From an uncultured Mucilaginibacter sp. (GTDB lineage: Bacteria > Bacteroidota > Bacteroidia > Sphingobacteriales > Sphingobacteriaceae), in NCBI GenBank assembly GCA_913775265.1, contig CAJYJH010000065.1, positions 248,001 to 312,000 of the forward strand: DNA of 64,000 nt. The letters are read 5' to 3'. The translations under genes and the position numbers were made by a program. Position 1 is the first letter of the stretch. The number at the start of each line of letters is the position of its first letter. Below, in pieces: positions 1 to 64,000 of this stretch. The notes below the pieces were generated by a model. The model was not told the origin of the DNA, did no database searches, and was given only the letters and a program-made list of their open reading frames with translations.

Positions 1-323
1 GCGTATACCATTTTTACACGGCCAAAATCAAAGTTATAGCTGCCGCCAATATTCATACCATGTGCATCTTCCACGCCATTTTTACCTAACCAGCCAGCAA
101 TTTCGGCAATGCAAATTACCTTGGCGCCGCTGTTTTTTTGGATAGGCAGCAAGTCGGCCACATGGTCGCCGTGCCCGTGCGAAATCAAAATATAATCAGG
201 CTTCAGCTCATTAATGTCGATATGCTTGGCTAACTCGTTAGGCGTAATAAACGGATCGAATAAAAGTGTTTTACCGCCGGTTTGCAGCTCGATAGTTGAG
301 TGCCCGTAATAGGTCAGTTTCAT
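1..323 (-). CDS. UPF0173-type metal-dependent hydrolase (metallo-beta-lactamase fold), truncated by window edge
   Basis: Reverse translation from ATG at 323 reads MKLTYYGHSTIELQTGGKTLLFDPFITPNELAKHIDINELKPDYILISHGHGDHVAD..., with the HxHxDH metal-binding motif. Confidence 0.85.
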   Translation of the reverse strand, partial: MKLTYYGHSTIELQTGGKTLLFDPFITPNELAKHIDINELKPDYILISHGHGDHVADLLPIQKNSGAKVICIAEIAGWLGKNGVEDAHGMNIGGSYNFDFGRVKMVY

Positions 324-331
324 AAGTAAAA

Positions 332-379
332 AATAAAGCGTTTAAACAAAACTATTAATAGTTGTTTAAACGCTTTATT
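332..379 (-). terminator. Intrinsic terminator-like hairpin downstream of ybaB
   Basis: 18-bp perfect inverted repeat aataaagcgtttaaacaa / ttgtttaaacgctttatt, followed on the minus strand by a T-run. Confidence 0.7.
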
Positions 380-421
380 GGTAAAATTGATTTTACCGAT
401 TTATTACATAGCTGTAATCTG

Positions 422-727
422 CTATTGGCCAAACATGCCGCCCAAGTCGCCGAACATGTTTTTGGTCATGGCAGCCATCTCGCTCTGGTTAATATTGTCG
501 GCCTGCTCCATAGCTTTGTTTACGGCGGTCACTAATAATTCTTCTAACTCGTCTTTGTCAGCTTCTTTCATAAATTCATCACTGATGACGATGCTTTGAA
601 TTACTTTATTAGCATTAGCTGTTACAGTGATCTTGCCGCCTTCTACCGTACCGGTTACGGTGATGTCGTCCAGGCGTTTTTTCATTTCGCCAGCCTTTTG
701 CTGAGCTTCAAATATTTTGTCGAACAT
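422..727 (-). CDS. ybaB: YbaB/EbfC family nucleoid-associated protein
   Basis: MFDKIFEAQQKAGEMKKRLDDITVTGTVEGGKITVTANANKVIQSIVI... typical of the YbaB family. Confidence 0.85.
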   Translation of the reverse strand: MFDKIFEAQQKAGEMKKRLDDITVTGTVEGGKITVTANANKVIQSIVISDEFMKEADKDELEELLVTAVNKAMEQADNINQSEMAAMTKNMFGDLGGMFGQ

Positions 728-773
728 AAAATTTATTTTAAGTGAGTTATGTATGCTGATTAACTATAAGGTA

Positions 774-1979
774 TTAATCATCTGCCGTTTCGCCGGCACC
801 GGTATAGGCACCTTTACGCACAATAGGCATGCCTGTGATTTTAAACAATTCGTCCAGGTGCAGCAAGCTACCGTTTACTAAGTTTCCTAACAAAACTATA
901 GTGACATCGTTTTTTAAATCTCGTAAAAATATATGCCTGAAACCATGCCACCAGCCGGTATGATAAACTACCTTTTCGTTTTTGCTCTCAAAAATACGCC
1001 AGCCGTATCCATAGCTGAAATGACCGCGAATTAAAGGCGTTACATGTGCTGTGTAAGCAGAGTCTTGGGTGCTCTTTTTAATTAAACGACCGGCTTTTAA
1101 TGCTTGGTCGAATAAATATAAATCGCCAACCGTACTGTAAATTCCTTTGTCGCCTACAGGGCCATCCAAAAAGTTTTGGGCAACAGAGTAGCGCCAGCTG
1201 TTACGGTCGTGCCCCACTACATCAACCGGAATTTTATCATAAACCGCTTTTGAGTACACCGCAGTATGCGTCATGCCCGAAGGTTTAAAAATATGCTCCT
1301 GCACATACTGCGCATAAGGCACACCGGTAACCTTTTCGATGATGGAGCCCAGCACCATGTAATTAGAGTTGTTGTACAAAAACCGGGCGTTGGGTTTATT
1401 AAACGGAGCAGGCTTGTATTTGGCAATCAGATCCATCACCTGTTGGTTGGTAATTCCTTTCCGCTGGTCAAGGTGCTGCGAGCGGTACAATCCGTCAACA
1501 AAATAAACATAGTTCATCATACCCGAGCGGTGGGTGAGCAGCAAGCGTATGGTTACCCCTTCGTACGGAAAGTTAGGGTAGAAATCGCGCACATCCTGGT
1601 CGAGCTTTATTTTGCCTTCTTCCCAAAGCTGCATGATGGCCGTACCAGTTATGGTTTTTGATACTGAGGCCAGTTCAAACTTCGAGTCAATCTTCAGGCT
1701 GTCGCGGGTGAGATGGTTGGCCCAACCAAACGAGCCTTCATATAAAATCTTGCCTTTTTTAGCTACCAGCACATTACCGTTAAAGGCGCTTTTTCTATGC
1801 AATTGCTGCATAAAAGCGTCAATCTTTTCGTCAGCATCTTTGGGGTTATATTTTAACAGTTTTTGCGGCTCAAAGGGTTTATCCGAATTATCCACTCCCT
1901 TTTTTGAAGTGTGTGAACACGAAGACATTATTAATACAGCAAGCACGCCTGCCAAAAGATGCTTATACAAAAAACTCAT
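774..1979 (-). CDS. Serine hydrolase, beta-lactamase/penicillin-binding class C family, lipoprotein
   Basis: Lipobox (MSSCS); SVSK (SxxK) and YNNSNY (YxN) motifs; HTGW near the C-terminus. Confidence 0.85.
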   Translation of the reverse strand: MSFLYKHLLAGVLAVLIMSSCSHTSKKGVDNSDKPFEPQKLLKYNPKDADEKIDAFMQQLHRKSAFNGNVLVAKKGKILYEGSFGWANHLTRDSLKIDSKFELASVSKTITGTAIMQLWEEGKIKLDQDVRDFYPNFPYEGVTIRLLLTHRSGMMNYVYFVDGLYRSQHLDQRKGITNQQVMDLIAKYKPAPFNKPNARFLYNNSNYMVLGSIIEKVTGVPYAQYVQEHIFKPSGMTHTAVYSKAVYDKIPVDVVGHDRNSWRYSVAQNFLDGPVGDKGIYSTVGDLYLFDQALKAGRLIKKSTQDSAYTAHVTPLIRGHFSYGYGWRIFESKNEKVVYHTGWWHGFRHIFLRDLKNDVTIVLLGNLVNGSLLHLDELFKITGMPIVRKGAYTGAGETADD

Positions 1980-2356
1980 ATCGCTTATATCCCCATTTAA
2001 CGCCCGCGAAAATCCGAAATTATCATTGAGCTAAAAAGTAAAGTGCCGATTATTTTTTTGTGCAGGTTAAATCAATGTGCCGCCATTGTTAAAGGCTCAT
2101 CATATCAATATTAAAAAAGCTTTCATTTTATGTAAATCAACATATCCGGGTTTGATGCAATCGGTTAATGTATTAAAGAAAGAATCAGTTTTGTATCTAA
2201 TTTTTTACATATTTTCATTTTATCTCCCTTTTATTGAGAATGTGATAATACAAGCATGATGTATGCTTAACTTTTGCTTAACAGTACTTGCTCACCTTTG
2301 CAGCAGCATTTAAAGCTGACAAATACACTTACTGTAACTCCAATAAACTCCCCTTT

Positions 2357-5300
2357 ATGAACAAAAGCTTTACTTATGGCATAAGCAGGCTTTGGAAAAT
2401 TTCCGGTCAGGACACAAGTTGCTACCGGCTAAGCCCCAAAACGTCATTAGGCAAACGCATTTTCCAACTATTGCTTTGCATTTTTACAGTCGCTTTTCAA
2501 GTCTTGTCGTATAATACGTTGCTGGCGCAAACGCAGCCCCGTAACATAACCGTGCAAGGTACTGTTATTGACAACGACGACTCTGAACCGCTGATTGGTG
2601 TTACCATCAGCGACAACAAAAAAAGGTCACTTACTATTACCAACACGCAGGGTGCATTTGCAGTAACCGTACCCGCCGGTACCGAATTACAAATCGGCTA
2701 TATTGGTTACACATCCGAAACGCGTGTTTTTAACACGAGCCAAAGCAAAATCGTTATCCGTTTAAAACGTGGCTCAAGTCAGCTAAATGAAGTCGTGGTT
2801 ACCGCTTTAGGTATTAAAAGGGAGGAGCGTGCTCTTGGTTATTCGGCACCTAAGCTGGATAGCACTGCTTTTACCAAAGCTGTTGCCAGTAACTGGACGG
2901 ATGCGTTATCCGGAAAGGTAGCAGGCTTAAACCTGATCAGAAACAGCGGCCCTGCCGGATCAAACAAAATTATCCTGCGTGGCGAGAATAACCTGACTGG
3001 TGATAACGAAGCACTGATTGTAATTGATGGTGTAGTGGCCAGCAGTTCAGCCAGGAGGCCGGCAGCATCCTCAGGAGGGGTATACGGTACCTCGGGTGAT
3101 ATTATGCCTCCGGATTTCGGTTCGGCCTTAAACGACTTGAACCCAGACGATATTGAAAGTGTTACCGTGTTAAAAGGACCGGGTGCATCAGCACTTTATG
3201 GCCAGCGCGGTGCCAATGGTGCTATTATAATCACCACCAAATCCGGGAAAGCTAAAAAGAAATTAAACATCACCCTTACATCTAACAATACCTGGGAATC
3301 AATAAATAAGAGTCCGGATATTCAGAGTGATTATGGGCAAGGTCAGTTTGGTGTAAACTATTTCTCGTACGGCGCTTCTGATGATGGTGCCAGCACCAAC
3401 GCTACCAGTGCTACGTGGGGTGCCCCTTTTAACCAGGGCACCAGCTTTTTTCAGTATGATCCGGCTACTAAAACCCGTGGCACTGTCAGAACGCCTTGGG
3501 TGGCTTATGATAACCCGGTAAAATCTTTCTTTAAAACCGGTTTCGAAACATTAAACTCTATCGCCATTGATGGGGGATACAAAAACGTAGGCATGCGTTT
3601 TTCGGCAAATCATGGTAATTATAACTGGATTGCTCCAAACACAGGCTTAGAGCGTACCAATATCTCTTTCTCAGCAAACAGTGATGTTACCAAGAAACTG
3701 AATATTCAGTTTAAAGCCATTTATAACAACAGGCATAGTGATAACCTGCCTGCAACCGGTTATGGTAACCAATCGATGATGTACTGGTTTATGTTTGCAC
3801 AACCCAATGTAAATACCGATTGGTACAGGGATTACTGGGTTAACGGGCGGGAGAATCAACAATTTGTTAACATCACGACGACTAACCCCGAAAGCCCTTA
3901 CGCTATCTCAGAGCAATACATCAACAAACAACGTCGTAACGGTGTAATAGGCAACCTACAGGCAACTTATAAGCTTACCAACGATTTGAGCTTAATGGTA
4001 CGCGGATCGCTAGATTACAACAAAGACCTTCGCGAAACTCAACGGCCTTGGGATGCCGCAGGTAACAAATTTGCACAAGGATCTTTCCGGGTACAAAACA
4101 ACATAAGTTACGAGATCAATGCCGACTTCTTATTGAGATATAACAAGAAGCTGTCTAAGTCTTTACAGATGAACGCCTCATTGGGTGGAAGCCAGCTGCG
4201 TAACGAATATAAGAGATCAGAAGTTCGGGCTGATGGTTTAGTTATTCCAGGAGTATTTAGTCTGGATAATAATGCCAATCCTTTAATTTATGTTCCGGAT
4301 ACGGCACGCTACCGGTTAAACAGCTTTTACGGTTTGGTATCATTCAGTTTAAAAAACTACCTGTATTTAGATTTAACCGGTCGGCAGGATTGGAACAGTG
4401 CATTGGCAACTCCGGAAAGAACAGACAATGTAAGCTTCTTCTATCCATCGGCTAGTGCATCATTTATTGCATCAGATTTTTGGAAGCTACCGTCAACTAT
4501 TAGTTTCTTAAAATTCAGGGCGTCTGTTTCTCAGGTAGGTAGTGGTAGTACAATTCCTTATCGTACCGCTTATAACTACCCGCTTGCCGCAAATGGTATT
4601 TATCCTGATAGTGCCATGACCAATCCGAACAGGCTACCCAACCCGAACTTAAAGCCATTAAAAACAACCACCATAGAGTTGGGTACCGAATTTAAGTTGT
4701 TCAATAACAGGTTAAACTTTGATTTAGCAGTTTACAAGGGCAATACTACCAACCAGATTTTAGAGAGGGTGGTTGACCGTGCAACTGGCTATAGCCTGGC
4801 GGTTTTTAATGCCGGTAACATTCAGAATAAAGGTATTGAGATTGCTGTTAGCGGCACACCTATACAAACTAAAAAGTTTAGCTGGCAACTTAACGGAACC
4901 TTTACAGCCAACCGCAACAAAATTATAGAGTTGGCAGATAGCTCAGTAGTGTTACGTAACGGTGCTTTAGGTGGCGCTGCCATTGTAGCCAGTGTTGGTG
5001 GTAGCTTGGGTGATTTATACGGAAGAGGCATTGTACGCTCGCCGGACGGCCAAATTGTATATGATGCTGTTACAGGTAATGCCAAAGCCGGCGACCAGTT
5101 GGTTTACTTAGGCAACACCATGCCTAAATTCAGGTTCAGTTTTGGTTCTACAGTTACTTACCAACGCTTTAGTTTATCAGGTTTATTTGATGCACAAGTA
5201 GGAGCCGTGGCTCACTCGCTTACCTTCTCAAGGATGGCGGCTTTGGGTAAACTCAAAATTACTTTACCGGGTCGTTATAACGGTGTGGTTGGCCAGGGTG

Positions 5301-5659
5301 TGGTACAAAATTCAGATGGCACTTATCGTCCTAATGATGTAGTGGCTACAAATATGGAAAGCTTTTACTCATCACTATACGGATCAGACCAGGCCGAAGG
5401 CAGTGTGTTCAGAACTGATTATTTAAAATTCAGAGAGGCTAACCTGACTTATACTTTCGGACCAAAAGTATTAAGAACCATTGGCGTTAGCCGCTTATCG
5501 CTTGGTGTATACGGCCGTAACCTGTTTGTTTGGTCTCCTTGGCCGGCGTTCGATCCTGAGTTTGGTACACTGTCGGGTACCGACATTGTTCAGGGCTTTG
5601 AAACAGGCCAATTGCCCTCTACCAGAAGTTACGGTTTCCGTTTAGTTGTAGGCATTTAA
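2357..5659 (+). CDS. SusC/RagA family TonB-linked outer membrane protein
   Basis: Carboxypeptidase-like N-terminal domain, TonB plug (LNEVVVTALGIKREERALGYS; VLKGPGASALYGQRGANGAIIITTK) and a beta-barrel C-terminus. Confidence 0.95.
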   Translation: MNKSFTYGISRLWKISGQDTSCYRLSPKTSLGKRIFQLLLCIFTVAFQVLSYNTLLAQTQPRNITVQGTVIDNDDSEPLIGVTISDNKKRSLTITNTQGAFAVTVPAGTELQIGYIGYTSETRVFNTSQSKIVIRLKRGSSQLNEVVVTALGIKREERALGYSAPKLDSTAFTKAVASNWTDALSGKVAGLNLIRNSGPAGSNKIILRGENNLTGDNEALIVIDGVVASSSARRPAASSGGVYGTSGDIMPPDFGSALNDLNPDDIESVTVLKGPGASALYGQRGANGAIIITTKSGKAKKKLNITLTSNNTWESINKSPDIQSDYGQGQFGVNYFSYGASDDGASTNATSATWGAPFNQGTSFFQYDPATKTRGTVRTPWVAYDNPVKSFFKTGFETLNSIAIDGGYKNVGMRFSANHGNYNWIAPNTGLERTNISFSANSDVTKKLNIQFKAIYNNRHSDNLPATGYGNQSMMYWFMFAQPNVNTDWYRDYWVNGRENQQFVNITTTNPESPYAISEQYINKQRRNGVIGNLQATYKLTNDLSLMVRGSLDYNKDLRETQRPWDAAGNKFAQGSFRVQNNISYEINADFLLRYNKKLSKSLQMNASLGGSQLRNEYKRSEVRADGLVIPGVFSLDNNANPLIYVPDTARYRLNSFYGLVSFSLKNYLYLDLTGRQDWNSALATPERTDNVSFFYPSASASFIASDFWKLPSTISFLKFRASVSQVGSGSTIPYRTAYNYPLAANGIYPDSAMTNPNRLPNPNLKPLKTTTIELGTEFKLFNNRLNFDLAVYKGNTTNQILERVVDRATGYSLAVFNAGNIQNKGIEIAVSGTPIQTKKFSWQLNGTFTANRNKIIELADSSVVLRNGALGGAAIVASVGGSLGDLYGRGIVRSPDGQIVYDAVTGNAKAGDQLVYLGNTMPKFRFSFGSTVTYQRFSLSGLFDAQVGAVAHSLTFSRMAALGKLKITLPGRYNGVVGQGVVQNSDGTYRPNDVVATNMESFYSSLYGSDQAEGSVFRTDYLKFREANLTYTFGPKVLRTIGVSRLSLGVYGRNLFVWSPWPAFDPEFGTLSGTDIVQGFETGQLPSTRSYGFRLVVGI

Positions 5660-5669
5660 AAATTGAATC

Positions 5670-7235
5670 ATGAAATTGTTTAAGAAAACAACCAGCTATA
5701 TATTATTATCGGTACTTACCAGTTTATCGGTTTCCTGCAAAAAAGATTTTGATGAGGTAAACACCGATCCTATTGGTAAATCAACCACCTCAGCTAACCA
5801 GTTACTGGCACCGGCTTTGGTAAATGTTTTACAGGCTAACATGTTACGTAACCGCAACTTCAACAACGAGTTGATGCAGGTGACGGTAGACATCAGCGAT
5901 GCCGAGGGCAAGATTTTCAGATATGACGTAAGGCGTAACTGGGCAGATTATACTTGGAACACTTGCTACCCGGAGCTTACCAACCTGCGTGATATTTATA
6001 CCATTGCGAGTCAGCCCACATCAACTAATTCATCGTACAAAGCGATATCGCTAATTACACAAGCCTGGGTTTTTCAAATCCTGACGGATGTGTACGGCGA
6101 TATACCGTACTCACAGGCCAATCAGGGCAAAGAAGGTAACCTTCAACCGGTTTACGATAAGCAAAAAGATATTTACCTCGATTTGTTTAAAAAACTGGAA
6201 GAAGCTAATACGCTTTTAGCAGAAGGCGCTGCTATTATAAAAACAGGCGACCCGGTTTATCAGGGCGACGTTACCAAATGGCGCCGATTGGGCAATTCGC
6301 TTTACTTAAGGTTATTGCTTCGTGCTTCGGGTAAATCTGAGGTAAGCAGCCAGGTAATTGCCAAGATCAAAGAAATTGCCGATACCAATAAAGGCAATTA
6401 TCCGATCATGGAAAATAACAGCCATACAGCTAAAATTTTATGGAATGGTACTAACAGCAGTACTGCAGTATACTCTTCGCCATTTATGATCAATGTGCGT
6501 GCGGTTGACTTCCGTACACCTGCCATCACCAGCTTCTTTTTGGGTAACCTGACCAACTGGGCAGATCCACGGGTATCAGGCGCATACGGTACAAATGGTT
6601 ATAACCGCTTTGGTATAGCAGGTGGCCCAGCAGGCTTAATCGGTGTACCGAGTGGTTACGATACCGGCTCATCGGTGGTTAAGCAATCTTATTTTTACTC
6701 GGACGCGCAAAACGCAAGTGTTACCTTGCAAACCGATCCTTACACCGGCATCATCATGAATTGTGCAGAGGTTGACTTTATTTTAGCGGAAGCTGCTGCT
6801 AAAGGATGGATTTCGGGTACCGGCGAAGCTTACTATACCAAAGGTATTGCTGATGGACTGAACTATTGGCTGCCTGCTAAATTTACCTCGACTACAGATC
6901 CTGAACTATTGAGCTACATCAGGGCTGCCGATATCGGGTGGAGTAACAGCTTACCGCTGGATAATACAGCAACCAATGCGCCAAGCAAAATGGAGTACAT
7001 TCACTTGCAAAAGTACTATGCCATGTTTTTAGTTGATTTTCAGCAATGGTTTGAATACCGCAGAACCGGCCATCCATTCCTGCCTAAAGGTACCGGCCTG
7101 GCTAACGGGGGCAGAATGCCTGCCAGGTTGAACTATCCGCTGGCATCACAATCAACCAACCCTACCAGCTATGCCAATGCAGTAGCTGCTCAGGGACCTG
7201 ACAATATTAACACATTAGTTTGGTGGCAAAAATAA
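5670..7235 (+). CDS. SusD/RagB family nutrient-binding outer membrane lipoprotein
   Basis: Lipobox SVSCKKDFDEVNTDP, directly downstream of SusC; SusD_2-like sequence. Confidence 0.93.
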   Translation: MKLFKKTTSYILLSVLTSLSVSCKKDFDEVNTDPIGKSTTSANQLLAPALVNVLQANMLRNRNFNNELMQVTVDISDAEGKIFRYDVRRNWADYTWNTCYPELTNLRDIYTIASQPTSTNSSYKAISLITQAWVFQILTDVYGDIPYSQANQGKEGNLQPVYDKQKDIYLDLFKKLEEANTLLAEGAAIIKTGDPVYQGDVTKWRRLGNSLYLRLLLRASGKSEVSSQVIAKIKEIADTNKGNYPIMENNSHTAKILWNGTNSSTAVYSSPFMINVRAVDFRTPAITSFFLGNLTNWADPRVSGAYGTNGYNRFGIAGGPAGLIGVPSGYDTGSSVVKQSYFYSDAQNASVTLQTDPYTGIIMNCAEVDFILAEAAAKGWISGTGEAYYTKGIADGLNYWLPAKFTSTTDPELLSYIRAADIGWSNSLPLDNTATNAPSKMEYIHLQKYYAMFLVDFQQWFEYRRTGHPFLPKGTGLANGGRMPARLNYPLASQSTNPTSYANAVAAQGPDNINTLVWWQK

Positions 7236-7255
7236 TAATCTCATCAAGAAATTAT

Positions 7256-8764
7256 ATGAAAAAGTTCATTTTCTATATCACTGCTCTGGTTTTAGTTTGC
7301 GCCTCTTTTGCAGGCTGTAAACGCGACAACGATTATATTCCGGTTGCAGTTAGTCCGTATATATCTAACTTTGACTTACGCAATCTGTTTAAAAATGCCG
7401 ACCTGGCGTTGAGCACAGAAACTTTAGGTGGTGCTAATTTTATTAAAGGCGTAGTTATATCAGATTATACCAGCAATAACATGCCGTCAGGCTTATTAGT
7501 CATTCAAAACAGCCGTGTTGCCGGTAATGCCATCGACTCATTGAGGGGTATAGCTATCAATATAGGAGCTGATGCGTCCAAGTATATTCCGGGCGATTCT
7601 GTACACATCAAAATTTCGGGTGCCACCTTAAAACGGACCGACGGCATCTTGCAGCTTACCGGTGTAGCCTCAACAGATGTAGAAAAAAAGGCATCAGGCA
7701 GAAAAATCATTTTACGTGCAGTTACCGCAGGTGCTATAGCAAGCCGCCCTGGTTTTTATGAGAGTACTTTAGTAACGGTAAGTAAAGGTAAAATGGATCC
7801 TGCACCTGGAAACAACGATACTAACGCAGGTAATAAAACCATTAATGATGGGTTTGGTACATTAGCAGTACATACAGAAAGCGCGGCTACTTTTGCTAAT
7901 CAGAGACCTACGCCGTTTGCTGATTTCACCGGTATTGTTTTTAACACATCATCAGGTACCCAATTATGGCCAAGATCTACAAGCGATATATTTCCATTGG
8001 CTGAGATTATACCTTCGCCTTTAATTATCACCGGTTACCTAACCGACCCATCCGGCTCTGACGCTAATTATGAGTACATTCAGTTTAAAGCTACGCGCGA
8101 TATTGATTTTGCTGCGACGCCGTTCTCTGTAGTTACTTGTAACAACGCCGGTATTTTGGCGGCACCTGTATTAGGCTGGGCAACCGGCGATGTGCGAACT
8201 TACAAATTCAATATTAATTCGGGCACGGTTAAAAAGGGCCAGTTCTGCTATGTAGGTGCCAATAAAAATATTTGGGGCGCGGGCTCAACAGATATCAGCA
8301 ACGGCGTATGGATTGCCAGCAAACAGTATTCAACTGTAAACGGAGATGGCTTTGGCACGGCAACCTCAAACTTGTTAGCTAATAGCGGCAACGTGGCAGG
8401 TGTAGCTGTATTTGCAGGATTAAATGTTAATGCAACCTCAGTTCCGTTAGATGTAATTATGTATGGTGGTAACGGTTTGGTATACTCTGCCGGTCCGCCG
8501 GAGGCTGGTTACCGGATAACCAATACCGACCAATACAGTACCATACAAAACAGGGTAACTGTGTCGTTTTATGGGGCTGGTACTAACACCAAGAAATTTG
8601 GTTTGCCTACTACAGCAGGTGCCTTTACTATGCTAGGCGGTGTTTACAATGCTAAAGATGGCACCTGGCCAACAGGCAGATCTGCTAAATTTATCATCAT
8701 GACCGCCACAGCTCCGCTTTCGAGCATTGAAGAGGCTACAGGTTTCACCACCTTGGTAAACTAA
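7256..8764 (+). CDS. DUF5689 domain-containing lipoprotein
   Basis: Lipobox FAGCKRDND; ISDLR-like N-terminus followed by OB-like repeats (GVVISDYTSNNMPSGLLVIQN); downstream of SusD. Confidence 0.7.
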   Translation: MKKFIFYITALVLVCASFAGCKRDNDYIPVAVSPYISNFDLRNLFKNADLALSTETLGGANFIKGVVISDYTSNNMPSGLLVIQNSRVAGNAIDSLRGIAINIGADASKYIPGDSVHIKISGATLKRTDGILQLTGVASTDVEKKASGRKIILRAVTAGAIASRPGFYESTLVTVSKGKMDPAPGNNDTNAGNKTINDGFGTLAVHTESAATFANQRPTPFADFTGIVFNTSSGTQLWPRSTSDIFPLAEIIPSPLIITGYLTDPSGSDANYEYIQFKATRDIDFAATPFSVVTCNNAGILAAPVLGWATGDVRTYKFNINSGTVKKGQFCYVGANKNIWGAGSTDISNGVWIASKQYSTVNGDGFGTATSNLLANSGNVAGVAVFAGLNVNATSVPLDVIMYGGNGLVYSAGPPEAGYRITNTDQYSTIQNRVTVSFYGAGTNTKKFGLPTTAGAFTMLGGVYNAKDGTWPTGRSAKFIIMTATAPLSSIEEATGFTTLVN

Positions 8765-8807
8765 AGTACTGTCAGGTCATAATTAGTTCTTCTATAAAAA
8801 TTAAGCT

Positions 8808-8839
8808 CTTAAAGCCGGTCTGTTTAGGGCCGGCTTTTA
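8808..8839 (+). terminator. Rho-independent terminator-like hairpin
   Basis: aaagccggtctgtttagggccggctttt. Confidence 0.65.
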
Positions 8840-8867
8840 TACACTCATTAGTATAATCTAAAAAAGC

Positions 8868-10265
8868 ATGAATCGCAGATTATTCATACAGCGCTCCTTG
8901 GTCCTTACAGGTGCGTTAACTTTAAAATTCAGAAATATTTTTGCCCGCAATAAGCGCGCAGCTACAGTTACCGGTAAGGTAACTGCTGCCGGAAAACCGC
9001 TGGCTAATGTGTTAATATCAGATGGTTTTAGCATTGTGCCTACAGGCAAAGACGGCAGCTATCAACTTACGCCCGACGCTAAAGCCGAGTTTGTATTTAT
9101 CAGCATTCCGTCGGGTTATGAGTTCCCGCATAAAGATTATTTGGCTAAGCATTATCGCCGTTTAAGTGAAGGCAGTAGCTTTGACTTTAATCTGGTGCCA
9201 TTAAAAAAGAATGATAGCAAACACAACTTCATTGTATGGGCCGACCCGCAGGTCCGCAACAAAAAAGACGTTGAAAAAATGATGGCCCAATCGGTGCCTG
9301 ATACTCAAAAAACGGTAGTCAGCTTGAAAGGCGAGTTATTACATGGTATTGGCGTGGGCGATTTAGCCTGGGATAACCTGGAGCTTTTTGCTGATTACAA
9401 TGCTGCGGTTAAGCAGATCGGTATTCCGTTTTTCCAAGGTTTAGGTAACCACGATATGGATTACCGCCAAGGCGGCGACGAAACTTCGGATCGTACCTTT
9501 AAGAAAACTTATGGGCCGACGTATTACTCCTACAATCGTGGACGTGCCCATTATGTAATGATGGATGACGTACGTTATCTGGGCCGCGAGCGTGAGTACG
9601 ATGGTTACATCACCGAAGAACAACTTAACTGGCTGGCCAAAGATTTGCAATATGTTAAAAAGGATGATTTGCTCATTATCTGTCTGCACATACCGGTTTA
9701 CGACCAAGTGAAGAACAACCAGGATTTATACAAATTGTTAAGGCCGTTTAAAAACGTGCACATTATGTCGGGCCATACCCATTATAATGCTAACCATATT
9801 GATGGCAACATTTACGAGCACAACCACGGCACCGTATGTGGTGCGTGGTGGACTGGCCCGATCTGCGAAGACGGCACTCCGCGCGGATACGGCGTTTACA
9901 CCGTTGAAGGTAATCAACTGAAATGGTACTATAAATCAATGGAGAGCGATAAAAATAATCAGTTATCCTTACACATTGATGAGCAGAAAAAACTGGTAGC
10001 TAACGTTTACAATTGGGATCCGCAATGGAAAGTAGAATACTGGCTGGACGGAAAATATAAAGGCATTTTGAAAAATGAACCGGGCATGGACCCCATGGCA
10101 GTAAAATTGTACCTGGGTGATAAATTACCTGCCGGTCGTACCTTCCCTGAACCGAAAACTACCGATCATATTTTTGCAGCGCAACTAAATAATAATGTTA
10201 AAAGCGTAAAAGTAGTAGCTACTGATCGCTTTGGCGACAAATATGAGCGTGAAATGAGCGTTTAA
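8868..10265 (+). CDS. Calcineurin-like phosphoesterase with N- and C-terminal accessory domains
   Basis: Metallophosphoesterase motifs GVGDLAWDN, GLGNHDMD, HIPVYDQ, MSGHTHYN. Confidence 0.88.
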   Translation: MNRRLFIQRSLVLTGALTLKFRNIFARNKRAATVTGKVTAAGKPLANVLISDGFSIVPTGKDGSYQLTPDAKAEFVFISIPSGYEFPHKDYLAKHYRRLSEGSSFDFNLVPLKKNDSKHNFIVWADPQVRNKKDVEKMMAQSVPDTQKTVVSLKGELLHGIGVGDLAWDNLELFADYNAAVKQIGIPFFQGLGNHDMDYRQGGDETSDRTFKKTYGPTYYSYNRGRAHYVMMDDVRYLGREREYDGYITEEQLNWLAKDLQYVKKDDLLIICLHIPVYDQVKNNQDLYKLLRPFKNVHIMSGHTHYNANHIDGNIYEHNHGTVCGAWWTGPICEDGTPRGYGVYTVEGNQLKWYYKSMESDKNNQLSLHIDEQKKLVANVYNWDPQWKVEYWLDGKYKGILKNEPGMDPMAVKLYLGDKLPAGRTFPEPKTTDHIFAAQLNNNVKSVKVVATDRFGDKYEREMSV

Positions 10266-10289
10266 ATTGCATATATCTCTTAATACCCG

Positions 10290-10373
10290 TGTTGCCATTC
10301 GGACGACAATTGAGGCGGTTACCACCGGGACATAACCAGTAACAAACACCTCAATTTAACCTGAATGGCAACA
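10290..10373. repeat. Nested inverted-repeat structure in the phosphoesterase-GDPD intergenic region
   Basis: Outer stem tgttgccattc (10290-10300) / gaatggcaaca (10363-10373); middle stem aattgagg (10308-10315) / cctcaatt (10349-10356); inner ggtta/taacc. Confidence 0.7.
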
Positions 10374-10389
10374 TGCCGTTTATAATAAA

Positions 10390-11289
10390 ATGAAAAAATT
10401 AGCTTACTTAACGCTTGCCGGCTTGTTAACTACCACAAGCATCATGGCACAAAAAGCAAAATTATCAGCACCAGCATTTCCTGCATTTGATACGGAGGCT
10501 CATCGCGGTGGGCGCGGCTTACAGCCAGAAAACACCATTCCTGCCATGCTGAACGCGCTGAAACTTGGCGTTACTACGCTGGAGATGGATACGCATATAA
10601 CAGCCGATGATAAAGTTGTTCTTTCGCATGATGATGCTTTTAATCCGCTGTTTGCCTTAACTCCCGAAGGAAAGGAATTACCTAAAGAGGATGCCCATCG
10701 ATACGCCATTTATAAAATGCCTTACGCTGAGATTGCTCGTTTTGATGTGGGTTCTAAGCTCTATGATAAGTTTCCGCAACAACAAAAACTTAAAGCGTAT
10801 ATTCCTTTACTGGGCGATGTGATTGATAGTGTACAGCATTTCCTGAAAGCCAATAAAAAGCCGCAGGTATTTTATAACATCGAAACCAAAAGCAATCCCA
10901 AAAACGATAACGTTTACAACCCCGAACCTGAGGAATTTGTAAACCTGTTGATGGCGGTTATCCAAAGCAAAAAGATAACGCCTTACGTAATCATTCAATC
11001 TTTTGATAAACGTACGTTACAGGTATTACACCGAAAGTATCCGCAGGTTAAAACATCTTACTTGGTCGATAAAGGTACTCTTACTGATAACATTAAAGAT
11101 TTGGGTTTTACGCCTGACATCTATAGTCCAGCTTATAAGTTAGTAAATGCAGACTTAGTGAAAGCGTGCCATGATCAAAATCTTAAGATCATTCCATGGA
11201 CGGTCAATATGTCTGAAGAGATTGGCGCGTTGAAGCAGTTAGGCGTAGATGGTATCATATCAGATTATCCGAATCTGTTAGTAAAATAA
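10390..11289 (+). CDS. Glycerophosphodiester phosphodiesterase family protein
   Basis: AHRGGRGLQPENTIPAMLNALKLGVTTLEMDTHITADDKVVLSHDD and the C-terminal IIPWTVNMSEEIGALKQLGVDGIISDYP. Confidence 0.93.
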   Translation: MKKLAYLTLAGLLTTTSIMAQKAKLSAPAFPAFDTEAHRGGRGLQPENTIPAMLNALKLGVTTLEMDTHITADDKVVLSHDDAFNPLFALTPEGKELPKEDAHRYAIYKMPYAEIARFDVGSKLYDKFPQQQKLKAYIPLLGDVIDSVQHFLKANKKPQVFYNIETKSNPKNDNVYNPEPEEFVNLLMAVIQSKKITPYVIIQSFDKRTLQVLHRKYPQVKTSYLVDKGTLTDNIKDLGFTPDIYSPAYKLVNADLVKACHDQNLKIIPWTVNMSEEIGALKQLGVDGIISDYPNLLVK

Positions 11290-11313
11290 ATCGCTCTATA
11301 CCGTGCAGTGGAA

Positions 11314-11379
11314 GATATAGTATTTATCTATCACTGTATATAGTCTATTATCGCTACTACTGTAAGTCATTTACAGTAG
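11314..11379 (+). terminator. Tandem hairpins downstream of the GDPD gene
   Basis: cagtg..agata / tatct..cactg, then ctactgtaa-gtcat-ttacagtag. Confidence 0.4.
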
Positions 11380-11405
11380 AGAATAACTTATAGAAAGAAT
11401 AATAA

Positions 11406-12599
11406 TTGCTATCGCCCGAACAATTAATTAGCTTAGCACTTGTGCAGTTGATTAGTTCAGACAAATTTAGCCTTCTAAAAATAAGCTTCTTCGTTTTTAG
11501 AATTATTGGTATGTCTGCTTGTCAGCAGTCAGGGGCTAAATCCAAATCGGCAAATGTTACTATCAAAACCGCTGCTGTTAAAGCGCCTACCTGCTGCGAG
11601 TCGAATATTCCTGCACGGTTTGGCAAAGTAAAACTGGAGCAGCCACAGGATGTGCAAACCGGCGTTTTAGCCGATCACCGTGGTATGGTGTGGATTAATG
11701 GTGGCACGTATGCTATGGGGGGCGATAACTCCCAAGCTTCGACTGATGAATATCCCAAACACCAGGTAACGGTTAACGGTTTCTGGATGGATGCCACGGA
11801 AGTAACCAATGCTCAGTTTGCCGAATTTATAAGGGCGACAAAGTATATTACCACTGCCGAAAAAAAGCCCGACTGGAACGAACTGAAAAAGCAACTCCCA
11901 CCCGGCACACCTAAACCACCCGACAGTCTACTGGTGGCGGCCTCGCTTGTTTTTAAGCCAACAGCTAATGAAGTGGATCTGAGCGACTACAGCCAATGGT
12001 GGGCTTGGCAGAAAGGTGCCGACTGGCAGCACCCGCAAGGGCCGGGCAGCAGTATTAAAGGTAAAGACAATTACCCAGTAACACAATTATCCTGGTACGA
12101 TGCACAAGCCTATTGCAAATGGGCCGGTAAACGCCTGCCCACCGAGGCTGAATGGGAGTGGGCAGCCCGTGGCGGGCAAGCCAATAAAATCTATCCGTGG
12201 GGCAACGAGCCCGTAACCTCTGGTGCTGCAAAAGCCAATATTTGGGAGGGAAGCTTTCCATATAAAAACACGCTGCACGATAAATTTTATCGCACTGCAC
12301 CGGTTAAATCTTTTAAACCCAACGGCTATGGCCTTTATGACATGGCCGGAAATGTGTGGGAGTGGTGCAACGACTATTATAACGAAACTTACTACCAGCA
12401 GAGTCCTGCTAAAAATCCGCAAGGCCCCAACCAAAGTTATGACCCGCAGGAACCCCAAGCTGTTAAACGGGTAATACGGGGTGGTTCTTTTTTGTGCAAC
12501 GATAGCTATTGCTCAGGTTTCCGGGTAGCACGCCGCATGAAAAGCACTGAAGATAGTGGCATGGAGCATTTAGGTTTCAGGTGTGTTCAGGATAAATAA
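11406..12599 (+). CDS. Formylglycine-generating enzyme (SUMF1/FGE-sulfatase) family protein, probable lipoprotein; start uncertain
   Basis: MVWINGGTYAMGGDN, NAQFAEFI, RLPTEAEWEWAARGG, GNVWEWCNDYY, RGGSFLCNDSYCSGFRVARR...LGFRC. Confidence 0.88.
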   Translation: MLSPEQLISLALVQLISSDKFSLLKISFFVFRIIGMSACQQSGAKSKSANVTIKTAAVKAPTCCESNIPARFGKVKLEQPQDVQTGVLADHRGMVWINGGTYAMGGDNSQASTDEYPKHQVTVNGFWMDATEVTNAQFAEFIRATKYITTAEKKPDWNELKKQLPPGTPKPPDSLLVAASLVFKPTANEVDLSDYSQWWAWQKGADWQHPQGPGSSIKGKDNYPVTQLSWYDAQAYCKWAGKRLPTEAEWEWAARGGQANKIYPWGNEPVTSGAAKANIWEGSFPYKNTLHDKFYRTAPVKSFKPNGYGLYDMAGNVWEWCNDYYNETYYQQSPAKNPQGPNQSYDPQEPQAVKRVIRGGSFLCNDSYCSGFRVARRMKSTEDSGMEHLGFRCVQDK

Positions 12600-12678
12600 G
12601 AACTGAAATTGGATTATAGCCTAATCATTCGTCAATCAAAAAAGAACTGTTAACCGAAATGAATTAATTAAGGCTGCG

Positions 12679-12686
12679 TATCTTTG
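12679..12686 (+). promoter_or_regulatory. Candidate Bacteroidota -7 element (TAnnTTTG)
   Basis: TATCTTTG just upstream of the start at 12692. Confidence 0.4.
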
Positions 12687-12691
12687 CTGCT

Positions 12692-13879
12692 ATGGTTGAA
12701 GTGATCCTGAAGAAAGGAAAAGAGAAAGCAGTGCTGCAACGCCACCCCTGGGTATTTTCGGGCGCTATTGAGCGTGTGAAAGGTAAACCTGCTAATGGCG
12801 ATGTGGTTAAGCTGATTGATGCGCAGGGCCGTTTTATGGCTTACGGTTTTTACAATGATCAATCGCGTGTTGCCTTACGCTTGCTGGAGTGGGATGAAAA
12901 CACCGATATCAACGACGACTGGTTTAGGCAAAAAGTGGCTACCGCAGTAGAGAGCCGGAGTTTCGTGTTGCAGTCGGGCCAAACTAATACCTGCCGCCTT
13001 ATTTTTAGCGAAGCTGACTACCTGCCGGGATTAATTGTAGATAAATATGCTGACTATCTTTCATTGCAGATCCTGACTTCGGGCATCCAAAAAAACATAA
13101 GCGTCATTATTGATGAGCTACAGCGATTACTGCAACCCAAAGGTATTTACGATAAAAGCGATGCCTCTTCGCGTGCTCACGAAGGCTTGGAAACCACCAA
13201 CGAAGTTTTAGCCGGCAACCCACCGCCGGAACTGGTTGAAGTGAAAGAAAACGGACTGACTTACGGTATCAACATTGCCGAGGGCCAAAAATCAGGCTTT
13301 TACTGCGACCAACGCGATAACCGCCATATTTTAGCTAACCATGCCGCAGGTAAAAAAGTGCTTGATTGTTTTTGCTATACCGGCGGCTTTACGCTTAACA
13401 GCTTACAACAAGGTGCGGCATCAGTAACCAGTGTGGATAGCTCGGCATTGGCTATTGATACCCTGAAGAAAAACATTGCGCTTAACGGGCTCGATGAAAA
13501 TAAACACCGTGCTGTACAATCGGACGTAAACAAACAGCTACGCCGCTTTAAAGAGGAAGGCGAAACATTCGATATAATTGTACTCGACCCACCTAAATAC
13601 GCCCCATCACGTTCGGCGCTCGACCGGGCTTCCAGAGCTTACAAAGATTTAAACCGCATTGCCATGCTGCTGCTTAACAAAGGCGGGCTATTAGCTACTT
13701 ATTCCTGCTCGGGTGCAATGGATATTGATACTTTTAAACAGGTATTAGCCTGGGCTGCATTAGATGCCGGCAAGCAAGTGCAGTTTATTTACCAGTTCTG
13801 CCAACCCGAAGATCATCCTGTACGTGCTTCTTTCCCTGAGGGGGAATATTTAAAAGGAATATTGTGTAGGGTTATATAG
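12692..13879 (+). CDS. Class I SAM-dependent rRNA methyltransferase (RlmI-like)
   Basis: N-terminal PUA-like region (HPWVFSGAIERV); VLDCFCYTGGFTLNSL and DIIVLDPPKYAPSRSAL motifs. Confidence 0.85.
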   Translation: MVEVILKKGKEKAVLQRHPWVFSGAIERVKGKPANGDVVKLIDAQGRFMAYGFYNDQSRVALRLLEWDENTDINDDWFRQKVATAVESRSFVLQSGQTNTCRLIFSEADYLPGLIVDKYADYLSLQILTSGIQKNISVIIDELQRLLQPKGIYDKSDASSRAHEGLETTNEVLAGNPPPELVEVKENGLTYGINIAEGQKSGFYCDQRDNRHILANHAAGKKVLDCFCYTGGFTLNSLQQGAASVTSVDSSALAIDTLKKNIALNGLDENKHRAVQSDVNKQLRRFKEEGETFDIIVLDPPKYAPSRSALDRASRAYKDLNRIAMLLLNKGGLLATYSCSGAMDIDTFKQVLAWAALDAGKQVQFIYQFCQPEDHPVRASFPEGEYLKGILCRVI

Positions 13880-13901
13880 AGAATTGATTGTGCAATTTCC
13901 A

Positions 13902-13933
13902 TTCCTCCCTCGAGAGGGCAGGGAGGGGTTTAG
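13902..13933 (+). repeat. R1: GC-rich hairpin plus G-tract repeat
   Basis: ttcctccctcgagagggcagggaggggtttag. Confidence 0.75.
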
Positions 13934-13952
13934 CGAACATAAATTAAAACTT

Positions 13953-14378
13953 ATGCCTAAAATCATCCCATACAACCCTAAACTTTTGCCATTAGCTAAA
14001 AAGCTAAGACAAAATATGACCTATGGTGAGGTTTTGCTTTGGAATGAATTGAAGCAAAATAAGTTGTTAGGTTTCGATTTTGACAGACAGTGCTGCATTG
14101 ATAAGTATATTGTAGATTTCTATTGCAAGAACTTGATGCTTGCCATTGAAGTAGACGGACTTTCACACCACCATGAAGATGCTTTTATAAAAGATAATCA
14201 TCGACAGGCAAAATTAGAAAGCTTCGGCATCACTGTTATCCGCTTCACTGAGGCGGAGGTGAAGCACGATCTGCTGAATGTATTACGAACAATTGAAGCG
14301 ACAGTTATTGACCTAATTAAATCTAAAAATAGCATCAAGTTGCCGGATGGGTTTGATAAGCAATTATTGGAAAATTAA
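13953..14378 (+). CDS. DUF559 domain-containing endonuclease-like protein (Vsr-like)
   Basis: Likely start MPKIIPYNPKLLPLAKKL at 13953 (ORF opens at 13884). RQNMTYGEVLLWNELKQNKLLGFDFDRQCCIDKYIVDFYCKNLMLAIEVDGLSHH is the DUF559 signature. Confidence 0.85.
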   Translation: MPKIIPYNPKLLPLAKKLRQNMTYGEVLLWNELKQNKLLGFDFDRQCCIDKYIVDFYCKNLMLAIEVDGLSHHHEDAFIKDNHRQAKLESFGITVIRFTEAEVKHDLLNVLRTIEATVIDLIKSKNSIKLPDGFDKQLLEN

Positions 14379-14390
14379 CTTATCGATTTA

Positions 14391-14421
14391 TAACCCCTCC
14401 CTGCCCTCCCCAAGGAGGGAT
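14391..14421 (-). repeat. R2: inverted copy of R1
   Basis: taacccctccctgccctccccaaggagggat; reverse complement atccctccttggggagggcagggaggggtta. Confidence 0.8.
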
Positions 14422-14471
14422 TTGATTTCACTTCAAATATTAATGTCTTATTTTATATCTAGGAGCTGTTC

Positions 14472-14503
14472 AACCCTCCTTGGGGAGAGCAGGGACGGGT
14501 TTA
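14472..14503 (+). repeat. R3: third copy, same orientation as R1
   Basis: aaccctccttggggagagcagggacgggttta. Confidence 0.8.
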
Positions 14504-14527
14504 GCTTCATTTAAATATAAACCAGCC

Positions 14528-15538
14528 TTACTTCGCTTTTTTAACCCCTTCCGTGGTCATCATTACCCGTTTAATGGTACCATCTGTATTATAATACAAA
14601 TAATCAATACATACCGAACGGTGGTAACTTCCGGCGTCGGGCGTTAAGGCTCCATTGTGATAAATAAAGTAATCTTTGCCTTTAAAGTTAATGATAGCCT
14701 GGTGGTTGGTGTTAGAGTTACCGGCAATCTCATTAATTATACCCTTATACTGCCACGGGCCATTAATACTGCGACTCATGACATAGCAAATCTTCTCCGG
14801 AAATTCGCTGGCATAAGATAGATAATACCAGCCGTTGCGCTTATGTATCCATGGGGCTTCGGTATAGCGCGGTAGGCCTGTAATGGTTTGTATAGGGCCG
14901 TCCAGATCAACCATGTTGCTTTTCAATTTAACATAATGGGCGGTGGTATTGCCCCAAAACAGGTAGGCCTGTCCGTCATCGTCAATAAAAACCGAAGGGT
15001 CAATATCATCCCAGCTAATTTTAGCTTCGGTAGTCATATCGTTAGTGATGATGGCCGAACCACGGGCATCTTTAAACGGGCCAATAGGGCTGTCGGCTAC
15101 GGCCACACCAATAGCTTTGCCGTGGATGGTTTTATGCTCGACAGCTACATACCAGTAAAACTTGCCATTACGCTCAATCACCTGCGATGCCCAGGCATCA
15201 CCTTTCGCCCAGGCAAAATCGGCCGCTTTAAGCGGGCAGGGGTGTTCGGTCCAGGTTATCATATCCGGTGACGAAAAGCACAACCAATCGTGCATCACGT
15301 AACGGGCTTGCGCTTTGGGTGCTTCATCATGCCCGGTATATAGGTAAACTTTTCCTTTATACACCATGGCACCCGGATCGGCCGTGTATTTGTGTTTGAT
15401 GATAGGGTTGCCTTCGGCGTGTATAACCGTATCGGTTAAAGGCTGAATAGGATTGCCGGTGTAGCTGCCGGTAAACAAGCCTGCTATCCCTAATAATAAA
15501 AAAGATGCTTTAAAGGTAAGTAAGTATACGTTACTCAT
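14528..15538 (-). CDS. Glycoside hydrolase family 43 protein
   Basis: NPIIKHKYTADPGAMVYKGKVYLYTGHDE; DDIDPSVFIDDDGQAYLFWGN; TEAPWIHKRNGWYYLSYAS. Confidence 0.9.
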   Translation of the reverse strand: MSNVYLLTFKASFLLLGIAGLFTGSYTGNPIQPLTDTVIHAEGNPIIKHKYTADPGAMVYKGKVYLYTGHDEAPKAQARYVMHDWLCFSSPDMITWTEHPCPLKAADFAWAKGDAWASQVIERNGKFYWYVAVEHKTIHGKAIGVAVADSPIGPFKDARGSAIITNDMTTEAKISWDDIDPSVFIDDDGQAYLFWGNTTAHYVKLKSNMVDLDGPIQTITGLPRYTEAPWIHKRNGWYYLSYASEFPEKICYVMSRSINGPWQYKGIINEIAGNSNTNHQAIINFKGKDYFIYHNGALTPDAGSYHRSVCIDYLYYNTDGTIKRVMMTTEGVKKAK

Positions 15539-15945
15539 TGCGGAAATATGGTTTTTAAATAATTGGTTAGCAGAAGTTAGTTTTGACAGCGTAATTAAAT
15601 GCTTTCGATTGCTGTCCCAAAACTAATTAATCGTTTCAAGACAACTTACTGATGTATCATCTTCCGCCAAAAATGCAAATATTGTATAAAAATGTTACTG
15701 GCAAAACATGATGGTTCAGGATAGATGAATTTACCTGAGTAAGTACATTGTGCTCCAAAACCAATTATAATACTTACAGTAAAATAAACACACATTGCTT
15801 TAGTCTATTTTGTACCAGTAGGATGCATGAAATCAGAAAATGACTGATGTAACCGACAGGGCATTAATTGATAAAAAAGTATAATGTAATCAGAGCAATG
15901 ATGAATGGCCATTTAGGCCACGCAATAGCTCTTATATAACCGCCT

Positions 15946-18834
15946 ATGATGATCTATACTTACGCCATACCTACACGCTTTACCTTCTTTTTACTATTCC
16001 TGCTATTAGCGCTTCTTTCGCGTGTTGAGGCTGCACCTGCACCGGGTATGCGGCAGATTAAATACCTGTCGGGTAAAGATAACCGCACTAATGTGATGTG
16101 GGATTTTTACTGCACCGGCGGCCGTAAAAGCGGTTACTGGACCAAAATAGCAGTTCCATCCTGTTGGGAGCAGCAGGGCTTTGGCAGCTACAACTATGGT
16201 CGCGACTACAAAACGTACGGTAAAAACTTCCGCTTTGCCGATGAGCAGGGTATTTATAAATTAAATTTTCAGGTGCCGCAAGCCTGGAAAAATATGGATA
16301 TTTATTTGGTATTCGAGGGATCTATGACCGATACTGAAGTGAAGATCAACGGTAAATCGGCCGGAGATAAACATCAGGGCGCCTTTTATGAGTTTAAATT
16401 CAACATTAGCGATAAACTGAAATTTGGCAGCAATAATTTGCTCGAAGCCCGGGTAAGCAAAATGTCGGCTGATGCATCGGTAAATAACGCCGAGCGGTTA
16501 GCCGATTACTGGGTATTTGGAGGTATATTCCGTCCGGTTTACCTGGCAGCTTATCCAAAGCAGCACATTAGCCAGATAGCTATTGATGCTAAAGCCGATG
16601 GCAGCTTTAAAATGCAGGTGCGCCCCGAGCACATCAAACAAAATTTACAGTTAGTTACTGAAATTACCGACGCTAAAAGCAAAGTAGTTAACCGTACTAC
16701 GGCCAATGTACGTCCGACAGATAGCGTAGTGAATCTGATGACTAAAGTCGCTAATCCATTGTTATGGACTTCCGAAACACCAAATCTATATAAAGTAAAC
16801 GTTGCCTTAAAAGCTGGCGCTGCTACGATTTATCAAACGTCAGAAAAATTTGGCTTCCGTACTATCGAGATCCGTAAAGGTGACGGTATTTACCTGAACG
16901 GGGTAAACATCAAAATGAAAGGCATTAACCGCCATAGCTGGTGGCCCGAAACCGGTCGTACGCTGAATGATGATATCCAGTTGATGGACGTTAAGCTGGT
17001 GAAGGAAATGAACATGAACGCCGTGCGCATGTCACATTACCCGCCAGATAAAAAGTTTTTAGAGATCTGCGACTCATTAGGTCTGTATGTGTTAGACGAG
17101 TTGGCTGGCTGGCAAAAAGCCTACAGCACACCGGCCGGTAAAAAATTGGTGAAAGAAATGGTCCTGCGCGATGTAAACCATCCGTCTATTATTTTTTGGG
17201 ACAATGGTAACGAAGGCGGGACCAACAAAGAGCTCGACCAGTATTTTACACAATACGATTTTTCTAAGCGTCCGGTAATCCATCCGCACCATCGCCCGGG
17301 TAATGCTTTTAATGGTATTGATTGTAACCACTACGAGGATTACTATAGCACCAAAAGTATTTTGGCCGATACCAATATTTATATGCCTACCGAGTTTTTG
17401 CATGCGCAGGATGATGGCGGCGGAGCGACCGGTCTGTCCGATTTTTGGGAACTGCATTGGAAATCAAAACGCAGCGGTGGCGGCTTCATCTGGGCCTTGG
17501 TAGATGAAGGTATTGTACGTACCGACCAAAACAACATTATTGATGTAAATGGTGTAAACGCACCCGATGGCGTTTTAGGTCCGCACCGCGAAAAGGAAGG
17601 TAGCTTTTTTGCCATGCGCGAAATTTACTCACCGGTACACATTACCCTAAAAGCTTTACCTGCTGATTTTAACGGAAGCATTCCGGTCGAAAACCGTTTT
17701 CATTTTACCAACCTGAACCAATGTACTTTTAATTGGGAACTGATAGATTACCGCAAGCCTAACGAGCAGGATGGTGGCTACATTGCTAAAAAGAAAGGTA
17801 CAGTGAGTAGTCCTTCTATTGTACCCCTGGCTACCGGAGCATTGGCGTTAAACTTGCCGTCCAATTGGAAAAGCTATGATGCGCTGACTTTATCCGCTTA
17901 CGATCCGTTCAAAAATCTGGTTTATCGCTGGGTTTGGAAAAACAGCAACGAGCGTTTACTGAACAACGTAATGAACTTGACCGGCAAAAGCCCGGTGCAG
18001 GTTACCGAGACGGACTCAACCTTGCAGGTAAAGGCTGGAACCATAAGCTTAACGTTTAGCAAAAAAAACGGACAGATTGTAAGCATGACCGGTAACAGTG
18101 GCGACCCACTGTCATTTGGTGGTGGCCCGGCATTGGTAAGCGGTAATGCTACTTTTAAAGACATGAAGCACCGTCAGGAAGCCGACGGCGAGGTGGTAGA
18201 GATTAGTTATACCGGCGACATGAAATATGCCCGCTGGAAAATGTTTGGCAGTGGTTGGGTAAGTTTGGATTATGAGTATGCCCTGCAAGGTGACTACCCT
18301 CACGCTGGCATTACCTTTACTTACCCCGAAAATTATGTGTTAAGTGCTAAATGGTTAGGCAAAGGCCCGTACCGGGTTTGGAAAAACCGTTTGCAAGGTG
18401 TGGCCGATGATGTTTGGACAAACCCGTACAACAACACGCAAACCGGTAGCGCACCCTGGATATTCCCGGAGTTTAAAGGCTATTTTGCCAACGTAACCTG
18501 GATGGAGCTAAATACCGTTGAGGGCAAGTTTTTGGTAGCGGCTAAAGAACCTGATTTGTATGTACGCTTGTTCGATTTCTACGGCTTGTCGGGCGTTAAG
18601 CCTTTCCCGGGTTTGCCATCGGGTAACTTATCTTTTCTGGATGCCATCCCGGCCGAGGGTACTAAACTGGCTTTAAAAATTGACGGCAATACGTCTAAAT
18701 TGGGTCCGCAGAGTGAGCCTAATCACATTAAGGGCACTACTAAACGTACTTTGTACTTTTACTTTGGCTTGTTAGAGCAAGCCGGCAAAAGCCAGCAAAA
18801 CTTTACCCGCCCGGTAAAAGACGAACTATTTTAA
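15946..18834 (+). CDS. Glycoside hydrolase family 2 protein
   Basis: Signal peptide; GH2 sugar-binding domain (PSCWEQQGFGSYNYG); GINRHSWWPETGRTL; NAVRMSHYPPDKKFLEICDSLGLYVLDELAGWQ; GNEGG. Confidence 0.9.
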   Translation: MMIYTYAIPTRFTFFLLFLLLALLSRVEAAPAPGMRQIKYLSGKDNRTNVMWDFYCTGGRKSGYWTKIAVPSCWEQQGFGSYNYGRDYKTYGKNFRFADEQGIYKLNFQVPQAWKNMDIYLVFEGSMTDTEVKINGKSAGDKHQGAFYEFKFNISDKLKFGSNNLLEARVSKMSADASVNNAERLADYWVFGGIFRPVYLAAYPKQHISQIAIDAKADGSFKMQVRPEHIKQNLQLVTEITDAKSKVVNRTTANVRPTDSVVNLMTKVANPLLWTSETPNLYKVNVALKAGAATIYQTSEKFGFRTIEIRKGDGIYLNGVNIKMKGINRHSWWPETGRTLNDDIQLMDVKLVKEMNMNAVRMSHYPPDKKFLEICDSLGLYVLDELAGWQKAYSTPAGKKLVKEMVLRDVNHPSIIFWDNGNEGGTNKELDQYFTQYDFSKRPVIHPHHRPGNAFNGIDCNHYEDYYSTKSILADTNIYMPTEFLHAQDDGGGATGLSDFWELHWKSKRSGGGFIWALVDEGIVRTDQNNIIDVNGVNAPDGVLGPHREKEGSFFAMREIYSPVHITLKALPADFNGSIPVENRFHFTNLNQCTFNWELIDYRKPNEQDGGYIAKKKGTVSSPSIVPLATGALALNLPSNWKSYDALTLSAYDPFKNLVYRWVWKNSNERLLNNVMNLTGKSPVQVTETDSTLQVKAGTISLTFSKKNGQIVSMTGNSGDPLSFGGGPALVSGNATFKDMKHRQEADGEVVEISYTGDMKYARWKMFGSGWVSLDYEYALQGDYPHAGITFTYPENYVLSAKWLGKGPYRVWKNRLQGVADDVWTNPYNNTQTGSAPWIFPEFKGYFANVTWMELNTVEGKFLVAAKEPDLYVRLFDFYGLSGVKPFPGLPSGNLSFLDAIPAEGTKLALKIDGNTSKLGPQSEPNHIKGTTKRTLYFYFGLLEQAGKSQQNFTRPVKDELF

Positions 18835-18888
18835 CGATAACCTATTGGCAGCACTAACCATGCTGCTTACTGATAAAAGAGAAGAATT

Positions 18889-19200
18889 ATGCAAAAGGTA
18901 GCTTTTAAAATGAAGCTAAAAGAAGGCTTCAAAAACGAATATGTAAAACGGCACGACGAAATATGGCCCGAGCTGGTCGCATTACTCAAGGCCAACGGCA
19001 TCAGCGATTACACCATTTTTTTAGACGAAGAAACCAACACCCTTTTTGGTGTGCAGCTGCAATCCGGCCAGTCTTCGCAGGATTTAGGTAGCACCGAAAT
19101 TGTGCAGAAATGGTGGGCCTACATGGCCGATATTATGGAAACCAATCCCGATAATTCGCCGGTAAGCACGCCGCTTGTAGAGGTTTTTCATATGGATTAA
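18889..19200 (+). CDS. rhaM: L-rhamnose mutarotase
   Basis: [51 protein letters not shown]...[17 protein letters not shown]. Confidence 0.92.
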
Positions 19201-19225
19201 TCATCAGGTACTAAAGTTTTATACC

Positions 19226-22000
19226 ATGTTGTTAAAGCGATTTTTATATATCACGACGTTTTGCGCAGTTGCCACGTCAGGCATGGCGCAAACCAAACAG
19301 ACAACTGTTTGGCCAACCATAAAAAAAGAGACCCGCCCCTGGACCCGCTGGTGGTGGATGGGCAATGCCGTTGACCAGAAAAATATTGGCATTTTGCTGC
19401 GCAAGTACCAGCAAGCCGGTTTTGGTGGTGTTGAGGTGACACCTATTTACGGAGCCATCGGGTTTGAAAACCGGTACATCGATTTTTTGTCGCCCAAATG
19501 GTTAGAGATGCTTAACTATACCACTGCCACGGCCGGGCAGCTAGGTATGGGCGTGGACATGAATACCGGCACCGGCTGGCCTTTTGGCGGTCCGCAAATT
19601 AAAACTGCCGATGCGGCCAGCAAACTCATCATCCAGACTTACAAGCTTAACCCCGGCGAGATTGTAAAAGAAGCTATCCGGGTAAACGACCCTAAACAAC
19701 GCGACGTAGCCGTATTGCAGGCTTTGGTAGCTTATGACGATAAAGGCAACGCTACCAACGTAATGGATAAGGTGGATGCCAACGGTAACTTTAACATGGC
19801 GCCGGTCAAAACCAAAACCGAAATTTATGCAGCCTTTGTGGGTAAAACCCTGCAAAAGGTTAAACGCGCTGCTCCGGGAGGCGAGGGTTACACACTTGAT
19901 CATCTTTCAAAAACAGCTACCGATGTTTACCTGGCCCGCTTTACCAATGCCTATAAAAACGGAAAGCCGGCAGTGCGCGCTTATTTTAATGACAGTTACG
20001 AGGTGTATGGGGCCAGTTGGTCGCCTACGTTGTTTGATACCTTCCAAAAAGATCATGGCTATGATTTGCGCATGCACTTGAGGGAGCTGATGAACAATGA
20101 CGATACCGAGATAATAGGCCGGGTAAAGTCCGACTATCGCGAAACCATGAGCAATATGTTGCTCCATAACTTTACCCAAAACTGGACCAATTGGGCACAT
20201 GGTTTAAAAAGTATTACCAAAAATCAATCACACGGCTCACCTGGTAACTTGCTGGATTTATATGGTACGGTTGATATCCCAGAGTGTGAAACCTTTGGTT
20301 CGAGTAAGTTTCCTATCCCTGGCCTGCGCCGCGACAGTGCCGATGTGCGTAACGTTGACCCTAACCCGATTATGCTCAAGTTTGCCTCGTCGGCAGGGCA
20401 TGTGAATAGTAAGCCGTTGATCTCGTCGGAAACTTTTACCTGGTTAACTGAGCATTTTAAAACATCCTACTCACAATGTAAACCCGAGGTAGAACAGATC
20501 TTTTTGTCGGGTGTAAACCATGTATTTTACCATGGCACTACCTATTCACCGGAGGATGTGAAATTTCCGGGCTGGTTGTTTTACGCCTCTATGAATATGG
20601 TGCCCGATAATGGTTTGTGGAGCCATGCCACCGGCCTAAACGGTTATATCACCCGTGTCCAATCGGTACTGCAATCCGGTCGTGCCGATAATGAAATATT
20701 GATGTACTGGCCCATCTATGATGCCTGGAATCACCCTAAAGGACTGGACATGCCTTTGGCCATCCATGATATTAAAGAATGGCTGATACCAACACCGTTT
20801 TACAAAAATGCGGTTGGCCTGCAAAAAGAAGGTTACAGTTTAGACTTTGTATCCGACCTGGCTTTAACCAAAAGTACAGGCAGCAGTGCAGGTGTTAAAA
20901 CCAGTGCCAACGCGAATTATAAAGTTTTGGTAATACCGGAATGCACCATGATGCCGGTTGAAACCTTGCAACAGATATTGAAGATTGCCGGGCAAGGCGC
21001 TACCGTTGTTTTCCAGAAACTGCCCGAAGATGTTCCCGGTTTAACTGATGTACAAAGCCGCAGGACAAAGCTAAAGCAGATGCTTGAAAGCCTGAAGTTT
21101 GCTAACGCTGATAAGGGCGTAAAGCAAGCTGTTGTTGGCAGTGGTAAAGTGTTATTGTCAGACAACTTGGAAGATGCGTCAGCTCTGGCATCCGTAAAAG
21201 GCGAAAAGCTGGTAGAAACCGGTTTACAGTTCATTCGCCGTGATGTGAATGGTAATAAGTATTATTATTTAGTAAACCATACAGCTAAAGCGATTGATAC
21301 AAGTTTACCGCTGAACGGAAAATATGCTTCGGTCACCATTATGGACCCGCAAACCGGAAGCTACGGTACCGCCCCGGTAACCGCAGGACAAAATCAAAGC
21401 TTGGTGCGCGTGCAGTTACAATCAGGCGAAGCATTGATACTGTTGGCTGGTTTACAGGCCAAAGCGTCTTTACCAAAATGGCGTTACCTCGAAAAACCAA
21501 CTGGTGAAGTAAAGCTAAATAACCCTTGGAACCTGCAATTTACCCAAGGCGGCCCTGTGTTGCCATCTGTTAAAAAGCTTAACAAGCTTACCTCGTGGAC
21601 GAACTTAGGTGACACCACTGCAGTGAATTTTTCGGGTACTGGTGTTTACACCAGTACGTTTAATCTACCGGCAAAAAAGGCGGACGAATACGTGCTCGAC
21701 TTAGGTCAGGTTGATGAAAGTGCCCGCGTTTGGATTAATGGTAAAGAAGTCGGCATTTTATGGAGCATTCCTTTTAAAGCCCGTGTTGGTAACCTGCTTA
21801 AGGCAGGAAATAATACCATTAAAATAGAGGTCGATAACCTGATGGCTAATCGCATTCGCTACATGGATCAGCATAAAATAGAATGGCGCAAATATCATGA
21901 AATTAATTTTGTAAATATCGATTACAAACCATTCGATGCCTCCAACTGGAAACCTATGCCGTCGGGCTTGTTAGGGCCGGTAAAACTGGTAAGCTATTAA
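19226..22000 (+). CDS. Alpha-L-rhamnosidase-like glycosyl hydrolase (GH106-like)
   Basis: RPWTRWWWMGNAVDQKNIGILLRKYQQAGFGGVEVTPIYGA; GVDMNTGTGWPFGGPQ; C-terminal galactose-binding-like region. Confidence 0.85.
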   Translation: MLLKRFLYITTFCAVATSGMAQTKQTTVWPTIKKETRPWTRWWWMGNAVDQKNIGILLRKYQQAGFGGVEVTPIYGAIGFENRYIDFLSPKWLEMLNYTTATAGQLGMGVDMNTGTGWPFGGPQIKTADAASKLIIQTYKLNPGEIVKEAIRVNDPKQRDVAVLQALVAYDDKGNATNVMDKVDANGNFNMAPVKTKTEIYAAFVGKTLQKVKRAAPGGEGYTLDHLSKTATDVYLARFTNAYKNGKPAVRAYFNDSYEVYGASWSPTLFDTFQKDHGYDLRMHLRELMNNDDTEIIGRVKSDYRETMSNMLLHNFTQNWTNWAHGLKSITKNQSHGSPGNLLDLYGTVDIPECETFGSSKFPIPGLRRDSADVRNVDPNPIMLKFASSAGHVNSKPLISSETFTWLTEHFKTSYSQCKPEVEQIFLSGVNHVFYHGTTYSPEDVKFPGWLFYASMNMVPDNGLWSHATGLNGYITRVQSVLQSGRADNEILMYWPIYDAWNHPKGLDMPLAIHDIKEWLIPTPFYKNAVGLQKEGYSLDFVSDLALTKSTGSSAGVKTSANANYKVLVIPECTMMPVETLQQILKIAGQGATVVFQKLPEDVPGLTDVQSRRTKLKQMLESLKFANADKGVKQAVVGSGKVLLSDNLEDASALASVKGEKLVETGLQFIRRDVNGNKYYYLVNHTAKAIDTSLPLNGKYASVTIMDPQTGSYGTAPVTAGQNQSLVRVQLQSGEALILLAGLQAKASLPKWRYLEKPTGEVKLNNPWNLQFTQGGPVLPSVKKLNKLTSWTNLGDTTAVNFSGTGVYTSTFNLPAKKADEYVLDLGQVDESARVWINGKEVGILWSIPFKARVGNLLKAGNNTIKIEVDNLMANRIRYMDQHKIEWRKYHEINFVNIDYKPFDASNWKPMPSGLLGPVKLVSY

Positions 22001-22036
22001 ATATAAAAGATTCTTTGTGTCACCATTTTTCATTGA

Positions 22037-22080
22037 TTATACACCAAAAGCCTTTTCAACAGAAGGCTTTTGGTGTATAA
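22037..22080 (+). terminator. Strong hairpin terminator downstream of the GH106-like gene
   Basis: Perfect 18-bp inverted repeat ttatacaccaaaagcctt / aaggcttttggtgtataa. Confidence 0.7.
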
Positions 22081-22360
22081 TAACCCTTCCTTTAAAAAAG
22101 ATTAAAATCGTATTCAGTCAGTATTGCTACGAAGTAATGTGCTTAGCAATAATGCTAATCGCAAACTTTTGCGACCTGATTTTAACCCAGCAGATGTCAG
22201 CTCAAATTATATTTAATTGATCGGTGTGATATCGTTGATCGATTTTTAATTACTTTAGATTCCGATAATCAACCGGCTTGCTGCTTAATTCCTGAAAATA
22301 AATTTTAAGTATCCTTTCGTGATTCAGCGCGCCGTTTTGTCTCCGATTTTAAGTGTAAAT

Positions 22361-24361
22361 ATGACAGTTGCAAAATTTACTTATTTAACTGCCGCTTTAT
22401 TAACGGCATTCTCCTTCAACTCTTCGGCACAAAAAAGCTTACCTATCATTGTAAATGCCGATAAGGTAACGGCTAAGGTGCAGCCTACTATGTGGGGCGT
22501 TTTTTTTGAGGACATTAACATGGGTGCCGACGGTGGTATTTATGCCGAACTGGTTAAGAACCGCTCATTTGAGTTTTACTCACCACTGATGGGCTGGTCG
22601 GTAAAAGGCAAAAAGATAACTGAGGGCGATGTGCTGATCTTAAACCGTCAGCAAAATCCTATTACCAATCCTAATCCGCGCTTTTTAAGAGCTAACGTAA
22701 AAAATGCAGACAATCGGGGAGACTTTAGCTTAACCAACGAGGGCTTCCGCGGGATGGGCATTAAGAAAGGTCTTAATTATAATTTTTCGTTGATGTATCG
22801 GCAGGCAAAGCCCGGTGTAAAAATGCACCTGGAGCTGCTGGACGAGAAGGGTAATGTTATCGGCTCCACAGTATTTCAACCGGCCGAAAGCGGTACCGAA
22901 TGGCATAAGCAAGGGCTAAGCTTTGCCGCCAATGCTACTGCACCTAAAGGAAAGTTTGCTATCTGGATGGAAGGAACGGGCATTATTGACCTTGACATGA
23001 TTTCCTTGTTTCCTGGTGATACCTGGAAACAGCGGCCCGGTGGTTTAAGGGCTGATATGGTACAGTTACTGGCCGATATGAAGCCGGGTTTTATTCGTTT
23101 TCCGGGTGGATGTATAGTAGAAGGCCGTGACTTGGCTACCCGCTATCCATGGAAAAAAACCATTGGTCCGGTTGAAAACCGCGAACTGAATATTAACCGC
23201 TGGAATACCGAATTTAAGCACCGCTTAACCGGTGACTATTTCCAGACTTATGGTTTAGGCTTTTTTGAGTATTTTCAACTGGCAGAAGACATTGGCGCCG
23301 AAGCACTGCCTATTTTAAATTGCGGTATGGCCTGCCAGTTTAATACTGCTGAGCTGGTACCTTTAGACCAGTTGGGCCCTTATGTGCAGGACGCTTTAGA
23401 TTTAGTACAGTTTGCAAACGGCGATGTGAACACTCCATGGGGTAAAAAACGCGCCGAGATGGGGCACCCGGCACCATTCAACCTAAAAATGATGGGTGTA
23501 GGTAACGAAAACTGGGGACCACAATATCTGGAGCGCCTTAAAATATTTACTGATAGCCTGAAAGCTAAATACCCTGAAATTAAACTGGTAAATAGTTCGG
23601 GTACAGACCCTAACGGTGACCGGTTCGACTTTTTGAACAATAATCTGCGTAAAAATAAAGCTGATATTATTGACGAGCATTATTATCGTTCGCCCGAATG
23701 GTTTTTAAGCAATGCCACCCGTTACGATAATTACGACCGTAACGGCTCTAAAGTGTTTGCAGGCGAGTATGCTGCGCAAAGTAATGGTATAGCCAGCGAA
23801 AAAAATCAAAATAACTGGCAATGCGCTTTAGCCGAAGCCGCTTTTATGACGGGTTTAGAACGTAATGCACAGGTGGTAAACATGGCTTCATACGCACCCC
23901 TGTTTGCCCATGCCGATGCCTGGCAATGGACACCGGATATGATTTGGGTAGATAACCTGAATGTGTACGGCACGCCAAATTATTATGTACAAAAATTATA
24001 TTCTTTGTATAAAGGTACAGACGTAGTTGATATCAAAACCGGAAAAAAAGTTGTAGCTGGTCAGGACAGCTTATATGCATCTGCTGTGGTTGACAGCAAG
24101 CATAACGAGTTGATTATAAAAATTGTAAATGCATCGGGCAAAGCCCAAACCCGTAACTTACAAGTACAGAGCCGACACAAAATGCCGGCAACCGGTATTT
24201 TAACCAGCATTAGCACACCAAACTTAAAAGCCGTTAACTCTTTTGACAATGCAATTAATGTAAGTCCGAAAGATGAGCGTATGGCTGTTAAAGGTAAAAC
24301 GCTGGCAGTGGCTATCAAACCATACTCGTTTAATGTATTGCGCTTGCCTTTGATTAAGTAA
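22361..24361 (+). CDS. Alpha-L-arabinofuranosidase (GH51)
   Basis: MWGVFFEDINMGADGGIYAELVKNRSFEF; FIRFPGGCIVEG; GVGNENWGPQYLERL; ORF opens at 22319, start MTVAKFTYLTAA likely. Confidence 0.92.
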   Translation: MTVAKFTYLTAALLTAFSFNSSAQKSLPIIVNADKVTAKVQPTMWGVFFEDINMGADGGIYAELVKNRSFEFYSPLMGWSVKGKKITEGDVLILNRQQNPITNPNPRFLRANVKNADNRGDFSLTNEGFRGMGIKKGLNYNFSLMYRQAKPGVKMHLELLDEKGNVIGSTVFQPAESGTEWHKQGLSFAANATAPKGKFAIWMEGTGIIDLDMISLFPGDTWKQRPGGLRADMVQLLADMKPGFIRFPGGCIVEGRDLATRYPWKKTIGPVENRELNINRWNTEFKHRLTGDYFQTYGLGFFEYFQLAEDIGAEALPILNCGMACQFNTAELVPLDQLGPYVQDALDLVQFANGDVNTPWGKKRAEMGHPAPFNLKMMGVGNENWGPQYLERLKIFTDSLKAKYPEIKLVNSSGTDPNGDRFDFLNNNLRKNKADIIDEHYYRSPEWFLSNATRYDNYDRNGSKVFAGEYAAQSNGIASEKNQNNWQCALAEAAFMTGLERNAQVVNMASYAPLFAHADAWQWTPDMIWVDNLNVYGTPNYYVQKLYSLYKGTDVVDIKTGKKVVAGQDSLYASAVVDSKHNELIIKIVNASGKAQTRNLQVQSRHKMPATGILTSISTPNLKAVNSFDNAINVSPKDERMAVKGKTLAVAIKPYSFNVLRLPLIK

Positions 24362-24383
24362 GCGCTTTTACCATATTGCCTAT

Positions 24384-24419
24384 AACAGAACAGGCCTCTA
24401 ATCGGAGGCCTGTTCTGTT
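24384..24419. terminator. Terminator-like hairpin
   Basis: aacagaacaggcctc / gaggcctgttctgtt, 15-bp stem. Confidence 0.7.
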
Positions 24420-24431
24420 TAAAATTATCCG

Positions 24432-24638
24432 TTATTGATAATTCTGTTCCGGCTGTACCTTGTTGGTTACTTTGGTTATTGCCTCGTCGGTATATTGTTT
24501 GGCTTTTTCAATCCACTCTGGTGCTTTTTCGTTCCAGTCATCTATGATTGATTTACCGTCTTCTACACGTTTTTTTGTGATGTGTTTTATGCCGTAGGCA
24601 GCTGCTGCACCAAATACGGCCCATTTTAATAAGCTCAT
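24432..24638 (-). CDS. Small YtxH-like/hypothetical protein
   Basis: 68-aa ORF MSLLKWAVFGAAAAYGIKHITKKRVEDGKSIIDDW... Confidence 0.55.
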   Translation of the reverse strand: MSLLKWAVFGAAAAYGIKHITKKRVEDGKSIIDDWNEKAPEWIEKAKQYTDEAITKVTNKVQPEQNYQ

Positions 24639-24814
24639 GTTTTGTGATTTTTATGTGGTTAATTCATTATAATCTGATAATGAGGTGCAAGTTTGATGCC
24701 AAGCTTTTTAATGTATACAGGCAGCCAGCTCTACGTTGTTTTAAATAACCTGCTGATTATCATTAAATATCGCCAATATATAAACCTATCCTGCACCATG
24801 CTGTTTACTCTTGT

Positions 24815-25924
24815 ATGCGTCGCCTGCTGCAAAAATGGTTAAAGCAACCTTTAATTAACGTTGCCAACAAGTATTCGTCACGACCTGATATTAAACGGGT
24901 TCATGCAGCACTTACCGATTTGTACAACTCGTTAATTACTGACCCCGGTAAACGTGGCTTAATTATTCCGTTTGATGCAGCAACCGGCAAATTTGTGATC
25001 CTGTCCGATCAGCATAAAGGTGCCCGGAATAGCGCCGATGACTTTACCCTATCCGAAAAGAATTATTTGGCCGCATTAAATTATTATTACGAACAGCAAT
25101 ACCATTACATCAATTTAGGAGATAGTGAAGAACTATGGGAAAACGGTATCATCGGCGTAACTAAATACAACAAGGCTACCTTTACCCAGGAAGCGCAGTT
25201 TCTGCAGCGAAATACTTTTATCAAAATATTCGGCAATCATGATTTATACTGGGACAATGACCCGCTTGCCGGTGTAGTATTGCAACAGATTTATGGGCAG
25301 CCGGTAAAAATATACGAAGGGGTTATTTTGCAAACCAAGGTTAACGGTAAGCCATTAGGCATTTATTTAACCCATGGCCACCAGGGCGATTTGCAAAGCG
25401 ACGGCAACTGGTTTAGCAAGTGGTTTGTGGCTAATGTGTGGGGCCCGTTGCAGGCCTATCTGGCTATCAACCCTAATACACCGGCTACCAATGATCATCT
25501 TAAAACACTCCATAACGAAATTATGTACCAGTGGAGCAGCCGGCAAAATAATCTGTTGCTCATTACCGGGCATACACATCAGCCGGTATTCCGGTCGTTA
25601 ACGCACCTGGAACGGTTATATATTGATCTGGAAACAGCTCAAAAACAAGGCGATCAGCAGAAGATCGACCAACTGCAAAAGCAGATTAATAAGCATGTGT
25701 CTAAAGGCGAGGCTCAGTTCACATTTCCCGGTTATCGGCCTTCGTATTTTAACAGTGGTTGCTGTTGTTTTGATGATGGCGATATTACCGGCATCGAAAT
25801 CAGCGATGGCCAAATGCGACTGATTAAATGGGAGTACAGTGCTGCCGGAGTACCCGAGAGGATTATATTAGACAAAAGCAACCTGGAAGAAATTATGGCC
25901 GGATTGGCTCAAAAACCGCAGTAA
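24815..25924 (+). CDS. Metallophosphoesterase family protein
   Basis: ILSDQHKGARNS, INLGDSEELWEN, IFGNHDLYW, LLITGHTHQPVF. Confidence 0.88.
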   Translation: MRRLLQKWLKQPLINVANKYSSRPDIKRVHAALTDLYNSLITDPGKRGLIIPFDAATGKFVILSDQHKGARNSADDFTLSEKNYLAALNYYYEQQYHYINLGDSEELWENGIIGVTKYNKATFTQEAQFLQRNTFIKIFGNHDLYWDNDPLAGVVLQQIYGQPVKIYEGVILQTKVNGKPLGIYLTHGHQGDLQSDGNWFSKWFVANVWGPLQAYLAINPNTPATNDHLKTLHNEIMYQWSSRQNNLLLITGHTHQPVFRSLTHLERLYIDLETAQKQGDQQKIDQLQKQINKHVSKGEAQFTFPGYRPSYFNSGCCCFDDGDITGIEISDGQMRLIKWEYSAAGVPERIILDKSNLEEIMAGLAQKPQ

Positions 25925-25950
25925 ATGTTAGGCTGAGGAGGATAAGTTAT

Positions 25951-25958
25951 TAACTTTG
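25951..25958 (+). promoter_or_regulatory. Candidate Bacteroidota -7 element
   Basis: TAACTTTG, about 200 bp upstream of the SulP gene. Confidence 0.35.
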
Positions 25959-26154
25959 CACCCAAGCCATGAAAAAAGCTATTAACCATAGTCCGGTTAC
26001 ACCACCTTGAGTTAGTTTTTCTCTCTGACTACATAGCTGTCTGTTTTTGTTTAACAGGCAAGGTCTGCTTATTAAATAACAAATAATACTCTATTTCTTG
26101 TAATACGCCCGGCAGATAACCGCCGGACGATATCTTTTTATCTTTTCTATTTCT

Positions 26155-27702
26155 TTGTCCATGAATGCAGTTCTGCGCCTTTTTGATTTTAGACAAAAAG
26201 TAAATTATAAAAACGAAGTACTCGCTGGTTTAACCGTAGCCATGACCATGATGCCTGAGTCGTTATCCTTTGCTATACTGGCAGGCTTTCCACCGCTCAT
26301 GGGTTTATATGCCGCCTTTATTATGGGCTTGGTAACAGCAGTGTTAGGCGGTCGGCCCGGTTTAATATCAGGCGGAGCTGGTGCTACGGTGGTGGTGCTG
26401 ATAGCGCTAATGAAAACCCAAGGTATTGAATATGTTTTTGCCGCGGTGGCATTAGCCGGTGTCATACAGATTTTAGTTGGTGTATTTAAACTGGGCAAAT
26501 TTATCAGGCTGGTACCGCAGCCGGTAATGTATGGCTTTGTTAATGGTTTGGCTGTTATTATTTTCACAGCCCAGTTGGAGCAGTTTAAAACCGTAGTCAA
26601 TGGGCAAACGGTTTGGCTAAGTGGTGCGCCACTGTTTATTATAGCTGGCTTGGTAGCGCTAACTATTGCCATTGTTGTTTTGCTGCCTAAATTCACTAAA
26701 GCTGTTCCGCCATCCTTAGTGGCAATAATCGTGGTGTTTTTGATTGTTTTAGGTTTTGGCATCCCAACCAAAACGGTGAAAGATATTGCTGCAGTAAGTG
26801 GTGGTTTTCCTCCTTTTCATATTCCGGCTATTCCTTTCAACCTGGAAACCTTAAAGATCGTATTCCCGTACGCCCTGATTATGGCTGGCGTGGGTTTGAC
26901 TGAAGGATTGCTTACCCTTAACCTGGTTGACGAAATGACCGCTACCCGGGGCAGCGGCAACCGCGAATGTGTAGCACAAGGAACGGCCAATATTTTAAAC
27001 GGTTTCTTTTCGGGGATGGGTGGCTGCCCGATGATTGCCCAAACGGTGGTGAACTTATCGGCAGGAGCCAGAGCCAGGTTATCAGGCATTGTGGCGGCAC
27101 TTACCATACTGCTCATTATTTTTGTGGGCGCACCGGTTATTGAGCGGGTACCCATGGCAGCCCTTACCGGGGTAATGATTATGGTAGCCATTGGCACCTT
27201 TGAGTGGGCAAGTTTTCGCATCATCAACAAAATGCCCAGGCAAGATGTCTTTGTAGGCATATTGGTGGCATTAATTACTGTTTGGCTGCATAACCTGGCA
27301 TTGGCGGTACTGGTGGGAGTAATTATATCAGCATTAGTTTTTGCCTGGGAGAGTGCCAAGCGTATACGTGCTCGCAAATACATTGATGCCACAGGCGTAA
27401 AACACTATGAAATATACGGCCCATTGTTTTTTGGCTCGGTAACGGCCTTCACCGAGAAGTTTCAAATTAACGAAGACCCGCAGGAAGTGATCATTGATTT
27501 TAAAGATAGCCGGGTAGCTGATATGTCGGCTATTGAGGCCTTAAACAAATTGACCGACCGCTATCAAAAAGCCGGTAAAACACTGCATTTAAAACATCTG
27601 AGCGCTGATTGCCGGCAACTGCTAAAAAATGCGGATGCGGTGATTGATGTAAATATTCTGGAAGACCCGGCTTATCATGTAGCTACAGATAAGCAACTAT
27701 AA
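26155..27702 (+). CDS. SulP family inorganic anion transporter with C-terminal STAS domain
   Basis: NEVLAGLTVAMTMMPESLSFAILAGFPPLMGLYAAF; C-terminal VIIDFKDSRVADMSAIEALNKL. Confidence 0.93.
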   Translation: MSMNAVLRLFDFRQKVNYKNEVLAGLTVAMTMMPESLSFAILAGFPPLMGLYAAFIMGLVTAVLGGRPGLISGGAGATVVVLIALMKTQGIEYVFAAVALAGVIQILVGVFKLGKFIRLVPQPVMYGFVNGLAVIIFTAQLEQFKTVVNGQTVWLSGAPLFIIAGLVALTIAIVVLLPKFTKAVPPSLVAIIVVFLIVLGFGIPTKTVKDIAAVSGGFPPFHIPAIPFNLETLKIVFPYALIMAGVGLTEGLLTLNLVDEMTATRGSGNRECVAQGTANILNGFFSGMGGCPMIAQTVVNLSAGARARLSGIVAALTILLIIFVGAPVIERVPMAALTGVMIMVAIGTFEWASFRIINKMPRQDVFVGILVALITVWLHNLALAVLVGVIISALVFAWESAKRIRARKYIDATGVKHYEIYGPLFFGSVTAFTEKFQINEDPQEVIIDFKDSRVADMSAIEALNKLTDRYQKAGKTLHLKHLSADCRQLLKNADAVIDVNILEDPAYHVATDKQL

Positions 27703-27724
27703 AGCGGCTTTAAGGCCTATAAAC

Positions 27725-27760
27725 AAAAAATGCCGTTGCAATGGCGCAACGGCATTTTTT
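27725..27760. terminator. Bidirectional terminator between the SulP and aconitase genes
   Basis: aaaaaatgccgttgc-aatgg-cgcaacggcatttttt. Confidence 0.8.
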
Positions 27761-27778
27761 TATGAAGTAACAAGCTGG

Positions 27779-30046
27779 TTAATTAGCTTGTTGTTTACGG
27801 ATGATGTTTAACGCACCACCAGCTTTAAACCACTCAATTTGCTGAGCGTTATAGGTATGGTTAACCTGGAACGAGTCCTCGGTACCATCAGCATGGTGTA
27901 ATACAACAGTTAACTGTTTGCCAGGGGCAAATTCAGTTAAGCCTAAAACGTCAATTCTGTCGTCTTCCTGAACTTTATCATAGTCTGCAGTATCAGCAAA
28001 GGTGATACCTAACATGCCTTGTTTTTTCAGGTTGGTTTCGTGGATACGGGCAAAAGATTTTACCAGGATAACACGAACACCTAAGTGACGAGGCTCCATA
28101 GCAGCGTGCTCACGTGATGAACCTTCGCCATAGTTTTCGTCGCCTACTACGATAGTACCGATACCGTTAGCTTTATAATCACGCTGAGTAGCCGGAACCG
28201 GACCGTACTCGCCGGTCAGTTCGTTTTTCACGCTATCTGCAGTGTTGTTAAAGTAGTTAATTGCACCAATCAGCATGTTGTTGCTGATATTGTCTAAGTG
28301 ACCACGGAATTTTAACCATGGGCCAGCCATTGAAATGTGGTCGGTAGTACATTTACCTTTAGCTTTAATTAATAAGCGCAGGTCTTTTAAGTCTGTACCT
28401 TCCCACGGTTTAAACGGATCCAGTAACTGTAAACGTGATGATTTTGGATCAACAATTACTTGTACCTGGCTGCCATCTTCGGCAGGGGCCTGGTAACCGG
28501 CATCTTCAACCGCAAAGCCTTTAACCGGTAATTCAATACCCAGTGGCTCATCTAACTTCACTTGCTCACCATTTTGGTTAGTCAAAGTATCAGTTAAAGG
28601 GTTAAAGGTTAAGTCACCAGCAATAGCAAAAGCAGTAACAATTTCCGGAGATGCTACGAAAGCATGAGTGTTAGGGTTGCCATCCTGACGTTTAGCAAAG
28701 TTACGGTTAAACGAAGTGATGATAGAGTTTTTGCGGGTTGGATCGTCAGTATGACGTGCCCACTGGCCGATACATGGGCCACAAGCGTTAGCCAGTACTA
28801 CACCACCAATTTGCTCAAAAGTATCTAGGTAACCATCGCGCTCTACGGTATAACGTACCAGTTCTGAACCTGGAGTTACGGTATACTCCGCCTTAGTTTT
28901 TAAGTTTTTATCAGTAGCCTGTTTAGCAATAGATGCTGCACGGGTAATATCTTCGTAAGATGAGTTGGTACAAGAACCAATCAAACCAACTTCTAACTCA
29001 GTTGGCCAGCCGTTTTCTTTAACCGCAGTAGCAAACTTAGAAATAGGCCAAGCCAAATCCGGAGTGAACGGACCGTTAACGTGTGGCTCTAACTCGCTCA
29101 GGTTAATTTCAATTACTTGGTCAAAGTATTGCTCAGGAGTAGCATAAGCTTCAGCGTCACCGGTTAAGTGCTGTTTGATGGCATTAGCCAAGTCAGCAAT
29201 ATCTTCGCGTTTAGTGCCGCGCAGGTAAGCTTCTGCTTTCTCGTCGTAACCAAAAATAGAGGTAGTTGCACCAATCTCAGCACCCATGTTACAGATAGTA
29301 CCTTTACCGGTAGCTGATAACGAGCGTGCACCTTCACCAAAATATTCAACAATAGCACCGGTACCACCTTTTACAGTTAAAATACCTGCTACTTTCAAAA
29401 TAACGTCTTTAGCTGATGCCCAACCCGATAATTTACCGGTTAAATGAACACCAATCAGTTTAGGGAATTTAAGCTCCCAAGGTAAGCCAGCCATTACGTC
29501 GCAGGCATCAGCACCACCAACGCCAATAGCAATCATACCTAAACCACCAGCATTAGGAGTATGCGAGTCTGTACCGATCATCATACCACCCGGGAAAGCA
29601 TAGTTTTCTAAAACTACCTGGTGAATGATACCTGCACCTGGTTTCCAGAAACCGATACCGTATTTATCAGACACAGAAGCCAGGAAGTCATAAACTTCAC
29701 TGTTGATATCTTTAGCTGTATTCAAATCTTCGGTAGCGCCGATTTTTGCCTGGATCAAGTGATCGCAATGTACGGTTGATGGTACAGCCACTTGCGGACG
29801 ACCAGCTTGCATAAATTGCAATAAAGCCATTTGTGCTGTTGCATCCTGCATCGCTACGCGGTCTGGTGCAAAGTCAACATAGTCGGTACCACGCTGAAAA
29901 GCTTGCTTTGCATCGCCTTCAGACAAGTGAGAATACAGAATTTTTTCAGTTAACGTTAAAGGTTTGCCGGTCGCTTGGCGGGCAGCTTCAATACGGCTGC
30001 TGTAGCGGTCGTACACCTTTTTAATCATATCTAAATCAAAAGCCAT
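27779..30046 (-). CDS. acn: Aconitate hydratase
   Basis: [90 protein letters not shown] track opens upstream at 30160. Confidence 0.95.
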
Positions 30047-30263
30047 TTGATTGATTTTTAGGTAAAAAATGAACAATTCGCTGTTCAGAAACCCTTTACA
30101 GGGCGAACGCCGCGAATGTACGAAATTTAACGCCCAAATATGACCGCAGGATTTTAGCAAATACTATTTAGATTTATTCTGAATAGTTAGTTGAAAGTAC
30201 AGCGAGTAAAGGTTTTGCAGGTAAATTCAATCACTGCTAATGCTAAAAACTCTCGCGAAATTT

Positions 30264-30271
30264 TAGCTTTG
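30264..30271 (+). promoter_or_regulatory. Candidate Bacteroidota -7 element
   Basis: TAGCTTTG 15 nt upstream of the start at 30286. Confidence 0.4.
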
Positions 30272-30285
30272 TTAGATCAATACCT

Positions 30286-31176
30286 ATGAACAAAGTACGC
30301 ATTGCACCTACGCCCAGCGGTTACCTGCACATTGGTAATGTGCTTTCGTTTGCGCTAACCGCTGCACTTGCTGAGCGCGAGCAAGCCAGCATTTTACTGC
30401 GTATTGATGACATGGATCAGCAGCGTGCCAATGCTGCTTATGTGGAGGATGTTTTTGATACACTTAACTTTTTAGAGTTGCCCTGGCACGAAGGGCCACG
30501 CAACATGCAGGAGTTTACTGCGGAATGGTCGCAGGTTCATCGAATGTCTTTATATCACGAAGCATTAAGCAGTTTGCATCAAAGCGGCAAGTTATTTGCA
30601 TGCAACTGTTCCCGCTCGCAAATTAAAGCTTTGAGTGCTGACGAAAGTTATCCCGGAACGTGTTGCCATAAGGCTATTGAGTTTGATGAAGCGGATGTAA
30701 ACTGGAGACTGCAAACGCCAAAAAGCGAGATCGTTTTGGTTAATAAGTGGTTGCAAGACAAGAAAACAGCAGCATTGCCAGCATCCATGCAGAGCTTTGT
30801 AGTGCGCAAAAAAGATGGTAAACCTGCTTATCAATTAAGCTCGGTGATTGACGATGTGCATTTCGGAATTACCCACATTGTGCGTGGTATGGATTTATGG
30901 CCGTCTACCCTGGCACAGCTTTACCTAGCAAAAGTATTACCCGCTGAGGCATTCACCAACGTTCAGTTTTACCATCATGGTTTAATAGCCGGAGCAGACG
31001 GGCAAAAGCTTTCTAAATCGGCCGGTGATACTTCGGTTAAGCATTCGCGAGAGCAGGGATTAAAACCTCAACAAGTGTATCAGTCAATAGCGGATACACT
31101 TGGTCTCAATGAAGCGGTGAATAACTGGCAACAATTAGCCGAAGCATTTTGGGCTATACAGCCGCACGGTCAATAG
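30286..31176 (+). CDS. gluQ: Glutamyl-Q tRNA(Asp) synthetase-like / truncated glutamate-tRNA ligase
   Basis: RIAPTPSGYLHIGNV (HIGH-like); Cys cluster CNCSRSQ...CCH; KLSKS; lacks the anticodon-binding domain. Confidence 0.8.
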   Translation: MNKVRIAPTPSGYLHIGNVLSFALTAALAEREQASILLRIDDMDQQRANAAYVEDVFDTLNFLELPWHEGPRNMQEFTAEWSQVHRMSLYHEALSSLHQSGKLFACNCSRSQIKALSADESYPGTCCHKAIEFDEADVNWRLQTPKSEIVLVNKWLQDKKTAALPASMQSFVVRKKDGKPAYQLSSVIDDVHFGITHIVRGMDLWPSTLAQLYLAKVLPAEAFTNVQFYHHGLIAGADGQKLSKSAGDTSVKHSREQGLKPQQVYQSIADTLGLNEAVNNWQQLAEAFWAIQPHGQ

Positions 31177-31941
31177 TTATGCAAATATGCCGTTCTCTTG
31201 CGTTAAAATAATGGGCTCGCCCGAAGTTACAATGATGGTATGCTCGTGTTGGGCAACGTAACCGCCTCTATCGCCAGTAAGCGTCCACTGGTCGGCACCG
31301 GTATTTGCCCAGGTAGATTGCGTAGAAATAAAAGTTTCAACCGCTACCACGCTGTTCTTTTTAAAACGCGCAGTGTTCGATCTCTCGTAGTAATTTAAAA
31401 TATCGTGCGGTTCTTCGTGCAGGCTGCGGCCCACGCCATGTCCGGCTAAATTTTTTATTACCCTGTATCCACGCTTAGCCGCTTGTGTTTCAATCAGCTT
31501 ACCAATGTCGGCTATTTTTACTCCACCACGTATCTGGCTCAACGCGCTTTGCAATATTTCTTGTGATGCGGTAACTAAGGCCTGATGGTTATTAATATCG
31601 TTACCCAATACAAACGAGCCACCGTTATCAGCCCAGTAGCCGTCTTTTTCTGCTGAGACGTCAATATTTACTAAATCACCTTCTTTCAGTATCACATTAG
31701 CTGATGGGATGCCGTGGGCAATCACATTGTTAATGCTGATACAGGTATGCCCCGGAAAGCCGTAAGTTAGTTTAGGGGCCGATTTTGCTCCCATGTATGC
31801 CAGCAGATTGCCTCCATATTCATCCAGTTGGTAGGTGCTGATCCCGGGTTTGCAGTATTCGCGCATGGCTTTTAATACCAGCGCTACACATTTGCTAATT
31901 TCCTGAATCCCTGTTAACTCGATTTCTGAAGTAATAGACAT
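31177..31941 (-). CDS. map: Type I methionine aminopeptidase
   Basis: VNIDVSAEKDGYWADNGGSFVLG; GHGVGRSLHEEP; AVETFIS. Confidence 0.93.
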   Translation of the reverse strand: MSITSEIELTGIQEISKCVALVLKAMREYCKPGISTYQLDEYGGNLLAYMGAKSAPKLTYGFPGHTCISINNVIAHGIPSANVILKEGDLVNIDVSAEKDGYWADNGGSFVLGNDINNHQALVTASQEILQSALSQIRGGVKIADIGKLIETQAAKRGYRVIKNLAGHGVGRSLHEEPHDILNYYERSNTARFKKNSVVAVETFISTQSTWANTGADQWTLTGDRGGYVAQHEHTIIVTSGEPIILTQENGIFA

Positions 31942-32048
31942 GTTTGAACTTTTTTAACTAACAGAGTCAATTGTGGTGCCAGCTAACAACCAGCTGCCAT
32001 TTGATGACTTGGTTAAGATTTTGAGGCGGCAATTTTACGGAAATTTAA

Positions 32049-32672
32049 TCAAACTGTAAGTTTCTCAAATGTAAAGCCTGCTTTTTGCCACGCTTCTAAT
32101 GCACGTGGCAGTACATATTCTAACCGGTTAAAAGCCTTTAAGCTGTCGTGAAAAACAATGATGGCGCCATTGCCGGTATGCTTAAGTACGCCTTTCAGGC
32201 AGTGTTCCGGTTTTAGCGACATATCGAAATCTCCGCTCAATACATCCCACATGATAATTTTTAAACCTGGTCTTAAAGCTTGCAGTTGTTTAATTTGCGA
32301 ACGCTTGATCCGACCATAAGGTGGCCTGAATAAGAGTGTCGGGTGTTGCTCATCAGCCTTTATAAAGTTTTCAATATAAGCTTGATCTTCTGTTTTCCAA
32401 CCTTTGAGGTGATTGAAGGTATGATTGCCAATACTGTGCCCGTCGGCCTGTACCTGTTTAAAAATCTCCGGATGCTTTTGCACATTGTCGCCTATGCAAA
32501 AAAAGGTCGCCTTAGCCGCAAACTGCTTCAGGGTTTTTAGTACAAAAGGAGTTACAATGGGGATAGGGCCATCATCAAACGTTAAGTAAATAACAGGCTG
32601 CTTGCGGCTATGATTCCACACCAGTTGAGGATAAAGTTTTTTAAGCAGCCAGGGAGATTTTACCAGATACAT
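32049..32672 (-). CDS. Polysaccharide deacetylase family protein
   Basis: VIYLTFDDGPIPIVTPFVL; DGHSIGNHTFNH; LLFRPPYGR. Confidence 0.92.
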   Translation of the reverse strand: MYLVKSPWLLKKLYPQLVWNHSRKQPVIYLTFDDGPIPIVTPFVLKTLKQFAAKATFFCIGDNVQKHPEIFKQVQADGHSIGNHTFNHLKGWKTEDQAYIENFIKADEQHPTLLFRPPYGRIKRSQIKQLQALRPGLKIIMWDVLSGDFDMSLKPEHCLKGVLKHTGNGAIIVFHDSLKAFNRLEYVLPRALEAWQKAGFTFEKLTV

Positions 32673-32780
32673 GCTGCAAAATAAGTTAATTTTAGTTTTT
32701 AGCCTTCATCAATACTCAGTTGAGCTTTGTGGCGCAATGTTCTCCCGCTAATAATACCTTATCACACTTGCAAAAAATTA

Positions 32781-32788
32781 TACCTTTG
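32781..32788 (+). promoter_or_regulatory. Candidate Bacteroidota -7 element
   Basis: TACCTTTG upstream of gpsA. Confidence 0.4.
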
Positions 32789-32833
32789 TTCATCCGGAAA
32801 AGTAACATCAATTTACCGGGCCGATGATAAACA

Positions 32834-33841
32834 ATGCAAGGGCAACCACAAAGAATACTGGTAGTAGGAGGAGGCAGCTGGGCCACCGCAAATATTAAAA
32901 TGCTTACTGATAACGATACCCCCAAAGAAATATTTTGGTGGATGCGCAATCCGCAGGCGGTTGAGGACATACAAAAGTTCAGACATAATCCTAATTACTT
33001 GAGCTCGGTAGAGGTTAAAGTGCCGGTAGAAAATGTTTCTACTAATCTAAAAGCTTTAATTGCCAAAGCCGATTTTGTGTTATTAAATGTACCGGCTGCG
33101 TTTCTGAAAAATGCCCTGCAAGAAATTACTCCTGCCGATTTAGCCGGTAAAAAACTCATCTCGGCCATTAAAGGCATTGTGCCTGACGAAAACTTAATTA
33201 TCGGCGAGTTCTTGCATAAGTACTACCAAATACCTTTTGAGAATTTAATTGTCATCAGCGGACCATGCCACGCCGAAGAAGTAGCGCTCGAGAAACTTTC
33301 TTACCTTACCATTGCTTCGGCCGATGCATTACTGGCAACCCAATTGGCTGGTATGTTAAATACACGGTATATTAAAACTATTGTATCTGATGATATTTAT
33401 GGTACCGAGTATGCTGCCGTGCTTAAAAATATTTATGCTGTAGCCAGCGGTATTTGCCATGGCGTTGGTTACGGTGATAATTTTCAGGCTGTACTTATCT
33501 CCAATGCTATCAGGGAGATGCAGGACTTTGTAAATGCTGTCCACCCTATCGACCGTGATATTAAAGAGTCGGCTTACCTTGGCGATTTGCTGGTAACGGC
33601 ATATTCACAATTTAGCCGCAACCGCACTTTTGGCAATATGATAGGTAAAGGCTATACCGTAACGTCTGCCCAACTGGAGATGAATATGGTGGCTGAGGGT
33701 TATTATGCAGTAAATTGTCTACACCAGATAAATAAACAATACACCGTGAGTATGCCTATTTGCGAGGCTGTATACCGCGTTTTATATAAAAAACAGGCTC
33801 CGGCACTGGAGATGAGACGTTTGGCAGAACAATTGAGTTAA
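32834..33841 (+). CDS. gpsA: NAD(P)H-dependent glycerol-3-phosphate dehydrogenase
   Basis: ILVVGGGSWATANIKML; KGIVPDENLIIGEFL; SGPCHAEEVA; GTEYAAVLKNIYAVASGICHGVGYGDN. Confidence 0.92.
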   Translation: MQGQPQRILVVGGGSWATANIKMLTDNDTPKEIFWWMRNPQAVEDIQKFRHNPNYLSSVEVKVPVENVSTNLKALIAKADFVLLNVPAAFLKNALQEITPADLAGKKLISAIKGIVPDENLIIGEFLHKYYQIPFENLIVISGPCHAEEVALEKLSYLTIASADALLATQLAGMLNTRYIKTIVSDDIYGTEYAAVLKNIYAVASGICHGVGYGDNFQAVLISNAIREMQDFVNAVHPIDRDIKESAYLGDLLVTAYSQFSRNRTFGNMIGKGYTVTSAQLEMNMVAEGYYAVNCLHQINKQYTVSMPICEAVYRVLYKKQAPALEMRRLAEQLS

Positions 33842-33870
33842 GTTTTTCAAATTAAAATTCAATTAAAACC

Positions 33871-34194
33871 ATGAAAAACGTATTTAAAGTTGCTCTGCTG
33901 GCTGCCGGATTATTTGCAGCCGCTGATACTCACGCACAGGTGGCCGAAAAAGCAGGCCGCGGAATTGATAAAGGTGCTAAAGCAGTAGGTAAAGGTGCTA
34001 AGGCTGTAGGTCGTAAAACGTCTGAAATTGCATCAAAAGGTGCATCGGCAGTAGTTGATAAAAAGTATGACTCAAAGGTAGGCCCGGGTGGTCAAACCAT
34101 TTATATAGATAAAAATTCATCGTACTACTATGTGAACAAAAAAGGCCATCGCATTTATGTGAAAGAGTCTGAGTTGAAAAATAAACCTATGTAA
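33871..34194 (+). CDS. Hypothetical secreted Lys/Ala/Gly-rich protein
   Basis: Signal peptide, then KAGRGIDKGAKAVGKGAKAVGRKTSEIASKGASAV; conserved-looking C-terminus. Confidence 0.6.
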   Translation: MKNVFKVALLAAGLFAAADTHAQVAEKAGRGIDKGAKAVGKGAKAVGRKTSEIASKGASAVVDKKYDSKVGPGGQTIYIDKNSSYYYVNKKGHRIYVKESELKNKPM

Positions 34195-34197
34195 TAT

Positions 34198-34224
34198 TAA
34201 AGTGCCTGCCACAGGCGGGCACTT
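34198..34224 (+). terminator. Terminator-like hairpin
   Basis: aaagtgcctgcc-aca-ggcgggcacttt. Confidence 0.65.
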
Positions 34225-34236
34225 TACTTTCTACCC

Positions 34237-34566
34237 GTGATCATGAAAACCTATTTCTTAGCATTTCTGCATGTGGCGTGTGCGCTTATCCTGGTTTCGG
34301 CAGCTTGCTCTGACTCCGGCAAAAGCAATTTGAAGGGGAACTGGCATACTAAGGATGGTAAGAATAAACTACAAGTTACCGGTAAGCAGTTTATCCTAAA
34401 TGAAGACGGCCAACCCATTGCCGAAGATTACTTTTTAAAAGAAGATTCGTTATTTACCTCATTTGAAGGCAATCAGCCTTACACTAAATTTGTTATTGAG
34501 CATTTGGATGATCACAATTTAAGGTTACTGTATCCTGATTCGACAGCAGTAGAATTCGTCCGTTAA
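34237..34566 (+). CDS. Hypothetical lipoprotein
   Basis: MIMKTYFLAFLHVACALILVSAACSDSGKSNLKGNW; lipobox. Confidence 0.6.
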   Translation: MIMKTYFLAFLHVACALILVSAACSDSGKSNLKGNWHTKDGKNKLQVTGKQFILNEDGQPIAEDYFLKEDSLFTSFEGNQPYTKFVIEHLDDHNLRLLYPDSTAVEFVR

Positions 34567-34569
34567 AAC

Positions 34570-34597
34570 AAAAGCCCCCTTCGTTAAAAGGAGGCTT
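34570..34597. terminator. Terminator-like hairpin between convergent genes
   Basis: aaagcccccttcgttaaaaggaggctt. Confidence 0.5.
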
Positions 34598-34621
34598 CCG
34601 AAAAGTTAACTTATTACAAGA

Positions 34622-36415
34622 TTAATATCTTTTGCGACGTTCAGTGCGATCTTCGCGGCGTTTGCCCGAAAAATCACGGAAACTACCGCCACCGTTTCTT
34701 TCATTGCCACGGTTACTGTTACCATCGCGACGGCCACCGCCATCACGTTTTTTGTAACCGCCACCAAAGCTGCCACGGTTATCACCGCCATCAGCAGATA
34801 TTTCTATCCTTACCTGGCGACCTTTATATTCAGCTTCTTTAAAGCTGGCAAAGGCTTTGTCCGTGTCGTCATTGGCAACTTCTAAAAACGAATAAACGCC
34901 TTTAATGTCTATTTTGCCAATCGTACGGCCTGAAATGCCGGTTTGGTTACAGAAATATCCTAACAGATCGCCGCGGGTAAATCCATCTACCGATCCCAGG
35001 TTGATAAACAAACGGGTAAAATCTGAACGGTTACCGGTGCGAGGGAAGCGTTCGCCACCATCACGAGATGCCGCACGGGTATCTTCAGGAGCATTCAGGT
35101 CTGGTGCATCTTTGTAATATGCCAGGAAGCTGTTAAACTCAATAGAAGCAAAACGTTTAATCAGGTCTTCTTTGCTTAAATCGGCAAACTCATCCATAAT
35201 ACGTGGGATGTATTGCTCAATTTGCTGCTCGTCAACCTCAACGTTATGTACTTTGTGGATCAGACCGAATAATTGTTTTTCGCAAACATCAAAACCGGTT
35301 GGTATTTCGGCTTTAATAAAGCGCTTGCCAATTACTTTTTCAATCTGACGAATTTTGTGAATTTCTTTACCGTGGATGATAGAAATAGATACCCCTGTTT
35401 TACCGGCACGTGCAGTACGGCCGCTACGGTGGGTGTAGTTCTCAATTTCATCAGGTAATGAATAGTTAATTACGTGAGTAACGTCATTAACGTCAATACC
35501 ACGGGCAGCAACGTCGGTAGCAATTAGTAATTGCAGGCTGCGCTCACGGTAACGTTTCATTACCTTGTCGCGTTGTTGCTGTGATAAGTCGCCGTGCAAT
35601 GAGTCGGCATTGTAGCCGTCTTTAATCAATGCCTCGGCAATTTCTTGAGTTTCAATTTTGGTACGGCAAAAAACAATACCAAAAATTTCAGGGTTAAAAT
35701 CTACAATACGTTTAAACGCCGCATATTTGTCGCGGGCACGTACTATATAGTACTCGTGCTCAATGTTGGCGTTACCGGTATTCTTGGCGCCCATGGTCAA
35801 CTCGTAAGGGTCGGTCATGTACTTTTTAGAAATGCGGCGTACCTCGCTTGGCATGGTGGCCGAAAATAGCCAGGTTTTTTTATCCTCGGGCGTGGTGGAT
35901 AAGATACTGTCAATGTCTTCCTGAAAGCCCATATTGAGCATTTCGTCAGCTTCATCCAGTACTACAAATTGTACCTGCGAAAAATCAATAGCCTTGCGGT
36001 TGATAATGTCGAGCATACGGCCCGGGGTAGCAACTACAATCTGTACGCCGCGTTTAATTTGGCGTAATTGATCTGAAATACTGGCACCTCCGTAAACAGC
36101 CACAACATTTACGTTGTTCATGTTTTTAGAGTAGTTTTTCAAATCATTGGCGATTTGTAAGCAAAGTTCACGTGTAGGGCACAAAACAAGTGCCTGCGGA
36201 TAGTTTTCTTCAAAATCCAGCAGTTCTAATAATGGTAAGCCAAAAGCAGCAGTTTTTCCGGTCCCGGTTTGGGCTAATCCGACAAAATCGTTGCTGCCTG
36301 TTAACAATACCGGGATTGACTGCTCCTGGATTGGTGTAGGGTTTTCAAATCCTAACTCAGTGATGGCATTAACAATATCATGACGGATTCCCAGTTCAAA
36401 AAATGGGTTGTTCAT
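34622..36415 (-). CDS. DEAD/DEAH-box RNA helicase with DbpA-like RNA-binding domain and RG-rich tail
   Basis: AQTGTGKTAAFGLP; VLDEADEMLNMGF; LFSATMP; HRSGRTARAGKTG; C-terminal GGGRRDGNSNRGNERNGGG. Confidence 0.95.
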   Translation of the reverse strand: MNNPFFELGIRHDIVNAITELGFENPTPIQEQSIPVLLTGSNDFVGLAQTGTGKTAAFGLPLLELLDFEENYPQALVLCPTRELCLQIANDLKNYSKNMNNVNVVAVYGGASISDQLRQIKRGVQIVVATPGRMLDIINRKAIDFSQVQFVVLDEADEMLNMGFQEDIDSILSTTPEDKKTWLFSATMPSEVRRISKKYMTDPYELTMGAKNTGNANIEHEYYIVRARDKYAAFKRIVDFNPEIFGIVFCRTKIETQEIAEALIKDGYNADSLHGDLSQQQRDKVMKRYRERSLQLLIATDVAARGIDVNDVTHVINYSLPDEIENYTHRSGRTARAGKTGVSISIIHGKEIHKIRQIEKVIGKRFIKAEIPTGFDVCEKQLFGLIHKVHNVEVDEQQIEQYIPRIMDEFADLSKEDLIKRFASIEFNSFLAYYKDAPDLNAPEDTRAASRDGGERFPRTGNRSDFTRLFINLGSVDGFTRGDLLGYFCNQTGISGRTIGKIDIKGVYSFLEVANDDTDKAFASFKEAEYKGRQVRIEISADGGDNRGSFGGGYKKRDGGGRRDGNSNRGNERNGGGSFRDFSGKRREDRTERRKRY

Positions 36416-36720
36416 GAATTAAAATAACGAATTCGGCAACATCGCCAAATCGGGTGCAAATGTACGAAAATTTAACCAGTATTTAAAGGCGTATTTTAAA
36501 ATGAGATTGAGGTGATATAGTGTCAGAATACAGTCTTTAACAATTGAAAATCAAAAAGTTGTAATCGTGTAGGTTTGCTGATGGCATTAACTAAGCGCAA
36601 CTCTAAATTTGGTGGCCGAAGAAGCGTGATCGTACTGAGATGAGTAGCGTCATTTTTATTTCAAAAAATAACCGCCATACGAGGGTAGGGCGGCTAATTG
36701 AATGACATCAAAATCTGATG

Positions 36721-37188
36721 TTAGCGAAGCCTGTCGGCTGAGCGTACCAACGCATCATCCCGTTTAATAGATTTAATGGCCAGGAAAATTAATAAGATAG
36801 CAATAGGAGGTAAAAATAAACCTACACCAAAATTATTGGTGCCTAAGTTAATACCACCGGTTGCCTTTTTTACTGTTTGTGCCAGCCAAAAGCTATGGCC
36901 GATAATTACTAATACCGCGCTGTAGCAAAGCGTCACCTGCAGCTTGCGGTTACGGAATAAAAATATGATCACCAAAGGTATTAACGCTACCAGAGCTGTT
37001 ACTACGGTAAGCGCCACAAAACTTTCTACGTGGCTTTGTGCGCCGTTGATATCCTGAAACAAGCCGGTTACCTTAATACTGGTAGGAATACCATTGATAT
37101 AAACATTATTAGCGATGGTAACCACATAAAGGGCAAGAATGGCCAGCGTGGCAAAAAAAAGATATATACTTTGTATACGTTGTAACAT
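36721..37188 (-). CDS. DUF4293 family membrane protein
   Basis: MLQRIQSIYLFFATLAILALYVV...; four predicted TM segments. Confidence 0.75.
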   Translation of the reverse strand: MLQRIQSIYLFFATLAILALYVVTIANNVYINGIPTSIKVTGLFQDINGAQSHVESFVALTVVTALVALIPLVIIFLFRNRKLQVTLCYSAVLVIIGHSFWLAQTVKKATGGINLGTNNFGVGLFLPPIAILLIFLAIKSIKRDDALVRSADRLR

Positions 37189-37261
37189 AATTGAGATAAA
37201 AAGCGCTGCAAATATAAAATTGTTTGCCTAAATAATGACGTAACCTTGTTTAGGGGTTTGT

Positions 37262-37269
37262 TAACTTTG
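37262..37269 (+). promoter_or_regulatory. Candidate Bacteroidota -7 element
   Basis: TAACTTTG immediately upstream of the truA GTG start. Confidence 0.4.
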
Positions 37270-37273
37270 CCGC

Positions 37274-38092
37274 GTGGCTTTACAACGTTATTTTTTAGAG
37301 ATAGCCTATGATGGTACCCATTATCACGGCTGGCAGTTGCAACCCAATGCCGTTACGGTACAGCAAAAGCTGAACGAAGCCCTGGCTATATTATTAAGGG
37401 GACCTGTAGAAACTACGGGTGCTGGCCGAACAGATACGGGAGTGCATGCACGGCAACTGTTTGTGCATATTGAAGCCTCAGTTCAAGCCCCCCAGCCCCC
37501 TAAAGGGGGAGCAGAAGCTGATTTGCAGTCGGGGGTAGGAGTTAATGTACAAATGCAAAATATAAAACCCAAACTTAGGTTAGAGGTTTTGAATGCATTG
37601 TTGCCGCATGATATTGCGGTGAAGCGGATTGTGCCGGTACATGCTGATGCTCATGCCCGATTTGATGCTACTTTGCGTTCTTATGAGTACCATCTGCATT
37701 TTTTAAAAGATCCGTTCAAACAAAATTATTCATGGTTAATTAAGGGAGCGCTGGATGTGCAGGCCATGAACGAGGCTGCTGCTATTTTACTGGAGTATAC
37801 AGACTTCAGCTGCTTTAGTAAATCTAACACGCAAGTGTTTACCAATAACTGCAAAATTGTACGTGCCGAATGGGTAGAGCACGGTGATGGCTTGGTTTTC
37901 CATATATCGGCCGACCGTTTTTTGCGTAATATGGTGAGGGCTATTGTGGGGACTTGCATGATGGTTGGTCGCCATGAGATTGAGCCGGAGCAAATCAGGC
38001 AAATTGTAGAAAGTAAGAACCGCAGCAATGCCGGCACTTCGGTTCCGGCGTGTGGTTTGTATTTAACCGAAGTAAAATATCCGTATTTGTAA
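37274..38092 (+). CDS. truA: tRNA pseudouridine(38-40) synthase TruA, with in-frame repeat insertion
   Basis: EIAYDGTHYHGWQLQPNAVTVQQKLNEAL; GAGRTDTGVHARQLFVHIE; GTG start; insertion VQAPQPPKGGAEADLQSGVGVN before LRLEVLNALLPHDIAV. Confidence 0.93.
   Translation: MALQRYFLEIAYDGTHYHGWQLQPNAVTVQQKLNEALAILLRGPVETTGAGRTDTGVHARQLFVHIEASVQAPQPPKGGAEADLQSGVGVNVQMQNIKPKLRLEVLNALLPHDIAVKRIVPVHADAHARFDATLRSYEYHLHFLKDPFKQNYSWLIKGALDVQAMNEAAAILLEYTDFSCFSKSNTQVFTNNCKIVRAEWVEHGDGLVFHISADRFLRNMVRAIVGTCMMVGRHEIEPEQIRQIVESKNRSNAGTSVPACGLYLTEVKYPYL
37484..37518 (-). repeat. R6: solo hairpin/G-tract repeat inside truA
   Basis: caagccccccagccccctaaagggggagcagaagc; reverse complement has CCCCC-ttta-GGGGG-ctg-GGGGGGCTTG. 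Confidence 0.75.
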
Positions 38093-38187
38093 TTGGGCAG
38101 TTGGGTAATGCTACTGCGATAAAATAAGATAGGCGTTGTTGATAAGAGGTAACTGTTTAAAGCCACAACGCAGTGTAAAGATAAAAT

Positions 38188-39987
38188 ATGTCTCAGGTAA
38201 CCGGAAAAGCGATTGATTGGAAACTGCTGCTGCGCATTATGCAGTACGTGAAGCCCTACAATCGTACGTTTGTGATAGCTGCTTTATTAACCATCTTTTT
38301 GGCGGTGATCACCTTGGCGCAACCTATACTGATGGAAATAGGGTTGGATAAATACATTCTGGCTGGCGACTATAACGGTTTGGTAATGATTGTAGTGTTG
38401 ATGGTAACACTATTGGCTGTGCAAACCGCGGCCCAGTACTATCAAACTTACTTAACTAACGCTTTGGGGCAGTCGGTGATCCGCGATTTGCGTATTCATG
38501 TTTTTCAACACATTATGAGCTTGCGGCTGCGGTATTTCGATCGTACGCCTATTGGTATGCTCATTACCCGTACCGTGTCCGATTTGGAAACCATCGCTGA
38601 TATATTTTCGGAAGGTTTAATTTCCATCGCCGGCGATTTGCTGTTGGTGGTTTCTATTGTCGTGTATATGATGATACAGGATTGGAAACTGTCGCTTATC
38701 ACACTCATTCCTTTACCCTTTTTGCTGGCAGCTACTTATATTTTTAAAGAAGCTATAAAATCCTCTTTTCAGGATGTGCGTACCCATGTGGCTCAATTAA
38801 ATACTTTTTTGCAGGAGCATATTTCGGGCATCAGTATTATCCAGTATTTCTCACGCGAGGCACAGGAGATGCGCAAGTTTAAGGCGGTGAACGAGAAGTA
38901 CCGCGATGCTAACATCCGGTCTAACTGGTATTACTCCATCTTTTTTCCGGTGGTGGAAATTTTTGTGGCTGCCTCCATCGGCTTATTGGTGTGGTATGGC
39001 TGTAAACGTATTTTGAGCGACCAGCAAATGACCTCAATTACGGCCGACCAGCAAGGAATTACACCAGGTAAAATACTGGCTTTTATTACACTGCTCAATT
39101 TATTGTTCAGGCCTATCCGTCAGCTGGCCGATAAATTCAATACCCTGCAAATGGGCATGGTAGGCGCTGATCGTATTTTTAAAGTATTGGATACTGACGA
39201 AGTAGCGCCTAACACCGGTACCATACAAGCCGGAATGCTACGCGGTCAGATTGAATTTAAAAATGTTTGGTTTGCTTATATCGATGATTATTGGGTGCTT
39301 AAAAATATCAGCTTTACCATACAGCCCGGCGAAACGCTGGCTTTGGTTGGCGCTACAGGCGCTGGTAAATCGTCTACCATCAATATCCTGAACCGTTTTT
39401 ATGAAATTGGCAAGGGTAATGTGCAGATTGACGGTGTTGATTTACAGCAATATGAGCTGCATTACCTGCGCTCGCAGATTGCTACGGTGATACAGGATGT
39501 GTTCTTATTTTCTGATACTATTGCCAATAACATCAGCCTGAACAACCCTTCCATTACCCGTGCACAGATTGTTGAAGCAGCCAGAAATGTGGGTGCGCAT
39601 GAGTTTATTGAACGATTGCCGGGTGGTTATGACTATAACGTAATGGAACGCGGCGCTACGTTATCGGCGGGGCAGGCACAACTGATTTCGTTTGTCAGGG
39701 CCTTGGTTTATAACCCGGCCATATTGGTGCTCGACGAAGCAACCTCATCAGTAGATACCGAAACCGAGATCCTCATTCAGAATGCTATAGACCGTTTGAT
39801 GGAAGGACGTACGGCCATCGTTATCGCTCACCGTTTATCTACCATCCAAAAAGCCGATAAAATTATCGTACTCGATCATGGCGAGATCAAAGAAATGGGC
39901 TCCCACCAAGAACTGCTACGCATTGAAGGCGGATACTACCGTAAACTCTACGACTTGCAATTTAACTCTGCCGGTATAGAGAGATGA
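38188..39987 (+). CDS. ABC transporter ATP-binding/permease protein (MsbA/MdlB-like exporter)
   Basis: TM domain; Walker A GATGAGKSS; signature-like LSAGQAQL; Walker B ILVLDEATSS. Confidence 0.93.
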   Translation: MSQVTGKAIDWKLLLRIMQYVKPYNRTFVIAALLTIFLAVITLAQPILMEIGLDKYILAGDYNGLVMIVVLMVTLLAVQTAAQYYQTYLTNALGQSVIRDLRIHVFQHIMSLRLRYFDRTPIGMLITRTVSDLETIADIFSEGLISIAGDLLLVVSIVVYMMIQDWKLSLITLIPLPFLLAATYIFKEAIKSSFQDVRTHVAQLNTFLQEHISGISIIQYFSREAQEMRKFKAVNEKYRDANIRSNWYYSIFFPVVEIFVAASIGLLVWYGCKRILSDQQMTSITADQQGITPGKILAFITLLNLLFRPIRQLADKFNTLQMGMVGADRIFKVLDTDEVAPNTGTIQAGMLRGQIEFKNVWFAYIDDYWVLKNISFTIQPGETLALVGATGAGKSSTINILNRFYEIGKGNVQIDGVDLQQYELHYLRSQIATVIQDVFLFSDTIANNISLNNPSITRAQIVEAARNVGAHEFIERLPGGYDYNVMERGATLSAGQAQLISFVRALVYNPAILVLDEATSSVDTETEILIQNAIDRLMEGRTAIVIAHRLSTIQKADKIIVLDHGEIKEMGSHQELLRIEGGYYRKLYDLQFNSAGIER

Positions 39988-39991
39988 TTTT

Positions 39992-40121
39992 GGAATCAAG
40001 AATATAGAGTCAAGAATACAGAATAAAAGGGCATTCTTCGAGGTCCTTAATTAAAACAATAATTGAAAACACACTTGGCTGTTGTATTTTCTTGATTCCT
40101 GACTCTATACTCTAAATTCTC
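39992..40121. repeat. MITE-like imperfect inverted repeat, intergenic
   Basis: Left arm ggaatcaagaatatagagtcaagaatacagaataaaa; right arm tgtattttcttgattcctgactctatactctaaattctc (reverse complement shares ATAGAGTCA[A/G]GAAT). Confidence 0.5.
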
Positions 40122-40125
40122 AACC

Positions 40126-40368
40126 TTATTTTCTCACTGGTGGATTGTCTTTTTCGGGGTCTTGAAACTCATCAGGTGGTGTTTTGATGGGTTTAACCGG
40201 TTCTTCGTCTTCTTCGTGCTTTTTGGCGATGTTGCCAAAGTTGGCATCATCCTGATGGTATTCTTCGTCCTCCTGTTTTTTTACCGCTTTATTGCCGTTA
40301 TCGTCCGGTCTTTCGGTAGGTGTATCAGATGGTGATGGTTTTTGATGAGAGTTTGCTGGTGTAGTCAT
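40126..40368 (-). CDS. Hypothetical low-complexity acidic protein
   Basis: 80-aa ORF rich in D/E/K/P. Confidence 0.5.
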   Translation of the reverse strand: MTTPANSHQKPSPSDTPTERPDDNGNKAVKKQEDEEYHQDDANFGNIAKKHEEDEEPVKPIKTPPDEFQDPEKDNPPVRK

Positions 40369-40559
40369 ACCTGTTGTTTTATAGTTAACAGTAGTTGCCC
40401 GGTGTTTGTTTAAGACGGTACAATGCAGGCCATTAAAAAGCTTGGGTAGTTAAATATTGTTAAAAGCACTATTGCCAGCAGTATATAAATCATATTTATC
40501 AACAACAAAGTTTTACCTTTAAGCGGTGTTTGTTAATTTCGCAACCCAACAGGTACGAT

Positions 40560-41438
40560 ATGGAAGAATTTGAAGCAAGTACGGCCGCCAAGAAAACAAA
40601 AGCCATTTATATTTCAACGGTTTTTGGTATTGCCATGGTGTTGCTGATGGTGGGTATGCTGGGACTGATCTTGGTACATGCCAATAATTTATCACGCTAT
40701 ATTAAAGAAAATATGGTGGTGAACGTGTTTGTAGACGAAGGCGCCCGCGAAACCGACGTGCTGCAGTTTCAGCGCGAACTGGATAACAACCGCTATGTTA
40801 AACGTACCCAGTATGTAAGTAAAGAGCTGGCTGCCCGCAACCTGCAAAAAGATCTGGGCGAAGATTTTGTGAAGTTTTTGGGTGTGAATCCATTATCACA
40901 ATCTATCGACGTATACATGAAGGCCGATTACGCCAACAACGCCGACCTCACACGTTTTGCCAACGATCTGCGTAAAAATCCTTTGGTTAAAGAGGTAAAG
41001 TATCAGCAATCGCTGGTGGAGCAGATGAATAAAAATCTGACGGCCATTAGTTTAGTGATATTGGCTTTCGCCGGTATATTTGTGGTGGTTTCGGTAGCGC
41101 TGATTAACAATACCATCAGGCTGGCTATTTATTCGCAACGTTTCCTAATCAAATCTATGCAACTGGTAGGTGCTACTAAAGCTTTTATCCGTAAGCCTTT
41201 CCTGTTGTATGGTATATGGCATGGTTTATTAGGGGCTTTAATTGCCATTATTTTATTGGTAGGCATTCTATACCTGGCTTATCATCAAATCCCGGATTTG
41301 GTAGTTCTGCAAAATCCTTTCGAGTTTATAGTGGTATTCCTGGGTTTGGTAACCTTAGGTATATTTATAGCAGGCTTCAGTACCTTTTTGGCGGTTAACC
41401 GCTTTTTACGATTAAAAATCTATCAACTTTACAGATAA
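40560..41438 (+). CDS. ftsX: Cell division protein FtsX (permease-like)
   Basis: MEEFEASTAAKKTKAIYISTVFGIAMVLLMVGMLGLILVHANNLSRYIKENMVVNVFVDEGA; C-terminal FtsX TM domain. Confidence 0.9.
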   Translation: MEEFEASTAAKKTKAIYISTVFGIAMVLLMVGMLGLILVHANNLSRYIKENMVVNVFVDEGARETDVLQFQRELDNNRYVKRTQYVSKELAARNLQKDLGEDFVKFLGVNPLSQSIDVYMKADYANNADLTRFANDLRKNPLVKEVKYQQSLVEQMNKNLTAISLVILAFAGIFVVVSVALINNTIRLAIYSQRFLIKSMQLVGATKAFIRKPFLLYGIWHGLLGALIAIILLVGILYLAYHQIPDLVVLQNPFEFIVVFLGLVTLGIFIAGFSTFLAVNRFLRLKIYQLYR

Positions 41439-41444
41439 CGATTT

Positions 41445-41717
41445 ATGGCACAAAAACAAGACAAGCCTTACGTAAGCAGACCTATACTGTCTGCTACGGA
41501 AGCTAAGCAACAAACCCCCGTGAGGTTTGTATTTAATAAAGCTAATTACCAGTTACTGGCCCTTAGCGTTTTAATTGTAGCAATCGGGTTTATTTTGATG
41601 TCGGGTACTACCGATATTTACAGCAATACTAAAATTGTAGTAGCACCACTGGTAGTACTGGCCGGCTTTGGATTAGGCTTTTACGCCATCATGAAAAAAA
41701 CTGCGCAGGAGGCATGA
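41445..41717 (+). CDS. DUF3098 domain-containing protein
   Basis: Small 2-TM protein between ftsX and uppP, as in other Bacteroidota. Confidence 0.75.
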
Positions 41718-42508
41718 ACCTGATCCATGCTATTATCCTGGCCGTCATTGAAGGCCTGACGGAGTTTTTACCTGTATCATCTACAGGGCATATGATCATC
41801 GCTTCATCGGCGATGGGTATTGCCAATAACGATTTTGTTAAGCTGTTCACGGTAGCCATCCAGTTAGGTGCCATCTTATCAGTAGTGGTGCTGTATTTTA
41901 AGCGCTTTTTTCGGTCTATTGACTTTTACTTTAAGCTGATTGTAGCCTTTATTCCAGCCGCTGTATTCGGTTTGCTTTTCAGCAAAAAGATTGATCAGTT
42001 ATTAGAGAGTGCTCTTACCGTGGGTATTACTTTGTTTATAGGTGGTATCATCTTATTGTTCGTTGATAAATGGTTTACTAAACCTTTAATTGATAACGAA
42101 GATGAAGTAGATTACATGACCGCATTGAAAATCGGTTTCTTTCAATGTATCGCTATGATTCCCGGTACTTCGCGTTCAGCAGCTACCATTGTAGGCGGCA
42201 TGACGCAGAAGTTAAGCCGCAAGGCCGCTGCCGAGTTTTCATTCTTTTTGGCCGTACCTACCATGTTTGCCGCTACCGCCAAAAAACTACTCGATTTTTA
42301 TAAAGAAGGCCATGCCATTACCGGCGACGAAATTAAATTGCTGGCTATCGGTAATGTAATAGCGTTTATAGTAGCCTTACTGGCTATCCGTAGCTTTATT
42401 ACTTTTTTGCAGCGTAAAGGCTTTGTACTGTTTGGCTGGTACCGCATTATAGTTGGCGCCATCATTATTGGTTTATACATGACCGGGCATAACCTGGAAA
42501 TGATATAA
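41714..42508 (+). CDS. uppP: Undecaprenyl-diphosphate phosphatase
   Basis: [35 protein letters not shown]. Confidence 0.95.
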
Positions 42509-42537
42509 CTTTAATCTGATCGTAAAAGATTATTAGT

Positions 42538-42566
42538 GGCCTGTCTTAAAATGACAGGCCTTTTTT
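42538..42566 (+). terminator. Rho-independent terminator downstream of uppP
   Basis: ggcctgtcttaaaatgacaggcctttttt. Confidence 0.75.
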
Positions 42567-42595
42567 GTGGGCCAATAAATCTTAGTGCTATTCGT

Positions 42596-42603
42596 TACCT
42601 TTG
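42596..42603 (+). promoter_or_regulatory. Candidate Bacteroidota -7 element
   Basis: TACCTTTG upstream of the truB TTG start. Confidence 0.4.
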
Positions 42604-42622
42604 TGCCTTTATCTGATACACG

Positions 42623-43801
42623 TTGAACGAATTAAACGATAAAATTAAAGACTTCGATTTTGCAGCCGGCGAACTGCTGTTGATCAACAAGCCATACCGC
42701 TGGACAAGCTTTGACATTGTAGGCAAGGTGCGCAACGCTTTTAAACCGCTTAAACTAAAAGTTGGGCATGCGGGTACCTTAGACCCATTGGCTACTGGCT
42801 TACTGATAGTTTGCACCGGCAAGATGACTAAGCAAATCGATAGCTTTCAGGCCGAAGAAAAGGAGTACACCGGTACCATGGTATTGGGCGCAACTACGCC
42901 TTCTTACGATATGGAAACCGAGCCGGATCAGACTTATGACATTGTTCACTTGAATGAGCAGTATCTGAAAGAGGCCTGTGCGCAATTCATCGGCGAAATT
43001 CAACAATATCCACCTGCGCATTCTGCTATTAAGATTAACGGCGAACGCCTGTACGAGAAGGCGCGGCGCGGCGAAGATGTTGAATTAAGATTGCGTACTA
43101 TCACTATAACCGAGTTTGAATTAACCCGTATCGAACTCCCGGAAGTTGATTTTAGAGTAGTATGCAGTAAAGGAACTTACATTCGCTCTCTGGTTCACGA
43201 TTTTGGTAAAGCCGTAAATAGCGGCGCCTACTTGTCAAGGTTAAGGCGTACCCGCAGTGGTAACTTTAAAATACAAGATGCCTGGGAAGTGATGGAGTTA
43301 GTTAGTGTGATTAAAGGACTAAAGGAAGCCCCTCCCAAACCCTCCCCGGAAGGGAGGGCTTTTGAAGAAGATACGATTAGTGTCTTTCGTGAGACTGCTG
43401 ACCCTTTGCTGTACGAGCAACTCAAAGATTTTAGTCGCTCTAATCGGCATTATGCAAATGAGGCTGAAAATCTATTGTGGCAACTGTTAAGAAATAATAG
43501 TACCGGTTACAAAATACGCAGACAGCACGCCATAGATAGTTATATTGCTGATTTTGTATGTCTGCAAAAAGGATTGATTATTGAAGTGGACGGCGGACAT
43601 CATCACGCCAATAAAGAGGCTGATAATGAACGAACCGAAGTATTGAATCAATTAGGTTTTAAAGTGATAAGGTTTGAAAATTCTGAAGTCATACAAGCAC
43701 CACAAAAGGTATATAATATAATTGCTACCGAAATACAGAGTTTGCCAGACAGATTAAAAGTCCTCCCTACCGGGGAGGATTTAGGAGGGGCTTCTCTATG
43801 A
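42623..43801 (+). CDS. truB: TruB tRNA pseudouridine(55) synthase fused in frame to a C-terminal DUF559 endonuclease-like domain
   Basis: TruB: LLINKPYRWTSFDIVGKVRNAFKPLKLKVGHAGTLDPLATGLLIVCTG; DUF559: ENLLWQLLRNNSTGYKIRRQHAIDSYIADFVCLQKGLIIEVDGGHHH; single uninterrupted frame, TTG start. Confidence 0.9.
   Translation: MNELNDKIKDFDFAAGELLLINKPYRWTSFDIVGKVRNAFKPLKLKVGHAGTLDPLATGLLIVCTGKMTKQIDSFQAEEKEYTGTMVLGATTPSYDMETEPDQTYDIVHLNEQYLKEACAQFIGEIQQYPPAHSAIKINGERLYEKARRGEDVELRLRTITITEFELTRIELPEVDFRVVCSKGTYIRSLVHDFGKAVNSGAYLSRLRRTRSGNFKIQDAWEVMELVSVIKGLKEAPPKPSPEGRAFEEDTISVFRETADPLLYEQLKDFSRSNRHYANEAENLLWQLLRNNSTGYKIRRQHAIDSYIADFVCLQKGLIIEVDGGHHHANKEADNERTEVLNQLGFKVIRFENSEVIQAPQKVYNIIATEIQSLPDRLKVLPTGEDLGGASL
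43325..43363 (-). repeat. R4: left inverted repeat
   Basis: gaagcccctcccaaaccctccccggaagggagggctttt. Confidence 0.85.
43756..43794 (+). repeat. R5: right inverted repeat
   Basis: aaaagtcctccctaccggggaggatttaggaggggcttc. Confidence 0.85.
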
Positions 43802-44727
43802 AAATCTATAACCACATTAACGATTTTCAACGACTCAATAATGCCGTAGTTACCATCGGTACCTTTGATGGTGTACATCAGGGGCACCGGCAAATAATTG
43901 CCCGCCTTAAAGAACTCGCCCGGCAAACCGGTGGCGAAACGGTAATCCTGACATTTTTTCCGCATCCGCGGATGATCATTCATCCCGAAGACCAGGATTT
44001 AAAACTGATTACTACCATACACGAACGCGCCGCGTTGCTGGAGCAGTTAGGGGTAGATCATTTAATTATCACACCTTTTTCGCGCGATTTTTCAAATCAA
44101 TTAGCCGAAGCCTATATCAAAGATGTTTTAGTAAATAAGATAGGTACACGCAAAATCATCATCGGGTACGATCATCGCTTCGGTAAAGACCGTCAGGGCG
44201 GATTGTCTGATTTGCAACAGGCCGCACCGGTTTATGGTTTCGAAGTAATTGAGATACCTGAGCAGGATATTGACCACGTCACTGTAAGTTCGACCCGCAT
44301 ACGCGAAGCTTTGCTTAAGGCCGACATTGAGCAAGCCAATAATTTTTTGGGCTATCCTTTTTTTATTACCGGAAAGGTGATACGCGGCAACCAGATTGGT
44401 AGGCAAATTGGTTACCCAACCGCTAATTTACTGGTAGAAGAAAACTATAAGCTAATACCGGCCGATGGGATTTTTGCTGTTACAGTGCAGCTCAATGACG
44501 AAATTTTTCAAGGTATGGCCTATATCGGTCACCGGCCAACCATCAATGGCATGACGCGCAATATCGAGGTAAATATTTTTGATTTTAACCGCGATATATA
44601 CAACCAAACCCTGCAAATGAATTTTATTCATTTTGTGCGGCACGATGTTAAGTTTTCATCTTTAGATGGATTGAAAGACCAACTGGCGCAAGACAGGCTG
44701 GATGTCCTGGCGCTTTTAAATGGCTAA
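43798..44727 (+). CDS. ribF: Bifunctional riboflavin kinase/FAD synthetase
   Basis: VTIGTFDGVHQGHRQIIARL; TFFPHPRMI; STRIREAL; GKVIRGNQIGRQIGYPTANL. Confidence 0.94.
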   Translation: MKIYNHINDFQRLNNAVVTIGTFDGVHQGHRQIIARLKELARQTGGETVILTFFPHPRMIIHPEDQDLKLITTIHERAALLEQLGVDHLIITPFSRDFSNQLAEAYIKDVLVNKIGTRKIIIGYDHRFGKDRQGGLSDLQQAAPVYGFEVIEIPEQDIDHVTVSSTRIREALLKADIEQANNFLGYPFFITGKVIRGNQIGRQIGYPTANLLVEENYKLIPADGIFAVTVQLNDEIFQGMAYIGHRPTINGMTRNIEVNIFDFNRDIYNQTLQMNFIHFVRHDVKFSSLDGLKDQLAQDRLDVLALLNG

Positions 44728-44863
44728 TTTGCATAATCTTAATTGTAAAGTTATTTTAAGTTAAAAGGCAAGTTTTTGTATTCTGAAATTGTTTATAAAT
44801 TAGACTTTCGTACGCGCGTGGTTTTATGGACAATTCATTCATGCCGGCGAACAGCAAACAGCA

Positions 44864-45898
44864 ATGAAACTTAACCTCGACAAACAAGAAAGTGAATTTT
44901 TAAACCGTGTAATTACACACTGGGAAAAAGAAAATCTGCTTTCGGGAGAGCAAGCGCAAACTTTGCGCAATTCGGCCGAGGTAAAAGGCTTTGATTGGAT
45001 GCGCCTGGCCAAATACTCTTTTTGGGTAGCGCTATTATGCGGCGCTATTGCTGTTGGGTCGCTCATTATCAGCGATCGGTTAATTAACTGGATAAAAAGC
45101 CTGTATTATACACCCGATATTGTGATTAGTGTAGGAGCAGGCCTGTTAGCCGCAGGGGCGTTTTATTTGGGCCGGTATCGGCAAAAAAGATATCCCGAAC
45201 GTGTGTTCAGTAACGAAGCTACTACCTTTATCGGTATCTTATTTACGGCTTGTTGCATTGCCTACTTTGGTAAAGCATTTGATAATGGCTCAGGACATTA
45301 CTCACTATTATTCTTATTATCCGTCTTCGTGTATGGGTTTTTAGGGTGGAAGCTCAATTCCCGCCTAATCTGGTTGTTTGCGCTGGTGTCACTCGGGAGC
45401 TGGTTTGGTACCGAAACCGGTTATCAAACCAAATGGAGCTATTACTTTTTGGGCATGAACTACCCCTTGCGCTTTGTGCTTTTTGGCATGGTGCTTTTAG
45501 CAGGCTGTTATATTTTAAAGGGTAGAAAATGGATTGCACCCTTTTGGGAGCTTACTTACGTAGTGGGGCTACTTTATCTTTTTATCTCCCTATGGCTGAT
45601 GAGTATTTTTGGTAATTATGGGCAATTAGAAGACTGGCTGCAGGTTAAACAAATCAGCTTATATTATTGGGGGGTAATTGCCATGGCTCTGGCAGCAGGC
45701 TTTACGTTTTATGGGCTCAAAACCAAGGACGCCATTGCCCGCGAATTTGGAATTACTTTCGTACTCATCTTTATCTACACTAAATACTTTGAGTATTTGT
45801 GGAATCATATTCCGTACACACTTTTCTTTGCCATACTGGCAGCTTCATTCTGGTTAATCGGACGTCGGGCCGAACGAATCTGGAACTTGAATACCTAA
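44864..45898 (+). CDS. DUF2157 domain-containing membrane protein
   Basis: N-terminal soluble helix, then multiple TM segments (RLAKYSFWVALLCGAIAVGSLIISDRL). Confidence 0.7.
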   Translation: MKLNLDKQESEFLNRVITHWEKENLLSGEQAQTLRNSAEVKGFDWMRLAKYSFWVALLCGAIAVGSLIISDRLINWIKSLYYTPDIVISVGAGLLAAGAFYLGRYRQKRYPERVFSNEATTFIGILFTACCIAYFGKAFDNGSGHYSLLFLLSVFVYGFLGWKLNSRLIWLFALVSLGSWFGTETGYQTKWSYYFLGMNYPLRFVLFGMVLLAGCYILKGRKWIAPFWELTYVVGLLYLFISLWLMSIFGNYGQLEDWLQVKQISLYYWGVIAMALAAGFTFYGLKTKDAIAREFGITFVLIFIYTKYFEYLWNHIPYTLFFAILAASFWLIGRRAERIWNLNT

Positions 45899-46009
45899 AT
45901 TACGGCATAGTTTATGCTCCTTAAAACTATATAGAGTACATGATGTTGCTCTTATTATTACAGGAATTTGATTTTTGAAATTGTATTTTTGTAGCGTAAA
46001 TAGTTTATT

Positions 46010-46330
46010 GTGAAAGCCGTTATCTTTAAATATCTCGTTACTATTTGTTTGCTGCTGAGCATCTCAGAGAGTAATAGTATTAATGTAATCAGCGGTTTTT
46101 TTGCTCAAACCAGCCAGAGTAAACAAAAGGATAATGGTTGTGCCGAAACTCCGGCTAATCAGGCAGAGATGATCAAAGCCGAGTCGGTGAAGGATTATTT
46201 GCATCAAACTTTTGCGTTTTACTTTCATTCACCGGTATTTACTTTACCCGCAAAGCATTATGTTCTGCCGGATTTAGGCATGCGGTTGTCTTTTTACCCC
46301 GATGTACTTACGCCACCCCCTAATTGCTAA
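46010..46330 (+). CDS. Hypothetical protein
   Basis: 106-aa ORF with hydrophobic N-terminus and C-terminal YPDVLTPPPNC. Confidence 0.5.
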   Translation: MKAVIFKYLVTICLLLSISESNSINVISGFFAQTSQSKQKDNGCAETPANQAEMIKAESVKDYLHQTFAFYFHSPVFTLPAKHYVLPDLGMRLSFYPDVLTPPPNC

Positions 46331-46411
46331 GTATAACTAAGCCTGTTACTTTCTAATTCATTTTAGGGTGATGAACGCCCTATTCATTCTATTTATATAA
46401 ATTTTTTTATC

Positions 46412-46870
46412 ATGAAAACTCCCAATTATATAGCCATGCTTTTTGCATTGGTGTTATTTAGTGTTGGCGCTAAAGCTCAAACCACTGTATCAGAAAAAGA
46501 ACTAAAAACTAATGTTACACCTTTAACTAGTTCGTTGAGTTACGTTAACCGCTTGCAGCCTATATCTTTCCAGTACAATACACAAATGGCCAAAGGTGTT
46601 AAGTTACCGGGCGGCACTCAATATGGTTTTAACACCGCAAATATGCAATCGGTATTGCCAGCTGTAGTCAGGACTGAAAGCGTGATGTACCCTGCCGGTA
46701 AAAACCAGTATCGTTCGGTTGATGTGACTAAAGTTGATATGCAAAGCTTAGTACCGGTATTGTTAGGTGCTATTCAAGAACAGCAACAACAAATTGAAAT
46801 GTTAAAAGCCGAAGTACAGTCGCTTAAACAAAGCCGTGGTGCAAACACTTCAGCCGCTTTGCGTCAGTAA
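46412..46870 (+). CDS. Tail fiber / endosialidase-chaperone-like domain protein, secreted
   Basis: Signal peptide; SEKELKTNVTPLTSSLSYVNRLQPISFQYN...YGFNTANMQSVLPAVV...SLVPVLLGAIQEQQQQIEMLKAEVQSLK. Confidence 0.65.
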   Translation: MKTPNYIAMLFALVLFSVGAKAQTTVSEKELKTNVTPLTSSLSYVNRLQPISFQYNTQMAKGVKLPGGTQYGFNTANMQSVLPAVVRTESVMYPAGKNQYRSVDVTKVDMQSLVPVLLGAIQEQQQQIEMLKAEVQSLKQSRGANTSAALRQ

Positions 46871-46893
46871 GCTGCAAATAAATCATAACCATG

Positions 46894-46923
46894 AAAGCCT
46901 TGCCCATCCGGCAGGGCTTTTCT
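46894..46923 (+). terminator. Terminator-like hairpin
   Basis: aaagccttgcccatccggcagggctttt. Confidence 0.6.
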
Positions 46924-46949
46924 TATTTTAGTGTAATTAAAATTCAACA

Positions 46950-47408
46950 ATGAGAAAATACGCGTTATTAATAATGTTGGCGTCATGCATTTCAACTGCT
47001 TTCGCTCAAACTAATGAGCAGGAGGCTGTTAAAAAAGTAGTTAATAACTTGTTTACAGCCATGCGCACGAGTGATACAACGCTGCTTAAATCAGTATTTG
47101 CGCCAGAGATGATTTTGCAAAGCGTGGTAAGCAAACGCGACGGCAGCGTAGGGTTGGTTACCGAGAAAGCGGCTGTATTTATAAAATCAATAGGTACGCC
47201 GCATAAAGAAGTATACGATGAACGTATCGTAATCACTGACGTGAAAGTAGACGGACCTTTGGCCAGCGTTTGGGCACCTTATAAATTCTATGTAGGCAGT
47301 ACATTCAGCCATTGCGGTGTTAATGTTTTCCAACTAATGAAAACTGCAGATGGCTGGAAAGTTATTTACATTGTTGATACCCGCCGCAAAGACAATTGCG
47401 TAGAGTAA
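46950..47408 (+). CDS. Nuclear transport factor 2-like family protein, secreted
   Basis: Signal peptide; EQEAVKKVVNNLFTAMRTSDTTLLKSVFAPEM...GWKVIYIVDTRRKDNC. Confidence 0.75.
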   Translation: MRKYALLIMLASCISTAFAQTNEQEAVKKVVNNLFTAMRTSDTTLLKSVFAPEMILQSVVSKRDGSVGLVTEKAAVFIKSIGTPHKEVYDERIVITDVKVDGPLASVWAPYKFYVGSTFSHCGVNVFQLMKTADGWKVIYIVDTRRKDNCVE

Positions 47409-47430
47409 TTTCATTTACCCCTTAAATAAG

Positions 47431-47477
47431 AAAGGTGCAATGAGTGAATACTAAGTTATTCAATCATTGCACCTTTT
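47431..47477. terminator. Terminator-like hairpin between convergent genes
   Basis: aaaggtgcaatga / tcattgcacctttt. Confidence 0.65.
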
Positions 47478-47497
47478 ATGTTGACAATTCTTAATTA

Positions 47498-49366
47498 CTA
47501 TTTTAGCACTTCTACATCCACATAACTGTCGTTATATACCGTGTGGGTAGCCTTGATATAGTCGGCCTCGGTTGCTTTGTAGGGGTTAGGTACAAACTTT
47601 TGTGGGTTGCGGGCAAACAACGGGAAAGCTGTACTTTGCACCTGTACCATAATACGATGTCCTTTTTTAAAGGTGTGCAGCACGTCTTGCAATTTTACAT
47701 CTACATTGGCTTTTTGGTTAGGCACAAAGGCTTCGGGTTTTTCAAAGCTGTTGCGGAAACGGCCCGGCATAATTTCAGAGCGTACCATTTGCTGGTAATT
47801 GCTCAATATGATATTTTTATTAGGTAAATATGGATGGTTGGGTTCATCGGGCGGGTACACGTCAATCAGTTTAACTATCCAGTCGGCATCGGTGCCGGTG
47901 GTAGCCACCTTAAGATGTGCCATAATCTCGCCGCCTAAGGTTACATCGTTTTGTAAAACGTCGGTCTGGAATACCAGCACATCCGGGCGGCGACCGGCAA
48001 AACGCTGATCTTCGCTCATATAATTATGAGGGGTAAAGCCCATGGTCGTAGTGTTATCCTCTGTATAGGGTACCGGTTTTAGCGGATCGCTGATAAACGA
48101 TGTTGATGCTGCGCTGGCAGGTTGACTCATGGGCAATGTACCATCGGCACTCAAAAATAGTTTTTGATGTGTTGCGGTAGCTACCGGCCACTGGCTAAAA
48201 GTTTCCCACTCTTTTTTGCCTGTATTATACATGTATGCTTTAGGCAGACCGGTATTTTTGTCGCCTTTGCCTTTCAGGAAATGATTGAAAAACTTAGCCT
48301 CGATGCTTTTTTGATAAAAAGTGGCAATGCTGTCACCAAAGTATACATTACTGTGTAGGGTATGCCCAGTCTCGCGCGACCAGCGCCCGTGACCGAATGG
48401 ACCCATTACGATGGTATTATAAGCCGACGGATCTTTTTGGTTAATAGTTTTGAAGATAGCTAACGGGCCACGTAAATCTTCGGCATCGTACCAGCCACCT
48501 ACCAGCATTACCGCAGGCATCACTTTTTTGTAGTGGCGCAGTAAGTCGCGCTTTTGCCAAAACTCATCGTAGTTGGGGTGGTTAACCGTTTCTTGCCAGT
48601 AAAAATTGTCTTTATAATATTTATCGGCGTTGGTAAGCGGGCCCATGTCCAGCAAAAACTGGTAACCATCGCGTGTGTTGGTCTTGATATTCTGGTCGGC
48701 ATACCATGCTTTTGATGTGGTGTCTTTTTTTTGCACGCCAAAAACGGGATAAGTAAAAAAGTACGATTCGAGCAAAGCTCCGTTATGATGGAAATCATCA
48801 AACCAAAAATCGGATATCGGTGCCTGTGGTGATGAGGCTTTCAACGCCGGGTGATTAGCTAAAATACCAGCCGCGGTATAAAAGCCGGGGTAGGATATAC
48901 CCCATTGGCCAACACGTCCGTTATTGTACGAAGCGTTTTTAACCAGCCAATCAACAGTATCATAAGTGTCAGAGCCTTCGTCTACATCCTTTTTACTTTT
49001 TTTATTATCAATCACCGGCGTCATGTTGGTCCAGGTGCCTTCACTTTTCCAGCGGCCGCGCACATCCTGGTACACCACAATGTAGCCTTCTTTCATCATC
49101 AATTCGGACGGGCCTAAGCGAGCCGGATATTTATCGGCGCCGTACGGGGCTACGCTGTAGCAGGTACGCTGCATAATAATAGGATACATTTTTTGTGCAG
49201 AGGCATCTTTAGGAGTGTAGATGGAAGTGAAGAGTTTTACACCATCGCGCATGGTGATGTACACATCTTTTTTAGTGTAATGCTCTTTGGCGTAGTCGCT
49301 TTGCTGGGCAAAAGCAAAAGTATTTGCCATAGCCAAAGCCAGTAAAAAGCAGGCAAGTTTTTTCAT
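47498..49366 (-). CDS. CocE/NonD family hydrolase (X-Pro dipeptidyl-peptidase S15-like)
   Basis: VYITMRDGVKLFTSIYTPKDA; VGQWGISYPGFYTAAGILANHP; GPFGHGRWSRETG. Confidence 0.92.
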   Translation of the reverse strand: MKKLACFLLALAMANTFAFAQQSDYAKEHYTKKDVYITMRDGVKLFTSIYTPKDASAQKMYPIIMQRTCYSVAPYGADKYPARLGPSELMMKEGYIVVYQDVRGRWKSEGTWTNMTPVIDNKKSKKDVDEGSDTYDTVDWLVKNASYNNGRVGQWGISYPGFYTAAGILANHPALKASSPQAPISDFWFDDFHHNGALLESYFFTYPVFGVQKKDTTSKAWYADQNIKTNTRDGYQFLLDMGPLTNADKYYKDNFYWQETVNHPNYDEFWQKRDLLRHYKKVMPAVMLVGGWYDAEDLRGPLAIFKTINQKDPSAYNTIVMGPFGHGRWSRETGHTLHSNVYFGDSIATFYQKSIEAKFFNHFLKGKGDKNTGLPKAYMYNTGKKEWETFSQWPVATATHQKLFLSADGTLPMSQPASAASTSFISDPLKPVPYTEDNTTTMGFTPHNYMSEDQRFAGRRPDVLVFQTDVLQNDVTLGGEIMAHLKVATTGTDADWIVKLIDVYPPDEPNHPYLPNKNIILSNYQQMVRSEIMPGRFRNSFEKPEAFVPNQKANVDVKLQDVLHTFKKGHRIMVQVQSTAFPLFARNPQKFVPNPYKATEADYIKATHTVYNDSYVDVEVLK

Positions 49367-49502
49367 GAAATGCAGTTAATAGTTTCGAAGCGTAATTTAC
49401 AAAGCAATAACGGTTTATAAAAAGTTCAATTGCTTTATTCCAAAGAAGCAGTAGCGCGTTGTCAAGACAAAACAAACGGCAATAATAGAATGTACCTTTA
49501 AT

Positions 49503-50174
49503 ATGTGTGCACGTTTCTCATTTGCTCAAGACCCGGAAAGTGTATCGAGAGATTACGGAGTTCAAACTATTGATCCATTTTTGCAGTCTTACAACACCGC
49601 ACCCGGAATGCCCTCGGCTGTAATTACGGCCGATCAGCCCAACCGCGTTCAGCAATATCATTTCGGCCTGGTACCTCATTGGGCCAAGGATATTAAAATT
49701 GGATTTAAAATGTTTAACGCCCGGTCGGAAACTTTGCTGGATGTACAAAGCTTTAAACCTTTAATGAACAAGGGCAAGCGTTGCCTGGTTTTGGCTGATG
49801 GCTTTTATGAGTGGAAGGCCGCTGGTAAAGAGAAGTTGCCTTATCGTTTTATATTGCCCGAGCGCAAGCTGTTTGCTTTTGCCGGTTTATACAGTCACTG
49901 GCTCGACCCGGCAAAAAACGAATGGTATAAAAGTTTTACTATCATCACTACCGAACCCAATGAAACGGTAAGCACGCTGCACAACCGGATGCCCGTGATT
50001 TTGAAAAAAGAGGAAGAGCAACTGTGGTTGGCGCAGGACATACCCGCCAAAGAAGTGTTATCATTACTGGATGCTTACCCAGACCAGGAAATGGATGTGT
50101 TTAGAGTAAGCAAAGAAGTAAATAAGGCAGTAAATAACTATGCTGACTTAATTCTTCCGCAAAATAGCCAATAA
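49503..50174 (+). CDS. SOS response-associated peptidase (YedK/HMCES family)
   Basis: MCARFSF (catalytic Cys2); NARSETL; RCLVLADGFYEWK; HNRMPVIL. Confidence 0.93.
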   Translation: MCARFSFAQDPESVSRDYGVQTIDPFLQSYNTAPGMPSAVITADQPNRVQQYHFGLVPHWAKDIKIGFKMFNARSETLLDVQSFKPLMNKGKRCLVLADGFYEWKAAGKEKLPYRFILPERKLFAFAGLYSHWLDPAKNEWYKSFTIITTEPNETVSTLHNRMPVILKKEEEQLWLAQDIPAKEVLSLLDAYPDQEMDVFRVSKEVNKAVNNYADLILPQNSQ

Positions 50175-50230
50175 GTAGTTCGCTAAAGGGCTGCATTTAT
50201 TTTACTACTAATAGCTATGTGGCAAAATGG

Positions 50231-50238
50231 TAAATTTG
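50231..50238 (+). promoter_or_regulatory. Candidate Bacteroidota -7 element
   Basis: TAAATTTG upstream of 50264. Confidence 0.35.
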
Positions 50239-50263
50239 CATCTGCAAAATAGTTATTTAAATT

Positions 50264-50485
50264 ATGTTACTGTCTGTGCTGTTAATGAGCCAAACATCGT
50301 GGTTAACCGTTGTGGTTTGCTGCATTATTGGTGTGATGCTCTTTTTACGAATTATTAAGTTCTGGCTTAAACTCATACTGATCATCGCCCTTATATTTTT
50401 TATTGGCAGATGTTACTTCAGCAAAAAATCACCGCGTCGCTTTGCTTGTAATCAAATAGAATTACTTCGCCCGCTTGCTGCTTAA
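50264..50485 (+). CDS. Small hypothetical membrane protein
   Basis: 73-aa hydrophobic ORF with a nearby TAnnTTTG and a downstream hairpin. Confidence 0.4.
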   Translation: MLLSVLLMSQTSWLTVVVCCIIGVMLFLRIIKFWLKLILIIALIFFIGRCYFSKKSPRRFACNQIELLRPLAA

Positions 50486-50508
50486 CAGCACTATTAAATA
50501 AAAAAGCA

Positions 50509-50543
50509 GATAGCTGGTAAAACAAAAACTTTTACCAGCTATC
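50509..50543. terminator. Terminator-like hairpin
   Basis: gatagctggtaaaa / ttttaccagctatc, 14-bp stem. Confidence 0.65.
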
Positions 50544-50569
50544 CGCCAGGTTGAAAAACTAATTAAAAT

Positions 50570-52252
50570 TTAGTCGGCCAATTTTTTGTATTTGATACGT
50601 TTAGGAGCTACATCACCTAAGCGCTTTTTGCGGTTTTCTTCATACTCGCTGTAGTTACCTTCAAAAAAGTATACCTGCGAATCGCCTTCAAAAGCCAGGA
50701 TGTGGGTACAGATACGATCCAAGAACCATCGGTCGTGACTGATGATTACGGCGCAGCCACCAAAGTTATCCAGTGCTTCTTCCAGCGCACGTAAAGTGTT
50801 CACGTCAATATCGTTGGTAGGCTCATCCAATAATAATACGTTTGATCCTTTTTTCAGCGTGATAGCCAAATGCACCCGGTTGCGCTCACCACCCGACAGT
50901 ACATCCACTTTTTTCTGCTGATCGCCGCCGTTAAAGTTGAACTTAGATACATAAGCACGTGAATTGATTGGCTTATTACCTAACAAAATGGTTTCCTGTC
51001 CGTCAGTGATGTTTTCCCAAACCGATTTGTCTGCTTTTAAATCATCGTGCATCTGGTCAACATACCCTAACTTAACCGTTTCGCCAACGCGGAAGGTGCC
51101 GGCATCAGGCTCATCCTGCCCTGTAATTAAACGGAACAGGGTAGTTTTACCCGCCCCGTTGGGGCCAATAATGCCCACAATACCTGCGGGCGGTAAAGAA
51201 AAGCTCAGGTTTTCGAATAATACTTTATCGCCGTAAGCTTTGGTTACGTTGTTTACTTCAATCACCACATTACCCAAACGCGGGCCTGGTGGTATAAAAA
51301 GCTCCAGTTTGTCTTCGCGTTCCTTAGTTTCTTCAGATGCCAGTTTCTCATAATTGGCAATACGTGCCTTACCTTTGGCATGGCGGGCTTTTGGTGCCAT
51401 GCGCACCCATTCCAGTTCGCGCTCTAAAGTTTTCTGGCGTTTACTTTCGGTTTTTTCTTCTTGTGCCAGGCGCTTAGCTTTCTGGTCTAACCAGCTCGAA
51501 TAGTTTCCCTTCCAAGGGATACCTTCGCCACGGTCAAGCTCCAGTATCCAGCCCGCTACATTATCCAGGAAATAACGGTCGTGGGTAACTGCAATTACAG
51601 TCCCCTTATACTGTTTTAAGTGTTGTTCCAGCCAGTCAATACTTTCGGCATCCAAGTGGTTGGTAGGCTCATCCAGTAACAACACATCCGGCTCTTGTAA
51701 CAGCAAGCGACACATAGCCACGCGGCGGCGTTCACCACCTGATAATACACTAATTTTAGTTTCCGGATCAGGACAACGCAAGGCATCCATGGCGCGCTCC
51801 AACTTGGTATCCAGTTCCCAGGCATTTACGGCATCAATTTTATCCTGCAATTCGCCCTGGCGTGCCATCAATTTATCCATAGCGTCGGCATCTTCATAAT
51901 ACTCAGGTAAGCCAAATTTTTCATTGATGTCTTCGTACTCTTTCAGGATGCCGGTAATTTCGGCTACGCCTTCTTCCACTACTTCGCGCACGGTTTTTTC
52001 CGGATCCAGTTCGGGCTCCTGCGCCAGATAACCCACCGAGTAGCCTGGCGAGAATACCACCTCGCCCTGGAAAGATTTATCCAGCCCGGCAATGATTTTT
52101 AGCAATGATGATTTACCTGATCCGTTTAAACCAATAACGCCGATTTTAGCGCCATAGAAAAACGACAGGTAAATATTTTTAAGCACTTGTTTTTGAGGCG
52201 GGTAAATTTTGCTTACCCCTGCCATCGAGAATATTATTTTTTCGTCGGCCAT
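50570..52252 (-). CDS. ettA: Energy-dependent translational throttle protein EttA (ABC-F)
   Basis: Two ABC domains (GLNGSGKSSLLKIIAG; GPNGAGKTTLFRLITG); LSGGERRRVAMCRLLLQEPDVLLLDEPTNHLDAESI. Confidence 0.94.
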   Translation of the reverse strand: MADEKIIFSMAGVSKIYPPQKQVLKNIYLSFFYGAKIGVIGLNGSGKSSLLKIIAGLDKSFQGEVVFSPGYSVGYLAQEPELDPEKTVREVVEEGVAEITGILKEYEDINEKFGLPEYYEDADAMDKLMARQGELQDKIDAVNAWELDTKLERAMDALRCPDPETKISVLSGGERRRVAMCRLLLQEPDVLLLDEPTNHLDAESIDWLEQHLKQYKGTVIAVTHDRYFLDNVAGWILELDRGEGIPWKGNYSSWLDQKAKRLAQEEKTESKRQKTLERELEWVRMAPKARHAKGKARIANYEKLASEETKEREDKLELFIPPGPRLGNVVIEVNNVTKAYGDKVLFENLSFSLPPAGIVGIIGPNGAGKTTLFRLITGQDEPDAGTFRVGETVKLGYVDQMHDDLKADKSVWENITDGQETILLGNKPINSRAYVSKFNFNGGDQQKKVDVLSGGERNRVHLAITLKKGSNVLLLDEPTNDIDVNTLRALEEALDNFGGCAVIISHDRWFLDRICTHILAFEGDSQVYFFEGNYSEYEENRKKRLGDVAPKRIKYKKLAD

Positions 52253-52667
52253 TGTTAATTTAAAAAAGCAAATATCTGTTAATTGAGTTACTTACAGCAA
52301 CTTTACAAATAACTAAACTTTAGTTTTTACTTAGTGCATAGATAAGCAACTAATTACGTTAAAAACGGTATACACCCTTGTGTATGAAATGTGCAAAGGC
52401 TAAACCAACTTATTGACAGCAGCGGCAGAAGTGCTTATGTCTAAATGGCGTGTAAAATGGCGAAATGGCAGGCGGATGATGCTGGATATATAATGAGTAA
52501 CATTATTTTTTAAACTTTTTTAAATAAATTAAATCAAATACTAAATTGCATGTATTAATACCTACAACAAAAGCCCTGTTTTGCCAAGGTTGTGGCTTAA
52601 AAATAAGGCAAACTCATTGCTGCAACCATACATTACATTTTGTTAACAATTAATGCATGTTGTTGCG

Positions 52668-52684
52668 CAATGTTGGCAACATTG
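52668..52684. promoter_or_regulatory. Short inverted repeat upstream of clpC
   Basis: caatgtt-ggc-aacattg, about 90 bp upstream of the clpC start. Confidence 0.3.
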
Positions 52685-52774
52685 TTGATATTAACATACA
52701 TACTTCCGAATGCGTACCCAAAAACTATACATCCGGACGTCAAACCAAAAAACATTTATATAGAAAGGTACTCG

Positions 52775-55309
52775 ATGGAAGCTAAATTTTCGCCACGTGT
52801 TAAAGATGTTATCTCCTATAGTCGGGAGGAGGCTTTACGCCTTGGACACGACTATATCGGGACTGAACATCTGCTGTTAGGACTAATCCGCGACGGTGAT
52901 GGTATAGCCATAAAACTGCTGAAAGGCTTAAATGTGGATACTGCCAAGCTGCGCCGCGCTGTTGAAGATGCTGTAAAGGGTACAACCGGCACTAATGTGC
53001 ATATCGGCAGCATACCTTTAACTAAACAAGCAGAGAAAGTGTTGAAAATCACTTATCTGGAAGCAAAAATATTTAAGAGTGATATAATAGGCACTGAACA
53101 CTTATTGCTGTCTATTTTACGCGACGAAGATAATATTGCCTCACAACTGCTGATGCAGTTTAATGTGAACTACGAAATTTTTAAAGGTGAAGTAGAATCA
53201 CACAAAAATATTACTGATGAAATGCCCGGATCATCAACCGGCGGTGATGACGACTTTAAAGAAGAAGAATCATTTAGCCAGCCTAAAAAAGTTTCGGACA
53301 TCAAATCAAAAACCCCGGTGCTCGACAACTTTGGCCGCGACTTAACTAAAGCTGCTGAAGAAGGAAAGTTGGATCCGATTGTGGGCCGCGAGAAAGAGAT
53401 TGAACGCGTTTCGCAAATCCTGTCTCGCCGCAAAAAGAACAACCCAATCTTGATTGGTGAACCAGGTGTGGGTAAATCGGCTATTGCTGAGGGCTTGGCA
53501 CTGCGTATTGTACAGCGTAAAGTATCGCGCGTATTGTTTAACAAGCGTGTAGTTACTTTAGATCTGGCTTCATTAGTGGCAGGTACTAAATACCGCGGTC
53601 AGTTTGAAGAGCGCATGAAAGCCGTGATGAACGAACTGGAAAAATCTCCTGATGTAATTTTATTCATTGATGAGATTCATACCATTGTTGGTGCAGGTGG
53701 TGCTTCTGGATCACTGGATGCATCAAACATGTTTAAACCAGCCTTGGCTCGCGGAGAAATTCAATGTATCGGTGCGACTACGTTAGATGAGTACCGCCAG
53801 TATATTGAGAAAGATGGCGCATTAGACCGTCGTTTTCAAAAGGTAATGGTTGAACCGGCTTCGCCTGATGAGACTATCGAGATTTTGACACGCATTAAAG
53901 ATAAGTATGAAGAGCACCATGGTGTAACTTATACTCCTGAAGCTATCAATGCTTGTGTTAGCTTAACTGCCCGTTATATTACAGACCGCTTTTTGCCGGA
54001 TAAAGCTATTGATGCTTTAGACGAGGCTGGTTCTCGTGTGCACCTAACCAATATCCATGTGCCTCAAAACATTCTGGATATTGAGCAAAAGATTGAGCAC
54101 ATTAAGGTAGAGAAAAACCGTGTAGTACGTAGCCAGAAATACGAAGAGGCTGCAAAACTGCGCGATACCGAGAAGCATTTACTGGAAGAACTGGAACAAG
54201 CTAAAGCTGCCTGGGAAACTGAAACCAAATCAAAGCGTTACACTGTAACCGAAGATAACGTTGCAGAGGTAGTTTCGATGATGACCGGTATCCCGGTGCA
54301 AAGAGTTGGACAGGCCGACAGCCAAAAATTGCTGAACATGGGTACAAGTATCCAGGGTAAAATTATTGGTCAGGATGATGCGATTAAGAAATTAACCCGC
54401 GCTATTCAACGTACCCGTGCCGGATTAAAAGATCCGAAAAAGCCAATCGGTTCGTTTATCTTCTTGGGTCCGACTGGTGTTGGTAAAACGGAGTTAGCTA
54501 AAGAATTAGCCCGCTTTATGTTTGACACTGAGGATGCGCTGATCCAGATTGATATGAGCGAATACATGGAAAAATTTGCCGTGTCACGCTTAGTCGGTGC
54601 GCCTCCAGGCTACGTAGGTTACGAAGAAGGTGGACAACTGACTGAAAAAGTTCGTCGTAAGCCATACTCGGTAGTATTACTAGACGAGATTGAAAAAGCT
54701 CACCCGGATGTATTTAACATTCTGTTACAGGTTTTAGACGAAGGTCAGTTAACAGATTCGTTAGGTCGTAAGGTGGATTTCAGAAATACCATCATCATCA
54801 TGACCTCGAACATCGGTGCACGTCAGTTAAAAGACTTTGGTCAGGGTGTTGGTTTCAGCACTGCAGCTAAAGCAAATCAGGCTGATGCACACTCAAGAGG
54901 AGTGATTGAAAATGCGCTGAAACGTGCTTTCGCTCCTGAGTTTTTGAACCGTATTGATGATGTTATTGTGTTTAACTCTTTAACTAAAGAGAATATCTAC
55001 AAAATCATTGACATTGAATTGGCTTCGTTATTTGGCCGTATCAATGGTTTAGGTTATAAAATTGAGTTAACTGAGAACGCCAAGGAAGTGATTGCTGACC
55101 GCGGTTACGACGAAAACTTCGGTGCCCGTCCGCTAAAACGTGCTATCCAGAAATACCTGGAAGATCCGATTGCGGAAGAGATACTGAAAGGCGAATTAGC
55201 TGAAGGTGATATCTTAGAGGTTGATTTTGACAAAGAAGCCAATGAGATTAAAGTTTCTGCCAAAAACGATGGCGAAAACAAAACTCCGGAAGCTGAACAG
55301 CAAGGATAA
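52775..55309 (+). CDS. clpC: ATP-dependent Clp protease ATP-binding subunit ClpC
   Basis: MEAKFSPRVKDVISYSREEALRLGHDYIGTEHLLLGLIRDGDG; two AAA+ domains (GEPGVGKSAIAEGLA; GPTGVGKTELAKELA); UVR-like motif. ORF opens at 52640. Confidence 0.95.
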   Translation: MEAKFSPRVKDVISYSREEALRLGHDYIGTEHLLLGLIRDGDGIAIKLLKGLNVDTAKLRRAVEDAVKGTTGTNVHIGSIPLTKQAEKVLKITYLEAKIFKSDIIGTEHLLLSILRDEDNIASQLLMQFNVNYEIFKGEVESHKNITDEMPGSSTGGDDDFKEEESFSQPKKVSDIKSKTPVLDNFGRDLTKAAEEGKLDPIVGREKEIERVSQILSRRKKNNPILIGEPGVGKSAIAEGLALRIVQRKVSRVLFNKRVVTLDLASLVAGTKYRGQFEERMKAVMNELEKSPDVILFIDEIHTIVGAGGASGSLDASNMFKPALARGEIQCIGATTLDEYRQYIEKDGALDRRFQKVMVEPASPDETIEILTRIKDKYEEHHGVTYTPEAINACVSLTARYITDRFLPDKAIDALDEAGSRVHLTNIHVPQNILDIEQKIEHIKVEKNRVVRSQKYEEAAKLRDTEKHLLEELEQAKAAWETETKSKRYTVTEDNVAEVVSMMTGIPVQRVGQADSQKLLNMGTSIQGKIIGQDDAIKKLTRAIQRTRAGLKDPKKPIGSFIFLGPTGVGKTELAKELARFMFDTEDALIQIDMSEYMEKFAVSRLVGAPPGYVGYEEGGQLTEKVRRKPYSVVLLDEIEKAHPDVFNILLQVLDEGQLTDSLGRKVDFRNTIIIMTSNIGARQLKDFGQGVGFSTAAKANQADAHSRGVIENALKRAFAPEFLNRIDDVIVFNSLTKENIYKIIDIELASLFGRINGLGYKIELTENAKEVIADRGYDENFGARPLKRAIQKYLEDPIAEEILKGELAEGDILEVDFDKEANEIKVSAKNDGENKTPEAEQQG

Positions 55310-55327
55310 TTTAAGATTAGATATAAA

Positions 55328-55363
55328 CGACAAAAGCCGCTAAGTGATTAGCGGCTTTTGTCG
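55328..55363. terminator. Bidirectional terminator downstream of clpC
   Basis: cgacaaaagccgcta-agtgat-tagcggcttttgtcg. Confidence 0.8.
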
Positions 55364-55373
55364 CTTTATAAGC

Positions 55374-56588
55374 TTATTGGTTGCTAACGCTATTCGGGTC
55401 ATAATCGTAAGGCAGCAATTTAGCTATCCTATCTGTACTCCAATTGCCTTCAAATACAATAGAAGTCGGGTTGGCGATTATTCCGTTGGCATCAAAGAAA
55501 GCGTACGGCTCAGTAAAAGTCATCAAACTGGTAGGGTAGTCGGGAGCATTTAAAGTAGGTGTCATATAACCGGTGTTGCCACGTTTTTTAGTGTAGATGA
55601 CGTATAAAATGTCTTTATATCCTAATGCATAAATTCCTTTTAGGTCCGTCCGCTTAATTAAACTATCAGCCCGCAATGGCTTGGTGATTAAGTATTCTGC
55701 CATTTTTTGCAAATTGTTTTTTTCCTGCCAATAATGGAGGGAGTCATTATTTTGAATAACAAAATGATTGCCTGACATAGTCATCCTTCCAAATTGGCGC
55801 AGTTTAGCTTTTATTAAGCTATCTGGCGGCCTTTGCGGATTAGGCCTGCGGATTAATTGCATAGTTTTAAAGCCTGCCTGCTCTAATTGATTGCCAATAG
55901 CCGAACGGAAATAATGCTGCGACGAGCCTAAGTAAGCGTTTAATCTATTTTTATTCCACCGCTTTTGCTGAGATTTTGAACCTGCTAATGGAATAAAAAA
56001 GGCGTCGCCCTGATAATAAAGAGAGCCTGATTCGAAGTTCCGAATAAAGTCGGTGAGGCGATACCTTAATTTATAACCCAATGCTTTATTTTCAATCTCC
56101 ATGAAATCGTTAGATGTTGCGGTCAAAATGCGTCTCTTTTTATCAAAATTGAGATTAAGCACATCAGGATTGAGTATTTTACATTGGACAGCATAGTCTG
56201 TGGAACCCAAAAGTTCCTGTTTAAAGATGGTATAATTTTGCTGCCAATCAGGATCGGGCTTTACAACCACTGCATTCAGGCTGATGGTTTTGGGTGTCAG
56301 TTCAATATATGGGATATTGAGTTGCTGATTGACAACAATGGTTTTGGTAAATGTTTCATAACCTATTGCCAAAACAATCAAATCATACTGACCGGATTTT
56401 ACATTGGCTAATACAAAACTGCCATCATCAGTACTGGCGCTGCCAACTGTAGTATTACTTAAAAATATACTGGCTTTTTCAATCGGTTTTTTATCGTACA
56501 GGTTGATGACTTTACCTGTAACGGTAAATTGTGCCCAGCTTAGGGTAGGCAGTAGACAAATCAGACAAACAAGCAACCATTTCATCAA
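55374..56588 (-). CDS. Carboxypeptidase-like regulatory domain-containing protein
   Basis: Signal peptide; FTVTGKVINLYDKKPIEKASIFLSNTTVGSASTDDGSFVLANVKSGQYDLIVLAIGYE. Confidence 0.85.
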   Translation of the reverse strand: MMKWLLVCLICLLPTLSWAQFTVTGKVINLYDKKPIEKASIFLSNTTVGSASTDDGSFVLANVKSGQYDLIVLAIGYETFTKTIVVNQQLNIPYIELTPKTISLNAVVVKPDPDWQQNYTIFKQELLGSTDYAVQCKILNPDVLNLNFDKKRRILTATSNDFMEIENKALGYKLRYRLTDFIRNFESGSLYYQGDAFFIPLAGSKSQQKRWNKNRLNAYLGSSQHYFRSAIGNQLEQAGFKTMQLIRRPNPQRPPDSLIKAKLRQFGRMTMSGNHFVIQNNDSLHYWQEKNNLQKMAEYLITKPLRADSLIKRTDLKGIYALGYKDILYVIYTKKRGNTGYMTPTLNAPDYPTSLMTFTEPYAFFDANGIIANPTSIVFEGNWSTDRIAKLLPYDYDPNSVSNQ

Positions 56589-56594
56589 ATCAAA

Positions 56595-56616
56595 AATAAC
56601 TAAATATTTAGTTATT
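56595..56616. promoter_or_regulatory. Perfect 22-bp AT-rich palindrome
   Basis: aataactaaatatttagttatt equals its own reverse complement; ends 6 nt before the start at 56588. Confidence 0.5.
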
Positions 56617-56628
56617 AATCAAAATAAA

Positions 56629-56653
56629 AAAGCCGTAGCATAACTACGGCTTT
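56629..56653 (-). terminator. Terminator-like hairpin downstream of fabI
   Basis: aaagccgtag-cataa-ctacggcttt. Confidence 0.7.
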
Positions 56654-56673
56654 CTTAAATATCGTGAATGGAA

Positions 56674-57486
56674 TTATTCTCCCATTTTTTCGATTACATC
56701 TTGGGTTACACCGGTAAAGGAGAAACCTCCATCGTGGAACAGGTTCTGCATAGTTACCATTTTGGTGTAGTCAGAAAATAAGCTAACGCAGTAATCAGCA
56801 CAATTATCGGCAGTAGCATTACCCAACGGACTCATTTTTTCGGCAAAGTTGATGAACCCATCAATGCCTTTTACGCCCGATCCGGCAGTGGTTAAGGTAG
56901 GTGATTGCGATACGGTATTAACTCGTACTTTCTTTTTTACACCGTAGTAATAACCGAAGTTACGGGCAATGCTTTCCAGCATCGCTTTACCATCGGCCAT
57001 GTCATTATAATTAGGGAATACGCGTTGTGCAGCAATATAAGTTAAGGCTACTACCGAACCCCACTCGTTAATGGCATCATGTTTCATGGCTGCCTGTAAC
57101 ACACGGTGTAAGCTAACCGCCGAAATATCTAAACCTTTGTGAGTAAAATCCAGGTTATTTTCGGTGTATGGGATGTTTTTACGTACGTTGATACTCATGC
57201 CTATAGAGTGCAGGATAAAGTCAACGCCACCACCGAAGTGCTCTTTAGTTTTAACAAACAGGTTTTCTATGTCAGCTTCGCTGGTTACATCAGCCGGAAT
57301 TACCGGTGCGTTTACCTCTTCGGCCAGTTTATTGATAGTGCCCATGCGCAAAGCGATGGGAGCATTGGTTAATACTAATTCAGCACCTTCTTGAGCGCAG
57401 CGCTGGGCTGTTTTCCAGGCAATTGACTTTTCATCAAGGGCGCCAAAAATGATACCCTTTTTACCTTTTAATAAATTATAAGCCAT
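56674..57486 (-). CDS. fabI: Enoyl-[acyl-carrier-protein] reductase (NADH)
   Basis: LLKGKKGIIFGALDEKSIAWKTAQRCAQEGAEL; FILHSIGMS; ALTYIAAQRVFPNYNDMADGKAMLESIARNFGYYYG. Confidence 0.93.
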   Translation of the reverse strand: MAYNLLKGKKGIIFGALDEKSIAWKTAQRCAQEGAELVLTNAPIALRMGTINKLAEEVNAPVIPADVTSEADIENLFVKTKEHFGGGVDFILHSIGMSINVRKNIPYTENNLDFTHKGLDISAVSLHRVLQAAMKHDAINEWGSVVALTYIAAQRVFPNYNDMADGKAMLESIARNFGYYYGVKKKVRVNTVSQSPTLTTAGSGVKGIDGFINFAEKMSPLGNATADNCADYCVSLFSDYTKMVTMQNLFHDGGFSFTGVTQDVIEKMGE

Positions 57487-57524
57487 GTTGTTTCAGATTG
57501 TTTATCGGGCGGTAAAGGTAAAAA

Positions 57525-58274
57525 TTATTTATCAGTTAGTTTAAACTGTATAGCAACTGTTTGTGTAAGTGATTCTGGCCTGCCAAAAACTCTTCCTGGC
57601 GTCCAAAGCGGAGAGTAGGCGACTGCCTTTATTACTTCTTCATCACAGCCATAACCAATACCTCTTATAAGTCTGAAATTTTGAGTAGAGCCGTCGCGAT
57701 TTATATCGAATGCTACTTCAACGGTTCCCTCAATATTATTTTTGATTGCTTTTTTAGGATAGGTTAACTTGCTCCGAATATAACTAACGAAAGCTTCTTT
57801 TCCTCCGGGGAAAGAGGGAAACACCCTTACATTGCCATACGGAAAATTCTCATTCAACCCAAATTCGTGAACTGGTCTTGGTTTTATCCTTTTAGCAGTA
57901 ACTGATGATACCATGCTTTCAGCCTGCTTCGGAGCCGGAAGGTTAATAACGATAAATCGGCTTCCGGATACTGCATATTTGCTGTAATACTTAAAATTCT
58001 CTACAGTAATGGTATCGTTGAATTTTAACCCTCTAAGCTCAAACTGGCCTGTACTATCTGTTCGCGCATTAAGTATAATTCCGTGAGCAGAGTCGTCAAT
58101 ATTGTAATTTGGCCCCATAGTGGTAAGAACAATAGTAGGTGCCGGTTTCCCGTCAGGAGTATAAACCATACCCCTGACATTGATGGTATCTAATCGAACT
58201 GTTTTTTGAATTTGCGCAAATGATATATTAGTTATCAATGTAAACGCAAGTCCAAGCAGTAGCCTTTTCATCAA
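57525..58274 (-). CDS. Energy transducer TonB / TonB C-terminal domain protein
   Basis: C-terminal FPGGKEAFVSYIRSKLTYPKKAIKNNIEGTVEVAFDINRDGSTQNFRLIRGIGYGCDEEVIKAV. Confidence 0.88.
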   Translation of the reverse strand: MMKRLLLGLAFTLITNISFAQIQKTVRLDTINVRGMVYTPDGKPAPTIVLTTMGPNYNIDDSAHGIILNARTDSTGQFELRGLKFNDTITVENFKYYSKYAVSGSRFIVINLPAPKQAESMVSSVTAKRIKPRPVHEFGLNENFPYGNVRVFPSFPGGKEAFVSYIRSKLTYPKKAIKNNIEGTVEVAFDINRDGSTQNFRLIRGIGYGCDEEVIKAVAYSPLWTPGRVFGRPESLTQTVAIQFKLTDK

Positions 58275-58275
58275 A

Positions 58276-59937
58276 TTAACTCTTCAACAACTCTTTAGCA
58301 TTTTGCAAAGCACTTTTGCCCGGATTATCCCCACTTAGCATTTTAGCAATCTCTACCACGCGTTCCTGCTCAGTAAGCTGGCGTATTTGGGTATAGGTAG
58401 TAGCAGTCTCGTTATTTTTATAAACAAAATAATGGCTCTCGCCTTTGCTGGCAATTTGCGGTAAGTGAGTAATAGTAATTACCTGCAGGTTTTGCGCTAA
58501 ACGCTCCATAATAATACCTACCTTGTTGGCCACCTCTCCCGAAACACCTGTATCAATCTCGTCAAAAATGATGGTTGGCAAAGCCGTATACCGGGCAATG
58601 ATAGATTTAATACTGAGCATTAAGCGCGAAAGCTCACCACCTGATGCTACCTTACTCATCTCGGCCAAGTTATGTCCTTTATTGGCGGTAAACAAAAAGC
58701 GGATTTGATCCACCCCATTTTTAGTCAACTCCTGATCCGAAGTATACGTATGCTCAATTTTCAATTGGGCATTACCCATCCCCATTTCGGCTAAAGTATC
58801 CATTACCTGAGTCTCAATATCAGGCAAAGCTTTAATACGGTTTTCAGAAAGTTGAGCCGCCAGTTGCTGCAGGTCTTCTTTTTGCAGATTGATTTGCTGT
58901 TGCAGCGACTCTATCTCTTCGTCGCCAAAGAGTACCTGCTGTATCTTAGCTGATAAATCCTCCTGCAAAGCCAGCAACTCAGCGTTGTTGCTAACCCGGT
59001 GCTTTTTCTGCAGGTTATATAATAAGCTCAGGCGAGTGTTAATTTCGTCGGCCCGAGCTTCGTTGGTTTGTGTTTGCTGCTCTATCAGTTCAATCTCCGA
59101 AGCAATATCTTTGATCTCAATCAATGAACTGTTTAAACGCTCATGCAAGCCGGCAATTTCGGAGTTAAATTTATCTAACGATGAAATTTGTTGCCCGGCT
59201 TCTTTAAGTTGTAAAGTAACGGCAGTTTCTCCGTCTTGTAGCAAGAATAATGCGCCGTTCAGTTTACGCTTAATTTCTTCAGCATTGTTTAAGCTATAAA
59301 TTTCTTGTTCCAGTTCTTCCTGCTCATTGGCCGATAAGCCAGCTTTGTCCAATTCGTCAAATTGAAACTGGTAATAATCCAGGTCGGCTTTCGCCTTATT
59401 ATTATCGGCAATCAGCTGTTGCAGTTTGTTAACCGCTTTACGATAGGCTCTAAAATCTGACTGATAAGATTGCAGTAACGCCTGATGTTTGGCCACACCA
59501 TCAACTACCAGCATCTGAAAAGCCGGATCGTTAATTTCGCGGGTGGCTTGTTGGGAGTGTATGTCAATCAGCTGCTCGCCTAATAGTTTTAAAGTGGCCA
59601 GATTGACAGGCGTATCATTTACAAAGGCACGCGATTTGCCATCAGCCGAAATTTCGCGACGTAAAACTGTCTCTGCCTCGTAGTCCAGGTCATTCTCCTC
59701 AAAAAAAGATTTCAGGTGAAAGTCACTGATCTTAAACGTTCCCTCAATCACACATTTTTTTTGCTGATTGAAGAAGTATTTACTTTCGGCACGCTGACCT
59801 AATATTAAGGAAAGGGCGCCTAAAATGATAGATTTACCGGCACCTGTTTCGCCGGTAATGATATTTAAACTGGCATCAAATCCAATTTCCAGGTTATCAA
59901 TTAAAGCGTAATTATGTATGTTTAGCTGATGCAGCAT
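58276..59937 (-). CDS. recN: DNA repair protein RecN
   Basis: MLHQLNIHNYALIDNLEIGFDASLNIITGETGAGKSIILGALSLILGQRA; VASGGELSRLMLSIKSI; IIFDEIDTGVSGEVANKVG. Confidence 0.95.
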   Translation of the reverse strand: MLHQLNIHNYALIDNLEIGFDASLNIITGETGAGKSIILGALSLILGQRAESKYFFNQQKKCVIEGTFKISDFHLKSFFEENDLDYEAETVLRREISADGKSRAFVNDTPVNLATLKLLGEQLIDIHSQQATREINDPAFQMLVVDGVAKHQALLQSYQSDFRAYRKAVNKLQQLIADNNKAKADLDYYQFQFDELDKAGLSANEQEELEQEIYSLNNAEEIKRKLNGALFLLQDGETAVTLQLKEAGQQISSLDKFNSEIAGLHERLNSSLIEIKDIASEIELIEQQTQTNEARADEINTRLSLLYNLQKKHRVSNNAELLALQEDLSAKIQQVLFGDEEIESLQQQINLQKEDLQQLAAQLSENRIKALPDIETQVMDTLAEMGMGNAQLKIEHTYTSDQELTKNGVDQIRFLFTANKGHNLAEMSKVASGGELSRLMLSIKSIIARYTALPTIIFDEIDTGVSGEVANKVGIIMERLAQNLQVITITHLPQIASKGESHYFVYKNNETATTYTQIRQLTEQERVVEIAKMLSGDNPGKSALQNAKELLKS

Positions 59938-60078
59938 GTAAATTTATCCTTGTATACAAAGATACTTAATTGCAAAAGCAATGCCTAATGTTAAGGGTAG
60001 GCATACATTTTCTTGCAAAAGATTGATGCAGTTTTTGAATGGAATCTAAGTGTTTAACGCACTATAGCGACCAAGGGC

Positions 60079-61002
60079 TTATTGTTGCAAAGTCTGGTAC
60101 AATGTACCATTCGCAGGGTCGGCCTGGTTTAAAATATTCATCGCTTGCACCTTTTCCTGTGGGCTTGCCTTCGCAAAAATTGCGACCAGCTCACTGCGCT
60201 TGGCCGAAAAGAAAACCGTAGGCAATGTGGCTCCAACGCGCACCCTATCCAGCTGTGTAAGTACAGGCAAAGCTGATAAGATAGCCTTTCGACCGTTGGC
60301 AGCATTATCGGCCATGGCATCTAAACCTAAACGATGATAGGTGTATAAAAACTCACGTAATGGAATGTAAGTTTTGTTGATGGTGTTTTCGGAAAGCCAG
60401 TAGCGGTTGGTGTTATTATCAAATGCTTTCCAGCCTTTGTATGATGAACTTTGTGCGTTAATTACTACCGTTTGTGCGTTTGCATAGTAGGCAGTGCCAC
60501 CAAACCTCGAAAAGCTATCATAATCAAAAGCCATAATCATGTAGGCATAAAATGCCATCACTGAGCTTAGATTGCTTTCAAAGGTTTGGTTATTAAAGTC
60601 GATGGTCTGCCCCTCGGTATACGAAAAATCAAAATCGCGGTCGTTTATACTCAGTAGCGGTGTATTGTAAGATGCATTGTAAACCGGCCGGGTGGATTGT
60701 ATTTGTAACTCGCCGCTAAAACTGGTGCCATTATCCCAGGCGGTGATGGTAAGAATAAAACTACAATCAATCTTTTCCTGGGGTTGTATAGCATCTGCAC
60801 TCCACTTGCGGCCGTTCAAAAACTCGCGCATAGCAGTTTGCAATGAATTAAAAATGCGCTTATTGGTCGTCGCAATTTTGGGCGACAAAACCTCTACCCG
60901 TGCATTTAAATCCTGAGCTGAGGCAGTTACACTCATCACACTCACTAAAACAAACCACAACAGCTTTTTTATCATACCACTAATGTTATCACTTTTTGGC
61001 AA
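60079..61002 (-). CDS. DUF4835 family protein
   Basis: QDLNARVEVLSPKIATTNKRIFNSLQTAMREFLNGRKWSAD...; adjacent to coaBC. Confidence 0.85.
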   Translation of the reverse strand: MPKSDNISGMIKKLLWFVLVSVMSVTASAQDLNARVEVLSPKIATTNKRIFNSLQTAMREFLNGRKWSADAIQPQEKIDCSFILTITAWDNGTSFSGELQIQSTRPVYNASYNTPLLSINDRDFDFSYTEGQTIDFNNQTFESNLSSVMAFYAYMIMAFDYDSFSRFGGTAYYANAQTVVINAQSSSYKGWKAFDNNTNRYWLSENTINKTYIPLREFLYTYHRLGLDAMADNAANGRKAILSALPVLTQLDRVRVGATLPTVFFSAKRSELVAIFAKASPQEKVQAMNILNQADPANGTLYQTLQQ

Positions 61003-62171
61003 ATGTCTGCAGCAACCTGCTCTTTGCTTTTAGTATCAAAACTTGTTTTATGCAACGCACGGTCAATAATAGTCACTTTATTCGTGTCTACCTGAAAGCC
61101 TGCACCTTTATCGTTTAGCGAATTCAACACAATCAAGTCCAGGTTCTTCTTCTGTAGCTTTTCAATTGCATTCTGCTCTTCGTTCTGAGTTTCTAAAGCA
61201 AAACCTACCAAAATTTGCCCCGAGCGTTTATGCTGACCTAAAGTTTTTAAAATATCAGTCGTCTTTTTAAGTTCGACGCTAAAGCTATCGGTCTGCTTTT
61301 TAATCTTTTGCGCTGATACATTTACCGGTGTGTAGTCGGCTACGGCAGCACTCATTATACAAATATCTGCAGTCTCAAATTGGTACGTACAGGCCTCCAG
61401 CATCTCAGCTGCTGATACGGTATCTATCCGGGTAATGTTGTGTTGTTTACTGGTTTGTGCTGTTGGTCCGGTAACCAAAGTAACCGCTGCGCCCTGTTTA
61501 GCCATTTCGTCAGCAATGGCAAAGCCCATTTTACCCGACGAATGATTGCCGATAAAGCGCACCGGATCAATAGCTTCGTAAGTAGGTCCGGCAGTAATCA
61601 ATACCTTCTTACCTGATAATGGGAGCTGTTGTTGATCTGTAGCAGTAATAAAATCTAAGATAGTTTCAGGTTCTGCCATCCGGCCCTCGCCATGTAGCCC
61701 GCTGGCCAGCTCGCCGGTACCAGGATGAATCATGAGATTACCGTAGCTTTGTAGTTTATTGACGTTGTTTAGTGTAGCAGGATGCCGCCACATATCCAAA
61801 TCCATTGCTGGCGCAAAATATACCGGGCATTTGGCCGACAGATAAGTAGCCATTAATAAGTTATCGCACTGCCCATTGGCCATTTTAGCCAAAGTATTGG
61901 CACTGGCCGGGGCGATAATGAATAGATCTGCCCAAAGGCCTAATTCTACGTGATTATTCCAGCTACCGGTATCGGCATCAAAATACTTAACCAGTACTGG
62001 TTTTTTAGATAAGGTCGATAAAGTTAATGGAGTAATAAATTGTGTAGCATCCGGGGTCATCACTACCTGCACTTCGGCTTCGGCCTTAATCAATAGCCGT
62101 ACCAGCGAAGCTGTTTTATAAGCGGCAATGCTTCCGCACACTCCTAAAATGATTTTTTTGCCTTTGAGCAT
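60972..62171 (-). CDS. coaBC: Bifunctional phosphopantothenoylcysteine decarboxylase/phosphopantothenate-cysteine ligase
   Basis: MLKGKKIILGVCGSIAAYKTASLVRLLIKAEAEVQVVMTPDA; PAMDLDMW; ITAGPTYEAIDPVRFIGNHSSGKMG. Confidence 0.94.
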   Translation of the reverse strand: MLKGKKIILGVCGSIAAYKTASLVRLLIKAEAEVQVVMTPDATQFITPLTLSTLSKKPVLVKYFDADTGSWNNHVELGLWADLFIIAPASANTLAKMANGQCDNLLMATYLSAKCPVYFAPAMDLDMWRHPATLNNVNKLQSYGNLMIHPGTGELASGLHGEGRMAEPETILDFITATDQQQLPLSGKKVLITAGPTYEAIDPVRFIGNHSSGKMGFAIADEMAKQGAAVTLVTGPTAQTSKQHNITRIDTVSAAEMLEACTYQFETADICIMSAAVADYTPVNVSAQKIKKQTDSFSVELKKTTDILKTLGQHKRSGQILVGFALETQNEEQNAIEKLQKKNLDLIVLNSLNDKGAGFQVDTNKVTIIDRALHKTSFDTKSKEQVAADICQKVITLVV

Positions 62172-62235
62172 GCACAAAAATATCAATAAAAGCCGAAACT
62201 ATCCGGGCATTATCATTGGCTGCGATACCAACAAA

Positions 62236-62265
62236 AAAGCCGGCTGTTTAACAGGCCGGCTTTCA
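62236..62265. terminator. Terminator-like hairpin
   Basis: aaaagccggctgtttaacaggccggcttt. Confidence 0.6.
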
Positions 62266-62282
62266 TTATCAAAGTTTGATAG

Positions 62283-62621
62283 TTATTCTTTGTTTGGATT
62301 GCGGAAGTAAACCTTGTTTTCTAAAAATTCCTGAACGGCTACTAAAGTAGGTTTAGGCATACGCTCGTAATGTTTAGAAATTTCAATTTGCTCGCGGTTT
62401 TCAAAAACCTCTTCCAGGTTGTCATTTGAAGATGCAAACTCAGAAAGTTTATGGTGCAATTCTTCTTTGATGTTGTTAGAGATTTGATTAGCGCGTTTAG
62501 ACATTACCACGATAGACTCATACAAGTTATTTGTTGATTTATCCAAGTCGCGTAAATCGCGTGTTACTGTACTGCTGGCCACAGTGGGCTTATTATTGTT
62601 ATTATTAATAGTGTTGCTCAT
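62283..62621 (-). CDS. RNA polymerase omega/Rpb6-like subunit
   Basis: NLYESIVVMSKRANQISNNIKEELHHKL; location between bamD-like and coaBC. Confidence 0.8.
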   Translation of the reverse strand: MSNTINNNNNKPTVASSTVTRDLRDLDKSTNNLYESIVVMSKRANQISNNIKEELHHKLSEFASSNDNLEEVFENREQIEISKHYERMPKPTLVAVQEFLENKVYFRNPNKE

Positions 62622-62632
62622 GTGTATATTTT

Positions 62633-63568
62633 TTATTGTTGCGGACTTCTTTGATTGTGTTTATCTTGAATAGACTGTTGTTGCGGTGCTTTGGCAGTAT
62701 CCTTATCAGCTAACTTTTTAGCCAGTTTACCTTCGGCAGCTAATTCAGCCAGGTAACGTTTTGCATTAACAATGCCACGTTCGCTGTCTTTACGGTAATC
62801 AGCGGCTTCACGGGTATATTTACTGCTTGGATATTTTTCGGCAAACTGGTCAGCGTAAGTCATGGTTTGCGTAAACCGGTCTTCCTGGCGTAGCTGATTA
62901 CTATTTTTGGCATACAGATATTGAGCTCTTACAATTAAAAACTCCATTTCTTCAGCATATTTGGTATCCGGGTAATCGCGTAAGGCATTGTTGAATGCCA
63001 TAACTGCTGAAAGGTAGTCGCCAATGTCGAGGTAAAGCTTGGCATTTTCGTAAGCCTTAGTCTCCAGCTTGTCGCGTAAATTTTGTATTAGCTTGCTCGC
63101 TTCGGCACTACGGTCACTTTTAGGGTACAAGTTGATAAACAACTGTAGCGACTCAATAGCTTTAGTCGTGTTTTCCTGATCTAATGATGCGTTAGGCGAA
63201 TCTAAGTAAAAGCAATAAGCATGCATATACCTGCATTCTTCGGCACGAGTACTGGTTGGGTATAAATCGGCAAAGTTTTTAAAATGGTAGCGTGCCGAAG
63301 TATAGTCCTTAGTGTAATAGTTAGCGTAGGCATAGTAGTAAAATAAATCTTCCGCCTCACTTAAACCACGATATTTCGGTGTTAACAATTCAAAAAGCTC
63401 TAACGCTTTAGAATAGTTTTTTTTATTATAGAATTTGACGGCCTGTTGGTATTGTTTAGCCCGGTCGTTACTTGCCTTTAGCTTTTCGTAGCTGCTTTTA
63501 CAGCTGCCCACCACAAGCATAGACGAAATTAACAGGCCACCAATAATGGCACGTTGCGTTTTAAACAT
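62633..63568 (-). CDS. bamD: Outer membrane protein assembly factor BamD-like lipoprotein
   Basis: Lipobox VGSCKSSYEK; TPR-like repeats KFYNKKNYSKALELFELLTPKYRG... Confidence 0.87.
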   Translation of the reverse strand: MFKTQRAIIGGLLISSMLVVGSCKSSYEKLKASNDRAKQYQQAVKFYNKKNYSKALELFELLTPKYRGLSEAEDLFYYYAYANYYTKDYTSARYHFKNFADLYPTSTRAEECRYMHAYCFYLDSPNASLDQENTTKAIESLQLFINLYPKSDRSAEASKLIQNLRDKLETKAYENAKLYLDIGDYLSAVMAFNNALRDYPDTKYAEEMEFLIVRAQYLYAKNSNQLRQEDRFTQTMTYADQFAEKYPSSKYTREAADYRKDSERGIVNAKRYLAELAAEGKLAKKLADKDTAKAPQQQSIQDKHNQRSPQQ

Positions 63569-64000
63569 CCTGCAAAGATAATTATATAATGTAAATCAGT
63601 CAATTATTATTTGAGCGCTAAATTAAACGGAACGCAGCTTTGTAAAGTATGTACTTGTTGTATTTAACACCTTTTAACTAAATGGTGACGTTATTGCTTC
63701 CAACAGATACTCACGTGCCCAGTTATTATGATGGGTCAATGATGGTTCAGCTTTTATGAATGAAAAGATAACGCAGGGCTGAATGGATGACTTGCTATAT
63801 ATTAATAACCTTAAATCTGTGTGCAAGGGTACCTCGTACTGATCCCTAAATAAGACAAGGGTTTGTCAATATATAGTACATTAAGGTTTCCAATCTCGGA
63901 AAGCAAAGTGTACCTACCTAATAAAGGCAGGTTACATGTCAATCAAAACAAGACAGTGAAGGCTATATGTATTAAGTAAGGAAGCGTTCATTAAAGCACT

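Follow-up and report, generated by a model that had tools for sequence, protein, structure and literature searches.

The window, a 64,000-nt stretch of a Mucilaginibacter genome (G000; other G numbers denote comparison genomes and L numbers individual loci), carries at 42623–43801 a single open frame of 392 aa that begins with TTG. Its host part, truB (42623–43318, + strand), encodes a complete tRNA pseudouridine synthase B with the Pfam domains TruB_N (residues 46–187) and TruB_C_2 (188–228), and plain relatives end at the equivalent point. The frame continues through R4 (43325–43363, + strand), the terminal repeat on the left side, whose internal stem is CCCTCCC/GGGAGGG; R4 is read in frame as APPKPSPEGRAF and also flanks DUF559 at many other sites. 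It then enters a DUF559 nuclease domain of the PD-(D/E)XK type (43418–43735, + strand; residues 266–371, E 9e-31), supported by Pfam, alignment and predicted fold and with its catalytic residues present (DFVC...LIIEVDGGHHH). The right terminal repeat R5 (43756–43794, – strand), read in frame as KVLPTGEDLGGAS, is an inverted copy of R4; by direct count, R4 and the reverse complement of R5 match at 35 of 39 positions. The fusion ends in an ATGA that overlaps the start of the ribF open frame (43798–44727, + strand). R5 stops 3 nt ahead of the ribF ATG at 43798 and contains an AGGAGG (43783–43788, + strand) 9 nt upstream of it. A preliminary description of this DNA had claimed just this stop-free reading of truB into ribF, the extent of the repeat match, the spacing to ribF and the absence of a Met codon between the TruB part and the DUF559 core (from R4 to the core we count zero); it was borne out on each point, and every one of its coordinates at truB–DUF559–ribF is correct.

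Two ways of expressing the nuclease had been offered, as a TruB–nuclease chimera or from an internal start. The chimera is the better reading and an internal start is unlikely, because the inserts in leucyl-tRNA synthetase (LeuRS), a helicase and a mutase described below sit mid-protein. Structure prediction for the whole fusion was of low confidence (pLDDT 62, linkers <50); as far as such a model can be trusted, the repeat-coded linkers look unstructured.

The state of the truB–ribF junction varies among relatives. Of 150 genus genomes, 142 yielded TruB, each as a single copy apart from one fragmentary case. The truB–DUF559 fusion with both repeats is present in six close species (G012, G144, G125, G005, G086, G019), and the fusion also occurs in G021, which is more distant. 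In G124 and G142, the nearest two species, the truB end carries the right repeat alone, in frame and with the ATGA ending kept, while in G141, the sister of G005, an in-frame deletion at the truB end has taken out the nuclease and most of both repeats. Other species have a plain TruB end about 20 residues past a DAWEVMELV motif. In a TruB+RibF tree, from which G021 was left out, the fusion is limited to one clade among the rows used and is patchy within it: fused G086 has the plain G033 as its sister (99/98), and fused G005 the deleted G141 (100/99). The unit was therefore gained at this junction and lost several times. Thus, plain, deleted and remnant relatives support the compact repeat–nuclease–repeat insertion that the preliminary description had inferred. 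Of the two things it hoped to learn by aligning truB–ribF with relatives, nuclease-less states were indeed found, but a target-site duplication could not be shown. An ancestral TruB–DUF559 fusion without repeats, which would have refuted the inference, is not what relatives show; TruB–DUF559 fusions always have repeats. At L029, the truB end of another species, a different repeat-like in-frame filler is present.

TruB is just one site of a phylum-wide phenomenon. DUF559 was found in 135 of the 150 genus genomes, with many copies lying within very long open frames, and a genome search for repeat-bounded DUF559, as had been suggested earlier, returned dozens of further DUF559–repeat inserts, so that the other refuting condition of the preliminary description, a lack of such associations elsewhere, does not hold either. 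In-frame inserts occur in at least 12 unrelated host protein families, often indispensable ones. Within the genus these include an Lhr-like helicase (between motifs II and III), methylmalonyl-CoA mutase and LeuRS (two sites), together with N-terminal fusions of DUF559 to HisF and to HisH. Bacteroidota and some related MAGs add a third LeuRS site, IleRS, MetH (three sites), PurL and TsaB, as well as HsdR, HsdM, type ISP enzymes and a TPR protein. Two inserts in one gene were seen in MetH (L265) and in LeuRS (L269). A contig labelled Candidatus Saccharibacteria (L281) also encodes MetH, with DUF559 inserted into the activation domain; the contig may be a Bacteroidota one that was misbinned. HisF fusions have lost the native ATG, so that HisF can be made only as a nuclease–HisF chain. 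A short N-terminal HisF stump in G125, G086 and probably G000 resembles the last nuclease helix and, on this sequence resemblance, is read as an eroded insert. HisF is without its customary ATG at L167 (the G000 copy) and also at L171 and L163, with an N-terminal stump (LDQIKQHIRSG in G000) similar to the end of a lost DUF559 insert.

At matching loops, close relatives exist in filled, repeat-pair-only and empty states. The helicase loop holds the full unit in G019, G144, G052, G039 and G123, two repeats joined in frame without the nuclease in G124 and in G000 (TPALSKGEDPPPLGEGWGGV; L178, G000:C78:216000-218400), and is short in G006. LeuRS site 1, which maps to a short loop of the solved Thermus LeuRS, is full in G041, has repeat pairs in G064 and G094, and is empty in G000, G086, G124, G141, G005 and G006. 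LeuRS site 2 is full in G064, G076 and G094, has a repeat pair in G019 and is empty in others. Judged by the open frame only, a palindromic insert thus stands in frame in conserved genes and is absent from the same genes of relatives. In each of eight genomes that carry a LeuRS insert, all LeuRS matches fall within one gene (an extra weak match in G444 belongs to a different frame), so it must be the interrupted gene that provides the enzyme. Inspection by eye revealed no target-site duplication beside the inserts, where the adjoining host loops are too variable. Nuclease-less repeat pairs were also observed in G010 (L141, L139), where they keep the frame both inside KdpB and at two positions of the fused methylmalonyl-CoA mutase. 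In other species the LeuRS site 1 loops L151, L154 and L157, like the truB end at L029, are filled by other in-frame repeat-like sequences, for example SVVSDQLSDNSQLTTDN and ESGKQKAESI; with such filler in the same loops, site tolerance and frame selection explain where inserts survive.

The terminal repeats were evaluated on 82 homologous domains from 80 loci, with 73 control pairs taken from the same loci. The local inverted-repeat score between flanks reached at least 30 for 68 of the 82 inserts and for none of the 73 controls; the mean was 46 for inserts and 19 for controls, whose maximum was 28, and the maximum obtained after shuffling was 29 (first set). The flanking repeats are not due to chance. 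They are C/T-rich, hairpin-forming and nearly without stop codons, which makes read-through possible. Among 116 inserts whose open frames span 250 aa or more, all three frames are used by the left repeat (34, 36 and 16 cases) as well as by the right one (16, 61 and 8 cases), indicating that the repeats are conserved as DNA and not as peptide.

Genomes with intragenic DUF559 have more repeat copies than the rest (median 9 versus 3, p 2e-7), and the excess is retained once the two repeats of one insert are subtracted (p 2e-4). Repeats are present in DUF559-free genomes too (median 5 copies); something other than DUF559 may move repeats, or those in DUF559-free genomes may be relics. The link between nuclease and repeat is strong in anatomy but only correlative in copy number, and the use of copy number as a strict marker of DUF559 was dropped as resting on correlation only. 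RAYT was considered as a mover of the repeats and rejected, since RAYT flanks carry different repeats and repeat-rich G012 is without RAYT. The RAYT genes of the genus have their own inverted GTAG-type repeats with TTTGTAG motifs (L083, L084, L085, L087). G012 combines 37 copies of the C/T-rich repeat with zero Y1 transposases; Y1_Tnp is missing from G012, G005, G086 and G125, and C/T-rich repeats are present in all four.

The nuclease meets the criteria for DUF559 (PF04480), a Vsr-like PD-(D/E)XK family, by profile match and conserved catalytic residues, with an invariant DF...E.DG..H pattern in the DUF559 alignment. Its model (pLDDT 84) matches 3hrl, the I-Bth0305I catalytic domain and, more weakly, Vsr; among annotated enzymes, the homing endonuclease I-Bth0305I is the best structural match. 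Values of dN/dS between 0.02 and 0.15 (unsaturated pairs only) show purifying selection on the nuclease. For a DUF559 protein of Caulobacter, a function as Vsr-type repair nuclease has been proposed (PMC12907096), which makes a repair role possible for stand-alone DUF559.

In a tree built from 63 domains, inserts from the mutase, TruB and LeuRS make up one clade (100/100), to which the helicase inserts attach (100/95); HisF/HisH inserts are another clade (100/98), and free-standing genes fall outside. In G000, the nuclease at the TruB site clusters with nucleases from LeuRS sites (96/87), and the left repeat there does not use the frame seen in other truB fusions. Tree position and repeat frame together suggest a separate insertion at truB in G000. 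This remains unproven, as the AU test does not exclude that all TruB-site nucleases form a single clade (p 0.148). Distances between hosts track those between inserts at LeuRS site 1 (r 0.58) and at LeuRS site 2 (r 0.93, yet one permutation reached 0.91), while the value for the mutase is r 0.09, with hosts too alike. Host–insert congruence is mixed overall, with LeuRS site 1 pointing to long vertical residence.

We consider it probable, though well short of settled, that these units are a selfish, repeat-bounded element of the homing-nuclease type that lives in frame in host genes and is translated with the host protein; its mobility and DNA cutting are inferred. The unit would insert into a tolerant surface loop or protein end and be read through by way of its nearly stop-free repeats. 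At most sites the Vsr/I-Bth0305I-type nuclease has no start of its own and would be made, unspliced, as a domain of the host protein. That chimeric proteins are made is likewise an inference, as is nuclease-driven spread: the enzyme would recognise or cut DNA, and the unit would be copied when cut empty alleles undergo homing-like repair, or through repeat-guided insertion. Deletions presumably leave stumps or pairs of repeats behind, and an element fixed in essential single-copy genes may be shielded because only in-frame loss is viable there. In favour of this explanation stand the in-frame units in many unrelated hosts, their filled, pair-only and empty states, the interrupted single LeuRS, the flanking inverted repeats conserved as DNA, the constrained nuclease with its I-Bth0305I-like fold, the kinship of nucleases from different hosts, the distinct repeats of RAYT genes and the excess of repeat copies alongside intragenic DUF559. 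Against it count the lack of any observed transposition, cutting, expression or target-site duplication, the repeats in DUF559-free genomes, the unproven status of repeated insertion at truB and the sign of long vertical residence at LeuRS site 1. The wider proposition, that an endonuclease gene mobilised by its own hairpin repeats has invaded essential Bacteroidota genes as an unspliced host-protein domain, with the host as expression platform, and so represents a new class of mobile elements, can be advanced only tentatively, as something about which we remain slightly more doubtful than convinced.

What is mobile could be the repeats themselves, if another enzyme or template switching moves them; DUF559 would then be a captured passenger and the nuclease-less pairs the basic form. 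The in-frame pairs without nuclease in KdpB, the mutase and LeuRS and the occurrence of repeats in DUF559-free genomes fit such a scheme, but purifying selection maintains the nuclease at many sites, DUF559 recurs phylum-wide together with C/T-rich repeats, and the obvious mover, RAYT, has other repeats and is missing in repeat-rich G012; we regard it as unlikely. Purifying selection on the nuclease would equally be expected if each site were an ancient single insertion followed by vertical descent and loss, with DUF559 kept for some use to host or cell as a domesticated fusion. The truB fusion clade with its clear losses, the distance correlation at LeuRS site 1 and the eroded HisF stumps agree with this, whereas the many unrelated hosts, the possible presence of two inserts per gene (L265, L269) and, for G000, both the grouping of its nuclease with LeuRS-site nucleases and its deviating left-repeat frame do not, and domestication from single insertions seems to us rather improbable.

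Residence inside essential enzymes such as LeuRS would also be understandable if some unrecognised form of protein or RNA splicing took the insert out before the host protein functions. Pfam scans, however, found a Hint/intein domain in 0 of 16 fused proteins, and intein junction residues (Cys/Ser on the N side; HN plus Cys/Ser/Thr on the C side) were not found at insert junctions. Among Rfam covariance models for group I and group II introns, the best match reached 19.2 bits (E 0.48), below the gathering score of 32. An intein or intron identity was rejected on these grounds, and RNA splicing would not need the frame that is kept across repeats and insert; a hidden splicing process can hardly be entertained. 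The selfish in-frame element is our preferred reading.

The nearest precedents are two systems with which the element shares one half each, Rickettsia palindromic elements (RPEs) and inteins with homing endonucleases; it can be likened to an RPE with an added endonuclease, or to a non-splicing intein. RPEs were reportedly described by Ogata et al. in 2000. They are palindromic mobile DNA that lies in frame in conserved protein genes and is translated, and a gmk product carrying an RPE stayed active (PMC2229807). The present unit resembles RPEs as an in-frame palindromic insert in conserved genes. Unlike RPEs, which are 105–146 bp long and without a nuclease, it has two separate hairpin repeats with a nuclease of about 110 aa in between, and it also differs in repeat sequence and phylum; since it carries DUF559, it fails the RPE criterion of a lone short palindrome with no coding gene. 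Inteins share with it the endonuclease-coding in-frame insertion into essential conserved genes and the patchy distribution, but the DUF559 unit lacks Hint and splice-junction residues, is bounded by DNA repeats and occupies tolerant loops, not active sites. I-Bth0305I, a free-standing Vsr-like homing endonuclease, is similar in the fold of its catalytic domain; DUF559 units differ in their inverted-repeat flanks and, for the majority of those analysed, in being fused into host proteins. REPIN/RAYT systems likewise place hairpin repeats, often as inverted pairs, beside a nuclease gene, but the nuclease here is PD-(D/E)XK and not HUH, and its repeats have no GTAG tags.

The element looks undescribed: no published account was found in the open-access literature on DUF559, REPs, Vsr-like homing nucleases and in-frame palindromes, subscription journals being outside the scope. 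If the preferred reading is true, protein-coding selfish DNA extends from short Rickettsia palindromes to a phylum-wide nuclease-bearing element, and essential enzymes such as LeuRS, IleRS, MetH and TruB can permanently host an in-frame nuclease domain that looks active. This would have a bearing on the origin of new protein domains and loops, and for annotation it would mean that many odd LeuRS, HisF and MetH architectures share one cause. Filled, emptied and eroded sites would form a natural series for testing homing without splicing.

The window also contains a free-standing DUF559 unit (13901–14501), with inverted repeats on both sides that are C/G-rich. The second DUF559 gene of the genome (13953–14378, + strand) has its own ATG and belongs to a different nuclease clade. 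It lies between a left repeat (13901–13930, + strand) and a right inverted repeat (14392–14421, – strand), with a further copy at 14474–14501, about 50 nt on.
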